Shown: positions 1-64,000 of the stretch, one piece after another
Layout: every line of letters begins with the position of its first letter
How positions within the stretch are numbered: the stretch's first letter is position 1
Assembly: GCA_021234155.1 (NCBI GenBank)
Contig: JAJEKV010000237.1
Location: 496,001-560,000 of the forward strand
Length of the DNA: 64,000 nucleotides
Reading direction: 5' to 3'
From: Isoetes taiwanensis
Lineage: Eukaryota; Streptophyta; Lycopodiopsida; Isoetales; Isoetaceae
Made by a program: the position numbers and the translations under genes
Notes under the pieces: generated by a model
The model's database searches: none
What the model saw: only the letters and a program-made list of their open reading frames with translations
What the model was told of the DNA's origin: nothing

Positions 1-1130
1 TTTCGTTTCCATTCTATGGGCTGGGTAAGTTGGTGTCTGTTGCTCAGCAGTCGGCACCAGCCGGTGGGCTATTTTCCCACTCTGTCCTGGCGTATGGCGG
101 GGACACCCGTCCCTCTGTCCCATAGCTTAGCCTTCCACCCTTTGCACCATCTACTCCTGGACCCCCCTATTTATCTGGTTTCTGTTTGTCTCTTCTTCGT
201 TTTCGTCACGTCTCTCGGGTTGATAGATTAATAGGGTTTCACGTATCCGCCCAACTTCTTCTTTTCACATGTACTGGTAACAGGTCGCTTGCACACGTCT
301 GCGTTAGTACCTATCCTATTCCTCCTTGCAATTATATCTATACCTTCCTTAATACATGACTACCTCAGTACAACCTGTATAGTACATTTACACACCTCGT
401 CATATTACTATATTTCTATTATTATATTTCTTTCGTCCTCTATATGGGCCTATGCCCGAGGAGTCGTTGCCACCTTACACATACGCCCTCCCTTACCTTC
501 AATCGTATTTCTACTAACCTGCTATATGCATCTTCCTAGCTTCATATACCTGTATCCTATGTTTAATTTTGGCAGCTAGCGATTCCAGTTTGTGCATAGT
601 TTATCGGTAAGCTAGCCATCCCCTAACTGAGCCCTTGGTACCCTTTCCTGATTTACTAATTTACTACATATCACCCAATATGGTTTCGTATAGTCACCCC
701 CGAGATGTGTGCAGACATTCCCACTTACAGCTGTTAGTTCGCTGATTTGGTTATATCCTATTAGATCACGAAACAGATATGGGATATGTCTTTTTGCTTT
801 AGGGAAAGAATAAGCGACATTGGGACAGAGTTACTATGGATAACATCCGATGCTATGCTTACTGCAAAAATTATACATTAACAGGAGAGTTCTTCTCTCA
901 CTTACATTTCTTAGCTTTTCACCAATTCTTATCCAAAATCATTTTTCTCACACAAACAAACAGGATTTGTATCCCTTCTGATCGGGAATACTTACCTGCA
1001 TTGGTCTGTTACAGTCAGATGCTGATGCCTATTATCTATTCATAGTGCCTCCTTGAAAGTTGTTGCAGTTTCTGAACCTAACTATCTGAGCAACGGATTG
1101 TTTTGAACCGACCACAGAAAAGAGTAGAGC
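1..1130. other. No gene recognised
   Basis: Only short ORFs of 60-96 codons are present and none resembles a known family or has splice-site context. The sequence is pyrimidine-rich at the left edge. It lies downstream of the minus-strand PLATZ-like gene, so part of it could be that gene's 3' flank. Confidence 0.5.
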
Positions 1131-1137
1131 AAGAAGA

Positions 1138-1203
1138 CAAAAAGATATAAAAGGATAAAAAGAGAAAAAGATAAAAAGATCAAAAGATAAAAAGAGTATA
1201 ACA
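1138..1203. repeat. Imperfect purine-rich (GATAAAAA)-type microsatellite
   Basis: Repeated GATAAAAA/GATATAAAA words fill about 65 bp, so the plus strand is almost pure purine. It lies directly downstream of the minus-strand PLATZ-like ORF. Confidence 0.75.
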
Positions 1204-1274
1204 AAAGGAGAGCATGGCATGCATCTGCCTGGGCCTCCCTCCTTCTTTCTTCTCCTCCCCTGATTTCATGCTTA

Positions 1275-1847
1275 TCAAACTCCTTTCCTGACCATAACTA
1301 ATTTTTTAACTTCTTTTCGGAAGATGGCTCCCCGATTTTTTTTAACTTTTTCGAGATTCCTCCCCATGTACGCCGGGCACAAAAAATCGACGGGGTTCTT
1401 CTCACAGCAGTAAATACAAACCTTACCGAAATCACACACCAGAAGATTGTGTTGATAACTCGAGGATCTTTGTATGGCGGCATGAACCTGCAACCTATTG
1501 AAGCACTGCATGGTTCGATCCATGTCCTGGCGCCTCACCGAGTCGTTCTTGTCGCTTAATACTCCGAGTACTTCAAGCAATCCTAGGGTATATTGGCTAT
1601 CCCGCATGGACTGCGTGTGGTGAATTCTGTCACAGTACAGACAATGCACTCGGCCGCAGCTGATGCATGATGGCAAACCTCTGCTCAGGCACATACATTT
1701 GTCGAAGCAAATGCACCACGGATTAAGCTCCTCAAGCTCGGGATTGAATGGCACTGTTAAGTTGCCTGGGGTGCCGGAGTTGGGGCGCTTCTTGCCGACC
1801 TTCTTTTCTTCATCTACATCCACAAGAATCTTCTTCCCCCTGTCCAT
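1275..1847 (-). CDS. PLATZ-like zinc-binding transcription factor
   Basis: An uninterrupted 190-codon ORF starts at an ATG. After a Lys-rich N-terminus (residues 1-36) comes a Cys/His block at about 45-77: C45, C47, C51, C53, then C61-x2-C64-x4-C69-x2-C72 followed by H76-H77. The middle (about 104-128) carries a basic 'RRQDMDRTMQCFNRLQ' stretch that lines up with the 'VED.EKLIDCS.VQ' region of plant PLATZ proteins. A second Cys cluster (C138, C144-x2-C147, C157) then precedes a Lys-rich segment. This order matches PLATZ (plant AT-rich sequence and zinc-binding) proteins, which bind A/T-rich DNA in the nucleus and usually repress transcription. PLATZ genes normally contain introns and this copy has none, so it may be a retrocopy or a divergent lineage-specific member. 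The N-terminal zinc ligands do not match the canonical spacing exactly. Family assignment is inferred from pattern only. Confidence 0.62.
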   Translation of the reverse strand: MDRGKKILVDVDEEKKVGKKRPNSGTPGNLTVPFNPELEELNPWCICFDKCMCLSRGLPSCISCGRVHCLYCDRIHHTQSMRDSQYTLGLLEVLGVLSDKNDSVRRQDMDRTMQCFNRLQVHAAIQRSSSYQHNLLVCDFGKVCIYCCEKNPVDFLCPAYMGRNLEKVKKNRGAIFRKEVKKLVMVRKGV

Positions 1848-2880
1848 ACTTGATCCTGAGCTGGGACGGATGTTGAGACTTTGCCGGGCGCTTCCTTGCT
1901 TTCGGTGAATTTCGAGGGCCTCGGAGGGCGCTCAGCGGCCGGGAGAGCCCTGAGTTCTAAAAGGGCTTTCATCATTACTCTTTTTTTCGTTGTAAGCGGT
2001 TATATATAGTATTTAGGGTATTTAGGGTTTTTTAAATCTGTCGGTTTCCCGCCTACTTAATTCCGGTAGATCGCCTTAAATGCCGATCTTGTCCTATCCT
2101 CATCCCTAGAGTTTTTCGTCTGCGAATCCCGCCACACATCCCTAGTCCGGATAGGTGATATGTGTACCTTTCCCTATTTTCACTATACTACTCATTATTA
2201 TGGCTATCTCAGATTTTGTCATGATCACTACTACCCGTCTTGTCCGGTCATAGTCGTTAATTAATTCGATGTTCTATATTTTATATATTTCTATATTTCT
2301 ATATTTCTCTATTTTCTATTTCTATTTCTCTTTTTCTACCCTTTTTTTTTTTTTTTCCCTCACTTTGTCTCCCCACGTGTCGGATCCTTTCTCCATTTGG
2401 ATAGTCGTCTGGTGTCATCTCGCCACGTTGCCACGTTTCCTCCCCTTTATTTCCAAATTCCTTTTTCACGATTTCTAATTTCTTTTCTTTTCTTTTCTTT
2501 TCTTTTCTTTTTTTTTTCTCTAACGGTTCCGAGATTTTGAATCGCCCGTCGCCGGAACCTTGAGCTCCCCCTTACCGATGTTCCCCTTTTATTCTCCAAT
2601 TGTGCCTCTTGAATTGCCTGTTTTCGGTCCTTATCTATCTTAAATTTCAAATTTTCTACAACAACTGTCTGTCATGATCTATCAGCGGTACGCCCTGTTC
2701 ATACATAGATATCTGGCTGTTCTTTCCCGGCCAGAGCAATCATACATTTGTATACTACATAACTTATTTCCTAAGAAGGATGAACATAATCTAATCCTAA
2801 TCTTTTGAGAAAACTAGCGTATTAAGAACCATGAGATCTGGGAGAGATGCACTTAGCTAGACATTTCCGTCGGATCACCC
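1848..2880. other. Upstream flank of the PLATZ-like gene; no gene
   Basis: No coding potential is recognised. The stretch contains the pyrimidine tracts listed separately and would hold the promoter of the minus-strand PLATZ-like ORF. I see no convincing TATA box at a fixed distance. Confidence 0.4.
2270..2518. repeat. Pyrimidine-rich low-complexity tracts, including (TTTTC)n
   Basis: At 2275-2360 there are CTATATTT/CTATTT words ending in a T run. At about 2483-2518 there is a clean run of TTTTC units. The ORFs drawn through it are low-complexity artefacts. Confidence 0.8.
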
Positions 2881-2925
2881 ATCGCCCCGTCGCCCCCATC
2901 GCCCCCCGTCGCCCTCGTCGCCACT
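2880..2925. repeat. Imperfect (TCGCCCC)n minisatellite
   Basis: About six units of the type TCGCCCC with 1-2 base variation. It is a GC-rich island in otherwise AT-rich sequence. Confidence 0.7.
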
Positions 2926-3159
2926 AACTCCAAGCGTGGAGTTCTCAGATTTGATGACAATTGGAATGTCTCAAATATTAATTACTAAAAAGCACAATAA
3001 CATCAAGACGAACAAATTATTCCCATTGCAAACAACTATGAGTACATTTTGTAATCTCAATTCCCTGCCAATTCAAAGAATTTGGAGCCTTATTCTGGCC
3101 CAGTATGCAGTATTTCATGGTGAAATTATACACTAGTTCATCCCATAAGCAATTGTCAT

Positions 3160-4010
3160 GCTAAACTGAAGTGTCCACTAGAGAGATAGTTGTGTCTTGA
3201 TTCTCTTTGCTCTGTGATTTACAAGTGAAGTAGAACACACTACTCAACATACAATCAACCAAGCTGATAAATGTGTACATCCCTATAAGAAGGGGGGCTT
3301 CCCACATCTTTGAAGCCGCATCTATCTTATAACCGTATCCAGGCACCCCAATCATCCTGTACTGGAATAAACTGTCCACAGATGCCATGCTTAAATTGTT
3401 CACGACAAACAGAAGAATGAGTTCTTCCTTTCACCAAAGCATAGGCTCTAGACAGTGCCTCCACACCATAGCAATCTTCTAATATAGATATTACAAGTGA
3501 CAGATTGCACACAATCATGAAATGAGCAAATGCCACAGAAAATATTATGGCAACCATCACAAATGCGAGGAAAAACATCTTGATTGTAAAAACAACCAAT
3601 CCTATGAACAGAGCAATAGAAATAAGGAATTGAAATAGTATGATACAGATCCAGAAATATGTTGTTGCAAGTCTCTTCCACAATTTGGGAACATTAGAAA
3701 GAAATCTCAAAAACACCAATCTTCTGCCAGTATAGGCCATTGCAACTCCACAAGAAACCATTAATTTGGCAGTTAAGCCAAACAGTACAAAAAAGGGCAA
3801 TTGGAATGTATTGGCCACAATGTTCTCTGGAACTTTGACATAAAAGATCCTGAATGATGGAGTAAACCAAAACCCTTGTGATGTAGCAATAAGTTCTAAC
3901 TTGCTTGCCGAATACCTGCCGGTTGTTACTGGTGCTTCTTGACCTCTTCAATCTGCTTCTGCAAGACCTCACAGAAATAAGGGAAGAGGATGGGAATCCC
4001 CACCACAATA
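3160..4010 (-). pseudogene. Multipass plant membrane protein pseudogene (polytopic family with 'PK.WKRL' and 'ILED.YG' motifs)
   Basis: Three minus-strand ORF pieces in different frames together resemble one plant polytopic membrane protein. The N-terminal part (about 3830-4010) is frameshifted. The central part (3327-3818) has hydrophobic segments separated by 'LSNVPKLWKRL' and a 'LSLVISILEDCYGVEALSRA' stretch followed by 'LVKGRT'. These motifs recur in a family of uncharacterised plant membrane proteins. The last part (3161-3403) shifts frame again and carries 'LLIGMYTFISLVDCMLSSVF' and 'CKSQ', resembling that family's last membrane helix. At least two frameshifts break the frame and no intron fits at those points, so I call it a pseudogene. 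The molecular function of the family is unknown to me. An alternative is a live gene with unrecognised introns or sequence errors. Confidence 0.6.
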
Positions 4011-6395
4011 TTCCTGGCTACTTATTTAGTGGGAAAAAAGATGAATGAGCCAAACATGACTTGTGATCACATGCTTTATTACAAGACTGGTTACAACATA
4101 CAGATAAGAATGAAAAATATAACCTAAGGGATGAAAGAAAGAAATGTGAAACACCAACCCTTCACTTGCTTGGCTTGATTGATGCTTAACTTGCTTACTT
4201 GCCACCATATAGGCCAGAATTGCTGAATCCTTAAGAAGGACTGCCACAGATTCTCAGTCGCATTAACAGCTTTTTTTACTTTGGGCACGAACATGCATGA
4301 AGAACATGCTCAAGACTGCTGCAGAGTCCTTCATTTTAGACAAATACCAGACAACCAAGAAAAACTCTAACAAAAAAGGCTGCAGACGATCTTGCTTGAA
4401 TCACAATGCACGGCAGATAAAAATATATTTGACGCGCAGGGTCCATTGAAATGGCTTTCTAAAAGCCATGGCACCAAATATAATGTTGCCAAAAATGCTT
4501 ATCCATATCTATCATATCTTAATCTGAGATTTGGATCACTTAAACTTTGGAGAGAGCGTCTGTCAGTTTGCATAATCCCTGGTCATTCTCTGGTGTGATC
4601 CATCTTTGAGCTCCATGTCTTTTACAGTTTTGACTCACAGAGAAGACACATACATAAAGACTCAACGAAAATCTGGCTTCAACGCCAGGAACAAGCACTT
4701 CATGGATTAGCTAAAGAGCCAAAGTTTTCAAGGAAAACGGAATAGAGGCCTGATGTAGAAGTAAATTCAAAGATAGGAAGAGAAACAAAGTCTGGGATTC
4801 ACCATTTTGAAGCCCCGCAAAATCGAAAACATGGAGAGTGGAGGCTGCCTTCAAGAATGGAAATAAAAATCTACTGGGTGAATAAAGTGTGCACTGGATG
4901 AAGCCAGATTGAAGATGAACCACGATGCTCTACCATGCTGTGCGAGGGCCTGTATGGTACTGGATAAAGCTGCTACTGCCTATTTCCACCATCGCCATTT
5001 TGAAGCAACGATCAAAATGATATAGAAGCCAGAAGAATATAAGCTGCAAAAAATCTCTATTCAAAGGAATAAAATGGAGGACTTAAAGCGAGAAACCTAA
5101 GAGTACCTGCAAATATGAGTATTAAGCTTTGGATATGGCTTCAATTCCGGCAGACTTCTACCTCAAAGCTTTTCCCCTCTTTTCCAGCAGTTTCGGACGG
5201 TTCCTATGAGCAGGCATTCATAATCTGCCATGGCGAGAATTAACAAAAACATAGAGTAGTAGATAGATAAAATAATAGGATTTTAGCCTAGAAATCTGCA
5301 GTAGATTCCTGCTTCGACCTAGCAACCCTAAAAAAAACCAGACCATACCCTAATCCACACAACCCTAAAAAAACCCTAAAACTAATGGGAGGATATTCAC
5401 CACATGATTTGCCCCCTTTTCTAAAATCAACGGCTAACAAAAGGGTGCACTCTAGAAATACTATTTAGTACACCTGGATGAATACGGCCACCAAATCATA
5501 TGAAAACCTTAGAGAAAACAGTACAAAAACACAAAAAAACCCCTGTTATAATGCTAGATATTCTCTTTAAACATTTCTATTATTTATTGCAGATTACATC
5601 TGTTTGAGACATAGTGAGATAATATTGTTCATAGAAAAAATTTAGAGGTTCTGCTACCAGAGTTGCCAATGTATGTCCATGAACCATGCTTATGCGAGAT
5701 TGCTTAATATTAGATATTTTCATATGTTGCCAAGGTTAGCACTTATGTTTAGAAGTTCAGATCTAGGAACTTTTGATTTATTTCCAACCCATTGTTCAGA
5801 AGTTCTGGCATTGTGATACTTCATTAGTGTCATCCCATTTGTTCAGCTTTGGATTTCACTTAATTACCATCCTATATTAAAGAAAGAATATTGAATTTGC
5901 ATTTCTTCACTGTAGCAAGGCAAGTAGTTCTTATATTGTATTAACAGTTTTCAAGGGCTACAACAATGTAGATTTTTCCAAGGACATTTTTATTGCATAG
6001 CAGATGTTGCAGCACCATCCTTAGAAGTAAGTGTAAATGCATATACGAGGAAATAGTCTTTGCAATGCGCATTTTGTGCACATTAGCCATCGCATTTCGT
6101 GCAAATTAGGTCCTTCTATTTTTCTTGCTTACTAACATGTTTTAAGCTATATCTCTAGAGGAGCTGTGGCAATCCATACACACCAGGGGATCTTTTCACA
6201 TTCGAAGAATCATATCTATTCTGATAAGCCTCTTTGAGTGGCGTATGTACTGCCAAATATAATTCGATTTTCTGCCTCTAAAAGGTAGCCACATTTTCCC
6301 TACTCATTCTCTAATTCTTTTCTCTTTAAACATAAGGGACTCGGTGAAAGAAAAGGTTCAAGTGAATATTTTCAAATGAATAAGTGTAAGTTAAG
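4011..6395. other. No gene recognised; AT-rich intergenic DNA
   Basis: The ORFs here are short and unlike any family I know. The only structured element is the group of telobox-like AACCCTAA words near 5326-5383. Confidence 0.45.
5326..5383. promoter_or_regulatory. Cluster of telobox-like AACCCTA motifs
   Basis: Four or five ACCCTAA words occur within 58 bp, irregularly spaced and separated by A runs. In plants teloboxes occur in promoters of ribosomal and cell-cycle genes and recruit telobox-binding Myb proteins. No adjacent gene is recognised, so this could equally be a degenerate interstitial telomeric remnant. Confidence 0.35.
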
Positions 6396-6416
6396 AATAG
6401 AATAGAATAGAATATG
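6396..6416 (-). repeat. (AATAG)n pentanucleotide, 3' tail of LINE A
   Basis: Three to four AATAG units directly abut a conserved LINE 3' end that reads TGGACGATAAAAT on the minus strand. A related end with a CCTAT-type tail occurs at 20820-20880. Confidence 0.7.
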
Positions 6417-9400
6417 ATTTTATCGTCCACGGAGACCAACTGGCCTATGGGACCCAAGTACAAAGAGAGAGCAAAGCAGCGATTACAAACCGGGATTAAA
6501 ACCCCCACCAAGGGTTTTTGGGGAAAAATCTTAGTAGCAATAAGGATGCCGACATCTTTACTGATTATATACATAATCACAAGTACGGTGAGGTTAATGT
6601 GGGGACGGGGGGCATAAGCGAGTCGGCGTGATCCATTACCTCGGGAGGTACGATCCCAACAAGCCCTCTGAGGGCGTGCTCCAAGTAGCTCATGCAGTGG
6701 CCTGATGGGGCACAACTAACCGAGCATACCGGAGCCCGGATATGCTCAGACACGGACAAAGCCCCGAGGGCGTGACTTTCATCCTCAATGGCCGCTGGAC
6801 AAGATCGACGGACTCGCCTCACGCTGCTCCCGAATCCATCTCCCCCGCCTCAATGCGGAGGTGGTGTGCACCGCGCGAATGGAAGCAATCACCTGGCGCT
6901 TTTTCATGGGTAGATGGGTGCTGGCAGTAGTGGTGTGGGCCCCTCGTGAGCATGGGATTAAACGCTGTCGATAATTTGCCACCTTGACATGTGACATGGC
7001 CTCAGATCCCAAAGCTTGGCCATGAAGCAAGCATCCAAATCTCGCTTCAAGGCAGCGTTCCTTCCGGTGTATGCACTAGTCCACATCGTGTGCCCGCACA
7101 TTCCATCTTGAGAACCACCGGGCTTGCTTGTCTTTCCAAAGAAGCTTTTGAGTCGCTATGGCCCATCACCACCGCCAAAGCAAGGTTGGGCAGCGGGCTT
7201 CATCCATAGCCACCACCTTCTCGGAAGTAAATAATGTGACGTTCCAAAAGCTAAAACCCTCTCTGTAATGGAAGGAAGCCTGCCTCCCGGAGCAAGATCT
7301 CGATATGGGACCATGGATTTCACTCCCGGTGGTTCGGGCCAAGAAGGCCTTCTACACTGCTCTAGATCGCTCCAAGTGGTGAGGGATATCACCGCCCCCA
7401 CACTTACGGGCCCCATAGAGGAGGACCCGGCTCAATCAAGGCCCTCGAACAAGTGTGCCGGGTGATCCCATGCATACTCTGCCTTTGTGACTATTGTTTT
7501 GCATTGCATACGTGGCTTTCCAAACCCAAAGGGACCGTAGCCCCGATGGATGCATCCCAAAATGTGGTAGTAGAAAACTCAATGCCCAAATACTTATAAG
7601 CGGAGCCACCTCCACTACCCCGCCTCGTAAGTGAACGAGGGAAGGCGTGGGTGCCGGATGATGGGACCAAAGACACCCTCGTCTTGGCCAAGTTAACCTC
7701 ATGCCTGAATTGGCGAGAAAGTGTCCAAAGCATCCGTGGCGTTGCATGTTCTTCCGGGTATATGCGAAAGCATATGAGTTGCCGGATTATGTGTTGTGAT
7801 CAATCGAAGCCTCCCCGCCATTCTTCTAGCTGGTCAATGTACAAGCCGAAGAGCGCCAGGGATAGAGGGCAGCCCCGCGCACCCCAATGCTACTAACAAC
7901 GGGCTCCCCGACAAGTGTGAGACGACCGGAGCAAGCCTCGTGATAGTCTGTGGATATAGCATTCCGCAAGTCGACAGGGGTCCCCAAGCATAACTTATCC
8001 CAGGCACCGTGTCAAAAGCCTTTGGAAATCCACGGCAACAAGATGTGTGCTCAAGCGTTGATTCCGCTATCCTCTATGAGTGTTCGCAGAGTGAAGATAT
8101 GGTCAATAGTAGAATGCCGTGGGCGGAAGCCTGCTGGAGAGAGCCCGCACTTTCCATCCTCGCCAGAGTGTCGGGCCGTTGCTCAAGAATCCCCAAGCAA
8201 CTTGGCAAAGACGTAATCCGACCATAATGGTAATGATAGTTGGTCGGGTCATGGGGGTCCCCTCGCTTGTATATGGGCACAACTCTACCGGGTAGTCCCA
8301 AAGGCGGGGGAGCCTTCTTGCAATGCCCCTCGTTGAAGAGGCCGGAGAACCGGCACCATTGGGGGCCCGGCCCACTTGAGAAGCTCTGCCAGATACCATC
8401 CAAATCGGCCGCCTTCAGCATTAGGCGCTGCGTGCCCATTATGACATCCCTTCAGAATGACCCCGCTAGGCCTGTCTGCGGAGGGTATCGCGCCCCGGCT
8501 TCCCATTGGGTCATCAAACCGCCGCAAGTATCTCACCCATTGTTAGGGGTAATATTTCTCCGTGGGTCATGCGGCAGCTTACTCAAGACCTTTCTCCAAA
8601 AGTCCTTTAGGGTGGCGGGTCTAGTAGACCAAACATCTCATTCTCGAAAGTTCGCAAGGTACCGGGCTTTCTTTGGTCTTGAGGAAGGAGCAGAGATTGA
8701 CGACACCGGGCATGGGCGAATGGTGGGGTCCAAAGACTTGGCGGAGCCATCGCTTTCAGCCCCCGGCATTCGCCATCGAACCTGATTATGGGGAAGGTGG
8801 TTGCAGCCCCGTGGATCGCCGAGCGCCTCTCCCAAAGCATCCGCCCCTACCCTCGTATGAGCCGGTTCACCGGGGACGTCACGTTGAAGTGTGGGGAGTC
8901 AGCAAAGACTCCCAGGGCAAGCTCAAGCATCCTCGCATAGAGCGCCGCGCATGATCATAGTCCGTGACGCAACCGCGGGTACATGGGGTGTTGGGGCAAT
9001 GGGTGCTCGGCTTGTTCGCCAATCTATCTCGCAAGAATGTGAGGCCGATGGCTGAGCTACTTCCTCCCCGACCACTTGTCCCATTAATCGGCAGTGATCA
9101 AGTGTAGGCATTGCTCGTCTGCTAGCACGTAATCCACCACACGGGTGTGCCCCTCGGTTCTCCCGTCTACAAGTGAAGCGGCCGGAGGGCCATTTGTATA
9201 GCCCATTGCAAATGACCAGTCAAAGATATTTGCCAAAGAATAAAGTTTGCCGGCCATACCGTTGTCACCTGGTCATTATCCGACGCCCTTGGCCAAACCA
9301 TCTCTCGGGTCCATTTGCAACACATCCTCGCCTAGAGATGCGAATTTGGGATCCGCTTTCCAATGCAGGCGGCAGATTGAAATCTTCAAGCAACATGACC

Positions 9401-10400
9401 TTGCCCAATTGTTCAGACGGGCCAGATGTCATCATATAGATCGACATAGGGCTCCCGCTCATCCACATCCAAGTGCGTGTGGTAAAAGTTGCTCTCAAAG
9501 ATGGGAAGTAGCAAGCCGCCACAAAGAGAGGGCTGCCATCGCTGTTTCAGACTCGCATCCACTGTGTATCATAGCTCAGCTTTTGCACGAGAGAGACCTG
9601 TGGCGCCCCCTACTGTGATACGGTGCACTCACCGTGATACAAACATGAGTTCTTTCCCACACCAGCTCCACGCCGATACGTGGGCCCTCCACATATCACC
9701 GCACTGCGAACGAAGGTCGATTGGGGAAGAGTGAAGGTGTCATTCTACCCCGCCTCCCTCGTGGCCTACCTAGTCAAGGAAGCGTAAAAACATACATGTC
9801 AAGAGCACATACATCAACATCCCGTGACCATCTCAAGGATGGTCCTCCTCATATCTGCATAGACAAAGATCGCACATCACATAGGGGATCCTACCCAAGG
9901 CTCGGACTCAAAGGATAACCGACGGCTTGGGTCTCCGTGAGTTCGCTGGTGCATGTAATTCATGGCAATGGAATTGGCTGGCATAAGAACATGGCATAGG
10001 GTTGTCCACTCCATCCGCCTCTCCCTGTGCACACTTTGCAGAGTAGGCTGAAAAGTGTTGGGACTGATCAGAGCCCTCGGCGGATGCATAGCCAAAGGGG
10101 CTATTCCCCGGGTCTCATCCTCCCAGTCCCGATGGGGCAGGTAGGGATCAATCCCTCCAGAGATCTACATGCTAACTCAAGGTGACTAGAGGGCCACTGC
10201 CCGTATTCGTGTGAACCCACTGGAAAGTGTACACCACTTCACGGCAGCACGAGCCCATGCCTTACCCGCACTCGGTGGTAAGCCATTAGACCTAGTCACA
10301 ATGATCCCGGTAGGCTTTACACACCGGGGGGATCGCTCAAGAGTCAGGACATGAGCCTCCTTCTTAGCCGCCCGCCCCTTCACCCACAACCGTGTGTGGC
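6396..10400 (-). mobile_element. Decayed non-LTR retrotransposon (LINE A)
   Basis: This GC-rich block reads on the minus strand as a LINE ORF2 in many broken frames. In order from its 5' side: an endonuclease piece with 'VMLLEDFN' (9265-9522), a 'RFDGECRGLK' segment typical of the endonuclease-RT linker (8607-8840), the RT entry 'VVPIYKRGDPHDPTNY' (8074-8439), a later 'YKYLGIEF' (7491-7733), then C-terminal pieces such as 'TWSDLEQ' and 'RWFSRWNVRAHDVD' (6785-7416). The 3' end falls at about 6396-6416 with a short (ATTCT)n tail, as in LINEs that end in a simple repeat rather than poly(A). Frameshifts and stops are frequent, so it is dead. The 5' boundary is uncertain (10.1-10.4 kb) and I see no target-site duplication. 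GC content contrasts sharply with both flanks. Confidence 0.8.
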
Positions 10401-12500
10401 TCTTGTACATTGTGCCTAATCTACAATGTGCTAGAGAGGCTACTCTAGGAGCATCAACTACAAGCTTTAGGGCCTCTACCCCCTTCCCAATACAAGGAGT
10501 TCACGTAAATACATCATCCAAATATATCACGTAAGAACTAAAGAACTAGATCCAATCATAGAGTTAGGTTCTTTAGTTAGTGTCCGAGATCTAAGATCTA
10601 GATAACTACTATGGGCAATTTAATAGTCTAAACCTACTGATTCTATGACTAGAAGACGGTTTAAGCTATTAAATTGACCAAATACCTGATCCTTGAGTGG
10701 CTCCTCCCGACCCGAAGTTCAACCATCCCGCCGAGCTGATCGAATTCGTGGAAACCGATGGCATGAATTGGCTTTTGGCAGCCGTGGGAGGCGGTTTTGG
10801 CTCCTGGGGCAGCCAAAACTGAGCTCTAAAACCCTAAGGACAAAAAAACTAGCAAGCTAGGGTTTTCCTACCCTAAATAGACATGGGGTTTAGGCTAGGG
10901 TTTCCAATTACCCAATTTGGCATGTGGGATAATTGGAAAGGCCCCACTTGCCTTTAGTGGCTAGGTGGCAAAATATGCCAACATGGAAAGGTGTGCCTCA
11001 TTAATGTGCACATGTGCACATTAATAATATATGAACACTCCTAGCAAGTTGCCCCTAGGGCTACTTACCCGCTATCCGTTATGCATACACGCCAATCGGG
11101 TGGCGGTACGCGTGACGTGGCAAAGACAATGTACGCCCCGGAGCGATATCGTCTTTGGAACGCCACAAGACCGATTGGGCCAAAGTCGCCCGGGTAGTAA
11201 CACGCAATTCCTCCGCGGTCCTCGTTGGGTGCACTCATTGAAGACGCGAGTAGCGCTTAGTATCCCGCAAATCAGGTAGCTCGTGACCAAAGATGTTCCC
11301 ATGTTTCCATGAGGAAGATAAGGTCCATGTCCATGGCGACGGAATTGAGATCTGCCCCCTTCGCCATGGGAAGCCACGGCAATTCCGGGGATACCACGGC
11401 AGGCACGATCCCTATTTAGCGGCAGTGCATCGCCACTTCAGTCCCGGTGGTAGTGGTGGTCCTGTGGGAAGCGGAAGATGTGGGATGCTTGTGCCGGGCT
11501 GGGCCCCTCGGAGGGGACTCGAGGGGCCGGAGTGCCCCGCATCCCCGTTTGGCTGCTGAATTCCCTCGCATCCTTCCCTGACCAGCCCCGCCTCTCCATG
11601 TCCGGGCGGCAGCCCCCACTTTGGCCGCCAGGAGCTTGCAGATATGAGGGGGCGGTAGACACCGTGGTTGGCAAATTTATGGAAGCGGGACGCAGGATGT
11701 GAACCGGTAGAGCAGAGACACCGTGAACCCTCGCCCCCTGATCCGTGCCGAGGTTGAGGAGGCTAAGGCCACGCGACGAGGAGCACAGCCCTTCCGCCGT
11801 GAGGTTGAGGAGGCCGCCACTATGAGATAAGGAGTCCAGCCGCTTTGAAAGCAGCCGCGTAATCGAAGCGCCGAGTAAGGATTTAGCACGAGACGGGAGC
11901 TACAGAGCTTCGGGCCGCCGCTGCTCAAAGAAGGCAAGGGCCTCCATGCCGCAGGCACATGAGCAACTCCGCCCATTGCACGGAGATGGCAAGACATGAC
12001 AACGCCCCCGCAAGAGCCGAGCCCATACCCTGGAGAACGTAAAACCACAAAGAAAGAACACACCAACCCCGCGAACCCACCAACATATTGTGGTGTCAAA
12101 CCGAACACCGGCTAGCGGACACATCGGATCACGCCGGCCGCCACCACCCAGGCGCCCGGCCACCCTTCACGCCCACCCACCTCAACCAACACACATGCCC
12201 CCCCGAACTCCCAGAAACGAGACGCAGGAGCCGCAATGTGGTATCGCGAGGCCCGACGGAGGAGTCGGGAGAACATCTCACTTCCCAACTCCAGACACAG
12301 ATCTTGGACCGGATGATGAGGAAATGATAGCTGATTATAGGTAGATATATGGCATGTTGACAAACTAATGGTGAAGATAAGGAGCGGTAATGTATTGTTA
12401 GTGAGGCATAGGGGTAAAGGCGGCTGCATGGCAAAAATGAACCCCTGGGAAGCAAGTCGTTCTAGATACAAGTGCATTGAAGAACACAGTGGCAAACTAC
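10401..12500. other. GC-rich block of unassigned origin
   Basis: AT-rich DNA at 10.45-10.68 kb is followed by GC-rich sequence to about 12.3 kb. Overlapping ORFs occur on both strands; the longest is minus 11677-12108. They are Pro/Arg/Ser-rich with no recognisable domain and look like by-products of GC-rich DNA. CCCTAAA-type words at 10830-10900 and repeated 'GTTGAGGAGG' words near 11755-11805 are visible. It could be the 5' part of LINE A, an LTR-element remnant or unrelated DNA. Confidence 0.4.
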
Positions 12501-13190
12501 AACAGTGGAGTTTGAGGTTGCAAAGGTTCCATCCCTAAGGTAATGGCAATAAACCAAGGGGATTGTTAGTGGGAACATTGAACAAAGCCAACCAAATGAA
12601 AATAACATATCGCCTCGAGCTCATTTTCTAACTAGAAGATGAAAAAAGATAAGACCTCCAAGAAACGACAGATGAGCCTATAGAAGAAGAATGGAGTGTT
12701 CTGATCACAATACAAGTCCCAAAAATAAAAACCGCCATTAATCTAGCAACAACAGTTTATCTCCTATGTGCACAATGATGGTCCACCATAATAATGCACA
12801 AAAAATCATACAAATCAATTTTTAAAGCACGATAGATGTGCCATGCAACAAGGAAGGAAATGCCCAAGAGAATACAACAAGTTAACTCCAACAAATAAAA
12901 AGAAAACAACAGTATTAGAGGGACTGAGTGGCAATCGAGTTTAAAGTCGAGGTTGAGGTCAAAGGCATAGCCAAAATGGATAAAGAGGGCAAGCACAAAT
13001 GACTGGGTTAAAAACCACGACTCATTGAATTGGCAGCGGTCAAGCTTGTTCTAATATGAGAGGATAAAAAATATAAGTTGGCAAGAGGAGCCCAGTTAAA
13101 GCTATCTATTATGAAAGGATAACAACATAAGTAGACGAGATGAGGCCCGCGAAAGCGAAGTATGAACGATGACTACAAGATAAGAAGCAT
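12500..13190. other. No gene recognised
   Basis: AT-rich DNA with one hydrophobic 79-codon minus-strand ORF (12757-12996) that I cannot relate to any family. Confidence 0.45.
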
Positions 13191-13193
13191 ACA

Positions 13194-13288
13194 TTAGCGG
13201 GAATATTAAACTCAACCAACTAAAGCTAAAAACAAAATGGGTTAGCGGGAATATTAAACTTAACCAGCTAAAGCTAAAACCAAAATGG
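13194..13288. repeat. 48-bp tandem duplication, two copies
   Basis: Copies begin at 13194 and 13242, each opening with TTAGCGGGAATATTAAACT, and differ at only a few positions. Confidence 0.85.
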
Positions 13289-13623
13289 ATTGACAGTACC
13301 ATGGCTCGAACCCTCACCCATAAGATGACGAACCTACACCTTAACACGTCAACCGTCTATTATCTATGCAAAATATAAAAAGCAATCAAAGGATTCCATC
13401 TGAAAAAACAACCTGGACCAGTGATGCATGCGAGAAACGTTACTCCTTCAATTGACATGCATAAATCAGCCAGCATGCATGAGGCAATTGTGCTAAAGAA
13501 GACTGAATCACGCCTGCAAAATGCATAGAAATCTGACAAAGCAAGATGAAGACTTCTCAGATGCCTGAGCTGCCCAAATCTCTATGAATTGATTTTTGAT
13601 GTTAGCAGAGCTACATGCGCTTA

Positions 13624-13642
13624 GAGTATATCCTTGGTTAGT
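13624..13642. repeat. Target-site duplication of LINE B, left copy
   Basis: 19/19 identical to 16319-16337. It adjoins the poly(T) end of the minus-strand element. Confidence 0.93.
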
Positions 13643-16318
13643 TTTTTTTTTGAGGGACGTCAAGAATTTATATTATGTAAAGAAGAAAATACACAGGGAA
13701 GGATTAGATGAGGTGGAAATAATCCCCCCAAATCCTATCCTTCTCCTCACCTGGTAAGTTAGAGACTTGAAATTGATTATATAGCCTAGACTTGACTTCT
13801 TGGAGCAAAGATTGAGCAGTAGAGAACTTCCCATGAAAGATGACCTGGTTCCTTCTCTTCCAGATTACCCAACAAATGATAGCTCTACAAATGTTGAAGG
13901 CGACCTTCTTAACACGAGGCCAATTAGTTGGAAGAAGACCCAACAATACTTGTTGGCTACTAAGGCGATGTCGAAAACATGACCGTGTCCATGCCCAAAT
14001 ACATTGAATGTCGGCACAAAGGTAGAAGCAATGCTCAATGGTTTCCGGCACAATTACAAACCCGCAGAGTGGGCTTATTGTCGGCTTGAATGAGTGAACT
14101 TTAGTATTCGGCCCTAAGTGCACGATGCTTAATCCGCAGAGAAGAACTGGACCGCTTGGGAGGGATACTCTTACACCAAATGGAGCTCCAAACCTTCACA
14201 TATTGATCCTCTTCCACCCTAAGCCGCCAGTGGGAAGAAGGTGGCCGGGCCCGGAAGCCGCCGATATGCATAGCTACTCTTGACAAAGTTTTTGCCAAAC
14301 AAACTGGTGGGGGTAAGCACCAAACCCTCCTCCGTAGCAAAATTGGGGACCAGAGGAATGTTATCCGCAATCGCCCGCACAGAGAAGTCGCACCAACGCA
14401 TGCCAAACTTACGATCAAAACCATCCCATGAAAGGAGACGACCATTCTCATACCACGCCTCCAAAGAAATGACTCCAGCAGCCCTCCATCTACGCTTGGT
14501 AGCAGGGTGCATAGTAGCAGCGATGGGGAGATGAGGCATGGGAACCCACAAGAAAGGAGAAGAGGTCTGGGACCAATTGGCAGGATGAAGGGAAATGAGA
14601 GGCCTAACTGCATCCCAAGCTTTAAGCAGTCCCTTCAATAATGGAGAGGCCTGAGGAGTGGGAGCAAGGGGATACAATAAAGCCCAAGGCAAAGGGGGTT
14701 CAATACCTAATTTACCAAGAGCTCGCGGAGTGCCGCAGACCGAGCAATAAGACGTGTGCCTGAAGACCGATGATCATTGCAAATAACTTGCCAGATAAGT
14801 TTAGAAGCCAGCAGCTTGCCATGTAGAGCTAGATCAAGCATCCCCAAGCCGCCATGGTTCTTAGGGCGGACACACTTACTCCATGCAACTTTAACTACCG
14901 CCCCCAACTCATTACCGCCCCATATGAAATTACGCACAAGTGCAGCCATCTCCTTGAACTTACTAGCGGGTGCAAGAAGCGCGGAGACCGCATAAATGTG
15001 AGTACTGCAGAGCACTGACTTAGCCACCTGTATCCTGCCTGCCATTGACAAAGAAGCTCCTCGCCACCATAGGAGGTGCCTCTGAAGACCCAATAAGACT
15101 TGATCCCATGCCTGGGCTAGAGAAACGTCCATACCAAAAGGGATTCCGAGTAATCTAGTCACCTCCCCAGCTGGTATGACTTGCCATGGGTAGCAGTACA
15201 AGCAATTGGGGGGAGGAGTGTCTAGAGCCCAGATTGCACTACATTTTTGCCAATTGAGCAAGCACCCTGAAGCCAGAGAGAAGATATCCAGGAGCTGCTT
15301 AGCTTTATCAAGGTTGTCCTCATTAGCCTTTAGTAAGAGAAATGTGTCATCTGCAAACTGATTACAGATAACTTGAGAACCATCCGCCAACTGCAAACCC
15401 TCAATGAGGTCATCATTTAAAGCACGACGAAGAAGCTGAGATAAACCTTCAGCCACAATGGTAAATAGGAATGGAGCTAGGGGGCAGCCCTGCCTAATGC
15501 CCCTACTCACAGAAAATATCCGCGAAGGCTCACCCTGGAACAGGACCGCTGCTTTGGCAGAACATAGGAGCTTCCACACAAGAGAGCAAAAGGATGGTCC
15601 AAAACCCAACCTAGGCATGATCCTCAAAAGAAAATCCCAGGAAACACTGTCATACGCTTTGGCAAAATCCGGCCAGATATGCGACTGCTGTTTGGAGGCA
15701 CGTGCCCAATACATTCCCTCATATATTTGTTGCAACATTGTTCAAGATGTGTCCGCCTCGGTAGGAAACCCGCTTTGCTCCTCACCGATTGAAGTGCCAA
15801 GAATAGCTTTGAGTTTCTCAAAGATAAGCTTTAGCAATAATCTTGTAAACCACGGCAACAAAGTGATCGGCCTCCACGAGATATATTTCGAGGCTCCTTA
15901 ACCTTAGGGATGAGGGCAATTAAGCCAGTGTTCAAAATTCTATCCAATTGGTGAGACTGCAAGAGCTCCTGATATGCTTGCCAGACTAGAGTTGATGACC
16001 ATTCCCATGAAGCCTTGAAAAACTCAACTGGAATACCATCCATACCTGGACATTTGTCGTTAGCCATCATTTCTACAGCAGATTGAAGATTGTCAAGGGT
16101 GAGAGGAAGCTCCATCTCTAGTTGCTGCGTTGGGGAAATAATAGGTTGGAGCTTGGAAAGAACGATGCTCTTCGCTTCCTCCTGGAAAGGTAGGTTCTTT
16201 TCTTGAAAAAAGTGAGCAAAGTGTTCTGCTAAAAAAGTTTTAAGCTGGTTTGGATCAGTCACGCATTGACCATCAGATAATTGAATAGAGGATAGAGCTG
16301 ATCTTTGACGTTTCAAAC
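13643..16318 (-). mobile_element. 5'-truncated LINE (LINE B) with 19-bp target-site duplication
   Basis: Identical 19-bp copies of gagtatatccttggttagt flank the element at 13624-13642 and 16319-16337. The minus-strand 3' end is an A tail, seen as a T run from about 13643. The inserted DNA encodes only the RT and C-terminal part of ORF2, starting at about '.RLKRQRSALSS', so reverse transcription stopped early: a classic 5'-truncated target-primed insertion of 2,676 bp. The perfect duplication implies a younger insertion than LINE A. Confidence 0.93.
13704..16318 (-). pseudogene. LINE B ORF2 fragment: reverse transcriptase plus zf-RVT C-terminus
   Basis: RT motifs appear in order on the minus strand. 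A linker before the RT includes 'NDKCPGMDGIPVEFFKASW' (about 16010-16080). Motif A is 'DFAKAYDSVSWDF' near 15640, then 'GIRQGCPLAPFLF' near 15480. The catalytic 'FADDTFLLL' is near 15350, in an open stretch from 15738 to 14707. After a frame change the C-terminal zinc-binding zf-RVT region follows: 14219-14692, and 13704-14123 with 'TIEHCFYLCADIQCIWAW' and 'VIWKRRNQVIFHG'. ORF2 of an active LINE nicks DNA and reverse-transcribes its own RNA. Here the endonuclease is missing and at least two frame shifts split the rest, so it cannot move itself. Confidence 0.9.
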
Positions 16319-16337
16319 GAGTATATCCTTGGTTAGT
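16319..16337. repeat. Target-site duplication of LINE B, right copy
   Basis: 19/19 identical to 13624-13642. It marks the exact 5' truncation point of LINE B. Confidence 0.93.
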
Positions 16338-17080
16338 GCTACTACTTTCTAGAAGTCTGCATAATGGGAGCTCTAGAAGGAAAAGACCAAGAACATGAAT
16401 GTACAAGGAGAACAACAATTGTCTTTTAGACACTACATCTTTACATGTCAAGCTCTCTTTCACATGAGCATTATTGATTTCGAACCCCTATAATGAGAGC
16501 TGGTTGAAAGAAAGACCATTATTCTAGGGTTTGATAGCTTCCTTTCCACAAAATCCCTCTCTACTGAAATTACTGACCCCTCTTTTGCTCCTTCTGCCAC
16601 TAGATGTCTTGCAATCTTGAACATGATGCCAGAAAGGTTGATGAATGTATGTTCCTAGCCATAGTCATTACATCTAAGGTGGCTCCAACACCTTATCTAT
16701 TCAAGAAAGTTTAATGACGAATTTTGGTGCTTTTGCCAAAGCCACCACTTTCTTATAGGTACGTGCTTTCTATTCGAGAGGTAGCTAAATGCCTGGTACA
16801 TAACCTATTGCAAGTTCAACCCAAATAAATTACCTACCAAAAGACTAACAACTTCATTGCCATTACAATGTTGTGCATCCTTTATTATACATAAATCCTC
16901 ATCATATATTCATCCAAATATTAAAACTCCATTACAACCTCGTCAAATTACAGACACCCTCTAAGACCAACTATTCTAAGGTCTACAAGGGCCAATTCAC
17001 TAAAACATCCTTACGACAATGTCTTGAGGCCTACAAATGCAAAATTGCATGCTTCCTTCTACTATCCACATTTGCTAAAA
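16338..17080. other. No gene recognised
   Basis: AT-rich flank between LINE B and the Helitron 3' end. It may be the body of that Helitron, but its 5' end was not found. Confidence 0.4.
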
Positions 17081-17107
17081 CCCGGCAACGCCGGGCACCA
17101 TAACTAG
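17081..17107 (+). mobile_element. Helitron-type 3' terminus
   Basis: A 6-bp stem hairpin (CCCGGC, loop AAC, GCCGGG) is followed by CACCATAA and then CTAG, with T as the next base. Helitrons end in a short GC-rich hairpin about 10 nt before CTRR and insert between A and T. The same hairpin and spacing recur at 34394-34421 and, inverted, at 38411-38436. The 5' TC end was not identified. Confidence 0.7.
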
Positions 17108-17171
17108 TCCCTAAAACAATCGATTAAGTTGTTATAAAAAAAAAAAAATATACATTCAAGATAAAAAATAA

Positions 17172-17480
17172 TCGCATTAGCTCACTGGGTATATTGGTTA
17201 AAGTAGTCTTAGTTAGGACATTGAATGATTTTGGTAGAGATTCGAGCTCCCGTATTTCATATTCTAAAATCTTAGGCAAAGTCATATGGAGGTTCGATAT
17301 TCCCTCAAAACCTTAGGCGAAATCGTATTTCATATTTCAAAATCATAGGCACCTCCAATCATAAATGACTATAAGCGAAACGAGAGGTGCCCAGGGACTC
17401 CAACATACGATCTGGGTCATAGGATCGATGAATCTGACGACTGTGGTAGTCCAAGGTGCACCTCATACTCTTTCTAGCCC
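17172..17480 (+). mobile_element. tRNA-derived SINE, family A, copy 1
   Basis: A box A-like TAGCTCACTGGG lies at 17178 and a box B-like GAGATTCGAGCTCC at about 17237, followed by a body shared with 50197-50360 and 50629-50940. The boxes of an RNA polymerase III internal promoter lie about 60 nt apart, slightly wider than in a tRNA. Body landmarks in all copies include TATTTCATATTTCAAAA, AATCATAAATGACTATAA and GGTCATAGGATCGA. Non-coding. Confidence 0.72.
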
Positions 17481-17518
17481 ACGTGAACTCCTGTAGATTG
17501 GAATAACCACCCACCTGC

Positions 17519-17548
17519 AAAAAAAAAAAAAAAAGGGGGGGGGGGGGG
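17519..17548. repeat. A16-G14 homopolymer pair
   Basis: Sixteen A are followed directly by fourteen G. Run lengths of this kind are prone to sequencing error. Confidence 0.9.
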
Positions 17549-17549
17549 A

Positions 17550-20435
17550 GGATGCATTCATGTCCTCTTGTCTTGGGGCTCCTATTTCTTTTCACCTCTC
17601 TCGTTCCTCCACTTATTCCATAATCCAGTGAGCTTCCTTTTGGTTAATCTCACTTGATCATCAAATAGCATGTGTGGCATCTGGTTACATATAATAATGT
17701 GCCATCATCATAGTCAGGCATGGTACAATTCACACCTCGTTATTGAGCTTAAAAAGGACTCGGGTGGTGAGATAGAGTATAGACCAAGGTAAGCATTACC
17801 AGTTAATAAATCTCGCCATTGTCTCATTTAAAAAAGGCAACATCTGCTTTGGGGATTTGTCTAGATAGTTCCCTATCATATAGTTGGGATATAGAACATG
17901 TCTCCACACTATTAGTGAATTAGAACCTTGCCATGACAGTCAAAGGGGTTTGTTCTTGGGACTTTTGAAGATCTCAATATGTTAAGCTCAACAAGTTCTG
18001 CTCCTTTTAAGCAAGTGATCTCATTTTGCCCTTTCAAAGTTTTGCTGGAGATTCTTGCTAAACTTGTGACTCTTTCAAGTCAACATTTACCTTACTTTGT
18101 TATTTACAATACCCCCAACAAGTAGGTTGTTGGTATGCTATAGCATGAGTATCTTTCGTATTCTGGCCATATAATAAGTAAGTATTCATATATGAGGTTA
18201 TTGCTCCTTAGATTGGGGTAAAACCCTGAATCAATTTAGGGTTGGGCCTAATATTAGATTGGTCATGCTAGATATATGGCAAATTCCACTTGGCCAATCG
18301 ATTCATGCCAAGTGGCATTTTAACAAAAGATAATTAATTAAGTTAGCTTAATTGTTAAGTTAGCTTAACTAATTATTTTCTATTATTATATTGTATAGCG
18401 TTGTATGTAGATAATGCGGACCTATAAATCCCTACCAGTATGCAACAACATCTAGATGCCTCCAACAATTTTTGCCAAAATACCTCTATGCAACTCAATT
18501 AGCCAAAGCTAAGGTTTTGGTCATTTTCTCTTGTAGGCAGCCAAGACCACCTCATTTCACATATGACGGTCAAACAATGGATGTGGCACAAACATCAAAC
18601 TAGCTTGGTATAGATTTTACGATCACTACGCACTGGAATACATGTATAAAAAAAAGGAGTCACTTCAGGTTGGAAGGCAATATGTAGCACAATAACAAAT
18701 GGTTTCATTTATATTTTTATCTGTTTTTCCCATGGTTTTTATATGATTTAATGATGGTATCTGATGAGACATACTAATTAGTACGTCTAGAGTGCCCATG
18801 CTATCACGTTATTTTTTGTGACATTTTCTAATGGTTACAACTATGATCACTAAATATCCCTAATCGAATATGCAAGCATCGAACAAGGTTATTGGGTTAT
18901 TTGAGTTTTGAAGGTTTTTGCTCCTATATATCCTTTCAGGTCTTGGGGCTTGGAGCGACCACGAAAGCAGGATCCGGCAGCATCCTTTCAGGTCTTGGTG
19001 AGGCAAGGGCGCAACCACGAAAGCAAGATTCGGCAACTTCAAGGTCTGTTCTTTAACCCTTTTTTCTATCTGCATGTCTATTTCTTTACGGGCAGGGCCT
19101 TAGATCTATTTTCTCTGGTTCCATGGTTCAGGTGCAGTTGGTGGCTAGCAGTAGGAAAGAAAATAACAGACCTCATATCCGCAAACCTCATGCCGGCAGT
19201 TACTGAGAGAAATGTATTTATGGGCCTTGTAAGTTCTGAAACCTCCAACACGTTACCATGCAGAATTATATGCACCTGCTGGCAGTTTGAATCAAAACAT
19301 TATTGATTGATTCCAAGTTTATGCCACCAGAGAAGATAATCAATTGCCTTCCCTGAATATTAAATCCAGGGGATAATCAGCTTAATGGATGTTCATATAT
19401 TGCAGAAGCAAGAACGCCTCACTTTCAGTTTCCCACAATATTCTGCAGAGCAATTAAAAACAAACTTCTGATCGAATATAGAAGTTGAAGCTTCTACTAA
19501 TGCTATCCTTACATTGCTTATAGCTAACTTCTGCAAACTTCCGCATAATTAATAGGCCCGCAAACACAATGAGTAGGTCAACTCTATCACTCATTCTGCC
19601 TTGAAAGCATCTCTTATGTAAAGTTCGGAATCCTGCTTATAGTTCCATGAGACATAACTAGCCAATGCCACGTCGAAAGCCATAGATAAAGTTTTGGGAT
19701 ATTGCAATTCCCAGTATGGAAACGTTTCATTACAAGTCTGCAGAGTGGTAAGCTGCTCAATCTAAGCTCTGTATTTTGCAGCTTATGTGCTTGAAGGCAT
19801 GGTCATGCACTGATAACCAAAACACTTGCTAACATGCAATTTTGAATTTTTGGATTAAGACATGCCATTATTGCCCTTTATATTATGCTGGATAATTTAT
19901 ATTGTTAATCTGGAATCCCAGTGGATATGAATCTCAGATTTTGGAGAATAAGGCATCTCTGACATGGGACATAAGAAGTATGCAACTAAGGCTTCTATAA
20001 AGTTGCATTTCCATGGAGCAGATTAATGCTTGGTTTGAATTGCACAAAGTCCATGTGAATTCAAATTAAAACAACGGACAAGTTATATCCATCCGTGTTT
20101 GTGGTATGTATGCTTGCTCAATGTCATATAGGAAAGCATATATATCTTTTTCCTAATAAACCTATTACGGGCTATATGGCTATCTTCTGGAGCAGACTAA
20201 ATTTAGGTAATGATGGAGCTTTCAGACATTGCACATTTAGCACATTGGCAGATGCTTGGATCACAAGCAACATTGCAATTTATGAGAATATAATACATTA
20301 CTTATTTATTGTTATTTTACTACATGTTGGAGAAAGTGTACTGTAAAACTTATCTTGTCAACTCTGAATATTGCATTGTAAAAAGACATAGAGGTTTTAT
20401 AGTTCTACACAAGGTATGTTGCTATCTCTTTATTT
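17550..20435. other. No gene recognised; AT-rich DNA
   Basis: Only short non-homologous ORFs occur. One local 52-bp duplication (18930-19034) is listed separately. Confidence 0.45.
18930..19034. repeat. 52-bp tandem duplication, two copies
   Basis: Copies start at 18930 and 18982 with ATCCTTTCAGGTCTTGG and both contain ACCACGAAAGCA. They have diverged by several substitutions. Confidence 0.8.
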
Positions 20436-20660
20436 CCCTAAGGGCTCGAAGAGCCCAATTTTTTTTTTAAAAATATAGCAACCAACACATAACTACTGTT
20501 AACATTAATTAACACAAACTAGTACATCCAACAATTCTAAATTAAAATCCCCCTAAAACCCCTTTCGGTTTGGGTGTATATTCACACGAGGGATGACGTA
20601 GGATAGCGAGAGCCCTTAAAACCATATAATACATGTACAAAATTGATACCATTCAGTACA
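20436..20660 (-). repeat. Interspersed repeat R1, copy 1
   Basis: Read on the minus strand it matches the repeat at 50985-51150 plus 55410-55462. It begins with TTTGTACATGTATTATA, continues through GTGTGAATATACACCCAAACC and GGGGGATTTTAATTTA, then TAGTTATGTGTTGGTTG and an A run. It ends in a GC-rich hairpin (GGGCTCTTCGAGCCC here, GGGCCCTTCGGGCCC in copy 2). Non-coding; class unknown, perhaps a short non-autonomous element. Confidence 0.75.
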
Positions 20661-20819
20661 TTGCCTCAAACCTTATAGTATTTTGCAAACCTCTTTATAC
20701 AGTATTTCAAAATTTGTACAAGCAACCCCACAAACGAGGATCGTTGTCTATGGTCAAGATCAAGGAATAAAGGGCAAATATGTCCATCCGGCATCTCTTG
20801 ATGCCCGGAGCAAATCTAT

Positions 20820-20880
20820 GATGGGCCCCATAGGTCGATTCGTCTCCATGGACGATAAAGTCCTATCCTATCCTATCAAG
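20820..20880 (+). mobile_element. LINE A-type 3' end fragment with pentanucleotide tail
   Basis: CCCATAGG, then TCTCCATGGACGATAAAG, then about three CCTAT units. This matches the 3' end of LINE A near 6400-6460 (TCTCCGTGGACGATAAAAT plus ATTCT units) in opposite orientation, so it is a 5'-truncated LINE tail. Confidence 0.7.
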
Positions 20881-20888
20881 CACACTTG

Positions 20889-21488
20889 TTTTTTTTTTTT
20901 TTTGAAGAACGACAAACTTTATTGAAACTCTAAGCCAAAAGCAAAATACAAATGCAGAGGCGGGAATAAAGTCTCAGAGGATAATCATGATCCACTGAGT
21001 AGAACCACCAGCCTATGCATAAGACAGGACACTCAAATAGGACTCAAATATCAACTGTCGCTTGGCAGGAGCAAGCGAAGAACAATGGTATGCCTTAGCG
21101 ATTCTAGCTTGTGCGTCCTGGAGGACAACTGCAGGAGGAATATCCAAACCCTGAAAGATACACAGTCTTCTGCGCTTCCAGATGGACCACAACAACCATC
21201 CTGATGCTAAATGAAATGCTTGGCTCCGCAACTTATTCCAAGCATCTGGATAAATAGCCAGAAGCACTTGCTGACTTGTCAATGTCACATGAAAAAGAGA
21301 AAGCAGCCAAGACCAAACAGGCTGGAGATGAACACGTAAAAAGAAACAATGCTCAATGGTCTCGTCCCTTTGCTTGCACAGTGGGCAGAGTGCTGACACT
21401 CGAGGATCGAATATGTGGACAAGCACGTTCACACGAGGGCATCTGTGAAGAATCTGCCACCAAAGCACTTGTTTTGGGTGTTGGTTGA
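20889..21488 (-). mobile_element. 5'-truncated LINE fragment (zf-RVT domain only)
   Basis: A T run at 20889-20903, the A tail of a minus-strand insertion, is followed by an ORF (21013-21468) encoding only the LINE C-terminal zf-RVT region: 'VLWWQILHRCPRVNVLVHI', 'LCPLCKQRDETIEHCFFL', 'WLLWSIWKRRRLCIFQG'. It is related to the LINE B C-terminus but clearly diverged. RT and endonuclease are absent. No clear target-site duplication could be confirmed. Confidence 0.82.
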
Positions 21489-21770
21489 ATCAATCCTTCT
21501 CTACGGTGTAGAAGTATGGGGTTCTATGATATCATTGATACTAATCCGATTTCGAGCACGTTCAGAAAGCCTTCTTGACTCGAGCTCTTGAAGTTAAGTC
21601 CCAGTCCCATATCCTATTCTTATGCAAGTGACAGGATTTCGTCCCATCAAAGTACTAGAAGGGAATGCTATATATATTCTATTTTCAAAACGTGGTCCGA
21701 ATGGGGGACATGCAGCTTCTAAAACTTGCATACACAATGGTTGTGGATCCATAGCACCAAATGCTTCAAA
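21489..21770 (+). pseudogene. LINE A-type ORF2 C-terminal scrap
   Basis: Plus-strand frames give 'ILLYGVEVWG', then a shifted 'FLTRALEVKSQ' and 'PILMQVTGFRPIKVLEGNA'. These match the region after the RT in LINEs like LINE A, which has 'TWSDLEQ' and 'GVKSMVPY' at the equivalent place. Several frame changes occur. It abuts the 20889-21488 fragment head to tail in the opposite orientation. Confidence 0.62.
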
Positions 21771-22116
21771 GCCATTTGATTGAGGCTGGAACCTTTGTAT
21801 CTAAAATTGTTATGCATGAATATAAAAGTAACAACTTCATCTAGCTCCATGACATCGTTTGATATTTCCATCTACAATGATGACGATGTACAGTCTATAG
21901 CAAAAATCGAACACATTAAAACAAATGAGTCCAGCTTTTACAAAATGCAGTGAATAACATGACAAACACTTTATCAATTTTGCAGTCTACCTTCACTCAT
22001 ACCTCATACATCCTTTCTAAGCCTTAGGTCAAAGCATGGAGCTAGGGGATCATTTTTGCGCCAGTCAAGCACCCCCTAAGCTCCTAATGCTGAAAATTTT
22101 ACCTATTTTTATCTTT

Positions 22117-22195
22117 TTGGGTTGCCCCTAGGGGGCAAACCCTAGTTTATGTGGGTTTGTGGCATATTCAAGTATATGCCGGCATATACCTAGGA
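22117..22195 (+). repeat. Interspersed repeat R2, copy 1
   Basis: TTTTGGGTTGCCCC, CCTAGG palindrome, GGGGCAAACCCTAG, then TTATGTGGGT.TGTGG.CATAT. The same order of words occurs at 62803-62880. A related inverted GGTTTGCCC...GGCAACCC occurs near 44639-44660. Confidence 0.6.
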
Positions 22196-22281
22196 TATGA
22201 ACTGGCGGTCAAAGCAAGCATATCTAGATCGAAAAAATGGGCAAAGTGGCACTGCCATGGCCGATCGAGAAGCCGCATGCT

Positions 22282-22308
22282 GCAGCGGCGGTCCTTCTGC
22301 CCATGCCA
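22282..22308 (+). pseudogene. 27-bp exact copy of the UDP-glycosyltransferase N-terminus
   Basis: Identical over 27 bp to 25026-25052, where the sequence encodes 'AAAVLLPMP' of the pseudogene listed below. No further homology extends on either side. Confidence 0.55.
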
Positions 22309-23414
22309 CAAGACCTACATCTGATATGGTTTTTCAGCCTTCGGTCAGGACTTGCCAATCAATAGGCCCATGGCAAGACATGAAGCTCATAAAGTTCCTA
22401 TCAATGAAAACCTTTCAAATTTTGAGATTGTTTGATCATCCTCTCTATATAATTGAGTACTAGCATTCAACCGTCCTATTAGTTATAACCAACTACCTGA
22501 CATCCCTGCCCCCAAATCCTATATCCTTATTGGAATGGAACATGGTCCTCTTATTAGCTTGAAGCCTGGGTGCTGCTGCAATAAACTGCAGATGGCGTTG
22601 ATCCTTGAGCTTACATCCCTATTAAGATGTTTGATGATCCATGCTCCAAAACGAAGGAAGTTCAGACCAGGCAGCAGCATCTAACCTCTTAACATGATTC
22701 ATGGCTTCGGTTTCGCTGCTTCTTCTGCAGCATGTTGGATTTTCACAACCAAGAGGAAGCTGTCAGTCAGGAGGCCTCTTGCTAAGGAGCCACTTGGCTT
22801 GCAAAGCAAACGCAACAAAAGACCTGTAAATCTCAATAAATCAACATTTAAAATGGTTTGCCGTTGTACTCAAAACTTTGAGAAATAATTTTTGAAATCA
22901 ATGTGGGATTGGGTTTTGTGCAACAACTATCACAGTCTGCAAGAATAAGACCGGAATATAGCATGCTTTCAGCACCTACATCCAGCTACAATTGGATTTC
23001 CAATCCTGATAGCATAAACCTCATTAACCTCCTTCATGTTTGAGGGGTGCCGTCTAAGACAACTGTCCACTTTGATATTATCTGATAGAATCTGTGTATT
23101 TGACTACAAGCACCGCATTTATTTTAATGGTTCTGAATTGGCCAGGGCTTGGAGAATTTGTATTGAAATGTAAATTGTAATTATTTTTGTTCATTGGATA
23201 TTTCAAATAGGAATGAAAGTATTTAGATGTCCAAGCTTTTCTTTGCAGTAGAGAAAACGAGTCCTCCATTTCCTTTAGATGTTTCAGCAAAGTGTTATAT
23301 GTGCATCTGTGCTATGTATTCTGACAGGAAAAAAAACCCTATTCTTTCTATGTCCAAAAGGTTCAAGAAAAGTTACTAATAGTTATTATGTAATAAGAAA
23401 AGGTCGAGAGCGAA

Positions 23415-23578
23415 CTGTTTCACTGTGAAATAGTCTGGTGAGCCGCCAAGCGGCGAGCCAACTGTTTCACCGCGAAACAGCGAGCTCCGACTTTTGTTTT
23501 ACATAAAAGTCAAGGACGGCGACATTTTAGCCCGCTCAATTGTTTTTTCCGGCAATAAAAACACCTGTTTTTCAGGTG
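23415..23578. other. Five consecutive small hairpins
   Basis: Perfect or near-perfect stems in order: 23415-23433 (8 bp, one G-T), 23442-23454 (GCCGC/GCGGC), 23462-23480 (CTGTTTC/GAAACAG), 23489-23511 (GACTTTT/AAAAGTC) and 23562-23578 (CACCTG/CAGGTG). The first and third are versions of the same sequence. No ORF or known RNA is recognised. Confidence 0.75.
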
Positions 23579-24089
23579 ATCGAGAATAGAATGATTACAG
23601 GTTTAAAATGTTGGTTGAAAAAGTGCGAAATGTCGTCTTATTGACTTTTATGAGTGATGAATATATCAAATCTTCAATTGACCATTGGCCAGATTCACAC
23701 AAGTATTAACTTTCCAGGATGTATTTTAATGTCTGCTTGGTGGAGAATTCCATTCCAGGAGCTTTGGTGCTGGCCAATCTATGTAGGTCTTGTGGTATGA
23801 TGTCTTGTGGTATAACATCATTGTGCTGGCCAATTTAAGGCCATGTATTAAGGCATGGTTAACTAGTGAGAATTCAATCCATGCATATGAATATGACTCT
23901 CGCTTTCACATACATTTTATAAGTCGAAATCCATATTAAAATCCACACGAAGTCTTATAACAATGACATTCTTTGCAATATCTTGTTTTGAGGTTTTGAC
24001 ATAGGTTTTGCATGCATGCCTATTCTGTGGGGATGATTTGATTTGATAGTATACTCGATAAAATTACCAAAGTACTGGAGCCTTCTCTA

Positions 24090-24600
24090 ACACAAAGATC
24101 ACGAGAACGTCGTCTCCACACTGCACGTGAACATGTTGCAGACATATGCCAAGTTATCAGGGCGAGTATGAATAGCCCTCATTCTAGGTGAGTGCCAGAT
24201 AAAGGCATTTGGTTATTAAGATTTGCATTGTGATTCTAATTCTTTTATACACATTTTATGCTACATATCTGATGTTGATATTGAATGGCTCTCTAATGGG
24301 TTATTATATTGGGTCTTCACTCAAAGGCTTTACAATGAGTTTGTTTCACGGTATACAATGTTGTAGATGATGATCCATCACCACGTACAGAAGTTATCGC
24401 ATTCGCTAGAAGCCTGTTAAAGCAGACTGACATGTTTACCATCGACAATAGCAGGAGGAAAAATGGGAGCTTGATAGATTCCATTGCCGAGAAAAGAGTA
24501 TCTAACCAGAAAATAAAGGAAGAACTTAAAGTCAATCTATTGTATCCTTCGTATAAGACTGGTTTGAAGTCTATTTTTGAGAGTGGAGCTTTTTGATAAG
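24090..24600 (+). pseudogene. Possible exons of an unidentified gene
   Basis: Plus-strand reading gives a charged peptide 'RSRERRLHTAREHVADICQV' (about 24107-24166) ending at a TCTAG|GTGAGT donor-like site (about 24186). A second open stretch at about 24366-24600 reads 'DDDPSPRTEVIAFARSLLKQ' and 'SNQKIKEELK'. Composition is protein-like and unlike shadow ORFs, but the phases I can draw do not join cleanly. I do not recognise the family. Confidence 0.3.
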
Positions 24601-24993
24601 AAGTCTTGATGGGTCGGGTTTTTTCTAGATACAAAATCATTCTGCTGTTTATAGAGATAAATATCTCAAATGAGTTAAGTGTAGTGACAAGATAAAACAT
24701 AAAATGTAATGCCTCCCGGGCAATGCCAGCATTAGCAATACTAGCGGACCGAAGCTACAGCAAAGATCATGTCCATGGACCTGTGGTGACAGGCCCAAAA
24801 TATTGGTGGCTTGTGGGCACACCACGCGTTGTCTATCTAATGCTCGTAAGAAATGTAAGGTAGTTGCTAATAATCAAACTATGTTTTATGTATACGCACA
24901 AGCAGACGAAAAATTCCCAGCTTGAAATTCCAAGTGAAGCTCTCAGTTCACCATCTTTTAAAGTAGAAAAAAACTTGGGAACGTCGGCATCCT

Positions 24994-25895
24994 CGTTCAT
25001 TCAGCCACTACAAAATAATTTAAGAGCAGCGGCGGTCCTTCTGCCCATGCCAATGCAAGGGCACATCAATTCGATGCGCGGCCTCGCCAAGCTCCTGGCA
25101 TCGCAAGGATTCCAAGTTTTTTTAATAAACGTACAATCGTTTTGCCTTCTCTCCGCTTCCTCAAATCCCCAAAAACCAGCGGTCCCGCATCAAAATCCTT
25201 GATCTTCTCCCCCCGCAAGGCCAACCCCTTCCACAATGCCAAAATATGATGGAAACCATCATGGACGCCATTGAAAAGATGCGCTCCCTCTTTGATCGCC
25301 TTCTGGTGGATCTTACCCTTGATTTTGGCTACTCTGTCTCCTGCATTGTGGTGGATTCTTTTGTTTCTTGGGCTCAAGATGTGGCCGATCAATTCTGGGT
25401 CCCCAGAGTTGCATTTTGGACCTCTTGCGCTGCGTGTGAGGTCGTCTTTTGCTACCTTCCTCGCCTTATTTCTGAAGGATATGTTCCTCTTGAGTCTAAA
25501 GAGCATGGAGAGGATGATTTGATACCATTTATGAACGGGATGTTTCCACTGAGTCCAAAGGACCTGCCAGTATCACTACACACGACAAATCCCCTCATAG
25601 AGTATCTGAGGGACATGTACTGAAGGGCATCAGAGGCAGCATTCAACCTGGTAAACATTGTAGAAGAGTATGAGCCTCAAGTTGTTGCCTCAATGTCCAA
25701 ATTTGTAGGAAACTACATGGCAGTAGGACCCCTGCATTCCCAAGAGCCAAGAAAACTAGGCAAAAAAGAACAGAGATGTCTAGAATGGCTAGACACAAAG
25801 GAAGACAATTCAGTCCTCTACATAGCCTTTGGAACAGTCACAAATCTAACTCTTTCAGAATTTGAAGCCCTGAGAAGAGGTTTGTATATGTACTC
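24994..25895 (+). pseudogene. UDP-glycosyltransferase (family 1) pseudogene, 3'-truncated
   Basis: The N-terminus 'AAAVLLPMPMQGHINSM' carries the catalytic-His context (Q-G-H-I) of plant UGTs, which transfer sugar from UDP-sugars to small molecules. A frameshift follows near 25125-25200. The frame then runs through 'ILDLLPPQGQPLP' and 'CIVVDSFVSWAQDVA' (25246-25620) to an in-frame TGA at 25621-25623. Reading resumes as 'VNIVEEYEPQVVASMSKFVG', 'YMAVGPLHS' and 'CLEWLDTKEDNSVLYIAFGT' and ends at 'EFEALRRG' beside a GTTTGT donor-like site. The UDP-sugar-binding PSPG box ('WAPQ..VL.H...G.F.THCGWNS') is not found downstream, so the C-terminal half is lost or displaced. Frameshift, stop and truncation make it non-functional. 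Confidence 0.88.
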
Positions 25896-25949
25896 ATATT
25901 CATGCTATTTAGCCTCTCTGGAAGGTTCAGCCTCTCTGGAAGGCTAATT

Positions 25950-28690
25950 GGAAGAAATGCAATTGTTTGACTATTATACATGAGAAGTTTGACTTGCATA
26001 CTTTGTACACAATGACTGTCAAACATTGTGCATGCAACTTTCACGCTGATGCTTTGCAAGCAGATCTTCCGAGAATACTAATACGAAACCAGATTCATAT
26101 ATCAAATTCATGGCCAACATAGAAGAGCATGAAATGGAGACGATTCTAATTTATAATACAATGAAAACATATGTTTTTGGAGTAACAACATATTATGACT
26201 ACAGCCACATGGTAATTGTCCTGAGGAGGGTCATTTCGCCCAGTAAAGGCTCTAGGCAAGCAGGCCCGTGCACCGCCAAGTCTGGAGCCACGAGTGTGCC
26301 GCTGAGTGTGGCGGCATTACCGGTGCCTTTACTGGCGAAATGCCCGATTCAACGCAATTACATGATGTAATGACCTTAGAGTTCATATTACGAACAAAAA
26401 TGTCGAGTCCAAATAGACAATGAGCACCTTCTTGCGCTAAGAAAATGACAACCTGCATTCATATCATTTACGTGATTCCACACAAAACAAACAAGATCCA
26501 ACACAAAAAAACGAAACATGAAAACACACTTTCGGGCCACCAAAGGGCAACCCCTCGTGCGCAGCACCTTGTTTTCTATAACTCTGATGAAGATGAAATT
26601 TTGTATTCCATGGCATAATATGAATGCGTTTGAGGGAAAAATATAAAAAAAAAGTAAAAGAAAAATATTTTTCAAAAATACAAAGAAAATAGCCCGAGAA
26701 AACACCCACTAAGCACCATGTATCACTGACACAAAAAGTGTCCCCCTTTGCGAAAGTCCTTACAAACATCGTTTTATTTGTACATTAAAGAATTCAATTT
26801 TTATGAATATGTGTCTTTGTATATACTTCCACTTTTGCCTGCAATTTATCAAATGCAATCCGCCCCATCAATAGCACATTGTTTTCTCTAGTACATAAGA
26901 CATGAGAAGGCCTCAACAAAGCCAATGAATCTAAAAATGCTTTTTTTAATGTTAGCAACTCTAAATCATGACACTGAGCAGTAATGATTACTATTAAGAA
27001 AGATAATGGCCTACCCTCACATTTAACACCTCCTTTACGTAATAATTTGAAGTACATTGTCTTGTGGTGATTAGAAACTTCATCTTAGCTGATATGTTCA
27101 CGTCAGTGCTCAAGAGCTGCAACCAAAGAAGAGCATACATATTACATAATAAATGATTCAAAATGGTGAGAAAATCAACTTCAATAAAGAGTCTAGCTAA
27201 AATGTCAGAAAATAGTAGTGCCATGCTTCTGCCTCTTGTAGAAAAATCGACAATAAGGACAAAAAGCTAGCCTTAACTTACATCAACCAGTTGCACGCAT
27301 CTTAGAATCATTAGTAGGCACAAAAATTAAAATGAGATGAAGGTAAATTATCAAGTAGGGCATTCATTTTTCAGATTCTCGGGATTGAGCAGCTTAACAA
27401 CCCTACCATCAATGGATTTTGTCCTAAAATTGATTCATGAATCTTGCAATCAAGTAACCTGCACAAAAGAAAACTTTTCATAAGAGCCTCCTAGCCAGCC
27501 AAAAGCAAATTTTTTGATTAGACTTTTGGCCGTCAGAACTAGAATCCACTAGATTATCATTGAGCCCTCTTTCGACATTGGAGCTTCCAATCCTCGATAT
27601 TCTCCGCTGGCAAATTACTTGCAAAAATAAGTTAAAGGAAATAACAAAGAATGTTTAAGCATGTATTAGCATATCCGCGAAATCTTCCAATCCACCATCA
27701 AAACGTGGGTTTGCCAAAAAAAAAAAAGGTATTAAACGCGCTGTAGGTTTCTCGACGTTACATGCCATGTTGTCGTTGATTGATTTAGGAACTATTAAAT
27801 AAGGAAAAAACAGACTAGCAAAGATTAAGATGAGATTGGTATATTGATAAGTTTTGTAAGGGGGCAATCCAGTCCAAGCTAATAAAAGTTGCTTTGACCA
27901 TGCCTTCTTTAGAATGTGCTACAGATCCAATAAAAAAGCTTGAAAGAATGATATGGACAAGGCAAAATGGTAGGCACTACTACCTACTACACTGCATGAA
28001 TAAATTTATTTGATGGGTATGGGTATGTGTAACGGTCCTGGCCACCTCATGGGTCAATATACATATTTAAGTACATAGATACATGTGCTTAGCATGCATG
28101 CAACATGAGTCCATATAAGCAAGGGTTTTGCCTCTTTGGAAAAAAGATTATTGCAGAGCATGAAGGCAGAAGGAGCAATTTCTGGGCAGTTTTAGTGGCC
28201 AAACTTTGGAGCATCATATCTCGGCGACCCAAGTTCCTTTTTAGCTGTTTTTTTTTTTTTTGTTGAAAATGTCTTTGAATAAGCTTTCCGGATTGGTCTG
28301 ATAGGTCAAAATCTCGAGGGAGCCTTCATAGAGTTGTCAAAAAAACCCCTAGCATATGTTTGTTTTTAGCTAAATACCCCTCCCATAAAATGTTTGGATT
28401 TCTTATATTTGTAGCTCCTATCGATTTTTTACGCCATATTATCATTTAAAAACCCCCCCCCAACGGTGTTCGGATTTCATCATATTTGTCGTCCCCCTCG
28501 ATTTTATATGGCATTTCACTAAACTGTCGTGCCCAAAATCATAGGTTCAATGCTTCATTGTAAAAGAGACCATGATCTCTGTAAAGTTAGTGGGGAAAGG
28601 ACCCACTTCAGCCATGTACAGTGGTGGGGGCAGATCTTATCATGGTGTGTTGTGTCCTATAAACTCCTTGAGCTTCCTGTGGACGTTAAA
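25950..28690. other. No gene recognised; AT-rich DNA
   Basis: Several 60-105 codon minus-strand ORFs at 26.2-27.2 kb are Phe/Leu-rich low-complexity readings of A-rich DNA. I searched here for the missing UGT 3' half and did not see it. Confidence 0.45.
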
Positions 28691-28696
28691 AATCAA

Positions 28697-28760
28697 TCCG
28701 TCCGTCCGTCCGGTCGGTCGGTCTGTCTGTCTGTCCGTCCGTCCGTCCGTCCGTCCGTCC
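28697..28760. repeat. Compound tetranucleotide microsatellite
   Basis: TCCG units, then GGTC units, then TCTG units, then TCCG units again, about 64 bp in all. The ORFs through it are artefacts. Confidence 0.92.
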
Positions 28761-28802
28761 AAATTGGATATGCCATTAAAAAGTTCATCATGTACAATTT
28801 GA

Positions 28803-29033
28803 TGTAGCCTTTGGTCTAGTGGTAACACACTAGTTCCTTAGCAATGTGTTCTCGAGTTCGAAACCGCCCAGAATCGCACTCGGTACTGTTGGGGGTCAAA
28901 TCCCAACAGACGCAATGTAAGGTGGTTGGGGGCAGGACCCAACCGAGCAATGTAGTGTGGTGTGTGGTCACATGTCCAGTTGGATGCTGCCTAGTGGCGT
29001 GACGTTAAAACTACTACTATCTATCTATCTATC
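28803..29033 (+). mobile_element. tRNA-derived SINE, family B
   Basis: A box-A TGGTCTAGTGGTAACAC at 28812 and a box-B CGAGTTCGAAACC at 28853 lie 40 nt apart, as in a tRNA. An unrelated body with GGTGGTTGGGGGCAGGACCC follows, ending in an (ATCT)n tail at 29017-29033. There is no CCA-ready acceptor stem, so it is not a functional tRNA gene. It would be transcribed by RNA polymerase III and moved by LINE proteins. Confidence 0.78.
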
Positions 29034-31837
29034 TTTAATGTTGCATCTATACTCATACTTTTTCACGATAGACAACATAAATTCAAATATATTCCTGCTT
29101 GCATTGTGGCAATTTATCAATCTTGTTAATTTGGAAATTTTGGTGTGGAGAAAAATATTTTTGGATTTTTTCCTGCCTGATTTCCTAAAGGTTTTGGGAT
29201 TTTTGGCACCTGAAAAGAAAAATCGTTAGTCCAAAAATCGGGAATTTTGGAATTTTTTTTGGCATGATTTCATCTGCCCTTTCTAATCTTCAGGGCATCG
29301 ATTTGCTCCTTTCTGTTTTAAGCAGAGCAACAGGCGGGGGATGCCGCACTGGTCATGGCAGCATGGATTGCGGCCTTGCACAATATCTCTGAGGGTTTTA
29401 GTTTTATAAAAGGGAAAAATCGTTTGCTGGAGCTTTCACCTGCAGGTTGAGATGGAGCTTTCACTCAAGGGCATCAAGAGGCAACCAAATCAGAGGTATT
29501 TCGATTGATCCAATTTCGTTGTATATTATAGAGAAAAAATCTGAGAGAAAAGATCTGAGACAAGTTTGCATTCCAGGTATAGTTTGAGGCGAACCCATTT
29601 TCTAAACCACAGCTCAAGATCAAGGCTATTATCTGTTGATGCATGTACTTTCCGCAGTAAAATGAGTAGTAATCTGCATAATTTTCATTTTGCATTCCAA
29701 TCTGTGACAAGTAAAGGCAAAAGCTTTAAGATGTCAGTCTCATCTCCTCCAGACACGCTAATCTTTTTGCTATTCCATTTTTGACATCTCCTCCAGACAG
29801 ATCCATTTTGCTACTCCGTTATTTGTCAAGGACATTCTTTCTCCAATTGCATGTAAGAAGCTCTTTGATGCTGGGAGTTTGGTATGCAAGACGTTGTGGC
29901 AACTATGCCACTGTGCAGATATTCTAATAATATGCTCAATTTCTATTTGATTCTACAGGTTATGCCATGGAGAGCATGGGCATGCGACTTTGTCCAATTA
30001 GCAACATTTGCTTTTAAAGGGTTAAGCCTTATGTGTTTCTGAAGGTTGGGAACTTCGTAAAGAGTATTAGACACAACTCCTTTCTCATCAATCCTGTTTT
30101 CTTAAAGGTATGGAGCCATTTTTGCACTAATAATGATAATATTGTTATACAACCTAAGGTCTATGTTGAATGTATTAACATGGCTCTATATAGTTCCAAT
30201 GGATAAAGAAACCACTTCTAGATTTGTTCAATTTATCCTTAAATTATACTGACTGTGCATTAGGGATCATTTGTTTTTTCTTATTATTTCACTACATTCT
30301 CTCTCTTTCTGCCTCTGTTTTTTGGACCACATACCCATGCTTGGCTTATTTTATTGCATCATATGTGCTATGGTCATATAATGGTTATTGTTATTAGACA
30401 GAGTCATAGACATGGCCTCTAATTTTTTTGATTATGGTGTAATTAGCAAGAAAGCATTTCGTCTCAACTATTTAATTAACACATGGCTCTATTTTCAGAA
30501 ATCAACACTAGAAGATGATATGCAAAACGACAATGTGCAGAAGAATACCGTATACGCAGGTTACTTTCAGATCCATAAGTGTTTCCTAAAAAGCTTGGGA
30601 AGTCATACAGTAGAAGTGTGTTCCGTATGCAAGCAGTGTTAATGAGAAAAACTTACGAAAGATGATTAACTGCCATAATTTTGCAACATGTGGAGGCAAG
30701 TGTACCCCTGTAAATAAATTCCACAGTTTATCTGCTAGAAGGGACATTCGTGTGACCATCTTTCTATTAATCAGTTAACTTCCATTTTGGTTTAAGTGCA
30801 GAAGCTGCTAAAGGTAGTATTACACAAAGCTATACGACTTATTTGGAGCGATACATGTATCCATTTGATTGCATTCTCATTTATGTTAAGACCAGGTATT
30901 GCAATTCAATGCCCATATCCTGTTTCAAAAGGTGTGGATATCCACTTTTTGTGCAATTGATTTATGTTCATGCTGACCAGCCATTCAACAATAAAATATG
31001 CTTCAGGGCCATTATTGTGTATTATTCAGCTGAATGGTAATTTAAGATGACACTTGGTATATTGTATATCAAATGTAGATCCAGATTTAACAAATTGTGA
31101 ATCTCAAGCTTGCCTCACTGTTTTTCTTGAACTTCTTTCAATTGGCAAATATTCATGGTCATTGCTATGTGTATTGTTGTCAAACGTCTCTAGCGCGATG
31201 CATTTAAGTGTTCTTCTACGCATCTATATTTAATGTAGTTGGATCTCACATTCTACTTGACTGGTTATAGCCTCTCTACTGCAAAATGCAGTGATGTCAT
31301 TTTCTGTGGTTGAATTGATGATCCATTAATTGATGTTTAATTACGTTTATTATAGCAGCAAAGTGTTCTTGAATACCAGATATGTCTTACTTTGGTTGAA
31401 ATAAAGTAAATGAATATAAATTGCAATTAACTGCTTTACCTTTTGGATATGGGAATGGACCACAAGTAGAATCAGTTTAATTCAATTAATATAGAAAGGT
31501 TCCAAGTAGATTATGCATCATCTAAGCTCTTTGTTTATGATCTGTTGTTTGATCTATAGGTGATCTTGAATATTCATCTTCAAAGAACGTGGGCTCTCAA
31601 TTTAGTTGTTTTTCCAGCCCAACTTCCTATTATAGGAACTCTTGGTGCCTCTTCAAGAAAAGCTATAGTTAAAAGAGTTGGTTACTTCTATGTCTGCCTC
31701 AAACTCTATCTGATATGATAAGATAATAAGTGGATGCATCAAGCGTTTATTTCTATGAAACCTAATCATTCCCTATTTGCAAAAATGGCAGTGCAAGCAT
31801 AGATCCAATTATTTCCTCAAATTCTATCTCCATGTTC

Positions 31838-32145
31838 ATCACAATAGCTTGAATAGAATGGTGCTAAGCTTATCCCGAAGGTTGAAACATAAAACATCTT
31901 TGATAATAATATACATTGCTGGGAAAACCTTCTACTCAATGTGCCTTAATATTTTCTTGCTAATATCTACACATCAATAGCTTGACATTTTGCTGCTTCA
32001 TCACAGTAGCTGAATAGACCTATAGTCAATGGTGTTAAGCTTATCTTGAAGGTTGAAACATAAAACATCATAATAATATACATTGCGGGGAAACCTTCTA
32101 CTCAACGTGCCTTAATATTTTCTTGCTAATATCTGCACATCAATA
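31838..32145. repeat. Tandem duplication of about 150 bp, two copies
   Basis: Copies at 31838-31978 and 31999-32145 share CATCACA.TAGCT, AAGCTTATC..GAAGGTTGAA and ATTTTCTTGCTAATATCT. They are offset by about 171 bp with scattered substitutions. Confidence 0.85.
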
Positions 32146-34091
32146 GCACATATTGGCATGTGCATTTGGCATATGTCATGTTTCCATTGTGTATATTATA
32201 ATATTCACAACAACATGATGTAGATGCTCATACTTGCCATCGCATGGAATGTGTTACATACCTTTTAAAAGTTCATAAGGGTGAAAGCATGTTAGGGTGT
32301 CCCTTAAAAAGTATTATTTAGTGACTAAAAAAGTACCTAAAAAGGTACCCAGGACTGGGTACTGGGTACCTGTGTAATATGTCAATAAAAGGTACATTTT
32401 AGAACTTTTATATATATTTTGGGCTTAGATAGCATTATATTTATCTTACCTTTAAATATTAACACGTCCTTGACTTTTATTTTGGACTTTTGTACTAGTT
32501 TTAATGAAAAGAAAAATGAGAAAGTACCCAGTTCTGAAGTACCTAGTGTATGTACTTTTGCAGGTTCCAAAAGTGGTACACCCTAACATGCTTTTACCCA
32601 TAACTATATGATGTAGATGCAAACCTTTGCAGCAAGTCAGCTTCCCTGTCATGTCAAAGGTCCATAGATACTTCCATCGTTGTAAATTTAAATAGCAATG
32701 CATATCCATTTAGAGCATGCTATGATATTTTGAATGGTATGTACGTTAGACCATATTGTTAATCCAACAAGTTGTATATTTTCTTCTGGTATATGTTGCT
32801 TTGGCAGGCCGAGGTGATTTTTTTATAAGATGTGAAATATTGAAAAAGGATATCAACTCGCTCATGCATAATGACTTATTCTCTGCATGCAAAGACATTA
32901 CCTAGCAAAGTATTTGCCAACAACCCTCGCAAGGTAAGCTCCAAGGTTGACATTTTGGATTACGGTGATGAAAGGCGGACTTTCTATCAAAGCGATTTCT
33001 ATAATTTTGTAAATCAGTACTCTCTCAAATGGCAAGCTCCAAGGTTGACCTTTTGTATTAGGGTGAGGAAAGGCATGCTTTGTGAGCTAAGCTGGAGCAC
33101 TAAGTGCGAATTTATGCATCAAGAATTAGATTCGTTTCTGGAAACAATATGCCATCCTTTCTTTGTGGAAATAATATGTCAGGTTCAAAGGCCTTTACAG
33201 TTAGTATTGCAACTCTACTTCTTCTAACAAATCCACGTACTCTATCATTCTATTTATGTCTCATTGATTTAGCTCTGCCTAACAAGGTGTCACCTAAATT
33301 GCTCAGTAGAAAACCGCCCTTGCAATTGGGTCGTTGCGCTTACGGGTGTCGAGTTTTCGAAAAGATTAATGTTTTTTGACATTTTCTCAAATGAGTTTTA
33401 GATAAAAAGTATTGCAAGGCTGTAATTCATTGGCGCAGCTGCTGGCATAGGGTTAGTCGATGTTTATGAGAGTTTTAATGGTCAAATGGCGGACACACGA
33501 GATTCATCATCTTTTATGTGCAACATTATACTCCTCTGGTACATGCAAGATTGAGGTCTTGATTGCCCAAATTGTCAATGTTATAAAATTCCTTCATTCA
33601 AATGTCACCATAAAATCAGTATAATATATCCTAGAAATTCCCTGCACATTTATATAATTCATCTTCTTCAAATTTATGAATATACAGACACCTATAAATT
33701 CCATTTCTCCGCTTGCATGATGTCTTTTCCAGTTATGTTATAAGCTTTTGAACCCTTAATAACTTTTATTTTTCAAACTACAAGAGGTTTGATTTATTTC
33801 ATGAGCAAGAATTGCTAAACTCCATTTTAGAATATGAATGAAAAGTAGGAGAATTTCTTACTCTCCCTCCAATGTACAATGGTGCATTTGAATGTCTATA
33901 TTTTTGTTGCTACTATAAACACATACATGCTTGGGAATACAGAGGAATCACTTCATTGTAAGAGTTGCCCACATTCTTTTTCTCTGTTCAAATCTGTCGA
34001 TGAAAACCATAACATTACATTCTATTTTGCATGGGAAGAGGACAACAGAGGGATCACTCAATTGTCAAAATTGAAAAAAGAAGGAAGATTC

Positions 34092-34165
34092 TCATGTTGA
34101 AACACGAGTACATTGGAAGCTTCAAGCCAGTTGGCATGTTGAAATACGAGTACATTGGAAGCTTT
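34092..34165. repeat. 42-bp tandem duplication
   Basis: CATGTTGAAACACGAGTACA...GGAAGCTT recurs 42 bp later as CATGTTGAAATACGAGTACA...GGAAGCTT. Confidence 0.85.
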
Positions 34166-34393
34166 AATGGAAATGTCCATAGTTTTATATATGAAATACA
34201 TTTGGCAGGAATGCAAATTTTATGCTTCACTGTTGCTTCCACAATCTTCAAATGCAAATTTGCATGATCCAATTTTGAGTATTAAACAACTAACTTGGAC
34301 AATAATTTAGAACGAGCATGATTGACAACCCTACATATGTTTCTAAGTCCTATACCTTATTCACATATGATTCTATAATAAAATTGTATTTAC

Positions 34394-34421
34394 GCCCGGC
34401 AACGCCGGGCACCATAACTAG
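34394..34421 (+). mobile_element. Helitron-type 3' terminus
   Basis: A 7-bp stem (GCCCGGC, loop AAC, GCCGGGC), then ACCATAA, CTAG and T. The 28 bases are almost identical to 17080-17107. The next bases, TCTATAATAA, resemble Helitron 5' starts, which could indicate a second element abutting it. That is speculative. Confidence 0.72.
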
Positions 34422-34424
34422 TCT

Positions 34425-36850
34425 ATAATAATACAGCTTTGTGTTATCTCACGACTGATTTGAATTATGGATTGAATTAATCTACATGGTGGAAATTTTA
34501 ATAGACCAATTAATACTTAATGCTTTTGCATTCCAACTGAAATCCAACAAAAATAGCTTAAACAATAAATAACACCAACATGGCAGTTTGAATAATCCTA
34601 TATAATCTGAAGCTTATAAACTTGCGATGGTTAGAAAACATTCACTTTTCTGTTAGACAATCATCGATCACCATATCGAGACCTAAAATCATCAACTAAA
34701 CTAAATGATTGCCTTGAAATCCCAAAACTTAATGGGCAATCTGAGGCTCTGAATCGTACGAACTATGTGTGAGAAGGTTCCAATTCATATCATATGGCTT
34801 CCTCCTCTGCCAACCATAGATCCCCTTTCATGCGTGTACCAAAATTTTGAAAGAAATCTGCATTTCTATTGGTAGGTGTATAAACGAAAACCCTTTCATT
34901 TACGCATGTGGTTTTTTGGGTCTTCTAGGTGACACTTCCTTGGTCGAAATTAATCCATATGAGAAAGTTATGACTTGTGATGCTAGGTCAGAATTGACTG
35001 CATTTGTATGTTCTTCTGCAATTTGATTTTTGGAGCTAAAAGTCGATCTTTTGGGGCGCAAGCAATTGCAAGGGGTCCAGAGGTCCATACATGAAGGAAT
35101 TCTTCAGGTGGGGTTTTGCTATTGATTATTTGAGGTGCTATGAGCTGCCGTGATTAGTCTTTATATAATTTTTGCATGTGAATATGATAAATTATGAATT
35201 TGTTGGAGACTCATAAAGCTATGAAAGGTAACCAGTGAGTGGAAACATCTCTGGAAGGGCTAATTTTGCACCAGGAAGGTCTGAAATTTCTTGGGAAGGG
35301 CCGATATGGGCTTGAATCAATGGATTTAGAATGTCTAAAACCTTCTTTGTTGGATGTCTACAACATTTGGAATTAACCGATCACAATTCCGTTTCTGCTG
35401 TTTATATTTATTTGCTTGGTTTAGTATTTTGTTGCTAATATAAAGAGTTAATTAAGGAAAAAACCATTCGTATAGGGCCCCGTTGCCTTGCATGTGGCTG
35501 AAATCAGCAAAGATTGCCACAGATTGCTTGAAATAGTCACAAGAATTGTAATAATAAGGGAATGCATTACTTTGAATGATTGTAATGTAACTAAAATAGT
35601 ATGAAATATAAGGATTAGTAACTCTAAAATAGTAAAGAACATGACAGATTGACCTTTGAGATGGCTCTTAAGTAGATCACGCTTGACACGAGTAAAGGAG
35701 AATATGAGCACCTGGGTAGATAATCAGTAAGTTGAACATGAAGCTCAAGCATTGTGCCATCCGAGTTGTTTTGGCTTATAGAGATGGAGCTATGATTCAG
35801 GATCATGTGGGAAGGATTACATATAGTTACAATCATCAGATTATATTGATTTTTAAGTTGGAAGTGTTGGCCCTGTGAGTAAGAAAAAGTAAGTATCATG
35901 GCAATAGATAAACGGAATGGGATGTTGTATTCCTCATGGGCAAAATGGTTCTAAGTTAATTATAGATTGGGAAATGTTAGTATCTCTATTCGGTGAAGTA
36001 CCTATGTGTTGGATCTACATCAATATGACAGCTAGATTTGATACTTCCTCGACATATTTAGATCCTCATCATGGTCTTCATCAGTAAGTTAGCTACTTCA
36101 ACATGGTTAGGTTGTATGGCCAACCTCGACAAGGGGCAAGAGTATAACTTAGACACATGTAGCACATATATAATGAATACCACATGTCTTGGTCTTTGCA
36201 GTGTTCCACTTTGTTCTTGTATATGTTCTTGGATCCTCCGGGGTTGGACTTCCATGTTTGGTGGCCTGAGTTGTTCCGGCATTACTCATGTCATTTGTGT
36301 TTCTTTGATACGTTCTTGTGATTCGTGACGCCGGGCGTGGCATCTGGGGAACGTGCAGGTAACTCTTGTGACCCCATAGTAAGAGGTCCTCCAATGCCAA
36401 ATGTGGGATGTGGAAGGGTATGTGCATACAAGGTTCACCCCACCACTCCCGTTACAGGGCTTGGAATGTAAGCTGACTGGGCATTTCTCTGTTAGCAGGG
36501 TCTGCATATAGGCTGGCTGAGCTTCCCATTGTTCTGGAGCTATGTTTATATATTTTGGTATTTTGGCTATGTTCTTTGCTTCTGATGCTTATGTGTTGTA
36601 TTTTATTTGATCATGTTGTCATTGTCTAACACTGCACTCACATAGGATCTGGTTGTGCTTATGTTCTTGTTAACCAAGATTTTCAAGATGTTTTCATGCA
36701 TGCTGTGGAAGCCAGGGATCCCCACTTAGTCACGAGGACTAACCCCAGTGAGTGCATGTGCAGTGAATAAGCACGTCAGTAGTCGAGCGAATGGAGATAG
36801 GGATCCTGGTTGAGTGAAGAGCTTCTGGGCTGATTTGCTAAAGTTCAATG
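34425..36850. other. No gene recognised
   Basis: No ORF resembles a known family. The minus-strand ORFs at 36058-36507 are Pro/Arg/Ser-rich with no domain. Confidence 0.42.
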
Positions 36851-36853
36851 TTA

Positions 36854-37381
36854 TGCCATCGATCCGAGCCATCGGATCGGTATTCTCGAATGGGCGAGCA
36901 TGCATCTCTTACATGAATGCATGCATTGCATTTTCTGGGGCTCTGGTTCATTTGGGGATCGCTATTTCTTGCAGATTCTACATCGACTTCTCATTGGCAT
37001 TTTCTCCTCTCTCAGCAATTCCCTTGACTCTTTTTTTTTATACCAAGCAGGGGAGGGGCTTCTCCTTGCTAAGTTTGATAGCTTGGCGTCCTTTTCCATA
37101 TTAGAACATGTTCTTCCCCGATCTTGTCCCCTTCTTGGCCATCCTTCAACCTTCGACCTCGATCTTGTTTTGATAAGGAAGTTCTCTTTTTGTCGGGAGC
37201 TTTTGTCTGTTTTTATGCAAGCTCTTGTTCGAGAATGCCATCGATCCGAGCCATCGGATCGGTATTCTCGAATGGGCGAGCATTCTCTGAGGCTCTGGTT
37301 CATTTGGGGGTCGCTATCTCTTGCAGGTTCTTCATCGACTTCTCATCGGCATTTTCTTCTCTCTCAGCAGTTCCATTGACT
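36854..37381. repeat. Direct repeat pair (about 150-180 bp) around a palindrome
   Basis: The unit at 36854-37031 recurs at 37236-37381, opening with TGCCATCGATCCGAGCCATC. It continues through GGTATTCTCGAATGGGCGAG, CTCTGGTTCATTTGGGG and CATCGACTTCTCAT. The left copy has an extra segment of about 35-40 bp. Both contain the perfect inverted repeat CGATCCGA-gcca-TCGGATCG. Confidence 0.88.
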
Positions 37382-37824
37382 CCCACCCACCCTCCCTTAA
37401 TGTGTATATTATTGTAAATGTTGTTTTTTGTCGCGTGGCATGTGTGACCAACCCCTCGCTTTTTCAAGGTTGTTGTTTTCTTATCTTTGTGTTCTAGTTT
37501 GTTGATATGCAGGTACAATGGGATGCGCGACTCCATCTTCTTCAGGCTTCGTGGGTTTCTTTGTGGGAGTATTTTTTTGCAGCCTTACGTTGTGTCCAAG
37601 CCCCTTGCCGAGGGCTTACACTAGAGTTTTTCCTCGAAAACCCGAAAGGGCGAGGTTTTTCATCCCGGCGATAAGCTCTCGGCAGGTACACTTAACCAAC
37701 ATCTGTAGAATTTTTTTAGGGTCCAGATGATATAACTAGATATTCCCTGTGTTTTTTTGTTATGGGCATCTTGCAAATGTGCAGCTACTCACTCTCAACC
37801 ATTGTCGAATTCTGCTGAGCTCAT

Positions 37825-37890
37825 GGCCTTTATGGCATCTTCATAAACAGAGACATGCTCTTTGTGGCGTCTCCATAAACAGAAACATGC
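37825..37890. repeat. Two direct copies of a CTCCATAAACAGAAACATGC motif
   Basis: About 33-bp units at 37825-37858 and 37858-37890. The same word forms the inner arm of the large inverted repeat at 43927-44100. Confidence 0.75.
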
Positions 37891-38410
37891 GACATGTTGA
37901 TGTCTCTAAGAAAGAAGCTTATCCCCGGGATGAAAACCTTGTCCTTTCGGATTTTTGAGAAAACCCTAAAGATAAACAACCATCTAAGAGATCTTATACA
38001 CAACTGGAAAGAAAAAGGACCCTCATGCCTACAGGCCTTTTTGGGTTTACAGATAACTTGTAGAAGAAAATCCACATGCAGGTGTGAGGTGCTAGCTATG
38101 AAGGAACATGTTTGGAAGCAACTCCTTCACCAATCAAAATCGCAAGCACGACCGCGTCCTCCTGCAAAGAAAGGCACGAGTAAGACAAGACCCTGGGCCC
38201 ACTAGTACCAAAGGCCATCAACTCTAACTAGCCGACCAGACTCCAATGCCAATATAATAAAACCATGCCAGACCAAGCATGAACATAAGCCACCAAGGCT
38301 CTAAAATCATTAAATAACCACCAAGGCTTCAAACTATAAACCAGCCACCACGGCTTTAAATCATAAAACAACCACCAAGGCTCCATAACCAATAGTCTCA
38401 TATTAATATA

Positions 38411-38436
38411 CTAGTAACGTGTGCCCGGCGTTGCCG
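38411..38436 (-). mobile_element. Helitron-type 3' terminus, inverted
   Basis: On the minus strand: TGCCCGGC, AAC, GCCGGGCA, then CACGTTA, CTAG at 38414-38411 and T. The hairpin equals those at 17081 and 34394 while the neighbouring bases differ, so it is a related but separate element extending to higher coordinates. The 5' end is not identified. Confidence 0.68.
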
Positions 38437-38439
38437 GGC

Positions 38440-41400
38440 ATAGGTAGCAGTCAAGCACTGGCTGAATTTTAAGTTGATATTGGTTTGGCACGACCTCTAT
38501 AAGAAAGTAGTGCTACATAGCTATGACAAAATGACTTGCTACTTCGCGTGTAAGGAAACATGAAGACCATTCATGGTTTGCAAATTTGTATGTTGTGATT
38601 CTTGGAATAATGTCCTATGGGTGGGGCCTAGGTACATGTTAGTAGGCAAGGATGTAAAAACACGCCTGTCACGAGTATGCAAAATTATGGGTAAGATCCT
38701 ACATATAATTGAAGGTTGATATGCCAAGTAGTAAGGGTTTGAATTCTGTATCTAGTTTATTTGGGATACTACATGAATTGCGTATTTGGTTGTAACATAT
38801 AGCATACGTTACGTGAATTGCGTAATGGAATCACGGGACCTATGTATGACACATCAATTCTAAACTCGAACAACATATGTAGACAATCATTGTTTGTCTG
38901 CAAAATTCTCCCTAGACTCAAGTCCTAAGTCTTTACGAAACACTATAATGATCAAAAGCAAACTTCGTGAACTACTATGTACACATTTAGCCTTGTATCA
39001 AATCGCATATTACAGCTTGCAGACTATTGTTATCTACTCTATTATCAAGTTAATGTAAAGCCACACTTCTCGACAATCATTATCAATCTCGTTGCAGAAA
39101 CAACAATTCCAAAATAAAACACGTTTTAGATCTGAAATAGAGAGAACTCCAAGATACAACTTTGGCATCTATTTTTTACATTGTATATGCAGATGATTGA
39201 TTAAGTGAAAGTCATCTTTCTAGTCATCATTTCAATCTTTCAAAACGACCATAGTTTTGTAGTCCTAGTTGTGTAGGCTAAACTTCGTACATGCTTTTGG
39301 CCTTTAGATATCTTTGTGTGAGTGCCACCTAGAACTGTAAATCAAGCAGCTGCTGCAGACCGAGCCCAACACGCCACCTAGAACTGTAAATGAAGCAGCT
39401 GCAGATCAAGCCCAACATGTCTAAAATGTTGTGATTGCTCAGCCCACATCTACATCATTTAGTGTAAAATAAAGTTATGTCAAAAATATGCTAGATACGT
39501 TCCATCATCTGTTCTATTCATTGGGTAGTTGAAACAAATGGTTGAAAACAAATGAAGCAAAATCTTTAATGGTACAAATTGAACACTGAACTGTGTTTCT
39601 TTCGTAACAAATAGGGAGGCCAATTTAAAAATGTCTTTAATGGTACAAATCGAACACTGAACTGTGTTTTTTTCGTAACAAACAGGGAGGCCAAATGAAA
39701 AATGTCTTTTTCTTATAACAAATATAACAAATAGGTCGATCTTCTTTCCTTGATTTCATTCAGTACATGTGACCGGAAGACCAGATTCTTTTGTTGCGGA
39801 AGACCCAATTCTAATTATGCATGTCAAACAGAATTGATTTATTTTCACCACCTGGCCAGTACCACTATTCATATCATACATGTTTAAGATTCTATTATAA
39901 GAACATTCACTATTCACTGTACTAATATTTAACCTACTACTAACCACGCATTCCTGTAAGTATTATCCTGTAGTAAACATTATGTTGCATCAAACCTGTC
40001 ATAAACCTGTATCTAGATACATATGCATCACTGTAGCTCTTATCACATCACTGTAGCTCTTATCAGTGATGCCTGAATTCCTCCTTCTCTTAACCTATAA
40101 ATATTATTGTATCTAACCTGTAAGAATAAAACATGCATAAAATAACCAATAAAAAATTTGTTGGGCAACATATGAAGTAAATTTGCAAATTTAAATCAAT
40201 TATTGAGAACCTTGACATTGTTATATTGTATAGATCAGGAAGAAAGATATGCAAAATGATAGGACTTCGGGTATGAATACTAAAAGTCAAAGCAAAGAGT
40301 AGCTTGCAACCTTAATTTGCCCATCCAAATCAAAATATATTGCTGCCTTGGTAGATGATCATTTCCCCGTGTAACTTATATGGGCTTCAAACCTGCCAGT
40401 GGAAGCAAGAAACAAATAAAGATGCCAGTCAGTCTAAGCTAAATCCTACCTAAATTCATGGCGCATGCTTTTAAGGCAGTAAGAAATGTCATATGGTTCT
40501 CTTCACCATGGGCATCGTGGGCTTGTATGCCACTGTCTTCCAGTTTTTCAAACACTCTAGAGCTAAAAATTGGATTCTCCATGGTTGTATGTATCTAGCA
40601 ATCATTGCATAGCATAAAACATCATGTCATATTGGCATATTGTAAAGACATGACAGGCTTGGCACAACTGTCCGCACTTGGCATAGATATCAGCCAAGGT
40701 ATTTTCTATAATTGTACCAGATTAAGACCATTGAACTGTGATCTGATCTATTATGTAATTTGCCCCAATTCATTATAACCTTGAAGCGACAGTAATTACA
40801 AAGTACGGAAATTCAGAAGGCTATAAATCAGATGTCTAGAAGATAAACCTAGCTCTAAATTATTCGAAGAGTCGGACCAAATCTTCCTGGGCAATAGATC
40901 TAAGCACCAAATTCATCATCATAATAGAGTTAGATTTTTTCTAGTCTGCAAAATAGCACAAATCTACCTGCTAAAAACCTGCAAAACTAACCTTGGGATG
41001 TATTCATCCATAAAATACCAGCAGAAAACCCCATGTTCTTCATAAAAGTAGTGATCCAGACATGGCCAACATAATTAGCTCTTCCACAGTTGGCATCCAT
41101 AAAAACGTTTTTCCTGCAGGTAGCATCTCAATATTAGCAGAAACATAAAAAAAATCAGATTCAGAACGAATTTAAGGCGCATCTATCATAACTTTTTAGG
41201 ATTATAAATTTTGAAACAGAAAAGTTTAACCAAAAGCATTCATCAGGACTCTGATAACATGGCAATCCCCATATCCAAGATTCTATATGAAGCTCCAAAG
41301 ATCTCAACTTTCCACAGATTATGAAAGCCTACTACGATTGCCATTGAACGGAGTCTAGTGCCACCAAAACCTTCAGGATAATGACTTACCACTGCAGACT

Positions 41401-41985
41401 CAAATGAAGACATGAAGACAGAAGTTCTGAAACGAAGGTCTGCCAAAACTCGGAAGAAGTCTTCGTGGCCTGCCCGTATGCCGAGATTGTGGCAAAGTCC
41501 ACCTCTTCCAATATCGCATTTGGAAATCATAGAGAAACCCGGCGCACAGCTTCTACATGTTCTCCAGATGTCTCTCCTCCAGCAGAAACCTATGGAAAGC
41601 TGTAAATAAGGCTGAGCAGAGATTGAAGATGTAGTTTTGAAACAAAATTGTTAGCGAGCAATGGCATTACTACTTCACAATTATAAGGAAGACCTACATT
41701 CAACACAGGTTCTGTAGAACTTTGTCTATCTATTGCTCCATTATTGCACATGACTAACCCCAATTTCTCAGATGCATAAAGAGGAGAAGGAAGAAAAAAT
41801 ATTAACATGCATATGGAAAAATAACATGCATAGTCAATGTTAAAAAGGACAATACCAGTTGCTATCCTGCATAGCTTGGCAGATCACGTCACTTGTGTTC
41901 AAATCGATAACAAAAATGGGTAACATACCTAAATGCAAGTTCTCTACTTAGAATGTGAAGTCCATCATTGCTCTCATCCTTCTTA
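38440..41985. other. No gene recognised; small tandem duplications
   Basis: Two-copy duplications occur at about 39325-39415 (CCACCTAGAACTGTAAAT), 39563-39705 (TCTTTAATGGTACAAAT, 71-bp offset) and 40025-40065 (CATCACTGTAGCTCTTATCA). A 95-codon minus-strand ORF at 41243-41530 has no recognisable domain. Confidence 0.45.
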
Positions 41986-41990
41986 CTATT

Positions 41991-42200
41991 ACATTATTGT
42001 AGAAGAAGTGAGGACAAACTATTTGGAATACTCTTATGCATGCTAATATTTATGCAAGAGACTAATCTTTTACCTGGCCAATCTGACTCATACATTACAT
42101 TATTGTAGAAGAAGTGAGGACAAACTATTTGGAATACTCTTATGCATGCTAATATTTATGCAAGAGACTAATCTTTACTCGGCCAATCTTACTCATACAA
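41991..42200. repeat. 106-bp tandem duplication, two copies
   Basis: ACATTATTGTAGAAGAAGTG begins at 41991 and 42097. The copies stay nearly identical to the end, indicating a recent event. Confidence 0.9.
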
Positions 42201-43925
42201 TATCTTCCATCGTAGACATCTTGCATGCATGAAGCCTATACATCGAGTCTCAGATACACTCATGGAAGGAATGTAGAGCCAAAATAATATCTATACAAAT
42301 AGCACAAATTCAAAAAACAAATATAAACATCTGGACGGCCTATATTTGCCCATTTGTTTGTTTGACCCAGATAATGCTTCTTGCACATAACCCCTAAAAT
42401 CGTAGTGATATCATGCAAAAAACCATGTGCAGATGAGAACAATCAGAGATCGAGTCATTTGGAATCACATCTCTCCTCCGCCTATGCGATCGCAGTGCAC
42501 AATTACCACATGTACCGGGGACATGAGAGATAAGGAGGACCCCTCGCTATAGACGGGTCACCCTAGACGGGTCACCCTAGACGCTTGACACAGAACATAA
42601 ACACGCATGTAGTCTACAGACAAAGAGTCTACATTGCAGTGAGCAAAAGACATAGGAAGAGAGGTAGACAACCTAACAACAAAACCAATGTGAAGAATAA
42701 GAACCATCAAGGAGAAGATTGAAAAAGGACAAGAGTCCACATTGCAAAGGAGCAAAAGACATAGGAAGAGAGGTAGACAACCTAATTGGAAAAAGGAAGA
42801 AGCAAAACCGAAATCCACATATTATTCGTGTAAATATCCATTAAAATATTCAGCCCCAACAATTGTGTTCCTATGAGTGAAGCTAGATCCGAAGACACAT
42901 TTTAAGCTACAACTTTCTTCGTCATTAGAAAACCATGAAAAGGCAAGTTTAATAATACCTAAAAGATCGAAGCTTCTTTTCTCGTAAAAAATGGCATAAA
43001 TTATTTACCCAGATAGTGAAAAAGTTAGAATCGTGAGAATCGACTTGAAATTGACAAAGAACAATCAAAGAACACATGCAACAAAACAAAGAAGTCTTCC
43101 ATGCCAAAATCGTAGCTCAGATCTTCATGTTGTGCTCATGCCGCTAAAAACTGGGGATCGATAAGAGCTCCCAGAATTGGGCAAAGAGCTAACAGGCTTT
43201 CATCAATTGGCAAAGAGCATGCAATAGCAAGGCTACCAACCATTTCTTTACCTGGCAAAGAACTCTCAGCACCGAGACTACCAACACCAGAACTACCACG
43301 ACCAACCATTTCAATGTTTTTTATAGCTCCAGAATTTGCATGTGCCCAATTTGCATGTAGCTCCAAATTTACCACCATCCCTATCGATCTCCCGACACAT
43401 GAAGAAGATCTAGCCGTCTCCTCACGCGTGAAGAAGGCAATCCGAAGTCCTCGAACCCCTAATTTTTAGTCCAGTATTTTTTTTTTCATTCTATCTCATT
43501 TTTTGTTCATCTGAAAAAAATTCCGGCAACCAAAAAACCCCAAACCATAGCAAAGTAATCTAAAAAAAAAATCTAAAAAGTTTTTGGGGTGCCGGAAAAA
43601 CCAAATTTAAACAATAGATAAGCCATCCAGGCTCCATAACCATAGCCAATATAGCAATAACCAAAGCATGTCACACTGGCAAGGTGAAACAAGAGAGGTG
43701 CAACTGGCCTTTGTATCAGCAGAAAAGTGGAAAAGAGAGGGAGGGGAAGTAAGCTCAGGAAAATTTCCAAATTGGAGATACGCACAGAAGCGTTGATGTG
43801 AAAAACCTACAGGCCAACCTAGAAATAGGACGAGAGCTAGGCAGTTGCTAACTGCTCGGGACACTTGTCCCCTAGTTCTAGAAGTCCATTTACCATCTAT
43901 TGGTTGAAAACGAAGGTAAACGTGA
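42201..43925. other. No gene recognised
   Basis: A repeated GAGCAAAAGACATAGGAAGA segment occurs at about 42640 and 42747, and a 16-bp TAGACGGGTCACCCTA duplicate at about 42551-42582. The ORF at 43136-43378 (minus, 80 codons, Gly/Ser/Leu-rich, 'GSLGAESSLPGKEMVGSLA') starts at an ATG but matches nothing I know. Confidence 0.42.
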
Positions 43926-43926
43926 C

Positions 43927-44100
43927 TTCTAGAGCTATAGAGACAAGGTGGACAAAATGGCCTTTGTGGCATCTCCATAAACAGAAACATGCTACAAAGA
44001 GGCAGAGAGCAAGAGAACACCCTCTTGGGATCTTTGGCATGTTTCTGTTTATGGTGATGCCACAAAGGCCATTTTGTCCACCTTGTCTATAGCTCTAGAA
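43927..44100. repeat. Near-perfect snap-back inverted repeat, 66- and 64-nt arms
   Basis: The left arm 43927-43992 is the reverse complement of 44037-44100 apart from one 2-nt indel and one mismatch; the loop is 44 nt. Arms begin TTCTAGAGCTATAG and end AAACAGAAACATGC at the loop. A transcript would form a long hairpin like a young MIRNA precursor or an inverted-duplication siRNA locus. No terminal TSD of a MITE is evident. Confidence 0.88.
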
Positions 44101-44360
44101 GAATGAAAAGTCTAGCTAGCTTTTGTCTGTATCCATGCGAGGCCTTATTCGAGAATCTCTATTGAGAATGTTGAATTAATTGATGTTAACTTTACATGAT
44201 TACATAGAATTCATAAGCATTTACCCAATAAGTTTGGAGTATGTAATTTCAATTGTGCAAAAGGAAGATTCAATTCTTCACCAATACTATCAACCTAGAA
44301 TTAGTGCAAGTTTTGATAAGATCCCGAGTTGCCAAGAAGGTCAACTTGGCAGGCTCATCA

Positions 44361-44516
44361 CAATATGGCGACAAACGCAAGGCACATTATGAGAAAAATA
44401 GCCAAGAGTACCACCGGATCCCATTTTGATGCATAACCATTAAAATGGAGACAATATGGCGACAAGCGCAAGGCACAGGACGAGAAAACTAGCCAAGAGT
44501 ACCACCGGATCCCATG
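44361..44516. repeat. 91-bp tandem duplication
   Basis: CAATATGGCGACAAACGCAA at 44361 recurs at 44452, and both copies end AAGAGTACCACCGGATCCCA. Confidence 0.88.
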
Positions 44517-44519
44517 TAT

Positions 44520-45365
44520 TTTCATGCCGGGCACGCAAATGAACGGCAATGGAGCCTCTTACTCACGCTAAATAATGCAAATCCACTTTTCAATCTGGAC
44601 CCTCCAAATGGCACATCAAAGGCATATTCATAAACCCAAGGTTTGCCCTTCGGCAACCCAAAAACAATTTTGAGGCCTTTTTGGCATATAAATAGGATAT
44701 TCAAACAAGCAAAAAGGAAAGTCAAACCATTAAATATGCTGAGAATATGTCATAAGATGCCCAGAGTAGGTTCTTTGATTAACGAATTGTTCCTTGGCAA
44801 GCCAAAAACCTCCTCTTCCATGTATGACCATAGATTATATGCACATATATATCAATGCAAGCAGAAGTATATACTTCTAGGTTTTTGAAACCGAAGGATG
44901 GGAGACATGTGGCTTCTTACATGCGAGTTGAGTTTCCAATGTACTTGTATTGAAAGGATCTAGAGATACCAATGATGTTCAAAGGTTTGAAGAGAAAAAT
45001 ATTTCAATGGAATAATATTGCACAGAAAGCACGCATAAAATCAGACAAAGAGCATTTCTTGGTTGAGAAAATGCCTCGTGTCTTTTGAGTGAACTGATGC
45101 ATGCTGCGAAAAAGGCATAAAGTTCAATGGCTAGGTTTTCATCACGACATGCATATCCAATGGCACAGATCTTCCCATCCCTTTTCGCACGGGCTAATCC
45201 TCCTTAGGCACCAATTCGTCTGTCCTTAATCTGTTTCTTATAAACTTGGTGCTGTCAGGATCAGGCAAGCGCAGCCCAAATCCGGTAGCTGGCCTTTGCT
45301 TCCGGAGCTAAATTCTTGAAACCCATTTAATTCCTATATTGATCTGGTGCTCTAGATTGCCAAAT
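44520..45365 (+). promoter_or_regulatory. Upstream region of accA
   Basis: No ORF of note. The promoter and 5' leader of accA must lie here. I see no clear TATA box at a suitable distance and cannot place the transcription start. A GC-richer leader begins around 45175. Confidence 0.3.
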
Positions 45366-47850
45366 ATGGCTGCAGATTTGTGCGCCAATCTTGGGTCCGT
45401 CCGATTTCCGGCCGAAGGCGACCTTCCTGGGTCACAGGTCTTGAGCAGTAGCTCAAGTGGTTATTTCCATGGCTTTTGTCGTTCTGCATTCGTGCCTAGA
45501 AAGTTATACAAGCAGATCGTGCGTCGGAATGGTATTGTTATGGAAGCTAAAAATGAAAAAAAGGAGAACATACAGGCTAAGGAGGAATGGATCTATCCTT
45601 GGCCGTTCAAGATGACCCCAGATGAAGAAGATCAGCCCCTGAAAATGATTTGTAGGTTCAAACCTTTGCCCAGTAAGCCCAAGCTTGTGACTCTGCCATT
45701 TGAGAAACCAATTATCGAATTGGAGAACAAAATTGAGGAGGTATGCTTTAGTTCTGCGGAATGCATGTATGTCTTGCATATGATTTTTTTTTTTGTTTTT
45801 GTTGTTTGAGTCTCTCTACATACCTCTTAAATGTATGAAGTATGGTAGACTTATCAATTCAAGCCTTTTTGACATACATTGGTTATTGTATCACTCAGGT
45901 AAAGGAGCTGGCCAGCAGGACAGGAATGGACTTTAGCCAGCAGGTTAAAGAGCTTGAAGAGAAATATGATCAAGTATGTATACACTGTAAATCCTACAAT
46001 AGTGCACAGGTTAAAGCAAACTTACCATGTCTGTTTTTTTTAGGTGAGACGTGATCTATACTCACAGCTAACGTCTGTGCAAAGGCTACACTTGGCTCGC
46101 CATCCTAATCGCCCTACCTTTATGGAGCATGTCCTCAATATGACTGATAAGGTATGCATTGTTGCGCTTTGAATCAGCTCTTATTATAATGTGTCCCATG
46201 TTGGCTCAACTCTGCACACACCACCAGTGGCTAGAATTACATGGAGATAGGGCAGGATATGATGACCCAGCTATGGTCACAGGGATCGGAATGATGGATG
46301 GCATGAGTTTTATGTTTATTGGACAGCAAAAGGGAAGGAACACAAAAGAGAACATTTATCGTAATTTTGCAATGCCTACACCTAATGGGTAGGGCCTCTT
46401 TAGCATTTGATTCCTTATCTAGATTGTTTGACGTGTCTTTGGATCTTAGTGTGCATTTGCCTTTTGAAGGTATCGCAAGGCTTTGAGAATGATGCGGCAT
46501 GCTGAGCAGCATGGATTTCCTATCCTTACATTTGTTGACACTCCTGGTGCATATGCAGGAATTGAAGCCGAAGAACGTGGTCAGGTACAGTACATATGAC
46601 CACTATGACTTGGCAATCAATGTTTTTTGACTTCATATTTTCTCCAGGGTGAGGCGATTGCTACCAATCTGCGAGAAATGTTTGGATTGAAGGTTCCAAT
46701 TATCTCGACTGTCATTGGTGAAGGTGGCTCTGGAGGCGCACTTGCAATTGGCTGTGCTAACAAGATGCTCATGCTTGAAAATGCTGTGTACTATGTTGCC
46801 AGGTTTGACATCAGACACCTGTAGTTGCAAGGTTATTACAGCATTTACTGTGTTCATAACCGCACATACGGTGCTCATATAATCACTGTACTCATTCTGC
46901 ATATATGGTTGTTGAGAACTCAACTTTTATTACAACTAATTGCTAATATCTTACTGCCTGATATGCATTTATGGAAGTGATCGATGCGTTACATTTATGA
47001 TGGATTCCTAAAAATCGTTCTTCATCTTCCTCTATATATTTTTCTTAGAGTAGTTTTGATGAGTATTACCGGTATTATTGCTTAGCCTATGGTATACAGA
47101 GCTAGCTTTGCTATGTACATTTATTTTCTGCCACTGAACATTGGCAGATTTCTTTACATGCAGCCCTGAAGCTTGTGCAGCTATCCTTTGGAGGACAGCT
47201 AATGATTCACCAAAGGTTCATATAATTGCTTTCTCTTGCTTTTCTCTAGTAACTCAAGATAATTTGGTCCTTTTTTGCAGGCTGCAGAAGCATTGAAAAT
47301 AACATCAAGTGACCTTGTTAAGCTTGGCGTTGCAGACGAGATTATTCCTGTAACTATCATTAATTTCTGATTAACTGCATGCTTTATCCTGAGACCTAAT
47401 TTGATTGGTTTGCAGGAACCACTTGGAGGAGCTCAATACGATCCTGTAACAACTGCAAAAAATATGAAAGCGGTCATATTGAAGCACATGGATGTAAGAC
47501 TTCGTCCAATGTCTTTGGCTGAATTATTAAGTATATATATTTAACTGCAAGAAATTATACAGGAACTTTTGAAGCTCGGTCCAACCGCTTTGGTGCGACA
47601 ACGAGCTGCAAAATTTAGGGAAATAGGTACCTGGGATGAAGTTAAAGAGATGGATCCCCTTATTAGAAGGAACATGAAGCCCAGTGATATTCCTGAACCT
47701 GAAGAACTTAAGTTATTAGGTGAAGCATCACTGTCCGTGGATCCCATGGATTCTGTGGATTCTTCTCAGTTCTTCAGTGCGAAACTTCTGGCCGAGTTAC
47801 AGCAATCAGTGAATTCTTCTGTCAATGCTGCAGTGACACCAGACTTGTGA
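45366..47850 (+). CDS. accA: Plastid acetyl-CoA carboxylase carboxyltransferase alpha subunit
   Basis: Ten exons join in frame to 491 codons plus TGA: 45366-45740, 45899-45973, 46044-46151, 46228-46388, 46470-46584, 46648-46802, 47164-47215, 47281-47349, 47416-47493, 47563-47850. All introns are GT-AG, most 63-81 nt. The protein transfers carboxyl from carboxybiotin to acetyl-CoA, the first committed step of fatty acid synthesis, as the alpha half of the plastid heteromeric enzyme. Its beta partner AccD is normally plastid-encoded. Visible landmarks: a Ser-rich N-terminus like a plastid transit peptide (about 1-60), '[20 protein letters not shown]' from residue 187, '[14 protein letters not shown]', 'TFVDTPGAY', then '[20 protein letters not shown]' from about 302, and '[14 protein letters not shown]'. 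A Ser-rich tail of about 50 residues replaces the long C-terminal extension of flowering-plant homologues. The ATG is the first in frame within a transit-like sequence. No disruption is seen; it is the only convincingly functional multi-exon gene here. Confidence 0.96.
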
Positions 47851-50190
47851 GTCATAGGTTATGCCCTCTTGTAAGGGATTGTAATTTATATACGGGTCTT
47901 GTGGCCCCTTTGATCTTGAGGATTAGAATCACCTTTTATGGCGTTTCTGCTGGCATCAGTCGAACCATCAAGGTAGCCATACCAAGGTTCTATCCTGAGT
48001 GATATTTTTGAAGATTGTGATATCACACTTTCCATTAAGCACGAGAATAATAGTTACGGAAGGCTGAGACCTTGTTTCACTATGTGAAGGATAGTCTTTC
48101 TACTTACTAGCTCAGTAGTGGCATCTTTAGTCTTCCATCAAGCCACTCATTCGAAATGCTTTTGCAGTTGTATTTTTACTTGCAAAATATAGTTAAATGA
48201 TTTCATTGGGGAAGTAGATAGCTAGGAACTCTGGAATGAAAATGCCTTTTATGTTAATATTTGAACGACTTTTGTAATGATTGCCGTGAAACTTCATGCC
48301 TTGTCTCATACTGTTACGACACTTCATATGCTGTATCAGGGAAATGTAAACCCAACACTAGTTTAGTGGAGTTTTTTATTTTTGAAGGACGTCCCAATGG
48401 GATTTGTTACACGATTTTTTATGGCCCCATCCATGGAAATTGATTCCTGAAAATTATTTAGTTCTCGGTTCTTCCAACTCGTTTGCTAGGGGAGGTTCGT
48501 GGACCAGTTCAGAAGCATGGGCTAAGCAGAGAGAAACAATTGCCAATTAAATTACGTGGCATGCTTTTGGTTGGTTTAATGTACTAATGTGCAAGGCAAA
48601 GGATATAATTGTCAAATAAATTACGTGGCTCACATCACGTTGAATGTGCAAGATAAAGAAAATAATTTTGTCAACTGCTAACGTGCTTTCAATTTAATGT
48701 ACTATGTGAACTCCTTAAAATTTTTTGGGTACGTAGTACTGGAACAATAGATAAGCATGCTTTCTTTCATAATGGTATTGGCTACGTAGTACTCGAACAA
48801 TAGATGGTCTTCTTTGATTTATGTAAATAGCGTTCCAAAAATAGAATCATTTACTTAAAGTTCAACCATCTTTTCCATCCACTGCAGCCAATGTGTTTAG
48901 ATTGAGACAATAATTATGTGTTGATCCATTATTGAGAACTTTGATCTATTTTCGTATGTAACATAATTGGACCCGTCTAGAAGGAATGCAAAACCTAGTT
49001 TTCCATGATGTTTTTGTTTGACTGTAGAAGCCAAGATTGGCTCAAGTTGATTATGTGTTGACCTAGTTTCCATGATGTTTTTGTTTGATCCGCGCATGCC
49101 AAGATTGGTTCAAGTTTTGGTCCATTGATTGTCCTCCAATGACCTACATTGGTGATGGGAAAAGTGGCTAACTACTATAGCTACCAACATTAACTATACA
49201 CACTATCATGATCCAAATGCAATCAATATATCTTATCTTATTATCTTATCGCAATCAATATATCTTATCTTATTATCTTATCTCTTCAACTAACATATCA
49301 AATATATTGGGTGGTAGCACAACATTAAGTTATATACCACGAAGGTAGCGGTCAAACCTTTCATTTATGTGAAGGGCGAGCATGACAATTCAACCGTGAG
49401 AGCCAATGGGATGTTGGCACGTGGCAAAAATTCTTTTTGCGAATCTCTCTTGCTTTCGTTGTTGGTCTACATTCTGTACTTTCTGCTTCATGTTTTGGAT
49501 TTCGATCTGTCACTGCTCCACATTCTGAAAGAGCACAATCGTGACCGGCCAATTGACAGTGATCTATGGCTAGAAGTGGCTTGCCTATCCTTCATGCTGG
49601 GCGCTGGGCCATTTCCTGGTTCATTCAAAGAGTCCTTCGCTTAACGGCGTCATTGATCAGGCCCTTTTCCTAGGCCAAAAAAAAAGGGCTAGAGGGCCAT
49701 TTCCCCATACAAGGTTCTCATCCATGCCCAGACACCTACTTGCCTATCACAAGCTTTAATACAAGTGGGAAATTGCTCGTGGAGAGCGAGAAGTCTTCTC
49801 TTTTTCCTTGTATCTTAAAATTGCTAGGAAAATCCCACCCACCTATCTTGCAAGGTTTACAAAAACATGGCTCTTTTTCAAAATCACTTTCAACGAGTTC
49901 CATGCAGTTCTCCTTATGGCATCTAGGCATCCATGCACTTGGCAACATTGTTCATCGTATCAATTCATGCACTTATAGATATGGACTTAAGTCCAAGAAG
50001 CACCTTATCGCTAAAAACATGAATATGTTTTCGATGGATTTGTGAATGTGTCCATGCTAAACATGACTTTTTGTCAAGATATCTAATATCTATCGAAGGC
50101 AATAGTTTTAACATATCAAGACTAAAACCTTAAATCATTTATGAAGTACGATGTATGCAATGGTTATCCGTAAACAGGGCACCATCCTTT
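47851..50190. other. 3' flank of accA, then gene-free DNA
   Basis: The accA 3'UTR probably ends within a few hundred bases; AATAAT occurs near 48046. Beyond it are small duplications: TACGTAGTACT.GAACAATAGAT at about 48730 and 48783, CCATGATGTTTTTGTTTGA at about 49003 and 49071, and CAATCAATATATCTTATCTT at about 49219 and 49253. The overlapping ORFs near 49.74-50.05 kb are unrecognised. Confidence 0.5.
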
Positions 50191-50196
50191 GCTTCA

Positions 50197-50360
50197 AGAG
50201 AAAGGCGAACCCGTATTTCATATTTCAAAATTATAGGCACCCCCAATCATAAATGACCATAATTGAAACAAAAGGCACCCAAAGGTCCCAACCTACGATT
50301 TGGGTCATAGGATCGACAATCGGATGACCATGGTAGTCTAAGGCGCACCTTGTTTAGAAT
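50197..50360 (+). mobile_element. SINE family A, 5'-truncated copy
   Basis: Contains only the body: GTATTTCATATTTCAAAATT, AATCATAAATGACCATAA, GGTCATAGGATCGACAAT and GCGCACCTTGTTTAG. It is aligned with 17325-17465 and 50755-50925; the tRNA-like head is missing. Confidence 0.72.
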
Positions 50361-50487
50361 ATATAGCACAATAATAGGGGGTTCCAGGGGGATTTAATAA
50401 CAGGGGATTCTAGGGGGATTTGATATAGATGTATAAATAACTATTTTTAAAACCATAGACCATACCCATTTAATAGGAAAAATAATC

Positions 50488-50545
50488 ATGTTAGCTCGCT
50501 AGTTGTATTGGTTAAAGCATTCTTTTTAGAATGTTGATATATATA
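50488..50545 (+). mobile_element. SINE family A, head only
   Basis: TTAGCTCGCTAGTTGTATTG.GTTAAAGCATTCT, matching the box A region at 50627-50690, then unrelated sequence after TTGATATAT. Confidence 0.6.
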
Positions 50546-50624
50546 AATAACAATTCCTGAAACCATAAATCATACATTTAAAATAGTGACTGGTTTTTTA
50601 TTAGAAAAAAACGCGACTTTAATA

Positions 50625-50945
50625 ACATTAGCTCGCTGGTTGTATTAGTTAAACTATTCTTACTAGAATATTGATATATTTTGTTAGAGGTTCGAGTCGC
50701 CATATTTCATACTCTAAAACCTTAGGCGAAGCCGTATAAGGTTTGAGTCATGGTATTTCATATTTCAAAACCTTGACGAACCCCCATTTTTCAATATCAT
50801 AGACGCCCCCAATCATAAATGACTATAATCGAAACGAAAGGAGCCCATAAGCGCAAACTACGATCTGGCCCATAGGATCGACAGACCCGATGACTACGGT
50901 CGTTTAGGGTGCACCTCATTTAGATAATGTAGCACTAAGGTGGAT
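50625..50945 (+). mobile_element. SINE family A, most complete copy
   Basis: Box A-like TAGCTCGCTGG at 50629 and box B-like GAGGTTCGAGTCGCC at 50687 are better preserved than in copy 1. The full body follows to about 50935. The B box fits GGTTCGAnTCC closely. Confidence 0.75.
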
Positions 50946-50984
50946 AGTATGGTCTCTTATTGTACCAACAAACCCTTTGATTTG

Positions 50985-51150
50985 GGTTTGGTTTGGTTTG
51001 TACATGTATTATAAGTTTTTAGGGGCTCTCGCTACCCCCCGTGTGAATATGCACCCAAACCAAAGGGGGTTTCAGGGGGATTTTAATTTAAAATTGTTAG
51101 ATGTAATGGTTTGTGTTAAGTAGTTATGTGTTAGTTGTTATCTTAAAAAA
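50985..51150 (+). repeat. Interspersed repeat R1, copy 2, left part
   Basis: Matches copy 1 (20436-20660, inverted) from TTTGTACATGTATTATA up to the A run before its terminal hairpin. It is interrupted at 51150 by a 4.3-kb insertion; its missing end lies at 55410-55462. Confidence 0.82.
51120..51150. repeat. 31-bp target-site duplication, left copy
   Basis: Identical over 31 bp to 55410-55440, beginning GTAGTTATGTGTTAGTTGTT. It belongs to repeat R1, whose continuation appears only after the right copy, so it is a duplication of the target and not two R1 insertions. Confidence 0.88.
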
Positions 51151-51327
51151 TTTTTACAAAATACTTGCTAGGGTCTAATCTAGCAAATACTATACTTCAA
51201 GAACTAAACCTAGTTAGAAATTGAGAATTTGTCTGTCCTGGTTTAAACCAGGCCCACGTCCTTCATCTGGCATACACATATGGTGAGGTATTACCCCTAG
51301 CATTCTCTAGTACAAGCCAAATTAAAG

Positions 51328-51900
51328 GTTCACATAGTAGAGGGCTGAGATTCCAAACCCCAAGACTATGCAGCCCCAAAGCATTGGCCCAAATACATGA
51401 TACAGCATTACACCTAGCATTCTCTCGTCAAGGCCAAATTACTGGTTCACATAGTAGAGGGCTGAGATTCCAAACCCCATGACAATGTAGCCCCAAAGCA
51501 ATGGCACAGATATATGGCAAGGCATTACACCAAGAGTTCTACAACAGTAAATAATTTGTGGAATAAGCTGCCGCAAGGTGTTATTCCCAAGGTAAATTAC
51601 TAGTTAAAGTCATGTAGAGGGAGTACACAATAGGGAGCTGAATCTTCAAACCCCAATACTAAGTAACCCCACACTTAACTCACAGATATATCAACAAAGC
51701 GTTGAACGTTTAAATAGATAAACTCTACTGTAGTGCAATGAACATTTAGAATCAGGATTTAAATAGACGTGTTTTTTCAGAGTAGATTACTAGTAAAAGT
51801 CATGTAATGGGAGCACATAATAGGGAGCTGAATCTTCAAACCCCAATACTAAGTAAACCCACTCTTGACTCACAAATATATCAACAAAGCATTGAACAAA
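51328..51900. repeat. Degenerate tandem repeats in the 3' region of the RT element
   Basis: GGTTCACATAGTAGAGGGCT units start at 51328 and 51444 (116-bp period). More diverged copies with GGGAGCTGAATCTTCAAACC begin at about 51594 and 51784 (190-bp period). All keep the order 'AGGG.GCTGA..TTC.AAACCCCA'. Confidence 0.8.
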
Positions 51901-53360
51901 AGGCATGACCTCCAATGATTCCACGAAAAAAGGAGGTTAAATATCCTCAAAACCTTGTTTACCAAGTGGAATCAATATGGCAAATTTGTTAGTATCCGTG
52001 ATAAAAAAAGGATATATGAATATTAACATCCTTAGAGGTGACCCTCGGGCTGTGAGATGAGGAATCAGACCCCAAACATGTGGTTTTAAGGTTCCTTTAT
52101 CAGACCAGTAGTTCAACAGTGTATACTAGCACTATCTCTCATTAGTATAGGCAGTTGGTAAATTTTTGGCACAAAGGAGACTCAAAAGGTTAGAGTTGGA
52201 CCATGATTCCATAAGCAATAAAGCCATTATAATCAGTTTATGACTTTTAAGGATGATCCCATCTAAGTAGTGAAGATGAACACAACAACTGGAGAAACAC
52301 AGTTTTCATAACCTTTTTTTTACAAAATTGTTTTTCAATTTTTTGTTTTCTGATACATTCCCTTCTAGCTATAGATCTAGAAGTCAATCCTACAAAAGCA
52401 GGCCGGATTCCAAATAATATGGCCATGTAAGACAAACTGTAGCAGTGTATTCAAAACGTGCATCACTAAAAATCAAATTGCTTCCTTAAGTTTTTTCGGA
52501 AAAGAGAACAAGATACTAAAGTTATCTGCATAAGAAGATGAATAGTTTCTTGTTGCAGATTGTCAGATCTGCATTCCATTTCAGAAGTACTCCAAAGATA
52601 TGTGTAGCCCAAAAACCTTCAAAGGTAGGTTTGCCAAGTTACCTGCAGCCAAACCAGTCACACGTTAGCCTGAAAAGGGTAAGCATGAAGTAGCTAGCAG
52701 GTAAGCGCAGACAAACCATGTTTTTATCCGTTTCCTTAAAGTATGAGCAAAAAAGCATTTATTTACATAAGCTGAGGGTCTATCTCCCTTTGTTAATAAA
52801 CCAGAGTGGAAGGGATTAAGCCTCTAGTCAATAAGAGATTAGAAATACCACCTTAGCATAATCATGTCCAATCATTAGCAAAGTTTGAGAAAACTTAACA
52901 GATTTGCCCTCATCATTTTTGCTTGTAATGGCAGCATAACTTACTGTCTAATATTTATGATGTAACAAAAACAGCATATTGACCATGCCAGAAACCCAGT
53001 ATATGCTTAGATTTTACAGGTGATTTCTGATCAGAGCTGGTCTGATGAATCAGTAGTTCAACAATTATCTAAGTCTAATTTATCATGCAGTAAAGTATTA
53101 TAAATTTCTGCTGGTGTTATGGTAAGACTATGTGAATGAATCCCTAGCTGGGAACGGTAAACAAAAACTGAGTATAAGTTGTTAAACTGGTTCTGATCTG
53201 TACAATCATGATTTCCAGCATGGTTAATAGCCTATCTATTATTAAGCTGAATCAATATTTCCGCTTTGTATGAAGAGAAACTTGAAACTAAGTAAAAGTA
53301 GTTAAGCTGGTTTTGAACTATTTATACATGACTTCAAGCATGGTCTAGTATAAAGCCTGA

Positions 53361-53790
53361 TCAATATTTCCGCATTAACATTATATATGAAAAAACCTGA
53401 GTTTGATCGTCTCCAGGGTTAACTGCGGCATCCATATTGGCGTTCAGGTCCATCACAGTCGGATTGTTGTAGACTGGTTCAGTATTTTCCAAGTTGGAAG
53501 CACGCATGTTAGCATTTCGAATAAGAAACCTCTTGATTATGTTTGCTGCCTGTGCATTCCGGTTTTGGCCAGGGGAAGAAGGACGTCTTGGCCCCATCTG
53601 AATGCCTCTTCCCCTAATGTTCCTCGCTCTAGGAGGGCGTCCAGGACCACGTTTTTGTCCCATTGTTTTGAAAAGCAGAGTTAGTAGCAGAGTGATCACA
53701 AAGGCGCCGGATACGCTGATTTCCTTAGACAATGGAATGCAAAAATGGGTGTTCAAGAAAAATCGTATGTCTCCAGATGTCCTTCCCGCC
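53361..53790 (-). CDS. Hypothetical membrane-anchored Arg/Gly-rich ORF in the RT element
   Basis: An open minus-strand frame of about 140 codons encodes a hydrophobic segment 'SGAFVITLLLTLLFKTM', then a basic 'GQKRGPGRPPRARNIRGRGI' stretch and an Asn-rich part with 'MDLNANMDAAVNPGDDQTQ'. It is open at the 5' side without an ATG, and begins just after a pyrimidine-A-G acceptor-like site (TTTTTAG). The last residues lie at a CTCAG|GTTTTT donor-like site, so it may be an internal exon. 'GRPPR' resembles AT-hook or RNA-binding basic motifs. I do not recognise it. Whether it belongs to the RT transcript is unproven: the phases I can draw from the RT exon do not join directly. Confidence 0.35.
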
Positions 53791-54592
53791 TAAAAATTTT
53801 ACCATTAAAGTCTTACCAAACCCCATTAATGTGAGGTGTACTGTTGTCAGGGATTTGCTGCGACCCAACAATCCAAATGGGAATAAAGATTATCCTGCTG
53901 CCTCAAGGTGTTACAGTAGAAATAATCTACCATTAGTATTTCCTATTATAAAGGTTCCATGTATAGTCATCCAAGTTTCAAAAAGGGACCATGGATTGTA
54001 AAGAAAAAAACTATTATGCATATCAGTGCCAGTATGTTAAGTGTTACTCTAGGTCACAAGCATCAAGAAACTTGCGCAAGTTCTAAGCATATATTTTTTG
54101 GAAACCTTTATGCATCAAGCATTTTGATACCAGCTCAAAGTTTCACTATTGGGGCAACTCAATAATTAGAGTGGAAGGCTGGAACAAAGCCTGTAGCTTC
54201 TAAGGTAATCAAGAGTGAAATCTACCTGACACCATCGTTTATTATTGGGTCTTATTTTATGTCCGAATTTATCGTCTCCCAACCAATTATATGACGAAAT
54301 GTGTGAGGTCGGTCAAAGGGATGATATGTGTCTTGAGTAGCTGGTTAAGCACAGTTTGAGAACAACCACAGGGTTTCTAGAACACCACCTGGATGAGGGA
54401 GTGCGTGAAGCCGACGCTTCAAAAATTAAACCTACCTCCTGCCGCTAGCAGAAAGGGTCCATAGTTATTAAAGCAATTTATTGCTAGGCTGAGTAGGTAA
54501 GGTGCCTAGCAATGTTGCTAGGACCCTACTCAGCTAGTAAGATGTGTTAAAAGACCGAGCTCAACAAAAATTATAACCATTATGTCTAGCTG

Positions 54593-55408
54593 TTAAGACA
54601 AACGCATTCGGTTAAACAGATCATGTAAAGTGATAGTGAAATACCTGTGATATAGGTGTTTGATAACCTCTTTGGGATTGTATGCCAGTCCAGGAAAGTC
54701 CTGCTTCAGTATCTTGCATACGTTTCCAAGAATTGTTTTTTCATCGAACCCATTTTCAATAAATTGGGCTATGATGCATTTCAGATCTGTAGCACTAATA
54801 CAGTTGCTGTTTACGTAAAGACACGGCATCACTTGAGAGCAAATTACCTTACTAGCTTGAAAATAAGGTCTGCATCCGTCTGCCATGATGAATCTTTTTG
54901 CTTTGAAAGGTAGGGCATCCCTCTTGTCATACTTGTACGTACAATAACTCCCCAATGAGGCATCCAAAATCCTGATTTGCATATTTAGGAAGGAGGCAGA
55001 GGTACCAATTCTGCTGTACTCATCATAACCAATGAAGTCCTTAGTTTCTTCTTTGATTTCAATAAAGTTGAGATTATAAAGCCAAATATCCTTGTCTTTA
55101 TCAAAAAACTCTTTTGGGTTGCCACAGTTAATAAGTAGGAGATCGTCCATATATCTAAAGGACTGTCGGAATCTCGCAATGTCTGAATAACGGCCTTCAT
55201 CTGCTAGTTTAAGTATGAAATTGACTTCATACCATGCCAGATAAATATTACACCAGCTGGGTGAGCAGGAGAAGCCCATGGGTATGCCGCAGATCTGTCT
55301 CCAAGTTCTATCATCATTACATAACCAGCAGTTTTTTATTAACCATACATTCATGTCCACCAAGTTTTTGCAGGTCATTTCCTTCCAACAATCTGGCTGC
55401 TTACTCTT
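54593..55408 (-). CDS. Reverse transcriptase, atypical (Penelope-like or unclassified), 5'-truncated
   Basis: One uninterrupted minus-strand frame from the element's 5' edge to TAA encodes about 270 residues. The first ATG is at 55378, but coding similarity continues upstream ('KSKQPDCWKE'), so the true start is missing. Motifs: 'WRQICGIPMGFSCSPSWCNI' (fingers/palm motif B region, where Penelope-type RTs have 'G.AMGSPLSP'), then 'FRQSFRYMDDLLLIN' with the catalytic YMDD. Next come a 'LNFIEIKEETKDF' strand and a 'ASFLNMQIRI' block equivalent to 'FLD..I' in Penelope and telomerase-like RTs. Then come 'YKYDKRDALPFKAKRFI' and a C-terminal 'FIENGFDEKTILG' resembling the 'L...GYP...I' tail of such RTs. 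Motif A and the upstream fingers are absent. No endonuclease is visible. The intact frame suggests recent arrival or constraint. The exact RT clade needs a phylogeny. Confidence 0.75.
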   Translation of the reverse strand, partial: KSKQPDCWKEMTCKNLVDMNVWLIKNCWLCNDDRTWRQICGIPMGFSCSPSWCNIYLAWYEVNFILKLADEGRYSDIARFRQSFRYMDDLLLINCGNPKEFFDKDKDIWLYNLNFIEIKEETKDFIGYDEYSRIGTSASFLNMQIRILDASLGSYCTYKYDKRDALPFKAKRFIMADGCRPYFQASKVICSQVMPCLYVNSNCISATDLKCIIAQFIENGFDEKTILGNVCKILKQDFPGLAYNPKEVIKHLYHRYFTITLHDLFNRMRLS

Positions 55409-55409
55409 T

Positions 55410-55462
55410 GTAGTTATGTGTTAGTTGTTATCTTAAAAAAAATTTGGGCCCTTCGGGCCCTA
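55410..55462 (+). repeat. R1 copy 2, right part, with right TSD and terminal hairpin
   Basis: 55410-55440 duplicates 51120-51150. Then follow AATTT and the hairpin GGGCCCTTCGGGCCC ending CTAAC, the expected R1 terminus. Confidence 0.85.
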
Positions 55463-55865
55463 ACAAAAACAAACATTTCTGCACTTAGTTACACGTTGAC
55501 CAAATTGTTAAAGAATACAATTTTGCATATATAAAGCACAAGTATCTAGAAAAGACCATTGTTATTCTCGTCCGTGTCAACTTCAAATTTAAGAATGTGA
55601 TTTAGCATTCTCTCTAGTACTCTCTTTGCCAAACTCCCACCCCTTACTCCAAAACTATAGCGTTGTACAATGTTCAAAATAAAGGATGCCACTCCCAAGG
55701 TAAACAAACCACTAATGAATTGAACAATGCCACGCCGAAGCTAAAAAATCCACTATAGCGTTGACAATCAAGGGCACTTATAGCTTCATCCAACAAAAGT
55801 ATGCATGCATGTTATCATGGAAAGCATTACAATTCATAATATATTCTTCATATATATGTTATCAA
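55463..55865. other. No gene recognised
   Basis: AT-rich DNA without coding or structural signal. Confidence 0.45.
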
Positions 55866-55867
55866 AC

Positions 55868-56047
55868 ATTGCACGGGCATCCTGCAGAGCTCTAGGTTTA
55901 CCATAAATCTGAGCAAGCTAGTTTCCTAAGATTGCATTGCACGGGCATCCTGCAGAGCTCTAGGTTTACCATAAATCTGAGCAAGCTAGTTTCCTAAGAT
56001 TGCATTGCACGGGCATCCTGCAGAGCTCTAGGTTTACCATAAATCTC
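55868..56047. repeat. 68-bp tandem repeat, 2.6 copies
   Basis: Units begin at 55868, 55936 and 56004 with ATTGCACGGGCATCCTGCAG and are practically identical; the third stops after ACCATAAATCT. Confidence 0.93.
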
Positions 56048-56169
56048 AGCCTAATCATTGATGTAAACTTTGATCATGAATAGTAGAAAAAGTGCTATAC
56101 AGAAAAAGATTTGAAATAGCATTACATTTACAATCAGGCTCCACGGTTGAGGCTCCTTGCAATCTTCCA

Positions 56170-56950
56170 CAACCACCATTGAAACCACCAGTGAAATACC
56201 TCATGTTTGTGATGTCTTAGGCAGTAAATAGTTGCATGGCAGTCAAGTATATAGGATTCATACCATCTTCAAGCATCCTGGCAAGTCAATATATGGCTGT
56301 ATTAACATCAGAATCATTCATGGCTTTTTTCAGTGCATCAAATAATCTGCTTTCTGAATCATCTGTTTTACTTGCATCTTCCCTACAGCAGATCCTGGAT
56401 CGATATAAAGCTTCTTGAATATCAGCCAGAGTGACAGAGATACTTGTTTTCGCATACTGTGGCACCATGCCATTGCCATTACCTCTAGGTAGCTCTAATC
56501 CAATTTCAATTCTTCTGCTGCTCATTGAGGGTTTGGATTAGATCAGAGACTTCTATTCCATATTGAAATCTCTTGAAGGGTCTGCTGTAATCATTTGATG
56601 CTAATTCCCTCAGTTTTTCCATTATTCTCTCAGCAGATATTTTCCTCATTGCAGCAGGACCATAAGGTTGCATCATTGAGTTATTATTCTTGTAGATGGC
56701 TTCTGATAGAACCATTTCTAATACATTCAAAACCACTGCAGCATCTCCATCTGGAACCAGAATAAGAAAATCTCTTCCATTCTTCTCACTCTTCACGTCT
56801 GCCACTAAACTTTCAGCAAGTTTACGAAGGACACCCTGTTTTTTGACATTCATAGCCCTCTTAACAATTTTTTTCAAGTGGCATAACTGCAGCTTGTTTG
56901 TACTGAATACTGGAAAATATGCTAACAAGTCTAGAATTATAACCCTGTAA
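56170..56950 (-). pseudogene. RarA/MgsA/WRNIP1-like AAA+ ATPase pseudogene, C-terminal half
   Basis: The minus-strand piece 56506-56950 has 'FLILVPDGDAAVVLNVLEMV', matching the sensor-2 region 'L.DGDAR.ALNALEL' of RarA/WRNIP1. A +1 frame change after 'TLNEQQ' (about 56510) leads to 'ISVTLADIQEALYRSRI' and 'RLFDALKKAMNDSDVNTAIY', which match the 'ALHKS.RGSD..A.LYWLARML' core. The next codon is TGA where the family has Trp. Reading through gives 'LARMLEDGMNPIYLTA' and then TAA where Glu of 'EDI' is expected. Two nonsense codons and a frameshift make this a pseudogene. WRNIP1/RarA ATPases act at stalled replication forks. The Walker A and B half is not recognisably present, unless the isolated P-loop at 57600 belongs here. 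Confidence 0.8.
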
Positions 56951-57025
56951 GGACTATTCACCATAGACAAGCAAATCACAACCTCTTTAGATTTCGCATG
57001 AGGAACAAGATGGTGTACTTACCCA

Positions 57026-57560
57026 ATCCTTCTCCTCTGGACCTGGGTCCAATGACAGATACATTTTCTTGCGGAGCCATGGAGTGATAAGGAAGAAAAG
57101 TAAGTAAGTAAAGTACAAAATCAAAGGATAGCCATCTACATAGCCTTGATGGTGTGCAAGAGGAACCAAAATAAGCCATGCCAATGTAGTTAATAGAACA
57201 CAAAACTGCCCATATTGGTTAGCTTTCTTATGATATGCTCTGTAAGTACTTACAAGAGCTGCAATTCCACAAGGCCATATCACTAAAAACCAAGTAATAG
57301 ACATCCAAATAAGAGGATCCAAAACCACAGAAAGCGTCCATGATCCAAATATCAAACCAAGGGCACCGATAGTAGCATACTTCACAGCCATAAGAGCTGT
57401 CACCTTGCTAAGACTATCAAGCATTTGCACCCAAAATGGGCGGTCATCTACTGGTTCAAAAATATTTGTCCATGGATGCACGGGATGAATATCTGGATAT
57501 TTGGGCTGCTTGGAGTTTCTGTCTGAAGAGGAAGCACAAACACATACCCGGGTTCTGTGC
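57026..57560 (-). CDS. Exon of an unidentified multipass membrane protein
   Basis: An open minus-strand frame encodes a soluble N-terminal part with 'HPWTNIFEPVDDRPFWVQML' and then four or five hydrophobic helices, including 'WFLVIWPCGIAALVST' and 'YFTYLLFFLITPWL'. It ends 'LDPGPEEKDW' exactly at a strong donor (GATTGG|GTAAGT) at about 57026. A possible acceptor (CCTTACAG) lies about 80 nt downstream, at the start of the RarA-like frame, so the two might be adjacent exons of a chimeric or decayed gene. I do not recognise the family. No ATG begins the frame; the upstream stop lies within the CAG-repeat region at about 57570-57590. Confidence 0.45.
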
Positions 57561-57584
57561 AAGCTGCTGCTGCTGCTCTTGTTT

Positions 57585-57686
57585 GCTTAACCTAAAAAGG
57601 GATTTCACCACGGTGGTTTTGCCGGAGCCAGGAGGACCAACGAGACAAAAGCAGGAAAAACTATCACTTTTAGAAAATCGACGCAA
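57585..57686 (-). pseudogene. Isolated Walker A (P-loop) coding fragment
   Basis: From an ATG at 57686 the frame reads 'SCFCLVGPPGSGKTTVVKSL' and then Gln repeats from a (CAG)n stretch. GPPGSGKTT is a textbook Walker A motif. It lies about 115 bp from the copia insertion, so its upstream part may have been displaced. It might be the lost N-terminal part of the RarA-like gene (family P-loop 'GPPGTGKTT') or a different NTPase. Confidence 0.45.
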
Positions 57687-57795
57687 TGATCGACGATATT
57701 AGGGTCAGAACTAGAAGCGACAGAAGGATGTAGAGAGTACCTGGATGAATCTAATAAGCCAGACTTTTGCTCAGACTTTTTGCTTCTAACCGGGA

Positions 57796-57800
57796 TGCTC
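57796..57800. repeat. Copia target-site duplication TGCTC, left
   Basis: Identical to 62789-62793; the standard 5-bp duplication of Ty1/copia integration. Confidence 0.85.
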
Positions 57801-58043
57801 TAATGATAAACAGAAACTGAACACGAAAAAGCTATCTTTCATTGAGAATAATTCTGATCTTATACATCTGTGGCGGTGCTACAAATAGCAGCCTCACCGT
57901 CATGCCTAAATTCAGGAGCACTCAATGGAAGTCCCTAAATCTATGGAACTAAAACCCTGTGTAAAACCTAGTGTCCACCAAACTGTTACCACAGTAAAAG
58001 ACAAACGTCATTCTTGTCAATGGTTAATACAATATAACCAACA
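57801..58043 (-). repeat. Copia 3' LTR
   Basis: On the minus strand it starts TGTTGGTTATATTG and ends GTTTATCATTA. With the 5-bp TSD and adjacent PBS taken at face value the LTR ends in TA, not the usual CA. Confidence 0.9.
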
Positions 58044-58056
58044 CTCCCCCTCAAGT
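58044..58056 (-). other. Polypurine tract
   Basis: ACTTGAGGGGGAG on the minus strand directly precedes the 3' LTR start TGTTGG. It primes plus-strand DNA synthesis. Confidence 0.88.
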
Positions 58057-58205
58057 ATGACTTTGTCTACAATGTTACATCTCTGCAGACAAAAGGAATT
58101 CAACAGCATATGCTAAGTACAAAAGACTGAACTTAAACAATGCTTTTGAAAGAAACTACTCTAAATGCTTCAACTTAAACATAGCCTTCATGAAACGTGA
58201 CTGCT

Positions 58206-59100
58206 TCAAACTGGAATCATCCCCATCTCTTCAATACATTCATGAAACCTTTTCTTCGGGATTGGTTTAGTGAACACATCTCCTGTCATAAGATGTGTGC
58301 TGAGATGCTGGATGTCCACCTTCCCTTCATCTACTTTTTCTCTGCTGAAATGGAACTGGGTCTCGATATGTTTTGCCTTAGTAAAGTTGTTGGGGTTCTT
58401 TACTAGGCTCACTGCTGCCTTATTATCATTCAGGATCAGAGTTGGCCCCCGCGATGTTTCGCACCTATTTCTTTCAGAAGTCTTCTGAGCCAAATGGCTT
58501 CTTTAACAAATTTGCACAAATTGCCATATACCGGATTCACATGTACTAACCGGCCAGAGTCTTCGCTTTTTTTCTTTGCACTAACCGACAACTCCCCTTG
58601 TACCGAAAAGCCGATCGCGAGATTTGCGGGGGTAGCTCTTCAAAGATGATCGGCATCAACATGACCGGATAAAAGAAGCTTGGTAGGATGTGAACCTTGG
58701 TAGCAAATCCCGACATGAGGAGTGGCTTTGAGATACCTAAGGATGCGTTCCACGACCGCCCGGTGTGAAGGACCGGGACTTTCCATGAATTGGTCGACGG
58801 TTATGACACTCTCGGCGATGTCGTATGGTGCAAACCATAAAATGCATGAGTGAACCGACTATGCTTCAGAGGGCACATCCAAAGCATCTATGGTGTTTGT
58901 TTTTAGAAGGAGATTCAAATGTCAAGGAGCAATTAATAGGCGGAGTGCCTACCTCCCGACATTAGTCCATCTTGCATTTTTGAAGAAGAGAAGCAATACC
59001 CTTAGATCGATGAAGAGTAATGGTGTGAGCACCTCATCACGGAGAACTTGCATCCCTAAAAAGTATTTCAGCTCACCAAGATCATCATGTGGAACTTTTG
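58206..59100 (-). pseudogene. Copia RNase H and RT C-terminus, frameshifted
   Basis: The last intact piece (58206-58493) reads 'LILNDNKAAVSLVKNPN', 'AKHIETQFHFSREKV' and 'LMTGDVFTKPIPKKRFHECI', the standard copia RNase H end. Between 58500 and 59100 the expected 'RYLK.TP..GI.Y', 'DADHAGD' and 'STTGF.FSVQGG..SWSAKK' segments are recognisable only in fragments across all frames. There are many 1-3 nt indels and no CAG or CTG at all in 58557-58866. Confidence 0.85.
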
Positions 59101-59114
59101 AGCAAGACTTGCCT

Positions 59115-59768
59115 TCATTTCTTTGTGATCAAAGATTGCTGATTGGATGCTAAGATAAGGTCATCTACATAGAGGACAATAAGAAGAAGGTCAGTGCCAT
59201 GCCTCTTAACATATACATTCCAATCTGCATTGCTCCGGCTAAAACCGTGAGAGGTGAAGAATGCATGAATAGTTTTGTACCACAGGCGAGGGGACTGTTT
59301 GAGCCCATAGATGGCTCGGTTAAGTTTACAGACCTGTTCTTCTTTGCCTGATACCTGATAGCCTGGTGGTTGCTTCATGTACACTTCATCATCAAGCTTG
59401 CCATGCAGAAATGCAGACTTCACATCCATTTGCTGCAAATCAAGGTCCAGGGCTGCAGCCAAGGCAAGTACAATGCGCACAGATGTGAGCCTGGCCACAG
59501 GGGCAAAAGTCTCACTATAGTCAATTCCAGCCTTTTGTGAGCAACCTCGGGCAACTAGTCTTGCTTTGTAACGAGACACCTGATTGTGTTCGTCATACTT
59601 GAGTTTGTATACCCACTTGCTGGATATGGCTCTTCTCCCTGCGGGCAGGTCACACAAGGTCCACGTGTGATTCTCAAGTAAGGAATTAAACTCCTCGTCC
59701 ATGGCTTGCTTCCAAGAAGGATGCTCTGGACTAGTAAGAGCTTCATGAAAGGTCTGAGGTTCTTCCAC
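59115..59768 (-). pseudogene. Copia reverse transcriptase core (intact stretch)
   Basis: 217 open codons: 'EFNSLLENHTW', 'KWVYKLKYDEHNQVSRYKAR', 'ARGCSQKAGIDYSETFAPVA', 'QMDVKSAFLHGKLDDEVYM', 'GLKQSPRLWY' and catalytic 'VLYVDDLILA'. This is RVT_2 of Ty1/copia with all catalytic Asp residues. It is part of a broken polyprotein, so it is not a stand-alone gene. Confidence 0.93.
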
Positions 59769-60154
59769 CGGGGCAAAGATTTGTGGAAGGCAATATAAGA
59801 GGAGCTTTTAGGCTTTTTACTCTCAAGATAGGACAACATTCGATCCGTAAGCTTGGAAGCCCTGTGAGACCTTCTTGGTGCATGCTCGACTGGTTCAACG
59901 TCAGGCTCTGATTCAGGTTCAGAGGGGAGATCAGCTTCGTCCATGGGAATGTCGGCATCAAGGACTTCATTTGGATCAGAATCCGAGTCTGAAGTTTCTC
60001 CTTCAAGATGGGCAGGAGAGAGAGGATCTAAGACCAAAGGATGGCCACTGGAGCCAATGCTGAAATCAGTTTCGTTGAAGCTAACACTGCGCCTGATGAT
60101 CATCTTATTTGTGAGAGGAACATACAGCTTGTAGGCTTTGGACAAAGGTGTCAC
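59769..60154 (-). pseudogene. Copia linker between integrase and RT
   Basis: An acidic, Ser/Pro-rich stretch follows 'IIRRSVSFNETDF', the typical end of the integrase C-terminal region. It then has 'HAPRRSHRASKLTDRMLSYL'. A frame change near 59770 separates it from the RT. Confidence 0.8.
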
Positions 60155-60265
60155 CAGAAACCTCTACGAACATACAAGGGATAGATCTAGCAGAAAGCTT
60201 ACCTTGTTTCCTTTCAGCTTTTGAGAGATGTGCATAGGCAGTGCACCCAAAAATCTTAAGACCAT

Positions 60266-61200
60266 CTACTGAAGGCTTGAAGCCAGACCATGCTTCCTCA
60301 GGTACACAATCGAAAATGACTTTGGTGGGAACTCGATTAATAAGAAAGAGCTAGGCGGTACTAGCCGCGCCAGCCCGTAACTTATATCTGAAATACCTTT
60401 AGAGAGAATCATGGAGCGAGCACACTCCAGAACAGTGCGATTTTTCCGCTCGACAACACCGTCTTGCTGATGTTCATGGGCTACCAAAGTTTCATGATGG
60501 ATGCCTTCTCCTGCAAGGAACTCTCCAAATTCACCATTTATGAATTCTCCCCTTGGTCGGGCTTCGATACATTTCACCTTTCTTTCTTTGAACTTTTCTC
60601 GCGAGCTTTCCAAACTTTAAAATGACCAAAGACTTCATTTTTCTTGTGCATGAAATAGATCCAATTCTTCCTAGTGAAATCATCGATGATAAGTAAGAAA
60701 TACCTGGAACCTCCAATGGATCTTACTCGAGATGGGCCCCAAACGTCCATATGCACCAGATCAAGAGCATTGAATGCTCGATTAACCTGTTTTTTTTTGT
60801 AGGCTTTTCTACTAAGCTTTTCCAAAGCACAGCCTTCACAAATGCCATCTGGAGACTTTATTTTGGGCAGGTGTCAGAACAAAGTTTTGGTCTTTCATTT
60901 GCTTAAGCAGCTGAAAATTAGCGTGGCCAAGCCTCTCATGCCATATTTGATTGGGGTCAGTCCTGGCTGCATTAAGGGCTGTGTGCTCCCTGCTTTTACA
61001 CCAACTAAGCTTATAAAGCTTGCCTTCTCGTTCTCCTTGAGCAAGAATGGTGTGGTGTTGATCTCTGATCAGGCATTTGCGCCCACCAAAAGTGACATAT
61101 AGTCCTGCATCATCCATTTTTGAGATGGAAAGCAAGTTAACTTCTAAATCAGGGACATATAATGTCTCTTTAAGACGGATGTTCCCTGTGGGCAATTCAA
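60266..61200 (-). pseudogene. Copia GAG-pre-integrase and integrase, frameshifted
   Basis: The pre-integrase zinc region 'IWHERLGHANFQLLKQM' (60836-61195) is followed by the rve core. That core has 'LDLVHMDVWGPSRVRSIGGS' and 'FLLIIDDFTRKNWIYF' (60574-60825), with two catalytic Asp. The Glu-bearing 'QQDGVVERKNRTVLECAR' lies in another frame (60266-60613). The DDE triad is present but split by frame changes. Confidence 0.9.
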
Positions 61201-61284
61201 GGGTTACTAGACCTTTGCCTCCAATTTTTAGTCTCCCTTTCCCAATCTTAACTTTCCGTTATTGAAACTTTCTTCCGTGGAAAC

Positions 61285-61520
61285 AAAGGCATCCTTTTAC
61301 CGGGTCATGTGGTCGCTATGCCGCGAGTCAAGGTACCAAGTGCCTTGCGAGATTTGTGCAATCAGTCCATGATGAAGCACATCCCATGGATCCAGATTAA
61401 ATGAAAGCATTAGTTTGTCTGCTGTGCACCTGATCACAGTCATGACGCTCAGGTGAATCCAAATAATACAAGCAACTAGTGCCTTCAGAATTGCCATGGC
61501 AGCCATATCCACTTTGTTCC
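61285..61520 (-). pseudogene. Copia aspartic protease region with altered active site
   Basis: 'TWYLDSRHSDHMTR' stands where copia proteases have 'W.LDSGAS.HMT', so the catalytic D-S-G reads D-S-R. The DNA there (GACTCGCGGC) differs from the expected GACTCTGGTGC by a change at a CTG word, so this may be a consensus error and not a true mutation. Confidence 0.8.
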
Positions 61521-61734
61521 TTCTTATGGTTCCAAATTCTTCTCAAGGGCAACAAAAGCATGTGCAATGAAAACCGAGGGATCCTTTGCTTGAGGAGTAT
61601 TACGATTTTTGATTCACTACTATCTTCACTCTCCCGAGATGCTGCGTGCCCTCGAGCCTCCTTTTTCTTTTTCTTTGGTTCTTCTTTCTCTAATATCCTT
61701 TGCTTTTTTTTTTTTTTCTCCTATCGGGTTCTCC

Positions 61735-62514
61735 AGTCCTTTGCAATATGACCAATCTTATTGCAGTTGAAACATTTTCTTGTTTCATTTTCTTCAGTTC
61801 TGCCAATTAACGCAGCTTGCCCTTCTTTGGCTGAGGATGCTTTTTTGCCCCCTGCTTGGTTCATCTCTTCCATAAGGATCTGCTGGCACGCCCATTCAAG
61901 TTGGGCGTCGCTCGGATGAGCCTATTACGTTCTTCACATTGTTATAGCTTGAAGGTAAGCCTAGTAACAATGCACCCACAATTAGGTCATCTTCAATGCC
62001 CTTTTCCATTCCTTCGGTTGAGTCTTTCTTTGCTTTGATCTTGGAGATATACTCCTCTGCTGATGCATACTCCTTTAACTTGGCAGTAAAAATAGTTGCG
62101 TACAAGTTAGCTTGCTGAGAAAAATGTTTTCTCTTGTAGATTGCAACCAGCTGATCCCAGGCAACCTTAGCACTTTCCGCTGATTCTACCCGAGCAATCA
62201 TTGTGTCATCAAGGTACCGCATCATGCGGCTCCTTGCTTCCCGATCTTTTACGCAACCACTTGAGCGAGCTTGCCTTTCGGCATCATTCTCCCTCGTCTA
62301 ATGCTTCAACCTTGTCTTCAGCCTTAGCGGTTCCTTTTGAGACTGAGACGGCAGTGGGAGATGGTACCTTTGGTCGTGGTTCATCACCAGACACGATGTG
62401 CCATAGCCCTTTTGCTGAGAGCTTCCCCCGAACTTTTATGAACCAATAGAACTTCGTTGGAGTGTGATAACTTTTCGATCCTTCCCATTTCCTCTCGAAG
62501 TTTGATCGATGCAC
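61735..62514 (-). pseudogene. Copia gag with CCHC-like knuckle, frameshifted
   Basis: The N-terminal piece 62284-62514 has 'FIKVRGKLSAKGLWHIVSGD'. The main piece 61896-62225 has 'VAWDQLVAIYKRKHFSQQAN' and 'LGLPSSYNNV', the UBN2-type gag. The knuckle (about 61738-61795) reads 'CFNCNKIGHIAKDW', with Trp in place of the fourth Cys. Gag packages the element RNA. Frameshifts lie near 62230 and 61890. Confidence 0.88.
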
Positions 62515-62534
62515 TTACTCACAAGAATCGTTAC

Positions 62535-62545
62535 GCTCGATACCA
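62535..62545 (-). other. Primer-binding site (initiator tRNA-Met type)
   Basis: TGGTATCGAGC lies directly inside the 5' LTR. The canonical copia site is TGGTATCAGAGC, so one A is missing, again at a CAG word. Confidence 0.85.
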
Positions 62546-62788
62546 TAATGATAAACGTAAAGCCCGAACACGAAAAAGCTATCTTTCATTGAGAATAATT
62601 TCGATCTTATACATCCGTGGCGGTGCTACAAATAGCAGCCTCACCGCCATGCCTAAATTCGGGAGCACTCAATGGAAGTCCCTAAATCTATGGAACTAAA
62701 ACCCCGTAAAACCTAGTGTCCACCAAACCGTTACCACGCGAAAAGACAAACGTCATTCTTGTCAATGGTTAATACAATATAACCAACA
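62546..62788 (-). repeat. Copia 5' LTR
   Basis: 243 bp, the same ends as the 3' LTR. Compared with it, this copy has CG words where the other has CTG, CAG or TG. Confidence 0.9.
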
Positions 62789-62793
62789 TGCTC
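62789..62793. repeat. Copia target-site duplication TGCTC, right
   Basis: Identical to 57796-57800. Confidence 0.85.
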
Positions 62794-62802
62794 GGGACTT
62801 TT

Positions 62803-62880
62803 TTTTGGGTTGCCCGGGGGGCAAACCCTCGCTTATGTGGGTATGTGGGCATATCCAGTATATATGCCAAGATATGCCCA
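62803..62880 (+). repeat. Interspersed repeat R2, copy 2
   Basis: TTTTGGGTTGCCC, GGGGGCAAACCCT, then TTATGTGGGTATGTGGGCATAT, matching 22117-22195. It begins 15 bp from the copia LTR. Confidence 0.6.
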
Positions 62881-64000
62881 AAGATATACCGGTGATGCTA
62901 AAAACCGGCCGGTGTGCCCGTAAGTGTTAGGTCGCCGCCGTTGTCGGGTGGATCTTTGGCAAACCGCTAACCGGCTGGAAAAACAGCAAGATCCACAAGC
63001 AAGAAGCAGTCCATGCCATATTCTAAGCATGAAGATTTTGTGGATTCTAAGCATGGGATTTTGTGTGTGTAGGTGGATGCCCTAAGCCTTCTCATGGTCG
63101 TGTTGGTTGTGCAACCGGAAAAATCCGGTCGGCTTTGGTCGGCGGTGGCTTCCTTTATCTCCGACCAAAGCAAAGGCGGCTATGGGAAAGCATCGGGTCT
63201 CTAGGATTGCAGAGCTTGAACAGCTATGAAGCATGATCATATTCTTCCGAAGGATGGCAAAACGTGGAGTCCCTAATTGATCTTTCAAGCTGCGCAGCAG
63301 ACAATCGGCTGTGTACTTTGAATTCCGTTTTGAATTGATGTAATGTTTGCTTTTAAATGATTCTTCTATCATGAAAACGTCCATTACATGCCTTTAATTT
63401 CTACTCTTGGCCATTTCTTGAAGAAGTCTCTTGGCATGCTAGTCATGGGCAAATTTGGATGTAATAATGCAGTGGCGAGATGTAATTGCACATGTTTGAG
63501 ATTTTTTGTTTGTAATTGTTCTTCCAGATGCTTCCACACGCACTTAGTATGTCTAGCCTAGAGAGTTTACAAGTGCTTGAGCCAGTTCACATCATACACT
63601 TATTGGTATTTCAATGCCATCTTCGGATGATGTAATGCTTACATTTCAAACGGACCTCTTAAGAAGTCGGTTCAAGAAGTGCGAGTTGCGGCCGACCCCT
63701 TAAGAAGTTGATTGAGAAACCCTTGTACCGCCAAGTGGGAAGTTCCTCTTTGCTTACTAAAACCCAGTTCTTGATGCGGGTAATTTGATGCAAGGAATTC
63801 TAGATTTGAACTAAAGATATTTCTCTTATCCGCTTGTAGTTCACATTATGGCTTCAATGAGCATTTTCATTTGCAGATTCGATGTTGCAGAAGTTCTCAA
63901 TTTTGTGGTCTTATATTTCATCAAGGATTTAACTAAAGCGGCTGTTCTACGCAAGGTCGGTTTACGCACGCACCAGCTTAGAGTAGGCGGACCAGATATT
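62881..64000. other. No gene recognised
   Basis: Short minus-strand ORFs (62833-63384) have no domain. CG-containing words are frequent at 62.9-63.2 and 63.6-63.75 kb, as in the abnormal segments of the neighbouring copia element. Confidence 0.42.

Follow-up and report, generated by a model that had tools for sequence, protein, structure and literature searches.

The described systems with which the retroelement studied here was compared include the Penelope-like elements (PLEs), in whose pseudo-LTRs (long direct repeats) a hammerhead ribozyme is common, but not universal. Chlamys and Naiad were reportedly characterized by Craig et al. 2021 as PLEs featuring an N-terminal GIY-YIG and a CxC motif. 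The reverse transcriptases (RTs) of Naiad and Chlamys possess an insertion-in-fingers domain, and Chlamys elements occur in spike mosses, representing a lineage related to the quillworts. R2 and Tx1 are site-specific non-LTR elements, and another mobile element can serve as the target. PLEs are described to possess introns and pseudo-LTRs, to form partial tandems and inverted tails, to be truncated at the 5' end, and to have their ORF start within the pseudo-LTR (PMC3846280, PMC11167929). Endonuclease (EN)-deficient PLEs are described as elements with two ORFs and no GIY-YIG (PMC6431247). Moreover, EN(-) PLEs are listed for Selaginella and PLE/Chlamys also for Ectocarpus in the literature excerpts, according to which known Penelope elements either carry a GIY-YIG or lack it in connection with a telomere link. 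No title among the matches listed in a literature search in which subscription journals are thinly covered points to a Penelope-type element of Isoetes, and the word 'Penelope' is absent from the Isoetes genome paper.

The element was identified in a stretch of 64,000 nucleotides from the quillwort Isoetes taiwanensis (contig JAJEKV010000237.1; referred to as the window). With a probability of roughly 70%, the corresponding family represents a site-specific Penelope-type retrotransposon without GIY-YIG. It differs from other PLEs in that ORF1 is separate, that the pseudo-LTR contains an entire exon of ~90 aa that is presumably spliced, that long target-site duplications (TSDs) occur at one fixed site, and that neither a GIY-YIG in the vicinity of the RT nor a hammerhead was found.

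The window copy and its family

The window copy is a dead, 5'-truncated member of a retrotransposon family. It is located on the minus strand at 51151..55409 (4259 bp), with position 51151 corresponding to its 3' end, and is bordered by the 31-bp duplication GTAGTTATGTGTTAGTTGTTATCTTAAAAAA, the two copies of which are identical over 31 bp and adjoin the element's 3' end (51120..51150) and its truncated 5' end (55410..55440), respectively. The initial annotation had described a 4.3-kb insertion carrying a YMDD RT, a 31-bp TSD, and a cut 5' edge, all of which was confirmed. The RT fragment of 272 codons (54593..55409, minus strand), cut off at its 5' edge, begins within the last portion of the region between the motifs and continues through GIPMG, YMDD, and FLNMQI into the C-terminal part, and its frame contains GIPMGFSCSPSWCNI and FRYMDDLLLIN besides FLNMQI. 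The statement that this frame is unlike every LINE frame in the window does not hold, since the FADD LINE is open from stop to stop over 344 codons (14707-15741). A second ORF and tandem repeats had also been claimed and were found: the small ORF is located at 53361-53789, and the 3' region contains two 117-bp units in tandem (51268..51501) and two 116-bp repeats (51592-51707 and 51782-51897).

The host genome contained at least 82 element matches; 40 of 761 first-look candidates were scored. This number and the strong purifying selection on RT codons between copies indicate that the window element is not a chance occurrence. The 3'-terminal 136 bp of the window copy were found at 40 scored places with 96-100% identity (261 first-look candidates). 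The proposed search for further copies, whose absence had been regarded as an argument against the element, yielded many of them, including full-length copies encoding ORF1 (~560 aa) and an RT of ~710 aa with a CxC motif. Among the 63 RT matches, 29 were stop-free and had a frame of 617 aa or more, a short second piece at one of them not being counted; with the query used, an ORF1 match was absent within 6 kb of 32 of the 63 RT places. Comparison of L013 and L016 resulted in dN/dS values of 0.13 for the RT and 0.12 for ORF1. The family is large and diverse and has been active recently in the quillwort genome, and its life cycle is testable, since a single genome provides many intact frames as well as pseudo-LTRs that are up to 99% alike.

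Intact and selected ORFs despite high divergence would also be in accordance with a family of RT genes that is of viral origin or was domesticated by the host and is not a mobile element. This explanation is contradicted by the insertion anatomy, namely truncated copies with TSDs, a common 3' end, and pseudo-LTRs up to 99% alike, as well as by the 40 highly similar 3' ends, and is considered extremely improbable. A viral origin was furthermore rejected because no relative of the RT or ORF1 was detected in viral_contigs by protein, alignment, or motif patterns. Comparison with phage RTs gave only retron matches at E 0.5.

Placement of the reverse transcriptase and the search for an endonuclease

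The Pfam model RVT_1 matched the window RT weakly (E 0.0006, 20 bits, with a cut-off of 29.6), and PADLOC models of CRISPR-associated RTs matched the RT of the element about as weakly. A PDB sequence search with RT and ORF1 returned nothing real, and AlphaFold, run without an alignment on the RT fragment of the window copy, reached a pLDDT of 36.6 and gave no usable fold. Upstream of the RT core, both cysteines of the CxC motif were invariant in all ten aligned RTs. The RT profile matched a decayed RT sequence located on a mussel-symbiont MAG contig (27.8 bits, E 9e-9, 62 aa), which we take to be a Naiad-type animal RT, and did not match the LINE RT or the copia RT of the window. Clear placement inside a plant LINE clade had been named as an outcome speaking against novelty; comparison of the window's one LINE RT with the element RT by BLAST revealed no similarity beyond chance (best E 2.1). 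A LINE-like (non-LTR) retrotransposon whose RT has diverged strongly, although compatible with the 5' truncation, the TSDs, the weak RVT_1 match, and the fact that no integrase was seen, is therefore very unlikely, the more so as LINEs are not known to possess pseudo-LTRs or head-to-tail units that carry the start exon at their 3' end.

With respect to the endonuclease, none of 121 GIY-YIG matches (150 of 263 candidates scored) came as close as 20 kb to any of the 63 RT places or 81 ORF1 places. Of the previously suggested Penelope-like or telomerase-related reading, the Penelope-like placement was supported by the architecture of the family, but the GIY-YIG partner sought beside the RT was not found in this set. 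Pfam contained no endonuclease domain matching ORF1 or RT, and in nine ORF1 members nothing significant and no recognizable nuclease was detected; the ORF1 protein is Cys/His-rich and has no known domain.

These results bear on the possibility of a Chlamys/Naiad-type Penelope element whose GIY-YIG resides in a distant or very diverged, missed exon. Such an element would share with the quillwort family the CxC motif preceding the RT core in the ten aligned RTs and the lycophyte lineage, Chlamys being known from spike moss (and PLE/Chlamys also from Ectocarpus), and the RT profile matched the one presumed Naiad-type fragment; moreover, the GIY-YIG search was blind to introns and covered only the scored candidates. 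In view of the missing neighborhood of GIY-YIG and RT or ORF1 places and of the insignificant Pfam results for ORF1, this reading appears rather unlikely. Chlamys and Naiad carry an N-terminal GIY-YIG, whereas the quillwort element features an AT-hook-like exon, presumably joined by splicing, and an extra ORF1. The single GIY-YIG locus that was read adjoins a Pif1-like helicase ORF (by eye), and no RT is located beside it.

Two ORFs and no GIY-YIG found are also characteristics shared with the EN-deficient PLEs Athena, Coprina, and Terminons (PMC6431247), as would be expected of an Athena/Coprina-type element that uses pre-existing breaks or exposed ends. However, these elements are telomere-linked, whereas the quillwort element was inserted site-specifically into an internal repeat: no telomeric arrays were found in 69 loci and the window (372 kb), and 17 RT places are located 0.24-20 Mb from contig ends. 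Telomeric targeting is thus unsupported. Since insertions converge on one narrow tract, passive use of breaks is disfavored, and an EN-deficient element of this type is regarded as improbable. For the preferred site-specific Penelope-type element, no GIY-YIG was found near the RT, and the nick at the specific site is thus probably introduced by another factor, for which the Cys/His-rich ORF1 protein might, with due reserve, be named as the first candidate.

Pseudo-LTRs, a probable leader exon, and RNA structure

Most full-length copies are flanked by pseudo-LTRs. Direct repeats comprise 2350 bp in C1025 (99.5% identity), 3.5 kb in C1065 (96.7%), at least 1.6 kb in L017 (99.2%), at least 847 bp in L012 (96.7%), at least 821 bp in L020 (92.7%), and at least 725 bp in C1100 (99.3%). 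Only 154 bp were found in L019, and long pseudo-LTRs were absent from the read stretch of L009, L010, L011, L014, L015, L018, and L021. The initial description of the element as being without LTRs therefore applies to the truncated window copy, but not to other copies. In six loci, the 3' end of an upstream copy is fused directly to the common 5' start, and partial tandems in head-to-tail order and an inverted tail were observed across loci besides 5' truncation and exons bounded by splice sites. Pseudo-LTRs, partial tandems, inverted tails, 5' truncation with TSDs, probable introns, and an ORF start inside the pseudo-LTR are common to PLEs and the quillwort element and, together with the splice-bounded exons, support the Penelope-like placement.

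The small ORF of the window copy corresponds to an AT-hook-like basic exon (MGQKRGPGRPP...DDQTQ; 53397..53663, minus strand) that lies within the pseudo-LTR, contains an ATG, and ends at AG/GT in phase 0. All 14 copies examined have this phase-0 donor at the end of exon 1 (copies with a broken exon omitted); for one copy, the script was offset by one base and the frame was taken from sequence reading. Where unsaturated, dN/dS of exon 1 ranged between 0.08 and 0.34. In both C1025 and C1065, exon 1 is intact in the left repeat and lacks its start in the right repeat. No conserved ATG was detected upstream of the conserved part of ORF1 or RT. The RT acceptor was found in phase 0 by script in 8 of 11 copies, the scan being empty in L012, L020, and L044, of which L020 has a phase-0 CAG/ on visual inspection; the ORF1 acceptor was readable in four of the seven copies shown, and in phase 0 in these. 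The phase-0 donor of exon 1 and the phase-0 acceptors of the RT and the readable ORF1 exons make it probable that both ORF1 and RT obtain their start from the upstream repeat by alternative splicing, and the AT-hook-like exon would serve the tandem unit that follows as its first coding exon. Active units are arranged head to tail, and the partial copy preceding each of them (the pseudo-LTR) would provide a promoter, a start codon, and the AT-hook-like exon of ~90 aa, which may be spliced to either the ORF1 exon or the RT exon, resulting in two proteins with the same basic N-terminus.

The pseudo-LTR also harbors a conserved 120-nt RNA structure (52621..52740, minus strand) with compensatory changes, which recurs in a clade at 41% RT identity; the RNA model did not match L009, L011, L022, and C914 (L035), among others. 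Rfam assigned no family of weight to it, the one chance match (E 4.8) being on the opposite strand. Hammerhead ribozymes were not detected by Rfam in eight loci or the window element, and a simple scan for the hammerhead core gave one weak minus-strand candidate, in L022 only. The structure probably serves to recognize the template RNA or to control its splicing and, being recognizable at this divergence, offers a handle on template choice or splicing control.

Target site and insertion

Insertion is site-specific in the clade of the window copy. Among 24 3' flanks, 16 consisted of the same A/T tract of an abundant short repeat, four of a related tract, and four of tandem junctions, and 8 of 14 fetched loci had right ends at the shared target. 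In the window, the target hairpin GGGCCCTTCGGGCCC lies beside the insertion tract at 55446..55460, and an unoccupied paralogue of the target repeat is present at 20337..20813 (hairpin at 20442-20456). The pattern of hairpin plus T tract gave 576 genome matches, a few places being counted twice, and the reversed control none. It was considered that the 31-bp TSD might merely be part of the target repeat; this was rejected because of the exact duplication, the unoccupied paralogue at 20442, and the TSDs of 31, ~136, and ~240 bp, all of which begin within the A/T tract. C1056, a copy of a deep clade, was found near a purine-rich tract other than the hairpin target (by eye), and site specificity is therefore established for the window's clade only.

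New copies may arise via target-primed reverse transcription. A nick would be introduced in the A tract beside the GGGCCC hairpin of the abundant inverted-repeat element, and the nicked A-tract strand would prime cDNA synthesis from the element's 3' end. Cleavage of the opposite strand a few to ~240 bp away would lead to duplications of varied length, and incomplete synthesis to 5' truncation. A fixed target site, a fixed 3' end, 5' truncation, and a mobile-element target are features also known for R2 and Tx1; in contrast to these, the quillwort element has pseudo-LTRs and no known endonuclease. The PDB sequence search with the RT gave no match.

It is conceivable, though still doubtful, that the family constitutes a deep Penelope-type lineage in which GIY-YIG has given way to a new system for site-specific nicking (ORF1, alone or together with the RT) that addresses the hairpin of another transposable element with long staggered cuts, in which two proteins are made via an alternatively spliced pseudo-LTR leader exon, and in which an undescribed RNA structure with a sequestered splice-donor-like sequence serves as control. 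If this were true, the rule of GIY-YIG or telomere would not hold for a lineage that is dispersed, site-specific, and devoid of GIY-YIG, and its telomerase-like RT would be expected to work with a nicking enzyme as yet unknown, which would also be of interest for targeted DNA writing. The most conserved 3' segment of the element comprises its last ~105 bp, inside which a possible 3'-terminal stem-loop (TTGCTAG...CTAGCAA; 51165..51186, minus strand) was recognized by eye.

Window copy and related copies in the genome

The insertion was confirmed on the minus strand with the limits originally assigned to it (51151-55409), being bounded by two exact 31-bp copies. Its reverse transcriptase (RT) frame (54593-55409) is open and truncated at the 5' edge, and the Pfam model RVT_1 matched it with an E value of 0.0006, under the curated cut-off. 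The contrast drawn in the initial annotation between this uninterrupted frame and those of LINEs does not hold, because the LINE of the window also has an open frame of 344 codons. Repeats of 116/117 bp occupy parts of the 3' region (51592-51897 and 51268-51501) and are present in other copies too. Elsewhere on the minus strand of the window (1275-1931 and 3327-3947), host-gene-like plant frames, PLATZ-like and membrane transporter, were recognized by eye.

Searches of the assembly (1,658,258,908 bases, 1110 contigs) yielded the further copies that had been sought, namely at least 82 element matches (40 scored out of 761 first-look candidates). A common 3' end and a varying 5' extent characterize many of them. 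Fourteen loci of 10 kb each were fetched. Fuller copies contain ORF1, of about 530-610 aa, together with an RT ORF of about 710 aa, for which at least 81 genome matches with identities as low as 29% (77 of 3183 candidates scored) and at least 63 with identities from 100% to 41% (62 of 4565 candidates scored) were obtained, respectively. An ORF1 match lay within 6 kb of the RT at 31 of the 63 RT places, and none was found with the query used at the other 32. As counted from the match listing, 29 of the 63 RT matches have stop-free frames of at least 617 aa, a figure omitting one short second piece from a place with stops. The dN/dS values for the pair L013 and L016 were 0.13 (RT) and 0.12 (ORF1), and that for ORF1 of the near-identical pair L019 and L017 was 0.37, based on few changes. 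Most other pairs featured saturated silent sites, with pN/pS between 0.16 and 0.50.

Pseudo-LTRs and the probable leader exon

The description of the element as lacking LTRs needs correcting, since long direct repeats are present at the ends of related copies. Self-comparison of loci revealed direct repeats flanking the coding part (pseudo-LTRs), with lengths and identities of 2350 bp and 99.5% in contig C1025 (L016 with more flank), 3.5 kb and 96.7% in C1065 (L013 with more flank), at least 1.6 kb and 99.2% in L017, at least 847 bp and 96.7% in L012, at least 821 bp and 92.7% in L020, and at least 725 bp and 99.3% in contig C1100. An inverted tail is also present in C1025, and L019 carries a 154-bp direct repeat apart from its target duplication. 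In six loci (L012, L013, L016, L017, L019, and L020), the 3' end of an upstream copy directly joins the common 5' start ATTTTTATGAAGCTTCTG. No long pseudo-LTR was seen in the stretch read of L009, L010, L011, L014, L015, L018, and L021; L022 is a rearranged locus.

The second ORF of the window copy, which holds an exon at 53397-53663 (minus strand), lies within the pseudo-LTR. Its product begins with MGQKRGPGRPP and appears AT-hook-like by motif; a Pfam search of it found nothing. A tblastn search for this putative leader exon detected it in the window, C1100, and every one of the 14 loci except L011 and L022 (12 loci); contig C914 had no match. L020 has a damaged version, as do the right repeats of C1025 and C1065; in both of these contigs, the exon is intact in the left repeat and without a start in the right one. 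Where silent sites were unsaturated, its dN/dS ranged between 0.08 and 0.34. The exon ends at a phase-0 AG/GT donor in all 14 copies examined, a tally that omits damaged exons and takes the frame of contig C1056 from sequence reading.

A phase-0 CAG acceptor was readable in four of the seven ORF1 exons (L013, L016, L020, and C1100), the others being changed (L019), cut off (L018), or unclear (C914). At the ORF1 exon 3' end, the stop codon stands two bases ahead of a conserved donor (TAAAG/GT) in six of seven cases, C914 being the exception. For the RT exon, a script located a phase-0 start following CAG in 8 of 11 copies and returned none for L012, L020, and L044; in L020, such an acceptor is visible by eye. 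A conserved ATG at the RT exon start was not found in the RT exons inspected and the aligned RTs. We infer from these sites that one leader may be alternatively spliced to ORF1 or RT; since the exon resides within the pseudo-LTR, it precedes both only in head-to-tail units. The Penelope element of Adineta is similar in having a coding start inside the pseudo-LTR, which contains the first ORF codons (PMC3846280).

Relationships of the RT and the endonuclease question

By sequence, the RT is distant from all libraries compared: RVT_1 was weak in all ten RT members, PADLOC RT models achieved a best E value of 1.9e-6, and a PDB sequence search returned no match. A pattern search with animal RT motifs gave one match, a contig from a mussel-symbiont MAG (L048), probably representing host contamination, with a decayed, animal-like RT that we tentatively take to be of Naiad type. 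The profile of ten element RTs matched this decayed RT (27.8 bits, E 9e-9, 62 aa; best E of 200 shuffles, 1.6), and did not match the LINE or copia RT of the window.

The Penelope-like reading is supported in organisation, i.e., pseudo-LTRs and head-to-tail units, but not in the neighbouring endonuclease. At least 121 GIY-YIG matches (Pfam) were obtained in the genome (150 of 263 candidates scored), none of them within 20 kb of any of the 63 RT or 81 ORF1 places and the closest RT being 39.6 kb away, a result referring to the genome matches scored. Their occurrence at 121 places suggests a separate, repetitive mobile element; in L047, the one GIY-YIG locus read by eye, the domain (3468-3815) adjoins a Pif1-like helicase ORF (164-2443) and not an RT. 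ORF1 gave no match of weight in Pfam, PDB, PHROG, NCBIfam, or PADLOC. Because Cys, His, Asp, Glu, and Lys positions are invariant in its alignment, its product is named as a first, weak candidate for the nicking enzyme.

The quillwort element is a candidate Penelope-like element by organisation, with provisional placement. It differs from the Penelope type in its separate ORF1, in that GIY-YIG was not found, and in a probable spliced leader exon; further features are a strict target choice, as seen in the clade of the window copy, and a conserved RNA element.

Target site and conserved RNA element

Forty 3' ends were scored and 25 inspected, with 24 readable flanks; having been chosen for their resemblance to the 3' end of the window copy, these sample one subfamily. 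In 16 of the 24, the flank is one shared repeat that terminates in an A tract; four have a related tract (L004, L007, L061, and L066), four are tandem junctions (L052, L053, L062, and L065), and none of the 24 was unrelated. These flanks are partly non-independent, L052, L053, and L062 residing in one region of contig C1054, and L004 and L007, with near-identical flanks, in one of C918. The flank of L049, missed by the motif, was left out, though its start resembles the target. Among the 14 fetched loci, eight, from several diverged subfamilies, also enter this target at their right end, the others being unreadable with the motif used.

The hairpin GGGCCCGAAGGGCCC adjoins the insertion target, and only a few bases separate it from element sequence in L011, L015, L018, and L021. 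A strict hairpin plus T-tract pattern had 576 genome matches (reversed control, 0). For the target repeat, 5321 first-look candidates were obtained (40 scored), and its matches often share their end points and also turn up in inverted orientation. These features, together with its great abundance, make it a candidate short inverted-repeat (MITE-like) element. Inverted halves and a GGGCCC hairpin were observed in the repeat at 20337-20813 of the window and in the insertion flanks, and an unoccupied target paralogue is located at 20442.

Target duplications start in the same tract and measure 31 bp in the window, about 136 bp (perfect) in L010, and about 240 bp (one mismatch) in L019, the A/T tract leaving an uncertainty of a few bases. 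Such varied duplications from one tract would be explained by one nick inside the narrow tract and a second nick variable in position and often distant. The deep-clade copy on C1056 (L069, 1-650) borders a long purine-rich (GGAAAA-like) tract, and other clades may therefore target simple repeats.

The RNA element (120 nt, 52621-52740, minus strand) lies in the pseudo-LTR between leader exon and 3' end. Its rod-like fold, common to 11 copies, comprises 43 pairs, 13 with two-sided changes, and 96.0% of cells paired; none of 500 shuffles did as well by any one of five measures, and far lower values came from slid versions. Four copies folded singly gave z values of -2.7 to -4.6, with 2, 0, 0, and 2 shuffles per 200 folding equally well. 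A covariance model built on 10 copies matched 7 of 19 sources, namely two of its own members (window and L036), the close relatives L003, L012, L020, and L021, and the deep-clade L069 (41% RT identity; 33.9 bits, E 3e-5), where the match lies downstream of the small basic exon with some bases unpaired. It did not match L009, L011, L022, and C914 (L035), nor L031-L034 and L045-L048, which are short or unrelated pieces, and an Rfam search of the RNA element and loci returned no family of weight. A donor-like GCAG/GTAAC within the element pairs with CTTACCTGC; as a guess, the element might act in splicing control or template recognition. A second, weaker match in L021 (123-238, minus strand, 30.1 bits) is perhaps part of another inserted element.
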